Below, in pieces: positions 1 to 35,842 of a DNA stretch of 35,842 nt. Source of the DNA: Rubritepida sp. (GTDB taxonomy: Bacteria > Pseudomonadota > Alphaproteobacteria > Acetobacterales > Acetobacteraceae); the NCBI GenBank assembly GCA_028291455.1, contig JAQGHY010000208.1, positions 1 to 35,842 of the forward strand, in the 5' to 3' direction. A program made the position numbers and the translations under genes. Position 1 is the first letter of the stretch. The number at the start of each line of letters is the position of its first letter. The notes under the pieces were generated by a model. That model had not been told where the DNA came from. It saw only the letters and a list, made by a program, of their open reading frames with translations, and did not search any database.

Positions 1-460
1 CCTGCGCCGGCAGGCCGGGCAGACGCTGCATGTCTCGGTCGGCGGCCATCGCGTGGCGCTCCGCACCTCCGAGGAAAACGGCGCCCTGCGCGAGATCTCC
101 TTCAACCTCGCCAAGGAGGGCGCGGCCTATCGCAGCCTGATGGATGCCTTCGCCCAGGCGGTTTCCACCGGCCTCGCGCGCGGCGTGCCGCTCGCGGAAT
201 ATGTGGACGCCTTCGCCTATACGCGCTTCGGCCCGGCCGGATTGGTCGAGGGCGATCCCGAGATTCCGCGCGCGACCTCCGTGCTGGACTGGGCCTTCCG
301 CCGCCTCGCGATGGATTACCTCGGCGGCGCCCTGCCCCAGCCGGCCGCCGAGGATGTGACACCCGACAGCCTGAGCCGCGCGGCGGAGCAATCCCCGCTT
401 TTGCCGCTCGACCTTCCCGCAATGCCGGAACGGCGCGGCAAGCTCCGCATCGTCGCCTAG
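1..460 (+). CDS. nrdJ: Adenosylcobalamin-dependent (class II) ribonucleotide reductase, C-terminal part
   Basis: This is the 3' end of a gene that enters from the left edge. The frame is open from base 2, so the GTG at 53 in the ORF track is internal. The visible 152 or so residues match the tail of B12-dependent ribonucleotide reductases, which make deoxyribonucleotides in the cytoplasm. The family signature seen is the stretch with YVDAFAYTRFGPAGLVEGD, followed by ATSVLDWAFRRLAMDYLG, which in the family reads close to EAFTFTRFEPAGMVQGN and ATSILDYVFRELAVSYL. The catalytic barrel and radical cysteine lie outside the window. The following RidA gene starts 20 bases downstream on the same strand and could be co-transcribed. 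Family assignment is confident; nothing can be said about the start or upstream regulation, such as a cobalamin riboswitch. Confidence 0.9.
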   Translation, partial: LRRQAGQTLHVSVGGHRVALRTSEENGALREISFNLAKEGAAYRSLMDAFAQAVSTGLARGVPLAEYVDAFAYTRFGPAGLVEGDPEIPRATSVLDWAFRRLAMDYLGGALPQPAAEDVTPDSLSRAAEQSPLLPLDLPAMPERRGKLRIVA

Positions 461-480
461 ACCGAGTTAAGGAATACCGC

Positions 481-948
481 ATGTCCAAGATCGAAGCCCG
501 CCTTGCCGAACTCGGCCTGACGCTGCCGCCGGCCTCCGCGCCGATCGCGAACTACGTGCCGTTCACCATTACGGGGAAGGTCGTCTACATCTCCGGCCAG
601 GTGCCGCGGAACAAGGCCGGGGCGATCTGGCCGGTGGGGCAGCTCGGTGCCGGCGTGTCGGTCGAGGAGGGCCAGGCGGCCGCGCAGCTCTGCTTCCTCT
701 CGATCATCGCGCATGCCAAAGCCGCGGCGGGCGGCGATCTGGACAAGATTGCCCGGGTGCTGCGCCTCACCGGCTACGTGAATTCCGCAACCGGCTTCGG
801 CGAGCAGCCGGCGGTCATCAACGGCGCGTCCGATTGTGCCGTCGCGGTCTTCGGTGAGGCCGGGCGCCATGCCCGCAGCGCCGTTGGCGTTGCCGCACTC
901 CCGGGCGGGGCCGCCGTCGAGGTCGAGGCGATTTTGGAGCTCGTCTAG
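481..948 (+). CDS. RidA family protein (YjgF/YER057c/UK114), reactive-imine deaminase-like
   Basis: 155 residues, the usual length of the longer RidA subfamily found in proteobacteria. RidA-type proteins are small trimeric cytosolic enzymes that hydrolyse reactive enamine and imine intermediates made by PLP enzymes; many subfamilies have no proven substrate. Visible features are the N-terminal VVYISGQVPRN block near residues 34-44, a central helix rich in Ala (QAAAQLCFLSIIAHAKAA), the VLRLTGYVNS strand near residue 97, and the C-terminal ARSAVGVAALPGGAAVEVEA block, which is the most conserved family segment. In canonical RidA an Arg in the RLTGYV region binds the carboxylate, and an Arg is present here. 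The ATG has a weak AAGGA Shine-Dalgarno 8 bases upstream. It sits between nrdJ and the DUF482 gene, with 37 bases to the latter. Confidence 0.9.
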   Translation: MSKIEARLAELGLTLPPASAPIANYVPFTITGKVVYISGQVPRNKAGAIWPVGQLGAGVSVEEGQAAAQLCFLSIIAHAKAAAGGDLDKIARVLRLTGYVNSATGFGEQPAVINGASDCAVAVFGEAGRHARSAVGVAALPGGAAVEVEAILELV

Positions 949-985
949 CCTGATTTTTCCGGAGAACCTCCCCATACTGGGGGCG

Positions 986-2131
986 ATGGACTCTCCCGAG
1001 CTGACCCTCTCCCTGCACCGCGCCATCGCCGAAATCCCGGCGGCCGAGTGGGATGCCTGCGCGGGGGACAATCCCTTCGTCTCCCACGCCTTCCTTTCGG
1101 CGCTGGAGGATAGCGGCAGCGCTTCGGCCAAGACCGGCTGGCTGCCGCAGCATATCGCGTTGCGCGACGGGGGCGGCGAGTTGGTCGCTTGCGCGCCGGC
1201 CTATGCGAAGTCGCATTCCTACGGCGAATACGTCTTCGACCACGGCTGGGCGAATGCCTATGAGCAGGCCGGCGGCCGGTACTATCCGAAGCTCCAGGTC
1301 GCTGTGCCGTTCAGCCCGGCGCCGGGTCCGCGCCTGCTGCGGCGGCCGGGTGTCCCAGTGGCGGCATTGGCCGAGGGTCTGGTGCAGGCGATGACGGCGC
1401 TCTCCTGCTCCTCCGTGCATATCACCTTCTGCACCGAGGAAGAGTGGCAGGGACTCGGCGAGGCCGGATGGCTGCAGCGCCTGGGCGTCCAGTTCCATTG
1501 GCAGAACCAGGGCTATTCCACCTTCGACGATTTCCTGGCCGCGCTCAGCAGCCGCAAGCGCAAGGTGCTGAAGCGGGAGCGTCGCTCCGTCGCCGAAAGC
1601 GGGCTGACCTTGCATACGCTGCGCGGCAGCGAGATTACCCGCGCGCATTGGAAGGCCTTCGACCGCTTCTACCACAACACCGTCGATAGCCGCTGGGGCG
1701 GCGCCTACCTCACCAAGTCCTTCTGGCCGATGCTGAGCGACCGGCTCGGCGACCGCGTCGTGCTAATGTGGGCGGAGCGCGAGGGCAAGCCGGTCGCCGG
1801 CGCGCTGAACCTGCTGGGATCGGAGGCGCTTTACGGCCGCAACTGGGGCAGCGACGAGGATGTGCCCTTCCTGCATTTCGAGCTCTGCTACCTCCGCGCC
1901 ATCGACTTCGCGATCGAGCACGGCATCAGCCGCGTCGAGGCCGGGGCGCAGGGCGAGCACAAGATCCAGCGCGGCTATCTGCCGGCGCTGACCTATTCCG
2001 CGCATCTGATCGCGCATCGCGGGCTGTCCCGCGCCGTCGGCGAATTCCTCGATGCCGAGCGCCCGGCAATGCTGGAGCGCATGGAGGAGCTGGCGGAGCT
2101 CTCGCCCTACCGGCGCGACGGCGAGGGTTGA
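986..2131 (+). CDS. GNAT-superfamily N-acyltransferase, DUF482 / COG3146 (peptidoglycan-bridge enzyme-like)
   Basis: 381 residues. The ORF track begins at 836 inside ridA; I chose the ATG at 986 (MDSPELTL), because that is where family-like sequence begins. The family is widespread in proteobacteria and is related to FemAB-type acyltransferases, with no settled substrate. Visible marks are the N-terminal PFVSHAFLSALEDSGSA block (family: NPFLSHAFLSALEESGSV), the basic stretch RKRKVLKRERRSV near residue 195, and the hallmark EAGAQGEHKIQRGYLP near residue 320. Its stop overlaps the ATG of the DMT exporter by one base (TGATG), so the two are probably translationally coupled. No signal peptide or membrane segment is seen, so it should be cytosolic. 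The biochemical function remains unknown. Confidence 0.85.
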   Translation: MDSPELTLSLHRAIAEIPAAEWDACAGDNPFVSHAFLSALEDSGSASAKTGWLPQHIALRDGGGELVACAPAYAKSHSYGEYVFDHGWANAYEQAGGRYYPKLQVAVPFSPAPGPRLLRRPGVPVAALAEGLVQAMTALSCSSVHITFCTEEEWQGLGEAGWLQRLGVQFHWQNQGYSTFDDFLAALSSRKRKVLKRERRSVAESGLTLHTLRGSEITRAHWKAFDRFYHNTVDSRWGGAYLTKSFWPMLSDRLGDRVVLMWAEREGKPVAGALNLLGSEALYGRNWGSDEDVPFLHFELCYLRAIDFAIEHGISRVEAGAQGEHKIQRGYLPALTYSAHLIAHRGLSRAVGEFLDAERPAMLERMEELAELSPYRRDGEG

Positions 2132-3003
2132 TGAGGCTCGCCTACGGGCAGCTCGCACTCGCCATGATCCTGGTGGGCGCCAATGTCGGCGTGGCCAAGG
2201 TGCTGGCCGAGGCGCTGCCGATCGCGCTCATCGCCTTCCTCCGTTGCGCGCTGGCGGTGCTGGTGCTGTGGCCGCTGGCCCGGGGGCTGGAAGGCCGCGT
2301 ACGTGTCTCGGCCTTGGTGAAGCGCAACCTGTTCCTTCAGGCTTTGTTCGGAACCGCGCTCTACAATGCGGGGTTGCTGGCCGGGCTGCGGCTGACTTCG
2401 GCGCTGGAGGGCGGAATGGTGCTGGCGACCCTGCCGGCCGTGGTGGCGCTTGGCAGCTTTCTCTGGCTGCGCGAACGGCTCACGGCGCGGCAATGGATGG
2501 CGGCGGGGCTGGCCGGCCTCGGCATGGCGGCGATCACGCTCGCGCGACTGGGTACTGGCAGTGGCGGTTCGGCGATGGGCAACCTGCTCGTCTTTGCCGG
2601 CGTCTGCGGCGAGGCGATCTATGTGCTGCTGGCAAAGCGCATCGCGGGCGCGGTGCCGGTGATCACGGCCTCGCTGTGGATGCAGCTGTTCTCCGCGCTC
2701 GTGCTGCTGCCCTTTGCGGCACCTGACTTCGGCGCCGTCGCGGCACTCGTGGAGCCGTCGCTGGCCGCACTGCTGCTCTTCCACTCGCTGACGGCGAGCG
2801 TGCTTTGCCTGCTGCTTTGGTATGCGGGGCTGCGGCGGGTTCCGGCGGGCATCGCGGGCGTCTTCACCGCCTTCCTGCCGGCGAGCGCTGCGGTGACAGC
2901 CGTGCTCTTCCTCGGCGAAAGCTTCGGCGCCATTCACCTGGCCGGCTTCGCGCTGATGATGACGAGCGTGATGCTCGCCACCTGGCCCCGGCGCGCCCGA
3001 TGA
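2131..3003 (+). CDS. DMT-superfamily exporter, EamA domains
   Basis: 290 residues made almost wholly of hydrophobic segments, consistent with about ten membrane helices in two EamA repeats of five. The first repeat runs roughly from residue 5 to 135 and the second from 150 to 285. This is the architecture of drug/metabolite transporters that export amino acids, nucleosides or small metabolites through the inner membrane. The substrate cannot be read from the sequence. Motifs typical of the fold include the FLRCALAVLVLWPLARG helix start and, at the end of the second repeat, a PASAAVTAVLFLGE segment where the Pro and Glu are conserved in EamA proteins. The ATG overlaps the preceding stop (TGATG), and the stop overlaps the following ATG (ATGA), so this gene is the middle of a tightly coupled trio. 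The ORF-track start at 1768 is too early. Confidence 0.88.
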   Translation: MRLAYGQLALAMILVGANVGVAKVLAEALPIALIAFLRCALAVLVLWPLARGLEGRVRVSALVKRNLFLQALFGTALYNAGLLAGLRLTSALEGGMVLATLPAVVALGSFLWLRERLTARQWMAAGLAGLGMAAITLARLGTGSGGSAMGNLLVFAGVCGEAIYVLLAKRIAGAVPVITASLWMQLFSALVLLPFAAPDFGAVAALVEPSLAALLLFHSLTASVLCLLLWYAGLRRVPAGIAGVFTAFLPASAAVTAVLFLGESFGAIHLAGFALMMTSVMLATWPRRAR

Positions 3004-4955
3004 GGGCATGGCTGACCCTCACGGTCCCGGAACTGATGGCGCTGAGCGCGGAGGATGTCGCCGCGCGTCTCGCCTATGCCCAGGCGGCGCGTCATGCCGC
3101 GCTCGAACTTACGCAGCGCAACGCCTGGGTCGCGATGGCCGAGGCGCTGCGCGGGGCCCTGGCGATGCCGGAGGCGGCGGGTTGGACGGTGCTTCTCGAA
3201 TACGACCTGCTGCGGCTGGAGAAACGCATCGATGCCATCCTGCTGACGGATCGGGCGACGCTGGTTCTGGAATGGAAGGACCGCGCGACGCGCTTCCTTC
3301 CAGCCGATCTGCGTCAGGTGGAGGATTACGCGCTCGACCTGCTGGATTTCCACGCCGGCTGCCGGGCGCATCCGGTGGTGCCGATCCTCGTGGCAAGCGA
3401 GGCACCGGAGACGCGCTTCGAGGCGCCCCTGATCTGGCATGGCGTGCCGCCGCCGATCGCCACCAATCGGCGTCAACTCGGCGGCCGGCTGCTGGAGATG
3501 ATGGATGCTATCGGCACGCCCGCTGAACCCATGCATGCCCAGGGCTGGCTGGCCGCGCCTTATCGCCCGGTGCCGAGCGTGCTCGAAGCCGCATCCATGC
3601 TCTTCGACCGGCATCGCAGCGCGGAGATGGTCGAGGCGCGGGCGGATGCCGCCAACCTGACCCGCACAACCGATGCGATCACGCGCGCCATCGACCAGGC
3701 ACGTGAGGAGCAGCGGCGGGTGGTCATCTTCGTCACCGGCATTCCCGGTGCGGGGAAGACGCTGTGCGGCCTCAACATCGTCTTCGGCGCGCTGCGCGAT
3801 TCCGGTGCGGCCTTCCTCACCGGCAACGTGCCGCTGGTCGCCGTGCTGCGCGAGGATCTCCGCCGGCGTGGCCGCACCAAGCGGGACCATGCGCGCACCG
3901 CCCTGCAGAACGTGCACCGCTTCCTGGAACATCATGTCCTCCGGCCGGAGGAAGTTCCGGAGGCGCGGGTCATCGTCTTCGACGAGGCGCAGCGTGCCTG
4001 GGACCAGAACCAGGCCTCGCGCGACACGCAGCGCCGCGTCAGCCGCCTTACCCTCAGCGAGCCCGCGCATACGCTCGACATCATGGCGCGGCATGACGGC
4101 TGGTGCGCGGTCGTCGCGCTGATCGGCCAGGGTCAGGAGATCAACACGGGCGAGGCCGGGCTCGCCGAATGGGGCCGGGTCATCGCCGAACGGCCGGAGT
4201 GGCGGGCTGTGGCGGCACCTGGCCACCTCGTCGGTGGTCCATGGCTGGCGCTGGATGAGGCGTTGGATCTCACGGTCCCCATGCGCTCGGTCCGGCATCC
4301 GCAGGGCGCGCCCTGGGTGGATGCGGTGCTGCGCGGCGACGTCGTGCAGGCCGCGCGAATCGCGCGCGAGGCCGGCGGCGTTCCCTTCCTTTTGACGCGC
4401 GATCTGGCGGCAATGCGCGCAGCCCTTCGACGGCTCGCGCGTGGTGAGCGCCGCGCGGGTCTGGTGGCCTCCTCCGGCGCCAGGCGGCTACGCGCGGAGG
4501 GGCTCGGGGTGCAGCTTCCGGCCGTCGAGAACTGGTTCCTCGATCGCTGGCCGGATGTCCGTGCCTCGGACGCGCTCGAAACCACGGCGACCGAGTACGA
4601 CTGCCAGAGGCTCGAGCTCGATGTAGTCGGGCTTTGCTGGGGTGGCGATCTGCTGCGGGGCGCGCAGGGCTGGGTCTCGCAGCGCTTCAGCGGTACGCGC
4701 TGGAACACGGTCCACAAGCCCGAGGCGCGCGGCTTCTTCCTCAACAAATACCGCGTGCTGCTGACCCGGTCCCGCTACGAAACGGTGATCTGGATTCCAC
4801 GCGGAAGCGACCCGGCGGAGATTTTCCACGATCCTTCCCGCCCAAGGGCGGCCTTCGATGCGGTGGCGGATTTTCTGATCCGCTGCGGTGCCGGCGAACT
4901 GCCGGTCGAGGCTGCGGAAGCGGAACCGGAACGGCTTTCGCTCAACCTTCGTTAG
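3000..4955 (+). CDS. PD-(D/E)XK nuclease-like domain fused to SF1-type DNA/RNA helicase (DUF2075-like)
   Basis: 651 residues from the ATG that overlaps the DMT stop (ATGA); the ORF track start at 2805 lies inside the DMT gene. Residues 60-115 look like a PD-(D/E)XK nuclease core: Glu67, Asp78 in KRIDAILL, Glu91-Trp-Lys93 in LVLEWKDR, then a QxxxY motif (QVEDY, 106-110). Residues 235-640 form a P-loop helicase-like ATPase: Walker A GIPGAGKT at 247-254, Walker B VIVFDEAQ with Asp328-Glu329, and near the end YRVLLTRSR, which resembles the arginine-finger motif VI of SF1 helicases. This layout matches DUF2075-type proteins, related to the helicase part of long Schlafen proteins. The family is thought to act on nucleic acids; the target and role are unknown. 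Housekeeping repair or phage defence are both possible. Confidence 0.8.
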   Translation: MRAWLTLTVPELMALSAEDVAARLAYAQAARHAALELTQRNAWVAMAEALRGALAMPEAAGWTVLLEYDLLRLEKRIDAILLTDRATLVLEWKDRATRFLPADLRQVEDYALDLLDFHAGCRAHPVVPILVASEAPETRFEAPLIWHGVPPPIATNRRQLGGRLLEMMDAIGTPAEPMHAQGWLAAPYRPVPSVLEAASMLFDRHRSAEMVEARADAANLTRTTDAITRAIDQAREEQRRVVIFVTGIPGAGKTLCGLNIVFGALRDSGAAFLTGNVPLVAVLREDLRRRGRTKRDHARTALQNVHRFLEHHVLRPEEVPEARVIVFDEAQRAWDQNQASRDTQRRVSRLTLSEPAHTLDIMARHDGWCAVVALIGQGQEINTGEAGLAEWGRVIAERPEWRAVAAPGHLVGGPWLALDEALDLTVPMRSVRHPQGAPWVDAVLRGDVVQAARIAREAGGVPFLLTRDLAAMRAALRRLARGERRAGLVASSGARRLRAEGLGVQLPAVENWFLDRWPDVRASDALETTATEYDCQRLELDVVGLCWGGDLLRGAQGWVSQRFSGTRWNTVHKPEARGFFLNKYRVLLTRSRYETVIWIPRGSDPAEIFHDPSRPRAAFDAVADFLIRCGAGELPVEAAEAEPERLSLNLR

Positions 4956-5032
4956 TCGAGTCACGGCGCTCACGAAGCGTTAACCGATTCCCGCGCATTG
5001 AGACCGGCGCCAAGCGAAATCGGGAAAAGCCC

Positions 5033-5608
5033 ATGTCGTACAATCACCAGCCACTCATCCTGCCGCCTGAGGCAATTCGCCCGGCCGCGACGGATCCCGA
5101 TTCCGTGACCCTCCGGCTCCTGGTGCAGCGGACCTGCCAGGCCCTGCACGCCATGGCCACGAGCCTGGAAGCGCTGGACAGTGTCTTTACCCGGATCGAG
5201 GCGCTGACGCCCGAGACCGACGCCCATGCCGAACTCCTGGCAACCACGCAGGAGACGGTGGTGCATGTCGTCGGCCTGCTCCGCCGCGAGGGGCCGCCGT
5301 TGCTCTTTCGCGCGCAGGCGCTGCGCCTTCGCCTGCGGCTGCACGGCTATGCCTCGGGCAGTTCCGCCGCGGTGGCGATGCGGGCGCTTCACACCGATCT
5401 CGACGGTTTCGTCGCCTTCGAGCCTGAGCAGCCGGCAAGCTGGCTCTCCAGCTGGGGCGCCTGCATCCGGCGCGCGCGGTCCAACACCATGATCCTGCTG
5501 TCCGAGTTCGACGGCCAGAGGCGCCAGATGACAGCGCCGTCCGAAGCGCCAGACGCGCTTGTGCATGAAGTCCTCGCACCCGTGGCCGCGCTGCCGATGG
5601 CGCGGTGA
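5033..5608 (+). CDS. Unrecognised protein, probably all-helical
   Basis: 191 residues from the ATG at 5033 (MSYNHQPL), with a GGGAAAAG purine stretch upstream. The longer ORF from 4634 is discarded because it overlaps the helicase. I do not recognise the family. The sequence is rich in Leu, Ala and Arg and reads as several amphipathic helices (for example VTLRLLVQRTCQALHAMATS and LLFRAQALRLRLRLHGYAS), with no signal peptide, membrane segment or metal-binding motif. The first 25 residues are polar and Pro-rich and may be disordered. It follows the nuclease-helicase gene by 77 bases on the same strand and may be the last gene of that transcript. Its stop lies 3 bases from the stop of the convergent GNAT gene. 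The strong coding bias and clean boundaries make it a likely real gene. Confidence 0.7.
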   Translation: MSYNHQPLILPPEAIRPAATDPDSVTLRLLVQRTCQALHAMATSLEALDSVFTRIEALTPETDAHAELLATTQETVVHVVGLLRREGPPLLFRAQALRLRLRLHGYASGSSAAVAMRALHTDLDGFVAFEPEQPASWLSSWGACIRRARSNTMILLSEFDGQRRQMTAPSEAPDALVHEVLAPVAALPMAR

Positions 5609-5611
5609 ACC

Positions 5612-6139
5612 TCAGCCCGGCTTGGCGGCCAAGCTCTCGAACAGCACCATCCGGTTGCCGCGATGCTCGAACTCGCCGGCTTGCCGCATGCCGCAATCGC
5701 TGAGTACGGCCCGCGAGGCCAGGTTGGTTTCGCGCGCGACGCCGATGATGCGGGCGAGCCCCGCGGCATGCCCGAACTCCAGCGCGGCCCGCGCCGCCTC
5801 CCGCGCATAGCCCTTGCCGCGGCAGGCCGGCCAGAGCGCGAAACGCACAGCCACGCCGCGGCCGTCCGGGCGTTCCATCAGCCCGGCGATACCAAGGAAT
5901 TCCCCAGTTTCGCGGAGGAAGACGCTCCAGGTGCCGTAGCCGCGCACCCGCCAGAAATCCATGTCGTCCTCGAGCTCCTCCCGCGTGCGTTCGGGAGGGC
6001 GCGTGCCGTGGAGCATATGGCCGAAGACGGATTCGTCGGATTTCAGGCGGATCAGGTCCGGCAGATGCTCCGGACCCGGCGGCAGCAGCGAGAGCCGCGC
6101 CGTCGTGATGATCCGCGGCGAACTCAGAAGCTGGTGCAT
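5612..6139 (-). CDS. GNAT family N-acetyltransferase (RimJ/RimL-like)
   Basis: 175 residues starting at MHQLLSSP. The ORF track extends into ettA, but the ATG at 6139 lies 4 bases past the ettA stop and gives the normal family length. The sequence begins with IITTARLSLLPPGPEHLPDLIRLKSD, the usual opening of RimJ/RimL-type enzymes that acetylate protein N-termini or small amines using acetyl-CoA. The acetyl-CoA binding motif A is seen as FALWPACRGKGYAREAARAAL near residues 100-120 (pattern RGxGxA), followed by ARIIGVARETNLASRAVLSDCGM, the typical NxxSxxVxxxxGF-like block. The real substrate cannot be told. It is probably co-transcribed behind ettA, and it converges on the unrecognised helical gene with only 3 bases between the stops. 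Confidence 0.87.
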   Translation of the reverse strand: MHQLLSSPRIITTARLSLLPPGPEHLPDLIRLKSDESVFGHMLHGTRPPERTREELEDDMDFWRVRGYGTWSVFLRETGEFLGIAGLMERPDGRGVAVRFALWPACRGKGYAREAARAALEFGHAAGLARIIGVARETNLASRAVLSDCGMRQAGEFEHRGNRMVLFESLAAKPG

Positions 6140-6143
6140 GGCA

Positions 6144-7823
6144 TCACCTGACGAGAGGGCGGTACTTGATCCGGTGCGGCTGGTCCGCCGAGTTGCCGAG
6201 ACGTCGCTTCTTGTCGGCCTCGTAAGCCTGGAAATTGCCCTCGAACCACTCGACGTGGCTGTCGCCTTCGAAGGCCAGGATATGCGTCGCCAGACGGTCG
6301 AGGAACCAGCGATCATGGCTGATGACCACGACGCAGCCGGCGAATTCCATCAGCGCCTCTTCGAGCGCGCGCAACGTATCCACGTCGAGATCGTTGGTCG
6401 GCTCATCGAGCAGCAGGACGTTGTGGGGAACCGCCAGCATCTTCGCCAGATGCACCCGGTTGCGCTCGCCGCCGGAAAGGACGCCCACGCGCTTCTGCTG
6501 GTCCGCGCCCTTGAAGTTGAAGGCGGCGGTATAGGCGCGCGAGGCGATGGCCCGCTTGCCGATATTGATCATGTCGTCGCCGTTGGAGATTTCCTGCCAG
6601 ACGGACTTCTTGTCGTCCAGGCTGTCGCGCGACTGGTCGACGTAACCGAGGTTGACGGTCTCGCCGACCTTTAGCGTGCCCGCGTCCGGGGTCTCGTTGC
6701 CGGTGATCATGCGGAACAGCGTGGTCTTGCCCGCACCGTTCGGCCCGATGACGCCGACGATGCCGCCCGGGGGCAGCTTGAAGGTGAGGTCGTCGATCAG
6801 CAGGCGGTTGCCGTAGGCCTTGCGGAGGTCCTCCGCCTCGATGACCGTGTTGCCCAGCCGCGGCGGCGGCGAGATCAGGATCTCGACGTCGCCCAACCCA
6901 CGATCCTGGCTCTTCTCCAGCATCTCCTCGTAGCGCGAGATACGCGCCTTGCTCTTCGCCTGGCGGGCGGAAGGGCTGCGCCCGATCCACTCCTGCTCGG
7001 CCGCGAGCGTGCGGATGCGTGCCGTGTCCTCGCGGTTTTCCTGCTCCAGCCGCTTCCGCTTCTGCTCGAGATAGGCCGAGTAATTGCCCTGGTAGGGGAA
7101 GCCCCGGCCGCGATCGACCTCGAGGATCCAGTTGGTCACGTTGTCGAGGAAGTAGCGGTCATGGGTGACGACCAGCACGGCGCCCGGATAGTCGCGCAGC
7201 GTGTGTTCGAGCCAGGAAACGCTCTCGGCATCCAGGTGGTTCGTCGGTTCGTCGAGCAGCAGCAGTTCCGGCTTTTCGAGCAGCAGGCGGCACAGCGCCA
7301 CGCGGCGCCGCTCGCCACCCGAGAGGTTCTCCACGCCGGAATCCGCCGGCGGGCAGCGCAGCGCGTCGAGTGCGATATCCACCCGGCGGTCCAGCTCCCA
7401 GCCGTCGGCGGCGTCGATCGCTTCCTGCAGTTCGCCCTGTTCGGCGAGGAGGGTGTTCATCTCCTCCTCCGTCATCTCTTCCATGAAGCGTTCGCTGATG
7501 TCGTTGAAGCGCTTCAGCTGCGCCTCCAGCGTGGCGAAGGCGGCGCGGACGTTCTCGCCGACGGTCTTGGTCGCATCGAGTTGCGGTTCCTGCGCCAGGT
7601 AACCGACGCGCGCCCCCTCGGCGACCCAGGCCTCGCCGCCGTACTCCCTGTCGAGCCCGGCCATGATCTTCATCAGCGTGGATTTGCCGGCGCCGTTGGG
7701 GCCGAGCACACCGATCTTCACGTCGGGCAGGAAGGACAGCGTGATGCCCTTGAAGACCTCGCGGCCACCCGGATAGGACTTGGTGAGGTCCTTCATGACG
7801 TAGACGTATTGGTATGCGGGCAT
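6144..7823 (-). CDS. ettA: Energy-dependent translational throttle protein EttA (ABC-F ATPase)
   Basis: 559 residues, close to the 555 of Escherichia coli EttA. ABC-F proteins have two ATPase cassettes and no membrane part; EttA binds the ribosomal E site and gates the first elongation step according to the ATP/ADP ratio. Cassette 1 has Walker A GPNGAGKS at 41-48, signature LSGGERRRVAL near 168 and Walker B LLLLDEPTNHLD ending near 198. The acidic insertion at about 90-140 corresponds to the arm that contacts L1/tRNA. The linker (about 245-310) is charged and helical. Cassette 2 has GPNGAGKT at 360-367, LSGGERNRVHL near 449 and LLDEPTNDLD near 471-480. All ATPase motifs are intact. The ATG at 7823 begins MPAYQYVYVM, matching the family start. 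Confidence 0.96.
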   Translation of the reverse strand: MPAYQYVYVMKDLTKSYPGGREVFKGITLSFLPDVKIGVLGPNGAGKSTLMKIMAGLDREYGGEAWVAEGARVGYLAQEPQLDATKTVGENVRAAFATLEAQLKRFNDISERFMEEMTEEEMNTLLAEQGELQEAIDAADGWELDRRVDIALDALRCPPADSGVENLSGGERRRVALCRLLLEKPELLLLDEPTNHLDAESVSWLEHTLRDYPGAVLVVTHDRYFLDNVTNWILEVDRGRGFPYQGNYSAYLEQKRKRLEQENREDTARIRTLAAEQEWIGRSPSARQAKSKARISRYEEMLEKSQDRGLGDVEILISPPPRLGNTVIEAEDLRKAYGNRLLIDDLTFKLPPGGIVGVIGPNGAGKTTLFRMITGNETPDAGTLKVGETVNLGYVDQSRDSLDDKKSVWQEISNGDDMINIGKRAIASRAYTAAFNFKGADQQKRVGVLSGGERNRVHLAKMLAVPHNVLLLDEPTNDLDVDTLRALEEALMEFAGCVVVISHDRWFLDRLATHILAFEGDSHVEWFEGNFQAYEADKKRRLGNSADQPHRIKYRPLVR

Positions 7824-7926
7824 GGCGCAGGGCCTCGAAGCTACAGGGGGTGGCCGCTTCTAACGCCAGACGGGTCTGCGGGAAAGCATGGATGCCCCGG
7901 CGCGCGCGCCGCTGGCGTCGATGGAG

Positions 7927-8067
7927 TCAGAAAATGACCAGGTAGCCTACGATGAGCATGCCGCTGATCAGCAGCAGCAGCGAGCCCAGCATGGCCCAGC
8001 CATCGCTCCCGCCTTTCTCCGCTTTGGCGACCTGCTGCTGGGAGCCCAATCCGTTACAGCGTGCCAT
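7927..8067 (-). CDS. Small single-pass membrane protein (46 aa), not in the ORF track
   Basis: An ATG at 8067 opens a 46-residue frame ending with TGA at 7927. The first 23 residues are polar and charged (MARCNGLGSQQQVAKAEKGG), and the rest is one hydrophobic stretch (WAMLGSLLLLISGMLIVGYL) running to the C terminus, which suggests an inner-membrane anchor with the N terminus in the cytosol. The start overlaps the 3' end of the upstream secreted-protein gene by 14 bases in another frame, an arrangement typical of translational coupling. It is shorter than the ORF track cutoff. The family is not recognised and no role is proposed. The clean polar-then-hydrophobic pattern supports coding, but a frame this short could be chance in GC-rich DNA. 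Confidence 0.5.
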   Translation of the reverse strand: MARCNGLGSQQQVAKAEKGGSDGWAMLGSLLLLISGMLIVGYLVIF

Positions 8068-8362
8068 CGCCGCGGCCCTCCGCAGGCGAGCGGGGGCGCT
8101 CGGCCAAAGGCCGGAGCGGCGTGCCGGTGTAGTTGCGGTTGAACTGCGCCTGCCGCTGCGCGCGGGCCAGGCGCTCGGCCATGAATCCTTGGGCGGGGTG
8201 GTTCAGCGGCGGCATGGTCGTGCCGAGGCGGTTCAAATCCTGGCCGGAGGGGCGGCCCGCCAAGGCCGGTGCGCCCTGATCGCGAAGGCGCTGGGCGTTC
8301 GCCGCACCGCTTCCGAGGCTGAGGGCGGATAACAACGACGCCAAAAGGACTAATCTACTCAT
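8054..8362 (-). CDS. Small secreted protein of unknown function
   Basis: 102 residues beginning with a clear Sec signal peptide, MSRLVLLASLLSALSLGSG then AANA as a likely signal peptidase I site before QRLRDQG. The mature part of about 79 residues is polar, rich in Arg, Pro, Gln and Asn, without cysteines, and looks largely disordered; it should be periplasmic or exported. No family is recognised. A GAAGG Shine-Dalgarno lies about 8 bases before the ATG. A leader of about 200 bases with lower GC than average lies upstream and probably carries its promoter. The 3' end overlaps the start of the 46-residue membrane-protein frame, so the two may be made together. Confidence 0.7.
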   Translation of the reverse strand: MSRLVLLASLLSALSLGSGAANAQRLRDQGAPALAGRPSGQDLNRLGTTMPPLNHPAQGFMAERLARAQRQAQFNRNYTGTPLRPLAERPRSPAEGRGDGTL

Positions 8363-8486
8363 CGGCTTGCCTTCGTGTGTGACGCGGGAGGTTTAGGTCC
8401 CTCGCCACTTGAACGGCTTGCTAGCGCAAAAGTATGCATGACCAGGCAATCTAATTTTGCGATACTGCCTCTACAAATGAGGAATC

Positions 8487-8515
8487 CCAGAAATTGCGCT
8501 GCCAGCGATTTCTGG
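8487..8515. repeat. Strong inverted repeat in the 8363-8621 intergenic region
   Basis: The arms CCAGAAAT and ATTTCTGG are perfect 8-base complements, and inside them CGCTG pairs with CAGCG, with a TG bulge on the left arm. The stretch lies downstream of the lipoprotein hydrolase (ends 8622) and upstream of the secreted-protein gene (starts 8362), both on the minus strand, in AT-richer DNA. It could end transcription of the hydrolase, although no T-run follows on the minus strand. It could also be an operator for the secreted-protein gene. The rest of 8363-8621 shows no supported gene. Confidence 0.5.
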
Positions 8516-8621
8516 CCGGGGATGCATGTCATTGAATGTTCATGGCTATCGCCAAGGGCCGTCCGGGCTGCCCCGGCCCCCACCGGACCGCTGCCATTCC
8601 CTGCCCGCATGGCGTTTCGAG

Positions 8622-9683
8622 CTAGGGCGGCGCCGCTTCCAGCCAGGCCCGCCCCACCGCCTCTGCCGGGACGGGCGTGGCCGGCGCATTCATGAAGGCC
8701 AGGATATCCCGCGCCACATCCGCGCGGATCGCGTCGCGCAGCAGTAGGTGCCAGCCATTGGGGTAGAGGGCCACGCGCTGGGCATGGGCATCGCGCAGCG
8801 CTCGCCGGGCGATGCGGGTCGGCACCACCTGGTCGTTGCCGCCGACCATCACCAGGACCGGCACGTCGCCGCAGCAATGCGGCAGCGTGGTCACGGCCCG
8901 GTCCATCAGGTCGACCAGCCCCTCCACCACGTCGAAGCGGACCTCGCGCAGGATCAGCGGATCGCGCGCGAAGCGCAGCAGCGCCTCGCGGTTGTCGCTG
9001 GCCGCGATCCCGCCGGCCGAGGCCGGCACCGCCAGGGGCGCCAGCGTGTGCGAGACGGCCCAGAGCAGGTTCTGCAGGATCGCGGGGATATAGGCCCGTC
9101 CCCAGATGGCCGGAGACGAGACGATCACCCCGGCGATATCGGTCGGCCCTGCCGCGAGCGCCACCGCCCCGCCCATGCTCTCGCCCAGCAGGAACAACGG
9201 CAGGCCGGGGTTTGCCGCATGGATCAGCCGCAGCGCCTGCCGGGCATCGGCGATCATGGTGTCGGCGCCCGCCCAGTAGCCGCGCTGGGCGTTCCAGCCA
9301 AAGCCGCGCTGGTCGTAGGCGTAGACCAGCGCCCCGCCCGCGGTCAGCAGCGGCCCGCCCTCCTGGAGGAAGTTCCCGCCATGGTCGGTCAGCCCGTGCA
9401 GCGCCAGCACCACGAAGCGCGGCGGGCCCTCCGGGCGCCAGACGCGCAGCGCCAGCCGCGCTCCATCGGGCATCACCAGCACCGATTCCGGCCGTGGCCC
9501 CGAGGGCTGCGGGTCCGGTGGGGAGGGCGCCAAAGCATAGGTGGGACGGGGGTACCACGGCAGCGGCAGCGCCACGAAAGGCTCGATCCCGGCCTCGCGG
9601 ATCACCGGCCCCGCCGGGATCACCACCGGCCCGCAGGCCCCGAGCGAAAGAGTGGCCAGCAGCATGGCGGCGAGCAGCTTCAT
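8622..9683 (-). CDS. Alpha/beta hydrolase lipoprotein (serine aminopeptidase S33 / monoacylglycerol lipase-like)
   Basis: 353 residues from the ATG at 9683. It starts MKLLAAMLLATLSLGACG, a lipoprotein signal peptide with the lipobox LGAC, so the mature protein should be lipidated at Cys17 and held on the membrane surface facing the periplasm. The hydrolase domain begins near residue 70: oxyanion/HG motif LALHGLTDHGGNF, then YDQRGFGWN, then the nucleophile elbow GESMGG, then VSSPAIWG. The acid is likely Asp in VMVGGNDQVVP, and the base is His in YPNGWHLLLRD. This order and motif set match Hydrolase_4 enzymes such as lysophospholipases and monoacylglycerol lipases. The natural ester is unknown. 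The ORF track start at 10058 overlaps polA and is wrong. It is divergent from the zf-CHCC/polA pair, 90 bases apart. Confidence 0.88.
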   Translation of the reverse strand: MKLLAAMLLATLSLGACGPVVIPAGPVIREAGIEPFVALPLPWYPRPTYALAPSPPDPQPSGPRPESVLVMPDGARLALRVWRPEGPPRFVVLALHGLTDHGGNFLQEGGPLLTAGGALVYAYDQRGFGWNAQRGYWAGADTMIADARQALRLIHAANPGLPLFLLGESMGGAVALAAGPTDIAGVIVSSPAIWGRAYIPAILQNLLWAVSHTLAPLAVPASAGGIAASDNREALLRFARDPLILREVRFDVVEGLVDLMDRAVTTLPHCCGDVPVLVMVGGNDQVVPTRIARRALRDAHAQRVALYPNGWHLLLRDAIRADVARDILAFMNAPATPVPAEAVGRAWLEAAPP

Positions 9684-9773
9684 CCGTCCGGCATATGGCG
9701 CGCCCGGCGTCTGGTCCATCCTTCGGCGGGGGTTTATGTTCCCGCCGACACGCGGCAGGAAAGTAGGCTCAAG

Positions 9774-9998
9774 ATGCGCGATCCGCAGATGACCGGGTAC
9801 ACCCCCAACCAGACCCCCGGCGTCACGCCCGACGACGTGATCATGGTCGAAACCCGCGCGCCCGCCTGCGACGGCGGCGGCGGAACGCTCGGCCACCCCA
9901 GGATCTACCTCCGCATGGAGCTCGGCCAGGTGACCTGCCCCTATTGCTCGCGCACCTACCGCCTGAAGGAAGGTGCGGGCGATGACGGACATCACTGA
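9774..9998 (+). CDS. Zinc-finger domain protein, zf-CHCC (NDUFS6-like)
   Basis: 74 residues from the ATG at 9774; a second in-frame ATG at 9789 is also possible. The C-terminal half carries the CHCC zinc-binding pattern: Cys in PACDGGGG, His in LGHPRIYL and the pair CPYC, spaced as in the bacterial zf-CHCC family. These proteins are homologues of the mitochondrial complex I subunit NDUFS6 and are common in alphaproteobacteria, where they are thought to belong to or help assemble NADH dehydrogenase. The first 30 residues are variable and polar. The gene's last 17 bases overlap the start of polA in another frame, so polA is probably coupled to it. The ORF track hides it inside a long frame starting at 8748. 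Confidence 0.85.
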   Translation: MRDPQMTGYTPNQTPGVTPDDVIMVETRAPACDGGGGTLGHPRIYLRMELGQVTCPYCSRTYRLKEGAGDDGHH

Positions 9999-12798
9999 AG
10001 AATCCGTCATCCCGTCGGGCGATCCGCGCCCGGCGCCCCCAGGCGACCCGCACCTCATCCTGATCGACGGCAGCGGCTATATCTTCCGCGCCTACCACGC
10101 GCTGCCGCCGATGACGCGGCCGGACGGCACGCCGGTCAACGCCGTCTTCGGCTTCTCGCAGATCCTCGAGCGCTTCCTGAACCAGAACAGCTCGTCCCAC
10201 ATCGCCGTCGTGTTCGACAGCGCGCGGCAGACCTTCCGCAACGACATCTATCCCGAATACAAGGCCCACCGTCCCGAGCCGCCGGACGAGCTGATCCCGC
10301 AATTCGCGCTGATCCGGGAGGCGACCGAGGCCTTCGGCGTCGCCCAGGTGGAACTTCCCGGCTACGAGGCGGACGACCTGATCGCCTGCTACGCCAAGGC
10401 CTTCGAGGCCACGGGCGGGCGCGTCACCATCGTCTCCTCCGACAAGGACCTGATGCAGCTGGTGCGCGAGCGGGTCATCATGCTCGACCCCATTAAGCAG
10501 AAGCCGATCCGCGAGCCCGAGGTGTTCGAGAAATTCGGCGTGGCGCCGAACATGGTGGCGCAAGTGCAGGCCCTGGCCGGCGATGCGACGGACAACGTCC
10601 CCGGTGTGCCCGGCATCGGCGTGAAGACCGCGGCCGCGCTGCTCACCGAATACGGCGACCTCGAGACGCTGCTGGCCCGTGCCGGCGAGATCAAGCAGCC
10701 CAAGCGGCGGGAGCTGCTGCTGACCTATGCGGACCAGGCGCGCATCTCGCTGCGGCTGGTGACGCTGGATTGCGGCTGCCCGCTGCCGCTGCCGATCGAG
10801 ACGCTCGTCGCCCGCTCGCCCGAGCCGGTGCGCCTCGGCGCCTTCCTCGCCGAGAACAACTTCCGCAGCCTGGCCGCACGGCTGGGCGTCGGTATCGGCG
10901 ACGGCGGTCCGCCGAACCGGCCCCGGCCCGTCATCGCCCCGGTCGGCGAACCGGCGGACCCGCTGGCGCTGGCCTTCGGCCCCTACCACTGCATCACCGA
11001 TGCCGCCGACCTCACCGCCTGGATTGCCGAGGGGCGCGCGGCCGGCATCATCGCGCTCGATACCGAGACCGACAGCCTGGACGCGCTGGCCGCTAGGCTC
11101 GGGGGCGTTTGCATGGCCGTGGCGCCCGGCCGCGCCTGCTATATCCCGCTGCGCCATGTCGGCGCCGACATGCTGGTGGAGACGCCCAAGCAGCTCGACT
11201 TCGATGAGACCCTGGCCGCGCTGAAGCCGCTGCTCGAAGACCCTTCGGTGCTGAAGGTGCTGCACAACGCCAAGTACGACATGGAGGTCCTCGCCAACAC
11301 CGCTAATGGCGGCATCGTTATCTCGCCGGTCGACGACACCATGATGATCTCCTACGCGCTGGAGGCCGGGGCGCATGGTCACGGCATGGACGAGCTGTCG
11401 CAGATGCACCTGCAGCACAAGCCGCAGACCTATGATTCCGTGACCGGCATCGGCCGCGCGCGCATCCCCTTCCTCCACGTCCCGCTCGACCGCGCGACCT
11501 GCTATGCCGCCGAGGATGCGGATGTGACGCTGCGCCTCTGGCACACGCTCAAGCCCCGCCTGCGCGAGGTTCACGCGCTCGCTCTCTACGAGCAGGTGGA
11601 GCGGCGGATGATCCCCGTCCTCGCGGGCATGGAGACCGCCGGCATCAAGGTGGACGGCGCCGAGCTCAAGCGTATCGGCGAGGATTTCGGCGAGCGGCTG
11701 ATCGTGCTGGAGGCGGAGTGCCACCGCATCGCCGGCCGCGCCTTCAACGTTGGCAGCCCCAAGCAGCTCGGCGAAATCCTCTTCGACGAGATGGGGTTGA
11801 AGGGCGGCAAGAAGGGCAAGGCCGGCGCCTATTCCACCGATGCGAGCGTGCTGGAGGACCTCGCCTCCCAGGGCGCGGAATTGCCGCGCGTGGTGATGCA
11901 GCACCGCCAGCTCGCCAAGCTCAAATCAACCTATGTCGACGGGCTGACGGCGCAGATCGCGGGCGACGGGCGCGTCCACACCGACTATTCGCTGGCCAGC
12001 ACCAGCACGGGACGGCTGGCTTCGACCGAGCCGAATTTGCAGAACATTCCGATCCGCAACGAGGAGGGCATGAAGATCCGCCGCGCCTTCGTCGCCGAGG
12101 CTGGGCATGTGCTGATGAGCGCGGATTACTCGCAGATCGAGCTGCGGCTGCTCGCCCATCTCGCCGAGGTGCCGAGCCTGCGCGAGGCTTTCGAGAAGGG
12201 CGAGGACATCCATAGCCGCACGGCGGCCGACATCTTCCGCCTCGACCCTGCGAATGTGGACCGCGAATCCCGCCGCCGCGCGAAGATGATCAACTTCGGC
12301 ATCATCTATGGCATGAGCGCCTTCGGCCTCGGCTCGCGGCTGAGCATTTCGCCCAGCGAGGCTCGCGGCATCATCGATGCTTATTTCGCGCAGTACCCCG
12401 GCATCCGCGCCGAGATGGACCGGCTGAAGGAGGAGGCGCGGCAGAAGGGCTACGTCCTCTCGCCCTTCGGGCGCCGGCTGTGGATCCAGGATATCGGCTC
12501 CAAGGACCCGGTGCGCCGCGCCGGGGCCGAGCGGCAGGCGATCAACGCCCCCTTCCAGGGCGGTGCAGCCGAAATCATCAAGCGCGCCATGGTCCGCGTG
12601 CCGATGGCGCTGCGCGATGCCGGGCTGGCCTCGCGCATGCTGCTCCAGGTGCATGACGAACTCGTGCTGGAAGTGCCGGACGGGGAGATCGAGGCCGCCG
12701 GCGGCGTGCTCAAGCGCGTGATGGAGGGCGTGGCGGAGTTGCGCGTTCCCCTCCTGGTCGAGGTCGGCCACGGCACCTCCTGGGCCGAGGCGCACTGA
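9982..12798 (+). CDS. polA: DNA polymerase I
   Basis: 938 residues. I prefer the ATG at 9982 over the GTG at 9973 because an AAGGAAGG Shine-Dalgarno ends 8 bases before it. Domains in order: 5'-3' flap exonuclease (about 22-310; LILIDGSGYIFRAYHALPP and the ASDKDLMQLV-like SSDKDLMQLV), 3'-5' proofreading exonuclease (about 335-540) and family A polymerase (about 560-938). The proofreading domain looks active: Asp360-Thr-Glu362 (Exo I), Asn429/Asp433 in HNAKYD (Exo II) and YAAEDAD (Exo III). Polymerase motif A is DYSQIELR with Asp715, the O-helix motif B is RRRAKMINFGIIYG with Lys768, and motif C is VHDE with Asp892. It fills gaps in repair and Okazaki-fragment processing. The MFS gene follows after 2 bases. 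Confidence 0.97.
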   Translation: MTDITEESVIPSGDPRPAPPGDPHLILIDGSGYIFRAYHALPPMTRPDGTPVNAVFGFSQILERFLNQNSSSHIAVVFDSARQTFRNDIYPEYKAHRPEPPDELIPQFALIREATEAFGVAQVELPGYEADDLIACYAKAFEATGGRVTIVSSDKDLMQLVRERVIMLDPIKQKPIREPEVFEKFGVAPNMVAQVQALAGDATDNVPGVPGIGVKTAAALLTEYGDLETLLARAGEIKQPKRRELLLTYADQARISLRLVTLDCGCPLPLPIETLVARSPEPVRLGAFLAENNFRSLAARLGVGIGDGGPPNRPRPVIAPVGEPADPLALAFGPYHCITDAADLTAWIAEGRAAGIIALDTETDSLDALAARLGGVCMAVAPGRACYIPLRHVGADMLVETPKQLDFDETLAALKPLLEDPSVLKVLHNAKYDMEVLANTANGGIVISPVDDTMMISYALEAGAHGHGMDELSQMHLQHKPQTYDSVTGIGRARIPFLHVPLDRATCYAAEDADVTLRLWHTLKPRLREVHALALYEQVERRMIPVLAGMETAGIKVDGAELKRIGEDFGERLIVLEAECHRIAGRAFNVGSPKQLGEILFDEMGLKGGKKGKAGAYSTDASVLEDLASQGAELPRVVMQHRQLAKLKSTYVDGLTAQIAGDGRVHTDYSLASTSTGRLASTEPNLQNIPIRNEEGMKIRRAFVAEAGHVLMSADYSQIELRLLAHLAEVPSLREAFEKGEDIHSRTAADIFRLDPANVDRESRRRAKMINFGIIYGMSAFGLGSRLSISPSEARGIIDAYFAQYPGIRAEMDRLKEEARQKGYVLSPFGRRLWIQDIGSKDPVRRAGAERQAINAPFQGGAAEIIKRAMVRVPMALRDAGLASRMLLQVHDELVLEVPDGEIEAAGGVLKRVMEGVAELRVPLLVEVGHGTSWAEAH

Positions 12799-12800
12799 GC

Positions 12801-14000
12801 ATGGCCGCCGCGTTTTCCTCCGAGGAGCGACGGATCCTGCTGTCGGTCTCCGGCGCCCATTTCATCAGCCACGTGCACATCCTGGCGCTGCCGCCGCTCT
12901 TCCCTCTGCTGCGCGACGGCATGGGCGTCTCCTTCCTCGAACTCGGCTTCGCACTGACGCTGTTCAACGTCATCTCCTTCTTCACACAGGCGCCGATGGG
13001 CTTCCTGGTGGACCGCTTCGGTGCCCGCCGCGCGCTGGTCTGCGGGCTGATGCTGGGCGGGCTGGCCTTCGTGCTGGCGGGGCTGGGCGGCAGCTACAAC
13101 TGGCTGCTGGTGGGCGCCTGCCTCGCGGGGTTGGCGAACAGCGTCTACCACCCGGCCGACTACGCAATCCTCGGCAGCAGCATCGACGACGCGCATGTCG
13201 GCCGCGCCTTTTCGCTGCACACCTTTGCGGGATATGCGGGCAGCGCCGTCGCGCCCTTCCTGATGCTGGGCGTGGCGAGCCTGGGCGGTTTCGGAGCGGC
13301 ACTGATCTTCGTGGGGTTGCTGGGTCCGCTGGCCGCGCTGCCGCTGGTCCGCGACGCGATCGGCGAGAAGATGGCGATGCGGCACGCGCAGGCCGGCGGG
13401 AGGCGCCCGAACCTGCTCAGCGGGGCGATCCTGGTGCTGATCGTCTTCTTCACGCTCATCGCGCTTTCCGGCAATGGCCTGCAGAGCTTCGCGGTCTCGG
13501 CTTGGCAGGCCAGCAGCGGCATCTCGCTCACGGCAGCCAATGTCGCGCTCACCTCCTGGCTCGCGCTGAGTGCCGTGGGCGTGCTGGCGGGGGGCTATGT
13601 CGCAGACCGCACGAAGCGCCACGGCCTCGTCGCGGCGGGCGGGCTGGGGGCGGCGGCGTGCCTGATCCTCTTTGCCGGCCTGGCCGACCTTCAGCCCGTC
13701 ATGCTGACGCTGGTGATGGCGCTGTCCGGCTTTCTGTCGGGGATGATCATGCCCTCGCGCGACATGCTGGTGCGCGCGGCGGCCCCGCCGGGCCAGGCGG
13801 GCGCGGTGTTCGGGCTGGTGAGCACGGGCTTTAGCATCGGCGGCATCGCCGGCCCGGTCGGCTTCGGCTGGCTGCTCGACCATGGGCAGCCGCATGCGAT
13901 CTTCGTGATCGCGGCGGGGCTAATGGGCGCGGCGGTGGCGATGTCGCTTTGGCAAGAACTGCGGCGCGGGCAGCGGGTAGCTCTGGCGGCGGCGGAGTAG
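12801..14000 (+). CDS. MFS transporter
   Basis: 399 residues with about twelve hydrophobic segments, the standard length for a major facilitator. The loop between helices 2 and 3 has the MFS motif A as GFLVDRFGARRAL near residue 67, and the equivalent loop in the second half reads GGYVADRTKRHGLV near residue 258, confirming the two-fold repeat. The opening SGAHFISHVHILALPPLFPLL resembles the fosmidomycin-resistance-like branch of the superfamily, but the substrate is not known. It is an inner-membrane protein. It starts 2 bases after the polA stop and probably shares its transcript. The next gene begins 7 bases later. Confidence 0.88.
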   Translation: MAAAFSSEERRILLSVSGAHFISHVHILALPPLFPLLRDGMGVSFLELGFALTLFNVISFFTQAPMGFLVDRFGARRALVCGLMLGGLAFVLAGLGGSYNWLLVGACLAGLANSVYHPADYAILGSSIDDAHVGRAFSLHTFAGYAGSAVAPFLMLGVASLGGFGAALIFVGLLGPLAALPLVRDAIGEKMAMRHAQAGGRRPNLLSGAILVLIVFFTLIALSGNGLQSFAVSAWQASSGISLTAANVALTSWLALSAVGVLAGGYVADRTKRHGLVAAGGLGAAACLILFAGLADLQPVMLTLVMALSGFLSGMIMPSRDMLVRAAAPPGQAGAVFGLVSTGFSIGGIAGPVGFGWLLDHGQPHAIFVIAAGLMGAAVAMSLWQELRRGQRVALAAAE

Positions 14001-14007
14001 GGTCGGC

Positions 14008-14943
14008 ATGTTCGGGAGCATCGTCAGGGTTGCCGTCGCAGGGCTCGGCCTGCTCCTTCCCATCGAGGTGGGCGCCACTCCGCTCGACGACCTGAACGGC
14101 GCCTTCCGGCAATCCTACCGCCTCGCGCAGACTCACACGCTGGCCAACCTGCGCGCGACCGTCCCGGTGCTCGTGAACCGCTTCAGCCAGATCGCGCTCT
14201 ATCGCCCCGGCGTCGAGCGGCCGGAGATCTTCGAGACGGATGGCGGCCTGTTCCTGGAAACGCGGGCCGTCGCCCATAGCGCGGCCACACTCTACCTGCG
14301 GCTGCTGCCTTCCGGGTTCGGGCGGCTGGATGCCGAGCGGCTGGAATGGCTGGCCACCTTCCAGGGCCTGATCCGCGCGGCGGAGGACGAGGTCGCCGCA
14401 CGCACCGACCTGCCGGGCGACCTCAAACCTGTGCAGCTAGCCATGCTGGCCGAGGTGCGGCGCGTCGCCGAGCGCATCCACCAGCGCGGCGAGGTGGACG
14501 AGGCCACGCTGGTTGCCCTGGGCGCCACCGTCCGCGCCGCCACCGAGACCGGGCTGCACCACGCCGCCGCCTCGCAACTCGATCAGTTCCGCGCCCAGTT
14601 CGAGCGCTGGCGGCAGCAATACCCTACGCTGGACTGGGACCACGCCGTTGCGATCGTGATCGGCACGCACCAGCCCCGCACGCTTGCCTGGCAGCGGCAG
14701 TTCTTCGACTGGATGCTGCGCGACGAGCCGCGCCGCGAGGACCGCGTGGTCTTCGCCGAAAGCCTGACCGTCCCAGCACCGATCGACGGGCCGGACCTGC
14801 CGACCGACGCCTTCATGCTGCTCGCCTCGGTGATGCTGGACAAGCAGCTCGCGGGCGCCATCCTCGGTGATCCCCTGGCGCTGCAGACGGATGCGCTGGG
14901 CCCGGCGGCCCAGGCGATCATCCGGGGTTGGCCGGCGCGTTAA
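14008..14943 (+). CDS. Exported protein of unknown function
   Basis: 311 residues starting MFGSIVRVAVAGLGLLLPIEVGA, a probable Sec signal peptide with a cleavage site near residue 23. The mature part is helical, rich in Leu, Ala, Arg and Gln, with no cysteines or obvious catalytic motif. A GLHHAAASQLDQF segment and a C-terminal stretch with VMLDKQLAGAI do not identify a family for me. It follows the MFS gene by 7 bases on the same strand and is likely co-transcribed with polA and the transporter. Its TAA stop shares the palindrome TTAA with the stop of the convergent yghU gene, so the two coding regions overlap by 4 bases. Real by codon use and length; function unknown. Confidence 0.72.
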   Translation: MFGSIVRVAVAGLGLLLPIEVGATPLDDLNGAFRQSYRLAQTHTLANLRATVPVLVNRFSQIALYRPGVERPEIFETDGGLFLETRAVAHSAATLYLRLLPSGFGRLDAERLEWLATFQGLIRAAEDEVAARTDLPGDLKPVQLAMLAEVRRVAERIHQRGEVDEATLVALGATVRAATETGLHHAAASQLDQFRAQFERWRQQYPTLDWDHAVAIVIGTHQPRTLAWQRQFFDWMLRDEPRREDRVVFAESLTVPAPIDGPDLPTDAFMLLASVMLDKQLAGAILGDPLALQTDALGPAAQAIIRGWPAR

Positions 14944-15818
14944 GTAGCCGGCGCCAGCTTGTCCTGCGTCTTCGTCTCGAAGTCGCTCGCCTCGTGCCGC
15001 TCGTGCAGCTGGCCCGCCGGGTCGCCCTGGAGACGGTTAACCATACGCCCGCGCAGCACCGCCGGCCGGGCATGGATCATGTCCGCCCAGCGGTTCACGT
15101 TCTTGTAGGATTGCGCGTCCAGGAACTTCGCCGCCTCGCCATAGCTCCAGCCCTTCACCAGCCCGCCGTACCAGGGCCAGATGGCCATGTCCGCGATGGT
15201 GTAGTCCGGCCCGGCGATGAACTCGCTTTCGGCCAGACGGCGGTCCAGCACGTCGAGCTGGCGCTTCACCTCCATGGCGAACCGGTCGATCGGGTATTCC
15301 CACTTGGTCGGCGCATAGGCGTAGAAGTGGCCGAAGCCACCGCCGAGATAGGGCGCGCTGCCCATCTGCCAGAACAGCCAGGACAGACACTCGGCGCGGC
15401 CTGCGGGCTCCGTCGGCAGGAAGGCGCCGAACTTATCGGCGAGGTACATCAGGATCGCGCCGGATTCGAAGACGCGAATCGGCTTGGCATTGCTGCGGTC
15501 CAGCAAGGCCGGAATCTTGGAGTTCGGGTTCACACCGACGAAGCCGCTGCCGAACTGGTCGCCATCGCTGATCTTGATCAGCCAGGCGTCGTATTCCGCG
15601 CCCTCATGGCCCAGGGCCAGAAGCTCCTCCAGCATCACCGTCACCTTCACGCCGTTCGGTGTTCCCAGCGAATAGAGCTGGAGCGGATGGCGGCCGACCG
15701 GCAGCTCCTTGTCATGCGTCGGCCCGGCGACGGGACGGTTGATACTGGCGAAGCGCCCGCCATTGGCCTTGTTCCAGGTCCAGACCTCGGGCGGGGTGTA
15801 TTCGGGCGCGTTGCTCAT
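14940..15818 (-). CDS. yghU: Glutathione-dependent disulfide-bond oxidoreductase YghU-like (GST family)
   Basis: 292 residues, close to the 288 of Escherichia coli YghU. The N-terminal extension (TPPEVWTWNKANGGRFASINRPVAGPTHDKELPVG) is diagnostic of the YghU group of nu-class glutathione transferases. The thioredoxin-like domain follows from about residue 44 (HPLQLYSLGTPNGVKVTVMLEELLALG), where the TPNGVK segment holds the threonine and asparagine that contact the two glutathione molecules. NPNSKIPALLDRS is the cis-Pro region and VFESGAILMYLADK the ESGAI glutathione-binding motif. The all-helical C-terminal domain carries DYTIADMAIWPWY, the N-capping box of GSTs. The enzyme reduces disulfides and organic peroxides with glutathione in the cytosol. 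It sits downstream of a binding-protein gene on the same strand (64-base gap with two hairpins). Confidence 0.94.
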   Translation of the reverse strand: MSNAPEYTPPEVWTWNKANGGRFASINRPVAGPTHDKELPVGRHPLQLYSLGTPNGVKVTVMLEELLALGHEGAEYDAWLIKISDGDQFGSGFVGVNPNSKIPALLDRSNAKPIRVFESGAILMYLADKFGAFLPTEPAGRAECLSWLFWQMGSAPYLGGGFGHFYAYAPTKWEYPIDRFAMEVKRQLDVLDRRLAESEFIAGPDYTIADMAIWPWYGGLVKGWSYGEAAKFLDAQSYKNVNRWADMIHARPAVLRGRMVNRLQGDPAGQLHERHEASDFETKTQDKLAPAT

Positions 15819-15864
15819 CGTCGAACTCCGGGTGTTGGCTCTAGTTCATGTGGCCATGCGCCGC

Positions 15865-15904
15865 CCCGGTTGCCAACCGGGCCTACCCCCGGCGTAGCGC
15901 CGGG
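15865..15904 (-). terminator. Two adjacent hairpins at the 3' end of the binding-protein gene
   Basis: CCCGGTT / AACCGGG with a three-base loop (15865-15881) lies one base past the TAG stop of the binding-protein gene. CCCGGCG / CGCCGGG with loop TAG (15888-15904) lies in its last codons. Both stems are perfect 7-mers. On the minus strand no T-run follows, so a stem-only GC-rich terminator or an mRNA 3'-end stabiliser is inferred rather than shown. If it terminates, yghU needs its own promoter. Confidence 0.5.
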
Positions 15905-17133
15905 CACTCGCTTTCGGCCGCGGGGCGGAAGGCCTGGTCGCCCGGGATGGTCTGCGCCACCTCCAGCAGATCCCACTCGCCGCGGGATTCCGAAGGCTTC
16001 TTGGCGCGCATCAGGTACATGTCACGGATGATGCGGCCATCCTCGCGGATGCGGCCGTTGGTGGTCATGAAGTCGTTGATCGGTGTCTCCCGCATCTTGG
16101 CCATCACCGGCGCGGCGGCGTCGGTTCCCGCGGCCTGCACCGCCTTCAGGTAGTGGGTGACGGCGCCCCACATGCTCGCCTGGAACATGGTCGGCGGGCG
16201 GCCGTGGATGCGGGCGAAGCGGGTGGAGAAGGCGCGGGTCTGGTCGTTCTGGTCCCAGTAATAGGCCTCGGTGAAGACCAGCCCCTGCGCCGTCTCAAGC
16301 CCGATCGCCTTCACATTGGTGAGCAGGCACAGCAGCGCCGCCGGCTGGATGCCACGCCGGAGCAGGCCGAACTCGCCCATCTGCTTCACCGCGTTGATGA
16401 GGTCGGTGCCGGCGACGGCGAGGCCGATCACCTGCGCGCCCGATTGCGCCGCGCGCAGCAGATGCGCCGAGAAATCCGTCTCGTTGAGCGGCGCCCGGCT
16501 CGCGCCCACCACCTCGCCGCCGAGGGCCCGGACGACCGCCGTGCCATTGGCCTCCAGCGAATGCCCGAAGGCGTAGTCCGACGTGAGGAAGAACCATTTC
16601 CGCTTACCCTCAGCCATCATGGCGGAGACGGTGCCGCGCGCCAGGGCATAGTTGTCGTAGGTCCAGTGCAGGCCGTTGGGCGTGCAGGCGGCGCCGGTCA
16701 GCTCGGTCGTCCCGGCGGCGACCGAGACGTTGATGCGGTTCTTCTCCCGCGTGAGCTGCTGCACGGCCAGCGCCACGGCGGAATTGCCGATGCCGAAGAT
16801 GGCGTCCACGCGCTCCTGGTCGTACCAGCGGCGCGCGATGCCCATGCCGATATCCGCCCGGTTCTGCAGGTCGCCGTAGACGATCTCAATGGGGGCACCC
16901 AGCACGCGGCCGCCGAAATCCTCGATGGCCATGCGCGCGGAAACGACGTCGCCCATGCCCTGCTGGTCCGCGAAGACGCCGGACATGTCGTCGAGCACGC
17001 CGATCTTGACCGTGTTGTCCGAGGCCTGGGCCAGCGCCCGCCCGGCGGGCCAGATGGCGGCGGCGGCAAGGGCGCTGCCGCCCAGCATCAGCATGCGGCG
17101 GCTCGCAGCCATCGCGGCGTTGTCGGCGATCAT
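15883..17133 (-). CDS. ABC transporter substrate-binding protein, type 1 periplasmic fold (branched-chain amino acid / urea-like)
   Basis: 416 residues. The N terminus MAASRRMLMLGGSALAAAAIWPAGRALAQ is a signal peptide with an RR pair and an AxA-like cleavage site near residue 36, so the protein is periplasmic. The mature protein starts TVKIGVLDDMSGVFADQQGMGDVVSARMAIEDFGG, the classic opening of Leu/Ile/Val- and amide/urea-type binding proteins. Other family blocks are VDAIFGIGNSAVALAVQQL, NVSVAAGTTELTGAACTPNGLHWTYD and FFLTSDYAFGHSLEANG. Ligands in this group include amino acids, amides and aromatic acids; which one is unknown. No permease or ATPase gene lies nearby. The PRISE reductase is upstream on the same strand (80 bases) and yghU is downstream. 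Confidence 0.9.
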   Translation of the reverse strand: MIADNAAMAASRRMLMLGGSALAAAAIWPAGRALAQASDNTVKIGVLDDMSGVFADQQGMGDVVSARMAIEDFGGRVLGAPIEIVYGDLQNRADIGMGIARRWYDQERVDAIFGIGNSAVALAVQQLTREKNRINVSVAAGTTELTGAACTPNGLHWTYDNYALARGTVSAMMAEGKRKWFFLTSDYAFGHSLEANGTAVVRALGGEVVGASRAPLNETDFSAHLLRAAQSGAQVIGLAVAGTDLINAVKQMGEFGLLRRGIQPAALLCLLTNVKAIGLETAQGLVFTEAYYWDQNDQTRAFSTRFARIHGRPPTMFQASMWGAVTHYLKAVQAAGTDAAAPVMAKMRETPINDFMTTNGRIREDGRIIRDMYLMRAKKPSESRGEWDLLEVAQTIPGDQAFRPAAESECPALRRG

Positions 17134-17213
17134 GGTCGTTCTCCCGTCCGGCCCTCTATGGAGCCGATGTTCTGGCAGCGATCATCCCCATCGGCAGCCG
17201 CCGTGCAAGGGAT

Positions 17214-18269
17214 TCAGAGCGGCGGGAGGATGCGGGCGGCGCGATAGCCGGCGATCTGCTCGGAAAACATGGTCCAGGAGTTCACGAAGCCCTGGAACCC
17301 GGCCTGGCGCGCCGCTGTCATCGAGCAGAGCACGTCGTAATCCATGCCCATGAAGAAGTCGAAGAAGCCCCAGTTCGCGACCTGTCCCAGCGGCAGGGCA
17401 AGGCCGTGGCGCGCGCGGATCCGCTCCCACACGGCCTCCTTGCCGTCGCTCCAGAAGGTCATGTAGCGGCTGGCGACACCGCCCGGACGGCAGCCGAATT
17501 GTTCCGCCAGGAAGGGCCAGAGGTCGCACCAGCGGAAGGCGTCGCCGTTGGTCATGTTGAACGCGCGGTTCGCGCAGCTGTTCTCGCCCAGCATCCAGAG
17601 CACGCCGTCGGCGAGCAGCTTGGCGTCCGTCACCTCATGCAGCGCGTCCCAGGTGCCGGGCGTGCCCGGGAAGTCGAAGGGCTCGTCCAGCTCGCGGCAG
17701 ATCGCGGCATAGGCGCCCAGCGTCGAGACCATGTTGCGGGCCCGGCCGGGCGCGACGTCCAGCACGAAATTCGGGCGGCTGGTGGACCAGACCCACGCCT
17801 TGCCGCGCTGCCGTCCGGCGATGAAATCCTGCTGCTCGTAGTAGAAATTCGCCGACGGATGGCGCGGATCGTCCTCGCGCGAGGGCGTGCGGTAAGCGCC
17901 CAGATGCATGCCGTACCACTTGGCGCCGTGGATGAGATGGATATGCGCCAGGCGCGGCAGGCTGGCCTCGGCGGCATCCACCAGGTTGCGCAGCATGCGC
18001 AGGTTGCCGGGCACGTCCTCCACGCCCGTCTCGTCATGCGGCGCGCGCGAGGCATAGACGACGTGGCTGATATCGGGATGCGCGGAGAGCGCCTGCGTCA
18101 GGCGCTGGGGGTCATCGAGGTCGGCGGTGAGCCAGAGGTCGTCGCCCGCGGGCTTGTTGCGCGACAGCCCGATCACGGTCTGGCCAGGCATGGCCCTGCC
18201 CTGCTCCAGGACGCGGCTCGCCGCCGCTCCCGTCGCTCCCACGACCAGCGTGACCCGCCTGTTGTCCAT
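17214..18269 (-). CDS. PRISE-family SDR reductase (progesterone 5-beta-reductase / iridoid synthase-like)
   Basis: 351 residues from the ATG at 18269 (MDNRRVTLVV); the ORF track start at 18818 overlaps the divergent gene. The nucleotide-binding motif is VVGATGAAASRVLEQ near residues 9-23. The PRISE catalytic pair is visible: Lys117 in HGAKWYGMHLG and Tyr143/Tyr144 in NFYYEQQDF, replacing the usual SDR YxxxK. PRISE enzymes reduce the carbon-carbon double bond of enones with NADPH; plant members act on steroids and iridoids, while bacterial members have unclear substrates. Length fits the family (about 350-390). It precedes the periplasmic binding protein by 80 bases and is divergent from the Bug-type binding protein, so it may modify an imported enone-like compound. 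That link is inference. Confidence 0.86.
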   Translation of the reverse strand: MDNRRVTLVVGATGAAASRVLEQGRAMPGQTVIGLSRNKPAGDDLWLTADLDDPQRLTQALSAHPDISHVVYASRAPHDETGVEDVPGNLRMLRNLVDAAEASLPRLAHIHLIHGAKWYGMHLGAYRTPSREDDPRHPSANFYYEQQDFIAGRQRGKAWVWSTSRPNFVLDVAPGRARNMVSTLGAYAAICRELDEPFDFPGTPGTWDALHEVTDAKLLADGVLWMLGENSCANRAFNMTNGDAFRWCDLWPFLAEQFGCRPGGVASRYMTFWSDGKEAVWERIRARHGLALPLGQVANWGFFDFFMGMDYDVLCSMTAARQAGFQGFVNSWTMFSEQIAGYRAARILPPL

Positions 18270-18380
18270 TGAGACCAGCTCCCTGCCGCGTCGCTCCTTC
18301 TCGCACCCTGCCACGCGAAGGGTCCAGCGCGACGCGGCGCGATTATTGCTTGTGCATTGCAGCATCGCAGGGCCCGACAT

Positions 18381-19358
18381 ATGACGCAGCACGCCATCTC
18401 CGCGACCCGCCGCGCCCTGCTGGGGCTCGCCGCCCTGCCGCTCGCGGCACCTGCGCTCGCGCAAACTTCCAGCTATCCATCCCGCCCGCTCCGCCTCCTC
18501 GTCGGCTTCGGCGCGGGGGGTATCGGCGATCTCGTCGCCCGCATCGCGGCGGAAGGGATGAGCCAGGTGCTGGGCCAGTCCATCGTCATCGAGAACCGCA
18601 CCGGCGCCGGCGGCAACATCGCCTTCGAGACGGCGGCGCGCGCCACGCCCGACGGCTACACGCTCGTCATCGCCAATGTCGCGGGGCTCGCGGTGAATCC
18701 GGTGCTGATGCCGAGCGCCAGCTTCGACGCCACGCGCGATCTCGTGACCGTGGCGCCCCTGGCGATGACGCCGCATGTGCTGGTGGTCAAGCCGGATTTC
18801 GCGACCGACCTGCCGCATTTACTGGCACGCGCGCGCGCCGGGGGCGACATCAACTGGAGCACGGCCGGCGTCGGCAGCTCGCCGCACCAGACCATGCTGC
18901 TGGCCCAGTCGCTCGGCCAGGCGCGCTTCACGCCGGTGCATTACCGCTCCGGCGCGCTTGGCGTGCAGGCGGTGCTGACCGGTGAGGTGCAGGTGACGTC
19001 CGAGGCGACGGCCGTGGTGGTCGAGCACATCCGCGCCGGCACGTTGCGGGGGTTGGCGGCCTGCTCGACCGAGCGTCTCGCCTTGCTGCCGGAAGTGCCG
19101 ACCACGGGCGAGGCCGGCGTGCCCGGTCTCACCAACGGCTCCAACGCCGGCATCGCCGTGCCGCGCGGCGTGCCGGAGGCGATCCGCGCCCGGCTGGCGG
19201 AAGCCATCGCCCAGGCGCTGGAATTGCCGAGCGTGCGCGAGCGGCTGGCGCGGCAGGGCACCTCCGCCATGGCGGGCGACGCCGCGAGCTTCGATGCCTT
19301 CGTGGAGTCCGAGCGCCTGCGGTGGCGCCCGCTGCTGACGGGCTTGGCGCCCGCCTGA
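18381..19358 (+). CDS. Bug-family tripartite tricarboxylate transporter substrate-binding protein
   Basis: 325 residues from the ATG at 18381; the ORF track's TTG at 18357 is less likely. It starts with ATRRALLGLAALPLAAPALAQ, a signal peptide with an RR pair. The mature protein reads YPSRPLRLLVGFGAGGIGDLVARIAAEGMSQVLGQSIVIENRTGAGG, the hallmark opening of Bug (TctC-like) receptors, followed by ATPDGYTLVIAN and, near the C terminus, AVPRGVPEAIRARL and a LARQGT-like block. Bug proteins capture carboxylates, amides or nicotinate-like ligands in the periplasm. No TctA or TctB membrane gene is present in the window, which is common for this very expanded family. The ligand is unknown. It converges on pmbA, with 3 bases between stops, and is divergent from the PRISE gene. 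Confidence 0.92.
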   Translation: MTQHAISATRRALLGLAALPLAAPALAQTSSYPSRPLRLLVGFGAGGIGDLVARIAAEGMSQVLGQSIVIENRTGAGGNIAFETAARATPDGYTLVIANVAGLAVNPVLMPSASFDATRDLVTVAPLAMTPHVLVVKPDFATDLPHLLARARAGGDINWSTAGVGSSPHQTMLLAQSLGQARFTPVHYRSGALGVQAVLTGEVQVTSEATAVVVEHIRAGTLRGLAACSTERLALLPEVPTTGEAGVPGLTNGSNAGIAVPRGVPEAIRARLAEAIAQALELPSVRERLARQGTSAMAGDAASFDAFVESERLRWRPLLTGLAPA

Positions 19359-19361
19359 AGC

Positions 19362-20690
19362 TCAGGCGCCCGCGAGCGTCATCCCGTCGATCCGCAAGGT
19401 CGGCACGTCCGTGCCGCGCTTGAAGACGAGGTCGTTGGCCGCGGTCATGGCTAGGAACATCTCGGGCAGCTTGCCGGCGATGGTGATCTCGCCCACTGCC
19501 TCGGCCAGTTGCCCGTCGCGGATCATGAAGCCGGCCGCGCCGCGCGAGTAGTCGCCGGTGATGCCGTTCACGCCCATGCCGATGAGCTCGGTGACGTAGA
19601 GGCCCTCGCGGATATCGGCCATCAGCGCCGCCGGCGTCAGGCTGCCCGCCGCGAGCCACAGGTTGGTCGGCGAGGGCGAGGGCGGGCCGCCCGTGCCGCG
19701 TCCCGCATGGCCGGTGCTTGCCATGCCGAGCTGCTTGCCGCTGCGCCCGTCGAGCAGCCAGGTGGTGAGCACGCCGTCCTCGATCAGCGCGCGGCGGATG
19801 CCGGGCTGGCCCTCGCCGTCGAAGGGGCGCGAGCGGGGGCCGCGCGGGCGCAGCGGGTCGTCCCAGACCATGGCGCCCACCGGCAGGATGCGCTTGCCCA
19901 GCGCGTCCTTCAGGAACGAGGTGCCGCGCGCGATGGAGGCGCCGTTGATGGCGCTGACGAGATGCCCGATCAGCGAGGAGGCCACGCGGGGATCGTAGAC
20001 CACCGAGAGCCGCGTGCTCTTCGGCCGGATCGGGTTGAGGCGGGCCACGGCGCGTTCGCCGGCGCTGCGGCCGATCTCGGCGGCTGCCTCCAGGTCGGAG
20101 AGATAGGTCGCGCTGGAATAGTCGTAGTCGCGCTGCATGCCCGTCCCCTCGCCGGCCAGCGCCGTGGCGGAGAGCGAGTGCGAGGAGCGCGCATAGGTGC
20201 CGAAGAAGCCGCGCGTGGTGGCCAGCGCGCGCCGTCCGCGCGACCAGCCGGCCGAGGCGCCCTCGCTGTTGGTGACGCCGTGGACGGCCATCGCCGCCTC
20301 CTCCGCGATGGCGGCGGTGGCGAGCAGCGCATCGGCATCGGGCTCGGCATCGTCGGTGAGGTCGAGCGGGCCGGCATCCATCGGCGGCAGCGCTTCGAGC
20401 AGCGTGGCATAGCCATCCGCCGGCACCACCCGCGCCATGGCGACGGCGCGCTCCGCCAGCGCGGCGAAGCCGGAGACCGAGGCATCGGTCCCGCTGACGA
20501 TCGCCATGCGGTCGCCGAGGAAGACGCGCAGGCCGATATCGATGCTCTCCGAGCGCTCAAGCTGCTCGATGGCACCCAGGCGCCGCTGCACGGAGAGCGA
20601 GGCCGAATGCACCAGCAGCGCATCGGCCTGATCCGCCCCGGCGGCGCGGGCGGCGGTCAGCAGGGCTTCGAGGACCGAGGCGTCCTTCAT
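19362..20690 (-). CDS. pmbA: TldD/PmbA family metalloprotease-like protein (PmbA/TldE)
   Basis: 442 residues from the ATG at 20690, which overlaps the stop of the M16 peptidase gene (ATGA), so the two are translationally coupled. Family features are the N-terminal VQRRLGAIEQLERSESIDIGLRVFLGDRMA, the central VVYDPRVASSLIGHLVSAINGASIARGTSFLKDALG, and the C-terminal blocks GTGGPPSPSPTNLWL and YVTELIGMGVNGITGDYSRGAAGF. Length is that of PmbA (about 450). In enterobacteria TldD and TldE form a heterodimeric protease that matures microcins and degrades CcdA; TldE itself lacks the HExxxH metal site, and none is visible here. The TldD partner is not in the window. Confidence 0.92.
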   Translation of the reverse strand: MKDASVLEALLTAARAAGADQADALLVHSASLSVQRRLGAIEQLERSESIDIGLRVFLGDRMAIVSGTDASVSGFAALAERAVAMARVVPADGYATLLEALPPMDAGPLDLTDDAEPDADALLATAAIAEEAAMAVHGVTNSEGASAGWSRGRRALATTRGFFGTYARSSHSLSATALAGEGTGMQRDYDYSSATYLSDLEAAAEIGRSAGERAVARLNPIRPKSTRLSVVYDPRVASSLIGHLVSAINGASIARGTSFLKDALGKRILPVGAMVWDDPLRPRGPRSRPFDGEGQPGIRRALIEDGVLTTWLLDGRSGKQLGMASTGHAGRGTGGPPSPSPTNLWLAAGSLTPAALMADIREGLYVTELIGMGVNGITGDYSRGAAGFMIRDGQLAEAVGEITIAGKLPEMFLAMTAANDLVFKRGTDVPTLRIDGMTLAGA

Positions 20691-21952
20691 GCCGCGAGCT
20701 TTCCGGCGATGTCGCCCAGGCTCAGCACCTTGCCGATCGGCCCCAGCGTCGCCAGCGTCGGCTTGCCCCGGAAGAGGCGGGCGGCGGCGAGCTGGATTTC
20801 CTCGACGGTGACCGCGGCGATACGCGCCTTGGTCTCCTCGATGGGGATGATGCGGCCATGCACCTGCAACTGCCGGGCGATCTGCTCGCAACGGCTGCCG
20901 GTGGATTCCAGCGACATCAGCAGCGAGGCGCGTAACTGCGCCTTGGCGCGGTTCAGCTCCTCCACGGTCACGTCGAGCTGGACGCGGCGCAGCTCGTCAA
21001 TGGCGACGGGGACGAGCTCGGCCACCTGCTCCTCGCCGGTGCCGGCGTAGATCGCGAAGACGCCGGTATCGTCGTAGGGGCTGGCGAAGGAATAGATCGA
21101 ATAGACCAGCCCGCGCCGCTCGCGGATTTCCTGGAACAGCCGCGACGACATGCCGCCGCCGAGCAGGATGGAGAGCAGCTGCACCGGGTAGTGATCGGGA
21201 TCGGTATAGGTTGCCGAGGGGAAGCCGAGGACGAGATGCACCTGGTCCAGGTCGCGCTCCTCGCGGTACTCGCCGCCGGCATAGAGGGCGGTCTCCGGCT
21301 CGTGCGGGGTGACGGCGGGCAGGTCGGCGAAGTGCTTCTCGACCATGGCGAGCAGGTCCTCGTGCTCCAGCGCGCCGGCGGCGGCGACGACCATGCGGGA
21401 GGGGCCGTAATGGCGCGTCATGTAGCCGGACAGCACGTCGCGCTGCATGCCGGCGATGATCTCCTCGGTGCCCAAGGTGGGGCGGCCCATCGCCTGGTTG
21501 GGAAAGCAGGCGTGCTGAAAATGGTCGAAGATGATGTCGTCGGGCGTGTCGTTCGCCTGGCCGATCTCCTGCAGGATCACGCCGCGCTCACGCTCCAGCT
21601 CCTCGGGGATCAGCGTGGAGTGGCAGAGGATGTCGCCGATGATATCGGCCGCCAGCGCCGTGTCCTCCTTGAGGACCTTGCAGTAGTAGGCCGTCTGCTC
21701 GCGCGCCGTGTAGGCATTGATCTGGCCGCCGACATTCTCGATCTCACGGGCGATCGCCGCCGCATCGCGCCGCGCGGTGCCCTTGAAGGCCATGTGCTCG
21801 AGGAAGTGCGAGGCGCCGTTCTCGGTCGCGGTTTCGTTGCGAGTGCCGGCATGGACATAGGCGCCGATGGAGACGGTCTCGACGCGCGGCATGGTCTCGC
21901 TGGCGACGAGGAGACCACTGGGCAAGCGCGTGACGCGGACGGAATCGGACAT
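20687..21952 (-). CDS. M16 family zinc metallopeptidase (processing-peptidase-like)
   Basis: 421 residues, the normal length of single-domain-pair bacterial M16B peptidases. The inverted zinc motif HFLEH (His49, Glu52, His53) is intact, and the distal ligand Glu129 lies in VILQEIGQ. The GGINAYTxREQT-like block reads GGQINAYTAREQTAYY, and the RGLVYSIYSFASPYDDTGVF segment near residue 290 is the substrate-binding R/Y region, also intact. The protein resembles the beta subunit of mitochondrial processing peptidase. No signal peptide is seen, so it is probably cytosolic. In many alphaproteobacteria this gene follows thrC, as here (185-base gap); it is coupled to pmbA by an ATGA overlap. Substrates in bacteria are not well known. 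Confidence 0.94.
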   Translation of the reverse strand: MSDSVRVTRLPSGLLVASETMPRVETVSIGAYVHAGTRNETATENGASHFLEHMAFKGTARRDAAAIAREIENVGGQINAYTAREQTAYYCKVLKEDTALAADIIGDILCHSTLIPEELERERGVILQEIGQANDTPDDIIFDHFQHACFPNQAMGRPTLGTEEIIAGMQRDVLSGYMTRHYGPSRMVVAAAGALEHEDLLAMVEKHFADLPAVTPHEPETALYAGGEYREERDLDQVHLVLGFPSATYTDPDHYPVQLLSILLGGGMSSRLFQEIRERRGLVYSIYSFASPYDDTGVFAIYAGTGEEQVAELVPVAIDELRRVQLDVTVEELNRAKAQLRASLLMSLESTGSRCEQIARQLQVHGRIIPIEETKARIAAVTVEEIQLAAARLFRGKPTLATLGPIGKVLSLGDIAGKLAA

Positions 21953-22011
21953 GTCTTTGGGGGACTTTCTGGGCTGGTCGGGAATGGGACCATTCCTAGC
22001 CCGCTTCGGGC

Positions 22012-22037
22012 CGGGCCGAAACCTTGGGCCGAAACCT
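22012..22037. repeat. 13-bp tandem duplication between thrC and the M16 peptidase gene
   Basis: A 13-base unit, GGGCCGAAACCT preceded by C or T, occurs twice head to tail. It lies about 60 bases before the M16 start codon in the 185-base gap behind thrC. No gene is supported in this gap. A loose inverted repeat (GGTGCCGGTCC against GGACCGGCGCC, one mismatch, long loop) also lies near the end of thrC and may help termination. Confidence 0.6.
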
Positions 22038-22137
22038 AGGGGTGGAGCTGGACGGGGGCGAGCATCCTCATATCTGGTGCCGGTCCCGTGTCTTCAACCT
22101 TCACACCGTCGGACCGGCGCCACCGGCGAAGTAAGCC

Positions 22138-23550
22138 TCAGGCTTCGACGGTGTTCCGCCGGGCATGGGCGCGGACCTGCGCCTCCACTTCGCGCAACTC
22201 GTTCGGCAGCACGGTAAACCGCTCCTCCCGCTCGTAAAGGTCAGCCAGCGCCAGCGGCAAACGCGGGTGGATGCCGGTGGCGCGCTGCACCGCATCGGGG
22301 AACTTCGCCGGATGCGCCGTGGCGGCGATGATCACCGGCATATGCAAGTCGCTCGGCGCCAGGGCGCGGGCGGCGGCTGTGGCGATGGCGGTATGGGGAT
22401 CGGCGAGGTAGCCGGCGTCGCGGTGCAGATGCGCGATCTCGGCCAGGGTGCCGGGATCGTCCAGTGTGAAGCCGGAGAAGAGCTTCGTCGCCTCTCGCCA
22501 TGTCGCGTCGGGAACCGGCATGCGGCCGGTGGCGCGGAAGGCCGACATCTGCTGCGCGGTGGCGACGGGATCGCGGCCGAGCAGCTCGAAGAGCAGCCGC
22601 TCGAAGTTGCTGCTGACCTGGATGTCCATCGAGGGCGAGAGCGAGGGCTCGACGCCGCGCGCGCTCATGTCGTTGCTGGCGAGGAAGCGGGACAGGATAT
22701 CGTTGCGGTTGGAGCCGATGATGAAGTGCTTGATCGGCAGCCCCATCTGCTTGGCCGCCCAGGCCGCCAGCACATTGCCGAAATTGCCGGTGGGAACGGA
22801 GACCGCGACCTCGCGGTCCGGCGCGCCGAGACTCAGCGCGGCGGCGGCGTAGTAGGGGATCTGCGCGGCGATGCGCGCCCAGTTGATGGAGTTCACCGCG
22901 GCGAGCCGCATTTCCGTCCGGAAAGGCGCGTCCACGAACATCGCCTTCACCAGGTCCTGGCAATCGTCGAAGCTGCCCTGGATCGCGATATTGGCGACGT
23001 TGGGCGAAAGCACCGTCGTCATCTGGCGGCGCTGCACCTCACTGGTGCGGCCCTGCGGATGCAGGATTACGAGGTCGAGGCTCGGGCGGTCGCGGCAGGC
23101 CTCGATGGCGGCGCTGCCGGTGTCGCCGCTGGTGGCGCCGACGATGGTGATGCGCTCGCCGCGCTTGGTCAGCACATGGTCGAAGAGGCGGGCGAGGAGC
23201 TGGAGCGCCACGTCCTTGAAGGCCAGCGTCGGGCCATGAAACAGCTCCAGCGCGAAGTCGCGCGGGCCGAGCTGGACCAGCGGGACCACGGCGGGGTGGC
23301 GGAAGCTGGCATAGGCCTCGGTGGTGAAGCCGTGCAGCTCGTCGAAGGTGAGGGCATCGCCGGTGAAGCGGTGGATCAGCCGGGCGGAGAGTTCCGCATA
23401 GGGCAGGCCGCGCAGGGCCCGCCACTCGTCAGGCGAGAGCACCGGCCAGGATTCCGGCATGAAGAGCCCGCCATCCTCGGCGAGGCCGGCGAGAAGGACA
23501 TCCTCGAAGCCGCGCGGGGCGGCCTCTCCGCGGGTGGAGACGTAGCGCAT
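22138..23550 (-). CDS. thrC: Threonine synthase
   Basis: 470 residues from the ATG at 23550 (MRYVSTRGEA), which is where the family normally starts; an in-frame ATG three codons earlier (23559) is also possible, and the ORF-track start at 23769 overlaps aqpZ. The enzyme converts O-phosphohomoserine to threonine with PLP. Visible features are the N-terminal RYVSTRGEAAPRGFEDVLLAGLAEDGGLFMPE, the PLP lysine in HGPTLAFKDVALQLL, the phosphate-binding ATSGDTGSAAIEA, and VSVPTGNFGNVLAAWAAKQMGLP. The C-terminal block ending IIAATAHPAKFPDAV is typical. Length fits the long, yeast-like type II class of proteobacteria. It is divergent from aqpZ (212 bases, no gene seen) and upstream of the M16 and pmbA genes. 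Confidence 0.96.
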   Translation of the reverse strand: MRYVSTRGEAAPRGFEDVLLAGLAEDGGLFMPESWPVLSPDEWRALRGLPYAELSARLIHRFTGDALTFDELHGFTTEAYASFRHPAVVPLVQLGPRDFALELFHGPTLAFKDVALQLLARLFDHVLTKRGERITIVGATSGDTGSAAIEACRDRPSLDLVILHPQGRTSEVQRRQMTTVLSPNVANIAIQGSFDDCQDLVKAMFVDAPFRTEMRLAAVNSINWARIAAQIPYYAAAALSLGAPDREVAVSVPTGNFGNVLAAWAAKQMGLPIKHFIIGSNRNDILSRFLASNDMSARGVEPSLSPSMDIQVSSNFERLLFELLGRDPVATAQQMSAFRATGRMPVPDATWREATKLFSGFTLDDPGTLAEIAHLHRDAGYLADPHTAIATAAARALAPSDLHMPVIIAATAHPAKFPDAVQRATGIHPRLPLALADLYEREERFTVLPNELREVEAQVRAHARRNTVEA

Positions 23551-23762
23551 GCAGGGCATAGGCGCTGGAGTGCCGCCGAGGTCAAGATGCTCGACAGCCG
23601 CCGCGATTTTGCCGGGGGGCCGAGCCGCTATTCCTGGGAGTGGCGGCAAGCGACCGATTGAGGCTAACCTTGCCTTAATGGGAAGCTCACCCGAGGTTTT
23701 CATCGGAGTGCGCCGGCCGCTTCGGCGCCTGGCCTTCTGAAACCGACCGGCAAGGAAAAAAC

Positions 23763-24464
23763 GTGGCAAACGACATGCAGCGGCGCCTGACCGCCGAATT
23801 CATCGGAACCTTCTGGCTTGTCTTCGGCGGTTGCGGCGCTGCCGTCTTCGCCGCGGCCTTTCCGCAGCTGGGCATCGGCTTCCTCGGCGTCTCCTTCGCC
23901 TTCGGCCTCACGGTGCTGACCATGGCCTATGCGGTCGGCCATATCTCGGGCGGCCACTTCAACCCGGCCGTCACGCTCGGCCTCTGGGCCGCGGGGCGTT
24001 GCGCCAACAAGCACGTGATCCCCTATGTCGTCGTCCAGGTTGCGGGCGCGATCGTGGCGGCCGGCGCGCTCTGGGTGATTGCCTCCGGCAAACCCGACTG
24101 GATCCCGGGCGGCTTCGCCTCCAACGGCTTCGGCGCGCTGAGCCCCGGCAAGTACAGCATGGAGGCCTGCTTCCTGGCCGAGCTGATCCTCACCTTCGTC
24201 TTCCTGGTGATCATCACCGGCACGACCTCGAAGGGCGCGGCGACGGGCTTTGCGGGCATCCCCATCGGCCTAGCGCTGACGCTGATCCATCTCATCTCGA
24301 TCCCGATCACCAATACCTCGGTAAACCCGGCCCGCAGCACGGCGCCGGCGCTCTTTGCGGGGGGCGAGTATCTCGGGCAGCTCTGGCTGTTCTGGCTGGC
24401 GCCGATCATGGGCGCAATGATCGCGGGCGTGCTGGCCCGCGTGCTTTACGAGAAGCCGGAGTGA
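23763..24464 (+). CDS. aqpZ: Aquaporin Z
   Basis: 233 residues from a GTG start; AAGGA six bases upstream supports it over the ATG at 23775. Six hydrophobic segments and the two NPA half-helices are present: NPA at 67-69 (GGHFNPAV) and NPA at 188-190 (SVNPARS). The selectivity filter of water-specific aquaporins is seen as an N-terminal Phe (TFWLVFGG), His176 (TLIHLIS), the Thr in NTSVNPAR and the Arg after the second NPA. It forms a tetrameric water channel in the inner membrane. The NTF2-like gene follows 71 bases later. A second, broken copy of the last 75 codons lies at 31908, so this copy is the intact one of a duplication. Confidence 0.96.
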
Positions 24465-24501
24465 ACAACGCTTCCGTTTGGTAACCGCCGTGTTAGCCTG
24501 A

Positions 24502-24527
24502 CCCTGGCCGGGAAACACCGGCCAGGG
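24502..24527 (+). promoter_or_regulatory. Ribosome-site-proximal hairpin in the aqpZ / NTF2-like leader
   Basis: CCCTGGCCGG and CCGGCCAGGG form a perfect 10-base stem with a GAAACA loop. The right arm ends inside the AGGGAGG Shine-Dalgarno of the NTF2-like gene (ATG at 24536), so the stem would partly mask it. In the second copy (32172-32197) the inner six pairs and the loop are unchanged while the outer pairs are weakened by a G-T pair and one mismatch. It could also attenuate read-through from aqpZ. Confidence 0.6.
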
Positions 24528-24535
24528 AGGACAAC

Positions 24536-24988
24536 ATGAATCTGAACCGTCGCAATCTGGCCGCCGCCGGCGCGGCCGCGCTCCTCGTCGGAGCCCTGCC
24601 CGCCGCCGCGCAAACCGCCGACGACCGGGCCGTAGCCCAGGCCGTCGAGGCACTCACCCGGGCCCTGCTCAACCCCGACCGCGCCGCGCTCGAAGCATTG
24701 ACGCATGATGCGCTGAGCTACGGCCACTCGGCCGGTCGGATCGAGAACAAGGCGCAGTTCATCGCCGCGCTGGTCGAACGCGGCAATCCGTTCGGCGAGA
24801 TCCACATCAGCGAGCAGACCATCGCGGTCGTCGGGGATGACGCGATCGTGCGTCACTTCTTCACCGGCAACACCACCGGCGGCGGGCGCGTGACGCCGGT
24901 GCGGATCGGCATCCTGCAGGTCTGGAAGAAGCAGGGCACCAACTGGCGGATGTTCGCGCGGCAGGCGTTCGTGCGTCCTACGGCCTAG
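24536..24988 (+). CDS. Exported NTF2-like (DUF4440 / SnoaL-like) small protein, copy A
   Basis: 150 residues with a strong GGAGG Shine-Dalgarno. It starts MNLNRRNLAAAGAAALLVGALPAAAQ, a signal peptide with an RR pair and an AxA cleavage site near residue 25; Tat or Sec export is possible. The mature part (about 125 residues) fits one NTF2-like cone fold: an N-terminal helix (AVAQAVEALTRALLNPDRAALEALTHDALSYGHS), then ENKAQFIAALVERGNPFGEIHIS, and strands with AIVRHFFTGNT and ILQVWKKQGTNWRMFARQAF. The W-x-x-x-x-x-x-W-R ending is typical of DUF4440 proteins. These bind or transform small ligands; nothing specific can be assigned. A 93 percent identical paralogue lies at 32206. The gene follows aqpZ and is ended by a clear terminator. 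Confidence 0.85.
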   Translation: MNLNRRNLAAAGAAALLVGALPAAAQTADDRAVAQAVEALTRALLNPDRAALEALTHDALSYGHSAGRIENKAQFIAALVERGNPFGEIHISEQTIAVVGDDAIVRHFFTGNTTGGGRVTPVRIGILQVWKKQGTNWRMFARQAFVRPTA

Positions 24989-24994
24989 CGGGAC

Positions 24995-25029
24995 CTGAGG
25001 GGCTCCGGCCCCTCAGCTTCTCCTTCATC
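24995..25029 (+). terminator. Rho-independent terminator after NTF2-like gene, copy A
   Basis: CTGAGGGG and CCCCTCAG form a perfect 8-base stem with a CTCCGG loop (24995-25016), followed by the T-rich CTTCTCCTTCATC. It starts 6 bases after the TAG stop. An analogous hairpin follows the second copy. Confidence 0.8.
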
Positions 25030-25079
25030 CCCGGCGCGTTTCGCCGCACGACATTACAAAACCCCATCATCGAAAATCC

Positions 25080-25096
25080 CGCGAAACCATTTCGCG
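25080..25096. promoter_or_regulatory. Perfect palindrome upstream of the MBL-fold gene
   Basis: CGCGAAA and TTTCGCG flank a 3-base spacer about 46 bases before the MBL start codon. It is followed by CTCCTTTTT, so it could be an operator or a second terminator behind the aqpZ/NTF2 unit. I found no convincing -35/-10 pair nearby. Confidence 0.4.
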
Positions 25097-25142
25097 CCGT
25101 TCTCCTTTTTGACTTGCCCCCTGCGGCAGGAGAGCCAGTCCG

Positions 25143-26030
25143 ATGCCCGTCCCGTTATCCAAGGCTTCGATCGCCATCGATTCCTCTGCCGACCGCGACC
25201 GCGGCGACGGCGTGCATGAGGTCGCCGCGGATATCGCCTACCTGCGACTTGCCATCGTCAACGTGGCCTTTCTCGGCCTCTCCGGGGCGGGCGACCGCGG
25301 CTGGGTTCTCGTCGATGCCGGCATCCCCGGAACCAAGGCCATGATCACCCGCGCCGCCGAGGCACGCTTCGGGGCCGGGGCGAGGCCTGCGGCGATCCTG
25401 CTCACGCATGGGCATTTCGACCATGTGGGCGTGCTGGAGAGTCTGGCGGAGGAATGGGATGCACCCGTCTTCGCCCACCCGCTGGAGCATCCCTACCTCA
25501 CCGGAACCGCCTCCTACCCACCGCCCGATCCCGCGGTGGGCGGTGGGTTGATGAGCGCGCTTTCACCACTCTTTCCCCGCAGCCCGATCGACCTCGGTCT
25601 GCGTCTGAACAGCCTCGAAGAGGACGGCTCCGTCCCCTTCCTGCCAGGCTGGCGCTGGCTTCCCACGCCGGGCCACAGCGTCGGGCACGTCTCCTTCTGG
25701 CGCGACGCGGACAAGGCGCTGCTATCGGGCGACGCCTTCATCACGACGCGGCAGGAATCCGCCTATGGGGCGATTTCCCAGGCACCGGAGATGCACGGCC
25801 CGCCGGCCTATTTCACGGTCGATTGGGACGCGTCGCGCGATTCCGTCCGCAGCCTCGCCGCCCTCGAGCCCGAACTGGTGGTGACGGGCCATGGCCGGGC
25901 CATGCGAGGGAGCGAGATGCGTGCCGCGCTGCACCTTCTCGCCCAGGATTTCGACAGCCTCGCGAGGCCCTCGCAAGGGGTCTACCTGGACCGGCCGGCG
26001 CGGGCGGCGGACGGGACCGCCTACCTCTGA
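25143..26030 (+). CDS. MBL-fold metallo-hydrolase
   Basis: 295 residues with AGGAG upstream of the ATG. The metal site of the metallo-beta-lactamase fold is complete: His89-x-His91-x-Asp93-His94 in THGHFDHVG, a third His in TPGHSVGHVSFW, the bridging Asp in LLSGDAFIT and the last His in VVTGHGRAM. The spacing is that of glyoxalase II-like and quinolinase-like hydrolases rather than true beta-lactamases. No signal peptide is seen, so it should be cytosolic. The order of motifs, with a 60-residue insert rich in Pro and Leu (residues 120-170), gives no specific substrate. It is the first gene of the accessory segment between the two aqpZ/NTF2 copies. The next frame is 111 bases downstream. Confidence 0.9.
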   Translation: MPVPLSKASIAIDSSADRDRGDGVHEVAADIAYLRLAIVNVAFLGLSGAGDRGWVLVDAGIPGTKAMITRAAEARFGAGARPAAILLTHGHFDHVGVLESLAEEWDAPVFAHPLEHPYLTGTASYPPPDPAVGGGLMSALSPLFPRSPIDLGLRLNSLEEDGSVPFLPGWRWLPTPGHSVGHVSFWRDADKALLSGDAFITTRQESAYGAISQAPEMHGPPAYFTVDWDASRDSVRSLAALEPELVVTGHGRAMRGSEMRAALHLLAQDFDSLARPSQGVYLDRPARAADGTAYL

Positions 26031-26141
26031 AGCGCAGGCCTCGCCTGCCGGGTTGAAGCAGGTGCTGGCCACCGCGCAGCAGCAGGTTTTCGCGCAAACC
26101 TCCGGCGCTTCCAGGCGTTCTCCGATCGGAAGGAGATTGCA

Positions 26142-26336
26142 ATGTCATCCAAAGCTCATCCACCTCCAGTACCGCCGGCCAATCGCTCGCCACAGGAGCG
26201 GGGGAAGCGTGGCCCCGGCGGGCCGGATCCTCGCTCCGACCACGGCAAGGCCAGCGAGCCCGGCCCGGATCGGGACAGCGGGACCGATGCGGTCGCGCCC
26301 AACACCCATCACCCCGGTTATCAGCAGGACCGATAA
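26142..26336 (+). CDS. Hydrophilin-like disordered protein 1 (64 aa)
   Basis: 64 residues behind an excellent AAGGAGA Shine-Dalgarno with a 7-base spacer, which argues for real translation. The protein has no Leu, Ile, Phe, Trp or Cys and a single Tyr, and is dominated by Pro, Gly, Asp, Ser and Arg, so it should be fully disordered. That composition resembles hydrophilins, the glycine-rich, very hydrophilic proteins induced by osmotic stress and drying. No family match is recognised, so this is a compositional description only. The second tiny gene starts 2 bases after its stop. Neighbours include a manganese catalase and a Crp/Fnr regulator. Confidence 0.65.
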   Translation: MSSKAHPPPVPPANRSPQERGKRGPGGPDPRSDHGKASEPGPDRDSGTDAVAPNTHHPGYQQDR

Positions 26337-26338
26337 GC

Positions 26339-26548
26339 ATGACCCAGCGGAACAAGGACCAGAAAAGCGTTCACTCCGGCGGCCCAGGTAGCAGCCATCA
26401 GGGCGGCAACCACGGCGAGACGCATCGGAGCGAAGGCGAGGTCAAACCCGGCGCCCCCACCAACGGCGAGCGCAGCCATGTCTCGGGCGGGGGCGGCGAG
26501 CGCGATTCCCACCATACGCACGATCCCAAACCAAGAGCTAGAGCGTGA
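26339..26548 (+). CDS. Hydrophilin-like, His/Gly-rich disordered protein 2 (69 aa)
   Basis: 69 residues starting 2 bases after the preceding stop, with AGGAC overlapping the end of gene 1 as a possible Shine-Dalgarno. Apart from the start Met it has no Leu, Ile, Phe, Trp, Tyr, Met or Cys. It is rich in Gly, Ser, Glu and Arg and has eight His, including HHTH near the end and the SVSGGGG-like SHVSGGGGER segment. It should be disordered; the histidines might bind metal, which is a guess. The pair with gene 1, same style and nearly same length, suggests a two-gene unit. No family is recognised. Confidence 0.6.
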   Translation: MTQRNKDQKSVHSGGPGSSHQGGNHGETHRSEGEVKPGAPTNGERSHVSGGGGERDSHHTHDPKPRARA

Positions 26549-26599
26549 TCGCCGCGGGCTGAATCAGCCGGAGGCGTGAATTACGCGTCAAAGAACAAC

Positions 26600-26631
26600 C
26601 CAGAGCTTTTCCCGCTCGCGAAAAACTCTGG
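26600..26631. promoter_or_regulatory. 12-bp inverted repeat in the leader of the alpha/beta hydrolase
   Basis: CCAGAGCTTTTC and GAAAAACTCTGG are complementary except at one position and are separated by 8 bases. The right arm ends 25 bases before the chosen ATG (26657). It could be an operator for a dimeric regulator or an mRNA hairpin. The lack of a T-run on the plus strand argues against a terminator for the small upstream genes. Confidence 0.5.
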
Positions 26632-26656
26632 ACCGACCGTCGGCGAAGGCAGTGGC

Positions 26657-27643
26657 ATGGCAAAACGCATCTGGATGATCGCGGCGGGCGCGCTCGGCGC
26701 CGCCGGCGCTCTCGGCGTCGCGAACGTGCTCGGCGCGCGGAGCGCGGAGCGCCGCTATCCGCCGGAGGGCCGCTTCCTGGAAATCGACGGCGTCCGGCTC
26801 CACTACACCGACGAGGGTCAAGGGCAGCCCATCGTCCTGCTGCACGGCAACGGCGCCATGGTCGAGGATTTCACCCTCAGCGGCCTGCCCGCAGCCCTGG
26901 CGCCCCGCTGCCGCGTGCTGGCCTTCGACCGGCCCGGCTTCGGCCACAGCACGCGGCCGCGCGATCGCCGCTGGACCGCCACGGCACAGGCGGCGCTGCT
27001 GCATGCCGCGCTGCGCGCCTTGGGCATCGAGCGCCCCGTCCTCGTCGGTCATTCCTGGGGGGCGTCGGTGGCGATTTCCTTCGCCCAGGAATATCCGGAC
27101 GATGCGGCGGCGATCGTCCTGATCTCCGGCTACTACACGCCGAAATGGCGGCCTGACCTGGTGATGGGATCCGTAGGTGCGCTCCCGGTCATCGGCCCCA
27201 TCCTGAACCACACGATTTTTCCGGTGCTGAACCGGCTGCTCGCGCCGCTGGCGCTGCGCCACCTCTTTGCGCCGAACGAGGTTCCTGCCTCCTTCAAGGC
27301 GGGGTTCCCGCTGGCGCTGGCGTTGCGGCCTTCGCAGCTTGCTGCCACCTCCATGGATACCGCAAATATGAACGAGGCCGCGGCGACCTCGCGCAAGCGT
27401 CTGGGGGACATCACGGTCCCCGTCGTCATCGTGGCGGGTTCGGCCGATGCGGTCGTGGACCCCGAAGGTCACTCCCTGGCGCTGCATCGGTTGCTGCCGG
27501 GCAGCGTGATGCGATCCGTCGCGGACACCGGCCACATGGTCCACCAGACGGCGACCGACGACGTCCTCGCGGCTATCGACACGGCGATCGCCGCGGGATC
27601 CGCCGCGCATCCGGGAGGGGACGAACAGCGGGCGGGTGCGTGA
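26657..27643 (+). CDS. Membrane-anchored alpha/beta hydrolase
   Basis: 328 residues from the ATG at 26657; the GTG at 26576 in the ORF track would add 27 polar residues and run through the inverted repeat, so it is less likely. The N terminus IWMIAAGALGAAGALGVANVLGA is a hydrophobic segment that could be an uncleaved anchor or signal. The hydrolase fold follows: HYTDEGQGQPIVLLHGNGAM with the oxyanion HGNG, FDRPGFGHSTRP, nucleophile elbow GHSWGAS, acid in VAGSADAVVDPEG and base His in TGHMVH. This is the classic epoxide hydrolase/haloperoxidase-like layout. Substrate unknown. It lies between the small disordered proteins and the manganese catalase, both suggestive of stress physiology. Confidence 0.88.
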   Translation: MAKRIWMIAAGALGAAGALGVANVLGARSAERRYPPEGRFLEIDGVRLHYTDEGQGQPIVLLHGNGAMVEDFTLSGLPAALAPRCRVLAFDRPGFGHSTRPRDRRWTATAQAALLHAALRALGIERPVLVGHSWGASVAISFAQEYPDDAAAIVLISGYYTPKWRPDLVMGSVGALPVIGPILNHTIFPVLNRLLAPLALRHLFAPNEVPASFKAGFPLALALRPSQLAATSMDTANMNEAAATSRKRLGDITVPVVIVAGSADAVVDPEGHSLALHRLLPGSVMRSVADTGHMVHQTATDDVLAAIDTAIAAGSAAHPGGDEQRAGA

Positions 27644-27699
27644 CCATCGCGGCAGGCAGACGAAGGCCCGTCCTAGCCGTGGCGCCGGAGCAGCCAAGC

Positions 27700-27738
27700 A
27701 ATAAAACCTCCAATCATTTGTTATTGTTGTCTTTTATT
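27700..27738. promoter_or_regulatory. AT-rich regulatory stretch upstream of the Mn catalase gene
   Basis: A short AT-rich island stands out in GC-rich DNA. It contains nested inverted repeats, AATAAAA / TTTTATT outside and CAAT / ATTG inside. It is the likeliest place for the promoter or operator of the catalase gene about 100 bases downstream. A Crp/Fnr protein is encoded just beyond the catalase, but the exact TTGAT-N4-ATCAA box is not seen. Confidence 0.35.
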
Positions 27739-27807
27739 CCAGTTCTCGCAACTCGCGCTCCCCGCTCGCCGTTCCAGTCTCAGCTCGGCCAGAGGTCATG
27801 TACCTCG

Positions 27808-27833
27808 CCACATAGCCAGGCCACATAGCCAGG
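27808..27833. repeat. 13-bp perfect tandem duplication reaching the Shine-Dalgarno of the catalase gene
   Basis: CCACATAGCCAGG occurs twice head to tail. The final AGG of the second copy is part of AGGAG, the ribosome binding site of the Mn catalase gene (ATG at 27842). The first copy leaves a decoy AGG 13 bases upstream. Confidence 0.7.
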
Positions 27834-27841
27834 AGTGTTCC

Positions 27842-28714
27842 ATGTATTTTCTCGATAAGCGCCTTCAGTATCCGGTTCGGGTCGAAACGCCCGACCCTCT
27901 TTTCGCGCGCCAGCTCCAGCAGGCCATCGGTGGGGTCGAAGGCGAGATCCGCGTCTGCCTGCAGTACTTCTTCCAGGCATGGGGCGCCCGCGGTCCCGAC
28001 ACCAAGTACCGGGACATGCTCCTCCACACCGCCACCGAGGAAATCGGCCATATCGAGATGCTCGCGACCGCGGTGGCGATGAACCTCGAGGACGCGCCGC
28101 TGACCCTGCAGGAGAGCGCCGCCGAGGCTCACCCGGTGATCAACGCCGTCATGGGCGGCGAGCGGCCCCGGCACGTCGTGGAGGGGATGTTGCAGCAGCA
28201 CATGCTGTCCAGCGGCCTCGCGGCGATGCCGGTCAATTCGGACGGCATTCCCTTCGACTGCTCGCACGTCTACGCCAGCGGCAATCTCGCGGCCGACATG
28301 TATGCGAACGTCACCGCCGAGGCGACAGGCCGGACGCTCGCCGTGCGCCTCTACAACGCCGCCAAGGACCCCGGCATGAAGGACATGCTGGCCTTCCTCA
28401 TAGCGCGCGACACCATGCATCAGCAGCAATGGCTCGCAGCGATCGAGGAGTTGGGGGGCAAGGCCGCCCTGCCGATCCCCGACAGCTTCGATCAGTCGAT
28501 GGAGAATCGCGAGTTCAGCTACACCTACATGGCCAGCGGGATCGACGGCACGCCTCCTCCGGAGGGGCGCTTCACCTCGGGCCCGTCGCTCGATGGCAAG
28601 GGTCAGTTCAGCGTCATGCAGAACCAGCCGATGGGCCAGGTTCCCAACCTGGGGCCGGCGCGTGCGGGTTCGGGCGCGCAGGTGACGCAGATCCTGAAGA
28701 TGTCGTCGCTCTGA
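27842..28714 (+). CDS. Manganese catalase family protein
   Basis: 290 residues with an AGGAG ribosome site. The ferritin-like four-helix core and dimanganese ligands are visible: a Glu in GGVEGEIRVCLQYF (33 or 35), Glu67 and His70 in ATEEIGHIEML, Glu160 in VTAEATGRTLAVRLY, and His193 in ARDTMHQQQW. The start MYFLDKRLQYPVRVETPDPLFARQLQQAIGG is that of the family, and the C-terminal tail with PPPEGRFTSGPSLDGKGQF is typical of the proteobacterial and Bacillus spore-coat-like branch. The enzyme breaks down hydrogen peroxide without heme in the cytosol. Length is normal. It has its own leader and a strong terminator, and precedes a Crp/Fnr gene. Plant-associated and desiccation-prone alphaproteobacteria often carry it on accessory DNA. 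Confidence 0.95.
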   Translation: MYFLDKRLQYPVRVETPDPLFARQLQQAIGGVEGEIRVCLQYFFQAWGARGPDTKYRDMLLHTATEEIGHIEMLATAVAMNLEDAPLTLQESAAEAHPVINAVMGGERPRHVVEGMLQQHMLSSGLAAMPVNSDGIPFDCSHVYASGNLAADMYANVTAEATGRTLAVRLYNAAKDPGMKDMLAFLIARDTMHQQQWLAAIEELGGKAALPIPDSFDQSMENREFSYTYMASGIDGTPPPEGRFTSGPSLDGKGQFSVMQNQPMGQVPNLGPARAGSGAQVTQILKMSSL

Positions 28715-28741
28715 CCCGAGCCGGCGCCACCTTTCGGACCA

Positions 28742-28763
28742 GGCGAGGGCAAGCGCCCTCGCC
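28742..28763 (+). terminator. Hairpin terminator after the Mn catalase gene
   Basis: GGCGAGGGC and GCCCTCGCC form a perfect 9-base GC stem with an AAGC loop, 28 bases past the TGA stop. No T-run follows, so it is a stem-only candidate. The remaining bases to 28946 hold no gene; ATCGCGCG occurs twice there (28872, 28895), 23 bases apart, in the likely promoter of the Crp/Fnr gene. Confidence 0.6.
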
Positions 28764-28946
28764 GCCAGTAGCCGATCATCGCCTGCGCAGGCATGCAGGC
28801 GACCGGTGCCGGGGCGGAGCAATCGGTGAGGCCCGGCGCGTCCTGGCGACGATTATCCTTACAGGGCAAAGATCGCGCGGCATCATTGCTTGTTATCGCG
28901 CGTTAAGGCTGCCTCTCCATATCGCAGGGAAGGGGATGGCCCAACG

Positions 28947-29696
28947 ATGTTGAACCCCGTTAGCCGCAAATTCCGCAATTTCGTTCGCTTCTCGGAGGCC
29001 GAGGAGGTCGAGCTCGAACACCTCGTCTCGGCGCGACGATTCGTGCGCGGTCCCCGGGTCGAACTCGGTCCCCGCGCCGCCCTGCCGGACGGCCTGCACG
29101 TCGTCCTCGAGGGCTGGGCCTGTCACTACAAGGTGCTGCCCAACGGGCGCCGGCAGATCACCGCGCTGTGCCTGCCGGGCGACTTCTGCATGGATCGTGC
29201 ATCGGTGCTCCGGCAGGTTTGCCACTCCGTCGGTACCCTGACGGCTGTCACCTTTGCCCAGCTCAGCCTGTCCGCAGTCGACGAGCTTTCGGCCAACTAC
29301 CCGCGTATTTCGACCGCCTTGGCCTGGCAATCCGAGGTCCAGGCAGCCGTGCAGCGGGAGTGGGTCGTCAATCTGGGACAGCGGGGCGCCACCGAACGAA
29401 TGGCGCACCTGCTTTGTGAAATCCATATGCGCCTTTGGATGGTGGATCTGGCCGAACACGGTTCCTGCGAAATGCCCCTCACGCAGGCCGACCTCGCGGA
29501 AACCATGGGTCTCTCCGCCGTGCATGTGAACCGGGTTCTGCAGGAACTCCGCAGTGCCGGGCTGATCGTCCTGCGAGGGCGTACCCTGACCATCCCTAAC
29601 CTGGATGCCCTACGCGAAATCGCCATGTTCGACCCCGGCTACCTGCATGCCGAACGCGAGGGCCGGCACCTTGATGCGAATGAATGGGCCGCCTGA
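28947..29696 (+). CDS. Crp/Fnr family transcriptional regulator
   Basis: 249 residues from the ATG at 28947, preceded by GGGAAGGGGA. The N-terminal cyclic-nucleotide-binding-like barrel is seen in residues 20-130 (VLEGWACHYKVLPNGRRQITALCLPGDFC is the usual GxxxxxxxxxGxxxxxxxxxPGD pattern). The dimer helix follows, then ERMAHLLCEIHMRL. The C-terminal winged helix-turn-helix reads TQADLAETMGLSAVHVNRVLQELRSAGLI, near residues 175-205. There is no N-terminal cysteine cluster of Fnr type and no obvious heme motif; this is a common orphan group in alphaproteobacteria that responds to unknown signals. It may control the adjacent catalase or small-protein genes, which is inference. It ends 4 bases before the stop of the convergent oxidoreductase gene. 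Confidence 0.93.
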   Translation: MLNPVSRKFRNFVRFSEAEEVELEHLVSARRFVRGPRVELGPRAALPDGLHVVLEGWACHYKVLPNGRRQITALCLPGDFCMDRASVLRQVCHSVGTLTAVTFAQLSLSAVDELSANYPRISTALAWQSEVQAAVQREWVVNLGQRGATERMAHLLCEIHMRLWMVDLAEHGSCEMPLTQADLAETMGLSAVHVNRVLQELRSAGLIVLRGRTLTIPNLDALREIAMFDPGYLHAEREGRHLDANEWAA

Positions 29697-29700
29697 TGCT

Positions 29701-30663
29701 TCACCGTAGCGCGGGCAGCACCCGCGTTGCGAAGGTCTCGATGAAGGCCCGCTGATTGCGGTCCACCTGATGAAGCTGGACCTCGTCGAAACCCATCTCG
29801 GCGAGTTCGGCGAGGCGCCCGGCATGCCAGCCGGGATCGGCCGAGATCCACACCGACTGCCGCATGTCCTCGGGCCGAACGAACCGAGTGGCGATGTCGA
29901 ACTCCTCGGGCGTGCGGAGCTCCCAGTTCACATCCCCACCCAGCGCGTTCGTCCGCCACTGCTCATGCGCGCCGGCGAGCGCCTCCGCCTCGGTTGGGGC
30001 CCAGTTCAGCGTCACCTGCGCGATCATCCGCTTGCCCTCGCCGCCGCCACGGCGGAAGGCGGCGACCACGCGGCGCATCTGCTCGGGTTCCGCGGACACG
30101 GTCAGCAGCCCATCCGCCCAGGCGCCGACCGTCTCGGCCGTCGCCTCCGTCACGGCCGCGCCGAGGCGCGGCGGGGGCACGGCGGGCCGGCTGTAGAGCT
30201 TCGCGTCCACCACGGTCACGAGGCCACGATGCGTCACCGTCTCGCCGGCGAGGAGTGCGCGGATCACGGTGGCGCATTCGGCCAACCGGCGCGTGCGCAG
30301 CGGCTTCTCGGGCCAGGGCAGGCCGGTGATGTCCTCGTTCAGCCGCTGGCCGCTGCCCAAGGCGAGCCAGAAGCGGCCGGGGAACATCTCGCCGAGCGTG
30401 GCAGCACCCTGGGCGATCACTGCCGGGTGGTAGCGATAGCCGGGGGCCGAGATGACGCCCATGCCCAGCTTCGTCGTTGCCATGGCCGCACCGAGCCAGG
30501 ACCAGGCGAAGCCGGACTGGCCCTGTGCGGTGCCCCAGGGACGGAAGTGGTCCGACGACATGGCGCAGTCGAAGCCGGCGGCCTCGGCGGCCTGTGCGAG
30601 GGCCAGGAGCTCGGACGGCGGGAACTGCTCATGCGAGGCGTGGAAGCCGATGCGGAGGGACAT
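29701..30663 (-). CDS. LLM-class flavin-dependent oxidoreductase
   Basis: 320 residues from the ATG at 30663 (MSLRIGFHASHEQFPP), with AAAGGG upstream; the 30729 start in the track is less likely. The luciferase-like TIM barrel is recognised by AAEAAGFDCAMSSDHFRPWG near residue 25, LGMGVISAPGYRYHPAVIAQGAATLGEMFPGRFWLALGSGQRLNE near residues 65-110 and ETVGAWADGLLTVS. The family uses FMN or F420 to oxidise small molecules; this sub-branch resembles the TIGR03885-like non-F420 group found in proteobacteria. Its substrate is unknown. It is divergent from the HAD gene and converges on the Crp/Fnr gene. Confidence 0.88.
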   Translation of the reverse strand: MSLRIGFHASHEQFPPSELLALAQAAEAAGFDCAMSSDHFRPWGTAQGQSGFAWSWLGAAMATTKLGMGVISAPGYRYHPAVIAQGAATLGEMFPGRFWLALGSGQRLNEDITGLPWPEKPLRTRRLAECATVIRALLAGETVTHRGLVTVVDAKLYSRPAVPPPRLGAAVTEATAETVGAWADGLLTVSAEPEQMRRVVAAFRRGGGEGKRMIAQVTLNWAPTEAEALAGAHEQWRTNALGGDVNWELRTPEEFDIATRFVRPEDMRQSVWISADPGWHAGRLAELAEMGFDEVQLHQVDRNQRAFIETFATRVLPALR

Positions 30664-30772
30664 GGCCGCGAACCCTTTCTGTGAGTCGATGCAACTGCCG
30701 AAGCGGCCGATGGTTCGCAGGAAAGGCATCGCGATTTCGCGCGTCTAACCCTTCATATCAAAGGTGATTCTC

Positions 30773-31441
30773 TTGGCGAAGGCGGTCATCTTCGACGTCG
30801 ACGGTACGCTCATCGACAGCAACGACCTGCATGTCGGGGCGTGGGTGGAGACCTTCCGGCATTTCGGCCATGAGGTCGCGGCCGAGGCGGTACGGCCGCA
30901 TATCGGCAAGGGCGGGGACCAGCTCATGCCGGAGTTCCTGCCTGCCGAGATGATCGAGGAGCGGGGCGAGGAAATCACGGCGTTCCGCACGAGCCTTTTC
31001 CTGCGCGAGTACATGCCGCGGGCCGAGCCTTTCCCCGCGGTCCGCTCGCTCCTCGCCAGGCTTCGCGAGGCAGGGCAGCGCATCGCGCTGGCGTCATCCT
31101 CAAAGCCGGAGGAGCTGGAGCGCTCCATCGAGATCACCGGCATAGCCGATCTGATCGACACCACAACCAGCTCCGCCGATGCGGAGCATTCCAAGCCGTC
31201 CCCCGACATTTTCAGGGCGGCGCTCGAGCGGCTCGCTCCGTTGCAGGCGGCCGATGCCGTGGTCGTGGGCGACACGCCATATGATGCAGAGGCTGCGGGC
31301 AAGCTGGGCCTGCGGACCATCGGCCTGCTCTGCGGAGGTTTTCCGGAGACTTGGCTGCGGGACGCTGGTTGCATCGCCATCTATCGGGACGCGGCCCATC
31401 TCCTGGCGGAATTCGAAGCGTCGGCACTGGCCGGACCGTGA
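30773..31441 (+). CDS. HAD-superfamily hydrolase, phosphoglycolate-phosphatase-like
   Basis: 222 residues from the TTG at 30773. The track uses GTG at 30764, but AAAGGTGA around that GTG is a near-ideal Shine-Dalgarno placed 5 bases before the TTG, while nothing precedes the GTG. Either start keeps the domain whole. HAD motifs: I is FDVDGTLIDSN (nucleophile and acid Asp), II is ALASSSKPEE, III is the Lys in HSKPSPDIF, IV is VVVGDTPYDAEAA. The cap is helical (C1), as in phosphoglycolate phosphatases and beta-phosphoglucomutases. The substrate is probably a small phosphoester in the cytosol. It is the last complete gene before the truncated frame and the second aqpZ/NTF2 copy. Confidence 0.88.
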   Translation: MAKAVIFDVDGTLIDSNDLHVGAWVETFRHFGHEVAAEAVRPHIGKGGDQLMPEFLPAEMIEERGEEITAFRTSLFLREYMPRAEPFPAVRSLLARLREAGQRIALASSSKPEELERSIEITGIADLIDTTTSSADAEHSKPSPDIFRAALERLAPLQAADAVVVGDTPYDAEAAGKLGLRTIGLLCGGFPETWLRDAGCIAIYRDAAHLLAEFEASALAGP

Positions 31442-31544
31442 CGGTGGCCGCGGTGACCGGCTGGGCGCATCGGAGAACCGCAACAGCCATTCACGGCAGC
31501 TTGCACCATTGATCATCGCCTGAATGACGGGTGGGCTACAGTTC

Positions 31545-31907
31545 TCACATCCAAGAGCGGACGAGCCGCTGAACCGCAGCGCGGATCGCCTCATGCTCGT
31601 CCCATCGCCTCACCGTATAGGTAAAGCTGATCTGCATCGCCGCTTCACCCTCTGCAGTGGTCGTGGTCCCGCATTTCGGATCGGCCTCCGGGGTCTGGCA
31701 CTGCGTGAATTCCAGCGGAATGCCCTCGGCGTTGCTCCGAATGAAGATCCGGCGGTCGAGATTGAAGCCCGGCATGATCGGCGGCCCGAGCGTCGTGACT
31801 TCCCAGGCTTCGGTATAGCCGATCGGAGCCGGAAGCGGTGTGTAGGCCACGTTTTTGGCCTGGCGGGCCTGAGCCCTTCCCATTGCATCGCGCAGCAGCA
31901 TCGGCGT
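31545..31907 (-). CDS. Unrecognised protein, probably 5'-truncated at the duplication boundary
   Basis: The ORF track shows a 138-residue frame to 31961, but its first 18 residues are antisense to the aqpZ fragment. The part outside the duplication runs from about 31907 and could start at the ATG at 31901 ([14 protein letters not shown]). It has protein-like composition ([20 protein letters not shown], then [20 protein letters not shown]) and ends SWM-TGA. I do not recognise the family. No Shine-Dalgarno precedes 31901, and the frame abuts the repeat junction within 7 bases, so loss of its original 5' end is likely. It converges on the HAD gene; the 103 bases between hold nothing I can support. 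Confidence 0.45.
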
Positions 31908-32134
31908 GCGGCGACGGGCTTTGCGGGCATCCCCATCGGCCTGGTGCTGACGCTGATCCACCTGATCTCCATCCCGATCACCATACCTCGGTGAACCCGG
32001 CCCGCAGCACGGCGCCGGCGCTTTTCGCGGGGGGCGAGTATATCGGCCAGCTCTGGCTGTTCTGGCTGGCGCCGATCATGGGCGCGATGATCGCGGGCGT
32101 GCTGGCCCGCGTGCTCTACGACAAGCCGGAATGA
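31908..32134 (+). pseudogene. Truncated, frameshifted aqpZ fragment
   Basis: This matches codons 159-233 of the intact aqpZ at 23763. The copy starts abruptly in [12 protein letters not shown], has no start codon, and lacks the first NPA half. One A is lost near 31983 (ATCACCATACC against ATCACCAATACC), which shifts the frame and brings in a stop; the original frame resumes as [21 protein letters not shown] and ends LYDKPE. The remaining differences are mostly third-position changes, as expected of a once-functional gene. It cannot make a channel. It leads into copy B of the NTF2-like gene. Confidence 0.9.
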
Positions 32135-32205
32135 ACAACGCTTCCTCTCGGAGCAAGCCGTGTTAGCCTGACCTTGGCCGGGAAACACCGGCCCGGGAGG
32201 ACAAC

Positions 32206-32658
32206 ATGAATCTGAACCGTCGCAATCTGGCCGCCGCCGGCGCGGCCGCGCTCCTTGTCCGAGCCCTGCCCGCCGCCGCGCAAACCGCCGATGACCGGGC
32301 CGTCGCCCAGGGCGTCGAGGCACTCACCCGTGCCATGCTCAACCCCGACCGGGCCGCGCTCGAAGCGCTGGCGCATGACGGGCTGAGCTATGGCCACTCG
32401 GCCGGGAAGATCGAGAGCAAGGCACAGTTCATCGCCGCGCTGGTCGAACGCGGCAATCCGTTCGGTGAGATCAACATCAGCGAGCAGACCATCGCGGTGA
32501 CGGGGGATGACGCGATCGTGCGCCACTTCTTCACCGGCAACACCACCGGCGGCGGACGGGTGACGCCGGTGCGGATCGGCATCCTGCAGGTTTGGAAGAA
32601 GCAAGGTTCGAACTGGCGGCTTTTCGCGCGGCAGGCGTTTGTGCGGCCTACGGCCTGA
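32206..32658 (+). CDS. Exported NTF2-like (DUF4440 / SnoaL-like) small protein, copy B
   Basis: 150 residues, full length, 11 differences from copy A at 24536, mostly conservative. The signal peptide (MNLNRRNLAAAGAAALLV then RALPAAAQ) carries a Gly-to-Arg change at residue 19, inside or at the edge of the hydrophobic core, which could weaken export. The NTF2-like core and the C-terminal QVWKKQGSNWRLFARQAF are intact. The GGGAGG Shine-Dalgarno is kept, and the upstream hairpin is kept in its inner six pairs. Codon-level changes without frame damage suggest the gene is still under selection, unlike the aqpZ fragment before it. Its promoter is unclear because the aqpZ 5' region was not copied. 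Confidence 0.85.
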   Translation: MNLNRRNLAAAGAAALLVRALPAAAQTADDRAVAQGVEALTRAMLNPDRAALEALAHDGLSYGHSAGKIESKAQFIAALVERGNPFGEINISEQTIAVTGDDAIVRHFFTGNTTGGGRVTPVRIGILQVWKKQGSNWRLFARQAFVRPTA

Positions 32659-32664
32659 CTATTC

Positions 32665-32694
32665 CCGAGGGGCGCCGCCTCTCGGTCTTTCCTT
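32665..32694 (+). terminator. Rho-independent terminator after NTF2-like gene, copy B
   Basis: CCGAGGGGC and GCCTCTCGG form a 9-base stem (one G-U pair) with a GCC loop, followed by TCTTTCCTT. It corresponds to the terminator of copy A but with a different stem sequence, so pairing was kept while bases changed. Confidence 0.75.
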
Positions 32695-32781
32695 CACCGT
32701 CATCCGAGCAACGCCTTCGAGGATGTCGGACAGCGCAAATTCCACGTCGAGACGGAGAACCATGGGCAAGTGGTTCCGGCC

Positions 32782-32832
32782 CGTCTCGGCGTGGTGCCCG
32801 TCTCGGCGTGGTGCCCGTCTCTGCGTGGTGCC
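32782..32832. repeat. 17-bp tandem repeat, three copies
   Basis: CGTCTCGGCGTGGTGCC occurs three times head to tail, the third with one G-to-T change. It lies in the 289-base gap between NTF2-like copy B and the Bug-type binding protein. A 48-codon frame (ATG at 32762) crosses it, but the 17-base period breaks any reading frame repeat, so coding is not supported. Nothing else in 32695-32947 looks like a gene. Confidence 0.75.
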
Positions 32833-32947
32833 CTGCGGCAGCGGTAGCCTGGCGCTGGCGGCTTCCGCCGCGACAGGTGATCGCGTTGCCGTCCTGATGA
32901 ACCAATGACGAGCCCGCACAAAAAGACTTCAAAGGGGAAATCGAACC

Positions 32948-33970
32948 ATGTCGCCGATCCCGCTTGTCAGAAGGCCTGCGCGGCAGCACCGCCGAACGAT
33001 CGCCCTCGCCGCGTGCTACGCCATGCTGGTCTCGATGTTCGGAGCGCCCGCCGCCGCCCAGACGGCGAACCGGCGGACGACCTTCATCGTCCCCGCTGCC
33101 GCTGGCGGCAGCACGGACGTGATCGCCCGCGTGCTGGCGGAGCACATGGCCCGGACCCTCGGCCAGACCGTGGTGGTGGAGAACGTGTCGGGCGGGCAGG
33201 CGACTGTCGCATCGGCCCGCACCGCGGCCTCGGCACCAGATGGAGCGACGGTGCTCATCGCGCAGCTGCCCCTCGTCTCCGCCCCTTTTCTCTTTACCGG
33301 CCTGCGCTACGACACGCAGACGGCCTTCGCGCCGGTCGGGCTGATTAATGCCGGATACACCGTGCTCATGGCCCGCAAAGGATTAGCGTCCTCGCCGTCC
33401 GAGGCGATCAGCCGGCTCCGCGAGAACGGCAATGGTGCCAATCTCGGCAACGGCGGGATCGGCAGCAGCGGCCATTTCTGCGAGATGCTGCTGGCCCGGG
33501 CGCTCGGCATCCAGCCGACCTTCGTCCCCTATCGCGGCGGCGCCATGGCCATGAACGACCTCATCGGCGGATCGCTGGACGCCATTTGCGACCAGTCCAC
33601 GAATGCCGTGCCGCAAATCCTGGCAGGTGCGGTGCAAGGCGTCATGGTCGCCGGTCCGGCGCGCATCGCCACCCTTCCCGATGTCCCCACCTCCGCCGAG
33701 CTCGGCCTGCCCGAGGTCAATCTCGCCGTGTGGCATGGAATGTACGTCGCGCGGGCAACGCCGCGCAGCATCGTCATGCAGCTGAATGCGTCCCTCGGCG
33801 CAGCACTGGCGGATCCCGCCGTCGTGGCGCGATTCAGCCAGCTGGGGACGACGGTGTTCCCCGAGAGCCAGCGGGCGCCCGAGGCGCATGAGGCGCGATT
33901 CCGCGAGGAATATCAGCGCCTCGGCCGCCTCCTGTCCTCGATGGGCATCACGCCGCAGACTGTTGAATAG
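32948..33970 (+). CDS. Bug-family tripartite tricarboxylate transporter substrate-binding protein
   Basis: 340 residues behind AAAGGGG. The N terminus has a long signal peptide, RRTIALAACYAMLVSMFGAPAAAQ, cut near residue 38. The mature protein opens TTFIVPAAAGGSTDVIARVLAEHMARTLGQTVVVENVSGGQ, the Bug signature, with SAPDGATVLIAQ and FVPYRGGAMAMNDLIGGSLDAICDQ as further blocks; the Asp in the last one lies where many Bug proteins contact the ligand amino or carboxyl group. The ligand is unknown. The C-terminal ARATPRSIVMQLNASLGAALADPAVVARFSQLGTTVFP is typical. It is followed 32 bases later by an SDR gene with its own strong ribosome site, so both are probably one transcript for uptake and oxidation of some carboxylate. 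No TctA/TctB genes are present. Confidence 0.92.
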   Translation: MSPIPLVRRPARQHRRTIALAACYAMLVSMFGAPAAAQTANRRTTFIVPAAAGGSTDVIARVLAEHMARTLGQTVVVENVSGGQATVASARTAASAPDGATVLIAQLPLVSAPFLFTGLRYDTQTAFAPVGLINAGYTVLMARKGLASSPSEAISRLRENGNGANLGNGGIGSSGHFCEMLLARALGIQPTFVPYRGGAMAMNDLIGGSLDAICDQSTNAVPQILAGAVQGVMVAGPARIATLPDVPTSAELGLPEVNLAVWHGMYVARATPRSIVMQLNASLGAALADPAVVARFSQLGTTVFPESQRAPEAHEARFREEYQRLGRLLSSMGITPQTVE

Positions 33971-33988
33971 TGCAGACTGTTGAATAGT
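33955..33988. repeat. 17-bp perfect tandem duplication over the stop of the Bug gene
   Basis: GCAGACTGTTGAATAGT occurs twice head to tail. The first copy holds the last codons and TAG stop of the binding-protein gene; the second lies between that stop and the AAGGAG site of the SDR gene. Confidence 0.8.
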
Positions 33989-34002
33989 AAAGGAGTGTAG
34001 AC

Positions 34003-34782
34003 GTGGATTTAGGAATTTCGGGTCGCCACGCGATCGTCTGCGCCGCCAGCAAGGGCCTCGGCCGGGCCTGTGCGGAGGCGCTGGCCCGGGAGGGCGTGGG
34101 CCTCACCATTGCCGCCCGGACGCGTGCCGATATCGAAGCGACGGCGGAGGCGATCCGCCAGGCCTATGGCGTGCCAGTCACCGCAATTGCCGCCGATGTC
34201 ACGACGGTGGAAGGCCGCGCCGCCATCCTGGCTGCGGCGCCCCGGGCCGATATCCTCGTCAACAATGCCGGCGGCCCGCCGCGCGGCGATTTCCGCAGCT
34301 TCACGGCGGAGCAGTGGCTGGCTGCGGTCAACGACAACATGGTCGCCGCCATCGAGTTGATCCGCGCCCTGGTCGACGGAATGATGGAGCGGCGCTTCGG
34401 GCGGATCGTGAACATCACCTCCTCGGCCGTGAAGAGCCCCACCGCGGACCTCAGCCTTTCGACGGCGGCACGGCTCGGCCTGACCGGCTATGTGGCGGGG
34501 GTCGCGCGGCAGATCGCGGGGCACAACGTGACGGTGAACAACCTTCTCCCCGGGGCCTTCGAAACCGACCGCTTCCGCGGCGGCGTGACGGCCCGCGCCA
34601 AAGCGGCCGGGATTACTTACGAGGAGCAGTTCGAGCGCCAGCGCAGCACCATCCCCGCGCATCGGGTCGGCGATCCGGCCGAGTTCGGCGATGCTTGCGC
34701 CTACCTCTGCAGCCGGCAGGCCGGCTATATCACGGGCCAGAACCTGCTTCTCGACGGCGGCCAGTTTCCAGGAACGTTCTAG
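34003..34782 (+). CDS. SDR-family oxidoreductase with atypical catalytic motif
   Basis: 259 residues from a GTG start; AAGGAG sits 7 bases upstream. The Rossmann fold is clear: IVCAASKGLGRACAEALAREG (residues 11-31) is a variant of the TGxxxGxG motif with Ala for Thr-Gly, NNAG is at 87-90, and the C-terminal VNNLLPGAFETDRF and YITGQNLLLDGGQFPGTF are normal. At the active site Ser140/141 is present, but the YxxxK position reads SerThrAlaAlaArg (153-157), so both catalytic Tyr and Lys are replaced. A FabG-like SDR subgroup that reads LSN-xxR here is known to me, so this is a family trait rather than a mutation. The reaction is unknown. It is probably co-transcribed with the upstream Bug-type receptor. 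Confidence 0.88.
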   Translation: MDLGISGRHAIVCAASKGLGRACAEALAREGVGLTIAARTRADIEATAEAIRQAYGVPVTAIAADVTTVEGRAAILAAAPRADILVNNAGGPPRGDFRSFTAEQWLAAVNDNMVAAIELIRALVDGMMERRFGRIVNITSSAVKSPTADLSLSTAARLGLTGYVAGVARQIAGHNVTVNNLLPGAFETDRFRGGVTARAKAAGITYEEQFERQRSTIPAHRVGDPAEFGDACAYLCSRQAGYITGQNLLLDGGQFPGTF

Positions 34783-34916
34783 ATGTCCGATCCCCGGCCG
34801 AGGATCGAAGGTATCGGGAGCACCCGTTAGGGGTCCACCCGTGGAGGAACGAGCTTTCTGCAAGCACCTTCCTCACCAATCGGGTCCAGGGATCTGCAAC
34901 CCCTGGTGGGCGGATT

Positions 34917-35842
34917 TTACTCCGCCGCCTGCAGCTCCATGGTGTCGGCATAGGCCTCGAGCGGCGCGCAGGTGCAGACCAGGTTCCGGTCGCCATGGAC
35001 GTTGTCCACGCGCTTCACCGGCGGCCAGTACTTGTTCGCCTTGACATAGGGCAGCGGGAACGCCGCCGCCTCGCGCGTGTACGGATGCGTCCAATCCGTC
35101 GCCATCACCTCGGCGGCAGTGTGGGGCGCGTTCTTGAGCGGGTTGTCCGACCGGTCCATCCGCCCCTGCTCCACCGCGCGGATTTCGCCGCGGATCGAGA
35201 TCATGGCGTCGCAGAAGCGGTCGAGCTCCGCCTTGGTTTCGCTCTCCGTCGGCTCCACCATCAGCGTGCCGGTGACGGGCCAGCTCATGGTCGGCGCGTG
35301 GAAGCCGTAATCCTGCAGGCGCTTGGCGATGTCCTCGACCATGACGCCGCCGCCCTGCTGGAAGCCGCGGCAATCCAGGATGCACTCATGCGCCACCATC
35401 CCCTGCCCGCCCCGGTAGAGGATCGGGAAATGGTCGCGCAGCCGCACCGCCACATAGTTGGCGTTGAGGATGGCGACCTGGGTGGCGCGGGTCAGCCCCT
35501 CGCCGCCCATCATGCGGATGTAGCAGTAGCTGATGGGCAGGATCGCGGCCGAGCCGAAGGGCGCGGCGGAGACCGGGCCGAAGCCCGTCGCGGGCCCGGC
35601 CTCGGCCACCAGCGGATGGTTCGGCAGGTGCGGTGCCAGGTGCGCCGCCACGCCGATCGGGCCGACGCCCGGCCCACCGCCGCCATGGGGGATGCAGAAC
35701 GTCTTGTGCAGGTTGAGGTGGCTGACGTCCGCGCCGAACGCACCGGGCCTGGCCAGGCCGACGAGCGCGTTGAGGTTGGCACCGTCGACGTACACCTGAC
35801 CGCCGTGCTCGTGGACGATCGCGCAGAGCTCACCGATGCCCG
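34917..35842 (-). CDS. gcvP: Glycine dehydrogenase (decarboxylating), P-protein, C-terminal part
   Basis: The frame is open to the right edge, so the GTG at 35795 is internal and the gene starts outside the window. About 308 residues are visible of a protein usually near 950. Upstream of the track start the reading continues [28 protein letters not shown], typical of GcvP. The PLP lysine lies in [19 protein letters not shown], the most conserved segment of the family, and the tail has [25 protein letters not shown] and ends [19 protein letters not shown]. The P-protein decarboxylates glycine and passes the aminomethyl group to the lipoyl H-protein. The 134 bases between this stop and the SDR stop hold a weak CCAGGG/CCCTGG hairpin and no gene. 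Confidence 0.96.

What the first reader, a model, noticed from the sequence alone, without database searches (positions are those of the whole stretch)
24237..32695. About 790-bp direct repeats (aqpZ 3' end + NTF2-like gene) bracket a 6.9-kb stress-type segment
24237-25030 and 31908-32695 align in the same orientation. One copy has a whole aqpZ; the other begins abruptly at codon 159 of it and carries a frameshift. This is the pattern left by single-crossover integration of a circular or incoming DNA carrying part of aqpZ plus the NTF2-like gene, or by a tandem duplication that was later filled. The enclosed genes (MBL hydrolase, two hydrophilin-like proteins, hydrolase, Mn catalase, Crp/Fnr, LLM oxidoreductase, HAD) would be the cargo. 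Recombination between the copies would remove about 7.67 kb as a circle and leave one intact aqpZ-NTF2 unit. About 8 percent divergence argues for an old event or a diverged donor.
Basis: partly seen in the sequence, partly recalled or inferred. Interest (0 to 1): 0.7.

Follow-up and report, generated by a model that had tools for sequence, protein, structure and literature searches.

The report
Two diverged aqpZ-NTF2 copies flanking insert
A bacterium of the Roseococcus group has a second, broken copy of an aquaporin-gene end plus its neighbour, with about 7 kb of stress-related genes between the two copies; this is probably the scar of one incomplete exchange of DNA with a close relative, an ordinary kind of genome change.

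Summary
Copies at 24237-25030 (L) and 31908-32695 (R) lie in the same orientation, 7,670/7,671 nt apart: aqpZ part 93.8% identical, NTF2-like gene 91.8%. R starts abruptly at aqpZ codon 159 and has a 1-nt deletion. Three relatives (R. pinisoli, Roseococcus sp. SYP-B2431, a Rubritepida MAG) have thrC-aqpZ-NTF2 once; gcvPB follows, with different genes between. None has a second copy or this cargo there, so the arrangement is derived, in a variable slot between NTF2 and gcvPB.

L and R are each other's closest relatives, with dS about half that to the nearest species. The truncated aqpZ carries far fewer amino-acid changes than neutral drift since the L/R split predicts (3 seen, 17-19 expected), so the alleles diverged while functional and the truncation is later. 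That favours a diverged donor over an old duplication.

Best reading: incoming DNA (aqpZ-NTF2-L-cargo) recombined by homology upstream and joined illegitimately inside the resident aqpZ, stranding the resident aqpZ 3' end and NTF2-R. No mobile-element gene was found in the cargo; several of its genes sit elsewhere in relatives. Circle integration, a later-truncated tandem duplication or an assembly chimera are not excluded. Ordinary; low-to-moderate interest.

The parts
23763..24464 (+). aqpZ, complete (aquaporin Z), left copy
   Evidence: NCBIfam PRK05420.1 aquaporin Z, 359 bits; same context upstream (thrC, M16 peptidase, pmbA) in three relatives
24237..25030 (+). left repeat copy L: aqpZ codons 159 to stop, NTF2-like gene, terminator-like hairpin
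24536..24988 (+). NTF2-like (DUF4440/SnoaL) gene, left copy, 150 aa
   Evidence: Pfam DUF4440 E=1.2e-16; matches in 11 of 20 other genus genomes
25031..31907 (.). 6.9-kb segment between the copies: MBL hydrolase, two hydrophilin-like ORFs, alpha/beta hydrolase, Mn catalase, Crp/Fnr, LLM oxidoreductase, HAD, unknown ORF; no mobile-element gene found
   Evidence: homologues of several genes at scattered loci in relatives
25143..26030 (+). MBL-fold hydrolase
   Evidence: Pfam PF00753; 80% DNA identity to G007 C23:604548-605452
26142..26336 (+). hydrophilin-like small ORF 1
   Evidence: sequence; similar DNA in G001 C475 and G007 C23:607 kb
26339..26548 (+). hydrophilin-like small ORF 2
   Evidence: sequence; 72% DNA identity in G007, 82% in G001
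26651..27643 (+). alpha/beta hydrolase
   Evidence: Pfam PF00561; 67.5% aa identity in G001 C475 next to the hydrophilin
27842..28714 (+). manganese catalase
   Evidence: Pfam PF05067 E=1.8e-77; 81% aa identity in G004; gapped relic in G001 C475
28947..29696 (+). Crp/Fnr regulator (a second gene of this type is at own contig C161)
   Evidence: Pfam HTH_Crp_2
29701..30660 (-). LLM-class oxidoreductase (TIGR03885)
   Evidence: 486.7 bits, above cut-off; 84% DNA identity to G007 C23:616535-617516
30764..31441 (+). HAD-family hydrolase
   Evidence: Pfam HAD_2; no sizeable DNA match in the genus
31545..31907 (-). end of an ORF of unknown family whose frame runs open into the joint; possibly a gene cut off at its 5' end
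   Evidence: no match in 20 other genus genomes or 299 other family genomes, in plasmids, PHROGs or NCBIfam
31907..31908 (.). abrupt joint between the cargo end and aqpZ codon 159
31908..32695 (+). right repeat copy R: aqpZ 3' fragment with 1-nt deletion (about 31983), NTF2-like gene, terminator-like hairpin
32206..32658 (+). NTF2-like gene, right copy, 150 aa, open
   Evidence: 93% aa identity to the left copy; L/R dN 0.041, dS 0.233
32948..34782 (+). TctC-type (Bug) binding protein and SDR gene, in the NTF2-gcvPB slot
   Evidence: Pfam TctC; SDR by reading of the sequence; not in this slot in the relatives compared
34917..35795 (-). gcvPB (glycine dehydrogenase subunit 2, named by reading), right core anchor
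   Evidence: 90-93% aa identity, near NTF2 in 7 other genus genomes (G001, G006, G007, G008, G012, G015, G019)

Best explanation
The two copies are alleles of one core locus brought together in a single transfer, not a duplication made in place. The resident aqpZ 3' end, NTF2(R) and resident downstream genes (Bug, SDR, gcvPB) were left behind, displaced about 7.7 kb, and the stranded aqpZ fragment then took a frameshift. This is homology-facilitated illegitimate recombination (HFIR), or one-sided recombination with the same outcome. Shown: structure, derived state, L/R relationship, truncation later than most of the L/R divergence. Inferred: a donor, linear DNA, direction of transfer, order of events.
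For: Relatives carry one aqpZ-NTF2 unit between thrC and gcvPB with other genes in the slot: cupin in R. pinisoli, cupin plus a substrate-binding-type ORF in SYP-B2431, a SulP-type plus a channel-type ORF in the Rubritepida MAG, a 284-aa ORF in G006; only about 75 bp between NTF2 and gcvPB in G008, G015 and G019 (gene names of fillers by reading). L and R group together (bootstrap 100 on the repeat; 92 on NTF2 codons) but are well diverged (dS 0.21-0.23, against 0.45-0.57 to the other species). aqpZ fragment polarised with three outgroups: L branch 9 synonymous/0 nonsynonymous, R branch 2/3 plus the deletion (Fisher p=0.027), yet only 3 nonsynonymous changes where 17-19 are expected had R been neutral since the split (Poisson P<=4e-5). 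So both aqpZ alleles were functional for most of the divergence and R decayed late. One abrupt joint (31908), with the other boundary within homologous sequence, fits one homologous plus one illegitimate end. Published precedent: PMC3240628, PMC5361080.
Against: No donor with aqpZ-NTF2-MBL... was found. Homologues of the cargo genes sit at other loci in relatives, so the donor must already have assembled them behind NTF2. No allele switch was visible upstream of aqpZ, but without a conspecific genome the test has little power. The polarised counts are small (14 changes) and the expectation assumes the neutral nonsynonymous rate equals dS. HFIR is rare outside competent bacteria (PMC3240628), and competence was not examined here.
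Confidence: 0.45

Rival explanations
1. Campbell-type integration: a circular DNA carrying aqpZ (from codon 159)-NTF2-cargo integrated by one crossover within the aqpZ-NTF2 homology, making both copies host/donor chimeras.
For: Gives the same gross structure and needs one illegitimate joint plus one crossover. Weak hint: relative branch lengths flip between the aqpZ part (L 9, R 5 changes) and NTF2 (L 14, R 21).
Against: The change-point test along the repeat is not significant (p=0.69). No replication, mobilisation or integration gene was seen in the segment. No plasmid record covers 80% or more of the repeat; the best rows are aqpZ only, at 71-75% identity.
Confidence: 0.2
2. An older tandem duplication of the complete aqpZ-NTF2 unit within this lineage, whose second aqpZ was later truncated when the stress genes were inserted between the copies.
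For: L and R are sisters that split after the divergence from the nearest sampled species; late truncation also fits this order.
Against: Needs at least two or three independent events, with the insertion ending exactly at the truncation; no genome with two intact units was seen among 21 genus genomes.
Confidence: 0.17
3. Assembly chimera: two strains' versions of one locus (aqpZ-NTF2-cargo, and aqpZ-NTF2-Bug-SDR-gcvPB) joined at 31908 in a fragmented draft.
For: The assembly has 356 contigs at 89.8% completeness; the neighbouring MAG G001 has a contig break with an exact 127-nt overlap right after NTF2, a sign of a graph branch at this place.
Against: The joint is not inside shared sequence; the longest identical L/R run is 61 nt; no N's. 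The R aqpZ fragment has a frameshift and an excess of nonsynonymous changes, expected of a really truncated gene but not of an intact allele from another strain.
Confidence: 0.15

Closest known systems
Homology-facilitated illegitimate recombination (HFIR), reported in Streptococcus pneumoniae, Acinetobacter baylyi and Pseudomonas stutzeri; low frequency in E. coli conjugation (PMC3240628)
   Same: One homologous end and one illegitimate end, new DNA added, resident sequence at the joint lost.
   Different: Inferred from one genome only; donor, linear DNA and the homologous crossover point were not seen.
Orphan immunity gene arrays in Vibrio cholerae T6SS clusters, explained by module insertion that displaces the old effector and leaves the old downstream immunity gene (PMC5361080)
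   Same: The resident upstream gene is broken or displaced, the resident downstream gene is retained, and the new unit is inserted in front of it.
   Different: The genes are an aquaporin and an NTF2-like protein, not effector and immunity; one event, not a series; no known benefit of keeping NTF2-R.
Hotspots of gene turnover between core genes without mobile elements (PMC5635113)
   Same: Accessory genes differ between genomes in a fixed core interval (NTF2-gcvPB), and no integrase or transposase was found.
   Different: That work infers double homologous exchange at flanking core genes; here one end looks illegitimate, and only about eight genomes of one genus could be compared.

Membership tests
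HFIR product | homology to the resident chromosome at one end of the inserted DNA | tested here: met
   aqpZ-NTF2-L is homologous to the resident locus over the repeat and the gene order upstream is conserved
HFIR product | illegitimate joint at the other end | tested here: met
   abrupt loss of homology at 31908 inside aqpZ
HFIR product | deletion of resident DNA at the joint | tested here: met
   aqpZ codons 1-158 are absent from the R copy
HFIR product | linear incoming DNA from an identifiable donor | tested here: inconclusive
   no donor arrangement in the genus genomes searched, the GTDB r220 scan or plasmids
Campbell-type single-crossover integrant | direct repeats of the homologous region at both ends of the insert | tested here: met
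Campbell-type single-crossover integrant | copies are reciprocal host/donor chimeras | tested here: inconclusive
   no change-point (p=0.69), little power
Campbell-type single-crossover integrant | circular donor with replication or transfer genes | tested here: not met
   no such gene recognised in 25031-31907
Mobile genomic island or transposon | integrase or transposase, tRNA target, or terminal repeats of its own | tested here: not met
   no tRNA, no recombinase among the annotated genes, no inverted repeat of 60 nt or more
Hotspot between core genes | different accessory content between the same core genes in related genomes | tested here: met
   NTF2-gcvPB interval differs in G001, G006, G007, G012 and this genome, and is nearly empty in G008, G015, G019

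The most novel reading that the evidence does not exclude
The interval behind NTF2 in Roseococcus is a recombination hotspot without mobile elements, in which stress-gene sets are swapped by one-sided recombination anchored in thrC-aqpZ-NTF2, leaving stranded aqpZ'-NTF2 copies as scars that record each swap.
Probability: 0.25. Interest if true: 0.4.

Novelty: new member of a known kind. Interest (0 to 1): 0.22.

Why it matters
It is a readable scar of what is probably one-sided recombination in a non-model alphaproteobacterium, and shows how accessory stress genes can enter a core interval without any recognised mobile element. The selection test on the stranded aqpZ piece is a simple way to tell transfer of a diverged allele from an old duplication. 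No new system or function is implied.

Tried and rejected
Mobile element around the cargo: rejected, no integrase, transposase, tRNA or terminal repeats found. Rfam: no RNA family in the window. Plasmid origin of the repeat: only aqpZ-level hits, 71-75% identity in the best rows. Origin of the ORF cut at 31907: no homologue in 20 other genus genomes, 299 other family genomes or plasmids. Crossover point inside the repeat: none detectable. Allele switch upstream of aqpZ: none visible. Translocation of one whole block from the G007 stress region: rejected, since MBL, hydrophilin and LLM flank a 5.4-kb block in G007 that lies on another contig (C154) in this genome. A first NTF2 tree was discarded because some loci were read on the wrong strand; the corrected one is.

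Full report
OBSERVATION. The repeat is real and is the only direct repeat of 60 nt or more in the window. L is 24237-25030, R 31908-32695, same orientation, spacing 7671 then 7670. Identity is 93.8% in the aqpZ part, 86% in the intergenic stretch and 91.8% in the NTF2-like gene; it fades just beyond a terminator-like hairpin after NTF2. R starts at the first base of aqpZ codon 159 and has a 1-nt deletion near 31983. A search of the whole draft genome finds no third copy.

WHERE IT LIES. The window is one whole contig (C195) of a 356-contig, 89.8% complete draft. Its nearest searched relatives include Roseococcus sp. SYP-B2431 (G007), R. pinisoli (G012) and a Rubritepida MAG (G001). All three have pmbA - M16 peptidase - thrC - aqpZ - NTF2, then gcvPB after a short, different filler: cupin (G012), cupin plus a substrate-binding-type ORF (G007), a SulP-type and a channel-type ORF (G001, read across two contigs that overlap by exactly 127 nt). 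In more distant members NTF2 is also near gcvPB but without aqpZ in front: about 75 bp apart in G008, G015 and G019, and with a 284-aa ORF between them in G006. So a single aqpZ-NTF2 unit is the older state, the NTF2-gcvPB interval is variable, and this genome's cargo, second unit and Bug/SDR pair are all additions there. Filler gene names rest on reading the translations, not on family searches.

THE CARGO. No integrase, transposase or tRNA was found. Several genes have homologues elsewhere in relatives: MBL (604 kb), hydrophilin (607 kb), LLM (616 kb) and Crp (365 kb) on one G007 contig; hydrophilin plus hydrolase plus a gapped Mn-catalase relic on G001 contig C475; Mn catalase in G004. The 5.4-kb block that separates hydrophilin and LLM in G007 is on another contig here (C154). 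HAD has no sizeable DNA match in the genus, and the last ORF (31545 to the joint, minus strand) has no homologue in the genomes searched; its frame is open into the joint, so it may be a gene cut at its 5' end. The cargo is thus a mixture from a shared pool of stress genes rather than one element.

DUPLICATION OR DONOR. L and R group together against G001, G007 and G012 (bootstrap 100; 92 on NTF2 codons). Synonymous divergence between them is 0.21-0.23, about half that to the three species (0.45-0.57). Polarised with the three outgroups, the L aqpZ part has 9 synonymous and 0 nonsynonymous changes, the R part 2 and 3 plus the deletion (Fisher p = 0.027): R has lost constraint. But if R had been a dead fragment since the L/R split, 17-19 nonsynonymous changes are expected and 3 are seen (P <= 4e-5). 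Most divergence therefore happened while both aqpZ alleles worked, and truncation came late. That is what transfer between two related lineages predicts; a full-length tandem duplication truncated much later would also do. The numbers are small. Constraint on NTF2-R (dN/dS about 0.17 between copies) has the same ambiguity and does not prove that it is used now.

MECHANISM. One homologous boundary and one abrupt joint are enough. Incoming aqpZ-NTF2(L)-cargo, paired upstream, with its far end joined inside the resident aqpZ, yields the observed order in one event and leaves the resident aqpZ 3' end and NTF2(R) behind. This is homology-facilitated illegitimate recombination (PMC3240628), and the outcome parallels the displaced immunity genes of Vibrio T6SS clusters (PMC5361080). 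Gene turnover between core genes without mobile elements is a known general pattern (PMC5635113). A circle with one crossover gives the same map; it predicts chimeric copies, for which I found no sign (p = 0.69, weak test). An assembly chimera cannot be excluded without reads; the frameshift and the nonsynonymous excess in the stranded fragment, and the lack of shared sequence at the joint, speak against it.

VERDICT. Observation confirmed; interpretation partly supported, with a simpler mechanism preferred. A new example of a known kind of event; interest low to moderate.

Noticed in passing
window 26541-26592: About 52-nt dispersed hairpin repeat (AGCGTGATCGCCGCAGG...CCGGAGGCGTGAATCACGC). 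One search aligned nine places in this genome (this one included) and others in G001, G007 and G010; an exact pattern found 3 in this genome, 4 in G001, 9 in G010, 1 each in G007 and G019, 0 for the reversed control. One stem pair is GC in eight copies and AU in four; consensus energy -17.9 kcal/mol. Resembles REP-type repeats; the associated transposase was not looked for.
   Followed up: partly
L062 (G001 contig C475) 7386-7660: Matches to the sequence before the Mn catalase gene and to its last codons lie side by side with the middle missing: a gapped relic of the gene.
   Followed up: no
window 32780-32830: Three head-to-tail copies of 17 nt (CCCGTCTCGGCGTGGTG, one mismatch in the third) just downstream of the right NTF2 copy, seen by eye.
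   Followed up: no
L117 (own contig C154) 8411-13852, minus strand: An 1813-aa open frame that by reading looks like a trehalose/glycogen-type fusion; the same DNA block is in G007 between homologues of the cargo genes.
   Followed up: partly
L026 end / L027 start (G001 contigs C134, C499): Exact 127-nt overlap right after NTF2, as at a branch of an assembly graph; no third contig with it in the bin.
   Followed up: yes

Follow-up and report, generated by a model that had tools for sequence, protein, structure and literature searches.

Two small adjacent reading frames, here called ORF1 and ORF2, lie on a contig of Rubritepida sp. (JAQGHY010000208.1, analyzed over 35,842 nucleotides, hereafter the window) and raise the question of what role two proteins devoid of Leu, Ile, Phe, Trp and Cys might play. 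An initial annotation likened them to hydrophilins and tentatively joined them with a nearby Mn catalase and a Crp/Fnr protein into a module for protection against drying and oxidation. The frames of 64 and 69 codons, 2 bases apart, that it described match the coordinates exactly, the stop codon of ORF1 lying exactly 2 nt ahead of the ORF2 start, and the near-perfect Shine-Dalgarno sequence is indeed found a few nucleotides 5' of the ORF1 ATG, with comparable sites before most homologs. The features of the pair are as follows.

26094-26118, + strand: candidate EcfG-type promoter, degenerate, CAAAC-N17-GTT, with the AAC triplet of the -35 box and the GCGTT of the -10 box kept
26129-26136, + strand: Shine-Dalgarno sequence of ORF1, GGAAGGAG, read from the sequence
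26142-26336, + strand: ORF1, 64 aa, ATG start, of the SKAHxPPVPPANR ... NTHHxGYQQDR family
26322-26333, + strand: last ORF1 codons, CAGCAGGACCGA, encoding QQDR, with the presumed ribosome site of ORF2
26339-26548, + strand: ORF2, 69 aa, ATG start, His-rich, of the GGPGSSHQGGxHG ... SGGGGERDxHHTHDP family

Distribution and tandem arrangement of the two families

Neither ORF1 nor ORF2 matches any Pfam or NCBIfam profile at E values up to 1, and five homologs gave no Pfam match at E values up to 10; membership of a known family, the KGG proteins included, was rejected on these grounds. Relatives of ORF1 at 86, 80, 58 and 47% identity are present in congeneric and confamilial genomes, most of which have ORF2 next in line. 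Among 300 genomes of the host's family, ORF1 occurs in 51, ORF2 in 49 and both in 47, with the tandem arrangement in 38. A wider search covering about 85,000 species genomes gave 80 named loci, nearly all of them named as Alphaproteobacteria, in the genera Roseomonas, Belnapia, Roseococcus, Methylobacterium, Mesorhizobium, Chelativorans, Ensifer, Azospirillum, Devosia, Reyranella, Bradyrhizobium and Microvirga, among others. When samples of the class and the phylum were searched with profiles, every match lay within Alphaproteobacteria and matches were infrequent, which makes the pair widespread but patchy in occurrence.

The tandem order is conserved: by pattern search, ORF2 lies downstream of ORF1 in 58 of the 80 named loci, the gap being at most 4 nt in 43 and at most 30 nt in 55. 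Some genomes carry ORF1 without an adjoining ORF2, and each gene is also found without the other. Homologs on plasmids are labeled 'hypothetical protein' or left unannotated. Judged from their sequences, ORF1 and ORF2 are two unnamed families that have been kept together across Alphaproteobacteria.

Composition and predicted disorder

A composition count bears out the absence of Leu, Ile, Phe, Trp and Cys from both proteins and the eight His residues described for the second, which also lacks Tyr. Such composition had been called rare, and among the 68 mechanically called ORFs of 55-85 aa within the window these two are the only ones free of all five residues; across the window and 80 related loci, 18 of 2475 ORFs are, family members counted in. 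Hydrophilins in the Garay-Arroyo definition, as quoted in PMC4190154, have more than 6% Gly and a GRAVY below -1, and both proteins fall well within these bounds (12.5% and -1.71 for ORF1, 18.8% and -1.73 for ORF2), as do 98.8% of ORF1 and 100% of ORF2 homologs for the two measures jointly; the same paper cautions that these measures alone are insufficient for hydrophilin status. By the charge-hydropathy criterion, the window proteins and all homologs class as disordered, and AlphaFold2 supplied with the family alignments returned zero secondary structure for either protein (pTM 0.16 for ORF1 and 0.14 for ORF2), so that both are intrinsically disordered by prediction. The suggested resemblance to hydrophilins is thus sustained in composition and in predicted disorder.

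With hydrophilins such as yeast Hsp12 and Stf2, the pair shares small size, Gly content, hydropathy and, by prediction, disorder. Hydrophilins are stress-associated, and the corresponding link for the pair consists of the EcfG-type promoters across its families, described below. Unlike hydrophilins, to which they have no detectable sequence relation, ORF1 and ORF2 carry fixed end motifs and come as two families per operon, and protection is something that we infer for them.

EcfG-type promoter sites upstream of ORF1

The proposed connection with stress is strengthened by a feature absent from the first reading, namely, promoters of the EcfG type that recur across the family. In 81 loci (the 80 and the window), with the -35 box placed 40-75 nt before the start codon, the strict form GGAAC-N17/18-GTT precedes ORF1 in 36, whereas random stretches taken from these loci predict 0.15; it also stands before 7 of 894 other ORFs preceded by a Shine-Dalgarno sequence. 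A relaxed form, in which one mismatch is permitted within the GG of the -35 box, is found in 59 of the 81 loci against 0.48 expected and before 19 of the 894 other ORFs, and is the weaker of the two counts because its pattern was chosen after looking at the non-matching loci. About a quarter of the loci lack even the relaxed site at the expected position. Members in further lineages have an EcfG-type site too, and in S. meliloti 1021 a perfect site stands upstream of the pair and another upstream of the gene that precedes it. Published EcfG boxes read GGAAC-N16-CGTT in R. etli (PMC3892343) and GGAAC-N17-20-GTT in Sphingomonas (PMC6599016), and in Sphingopyxis almost every -35 box keeps the AAC triplet, the two most frequent boxes being GGAAC and GCAAC (PMC7083833). 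Like genes of the PhyR-NepR-EcfG regulon, for example, the RpoE2 targets of S. meliloti, the pair has GGAAC-N17/18-GTT shortly before its start codon; unlike them, its regulation is deduced from sequence, and we did not find the pair described in open-access papers.

The site of the window itself, GCAAAC...GGCGTT, has CAAAC rather than GGAAC as its -35 box and, taken alone, is not significant (p 0.17). It aligns with GCGAAC...GGCGTT (CGAAC-N17-GCGTT) in the closest relative, L108, and with GTGAAC...GGGTT (TGAAC-N17-GGGTT) in a second locus, L109; among the three, DNA farther 5' of the promoter block aligns poorly. The host genome has a gene with a PhyR sigma-like domain and, on L193 and L194, two ECF sigma genes, each followed by a NepR-like frame whose match falls slightly under the Pfam cut-off, and one of these sigma/NepR-like pairs adjoins PhyR. 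Taken together, the enrichment across the family, the published boxes, the aligned window site and the PhyR, EcfG and NepR genes make EcfG control likely for the family and plausible for the window's own copy.

Because the conserved families stand mostly behind a promoter of a stress sigma factor, they probably represent an overlooked drying or stress-protection pair, and we favor, with moderate confidence, a small operon that encodes disordered hydrophilin-like protectants within the general stress response of Alphaproteobacteria. Under stress, PhyR releases EcfG from NepR. RNA polymerase carrying EcfG would then transcribe the pair, ORF2 would be translated from a ribosome site within the last ORF1 codons, and both products, soluble and permanently disordered, would accumulate in the cytoplasm, where they would protect macromolecules against drying and against osmotic or oxidative stress. 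More speculatively, the end motifs might also bind something specific, possibly a metal via the HHxH of ORF2.

To our knowledge, the function of many genes controlled by the general stress response of Alphaproteobacteria has not been established. In the genetically tractable S. meliloti and Methylobacterium, so widespread a pair of very small proteins, linked as it is to this promoter, would permit a direct test of drying survival, and likewise of whether disordered stress proteins bear conserved, specific binding motifs. In the open-access literature, we found no paper combining hydrophilins, the general stress response and Alphaproteobacteria. Searched by locus tag, the open-access S. meliloti literature does not mention this locus and yields no paper for SMb20340; the SMb20335 sORF is described as a 34-aa frame inside another gene (PMC10117765). 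The literature covered was the main text of open-access papers, and the S. meliloti pair may already be listed anonymously among RpoE2-dependent genes, for example in the supplementary RpoE2 tables.

Conserved end motifs and their possible binding partners

Conservation in ORF1 peaks at PPVPPxNR and, at the C-terminus, at NTxHQGYQQDR, and in ORF2 at GGPG(S/A)(S/A)H and SGGGGERDxHHTHD. In both families, short near-invariant end motifs therefore flank variable linkers. Conservation of this kind exceeds the need of a purely compositional or bulk protectant and suggests a specific partner or ligand. A more specific formulation, which we put forward tentatively, is that ORF1 and ORF2 represent two undescribed families of disordered proteins, co-translated as part of the general stress response of Alphaproteobacteria, which would work jointly as a protectant or assembly in two parts, the fixed end motifs being recognized by a conserved target, and not as generic hydrophilins.

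Rather doubtful, by our estimate, is that ORF1 and ORF2 are specific adaptors instead of bulk protectants, that is, disordered linkers presenting short motifs (PPVPP and NTxHQGYQQDR in ORF1, GGPGSSH and SGGGGERDxHHTHD in ORF2) by which the proteins would attach, under stress, to one another or to a conserved partner in the cell. The invariance of the ends around variable linkers would suit such adaptors, as would the co-occurrence in 47 genomes when ORF1 is present in 51 and ORF2 in 49 of 300; the genomes in which ORF1 has no adjoining ORF2 argue against them, and no partner gene recurs beside the pair.

Less probable again is that ORF2 is a scavenger of Cu, Zn, Ni or Fe that limits metal-catalyzed oxidation, with ORF1 as a co-expressed helper. 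Proteins of the ORF2 family contain 6.7 His residues on average and at least 4, and the HH is nearly invariant, which would fit metal binding. However, ORF2 has no Cys, its His residues could serve solubility, and a recurrent metal transporter or metalloregulator was not seen beside the pair.

Translation of ORF2 and selection on both frames

In all close pairs, CAGGAYCG is kept in the tail of ORF1, which would provide a ribosome site shortly before ORF2, and from this we infer translational coupling of the two genes. The encoded QQDR persists almost without exception where ORF2 is missing or farther off, and so is constrained as protein too. Two small genes spaced 1-4 nt apart with coupled translation could also constitute a toxin-antitoxin system, but this is very unlikely for two proteins with neither a predicted fold nor a family match, each of which is found without the other and whose composition suits hydrophilins.

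Against L108, dN/dS is 0.16 for ORF1 and 0.11 for ORF2; compared with relatives more widely, the window pair gives about 0.07-0.18, and nearly all other pairs tested give values of roughly 0.2 or below. The check proposed at the outset, a search of relatives for conserved frames under purifying selection, thus found homologs in many genera with low dN/dS, and neither a loss of conservation nor frameshift-tolerant change, either of which was to count against the genes. On these patterns of substitution, ORF1 and ORF2 are genuine genes; although spurious frames are numerous in high-GC DNA, chance ORFs or part of a noncoding RNA are ruled out, to near certainty, by dN/dS and by the conservation of proteins, starts, stops and spacing, with synonymous-biased change across genera.

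Genomic neighborhood

The genes around the pair in the window are as follows.

25143-26030: MBL-fold neighbor
26576-27643: alpha/beta hydrolase, between the pair and the Mn catalase
27842-28714: Mn catalase (Pfam E 1.8e-77)
about 28947-29696: Crp/Fnr protein

The Mn catalase and the Crp/Fnr protein do lie near the pair, as had been pointed out, although the hydrolase intervenes before the catalase. The drying/oxidation module built on them was rejected because these neighbors are not conserved across the 80 loci: a full-length Mn catalase relative is near the pair in one (L150, about 5.2 kb off) and Crp relatives in two. Otherwise, neighbors are shared mainly inside single clades, and the pair acts as a transcription unit of its own. 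MBL-fold relatives are found near it in L109 and L161, and hydrolase relatives in L108 and L166. At 27748-27773 (+ strand), about 70 nt 5' of the start of the Mn catalase, an EcfG-like GCAAC-N18-CGTT raises the possibility that EcfG controls this gene independently of the pair; the window contains 13 relaxed matches in all, so this one could be due to chance.

Some neighbors in other genomes would fit a stress setting. In one relative, a desert-soil Pelagibacterium, the trehalose-synthesis genes treY and treZ (L190, 351-4312) adjoin the pair on a plasmid. In Acetobacteraceae bacterium H6797 (L010/L111), a KGG-repeat protein is encoded directly upstream of ORF1; proteins of this YciG/GsiB type are, like the pair, small, hydrophilic and stress-type, whereas ORF1 and ORF2 have no KGG repeats and no Pfam match. 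A third small conserved protein, NRDKxxHSxxRGxDxKxVQTEQxxDHAANR, is encoded beside the pair in four genera, upstream of ORF1 in L160, downstream in L161 and L167, and at 4779-4994 in L191; in L160, the gene for this third protein is itself preceded by a strict EcfG promoter, located 308 nt 5' of ORF1. Separately, an unnamed membrane-like gene is located just 5' of the pair in L189 (4434-4916) and in L192 (S. meliloti pSymB), with its own perfect EcfG-type promoter at pSymB 344737.
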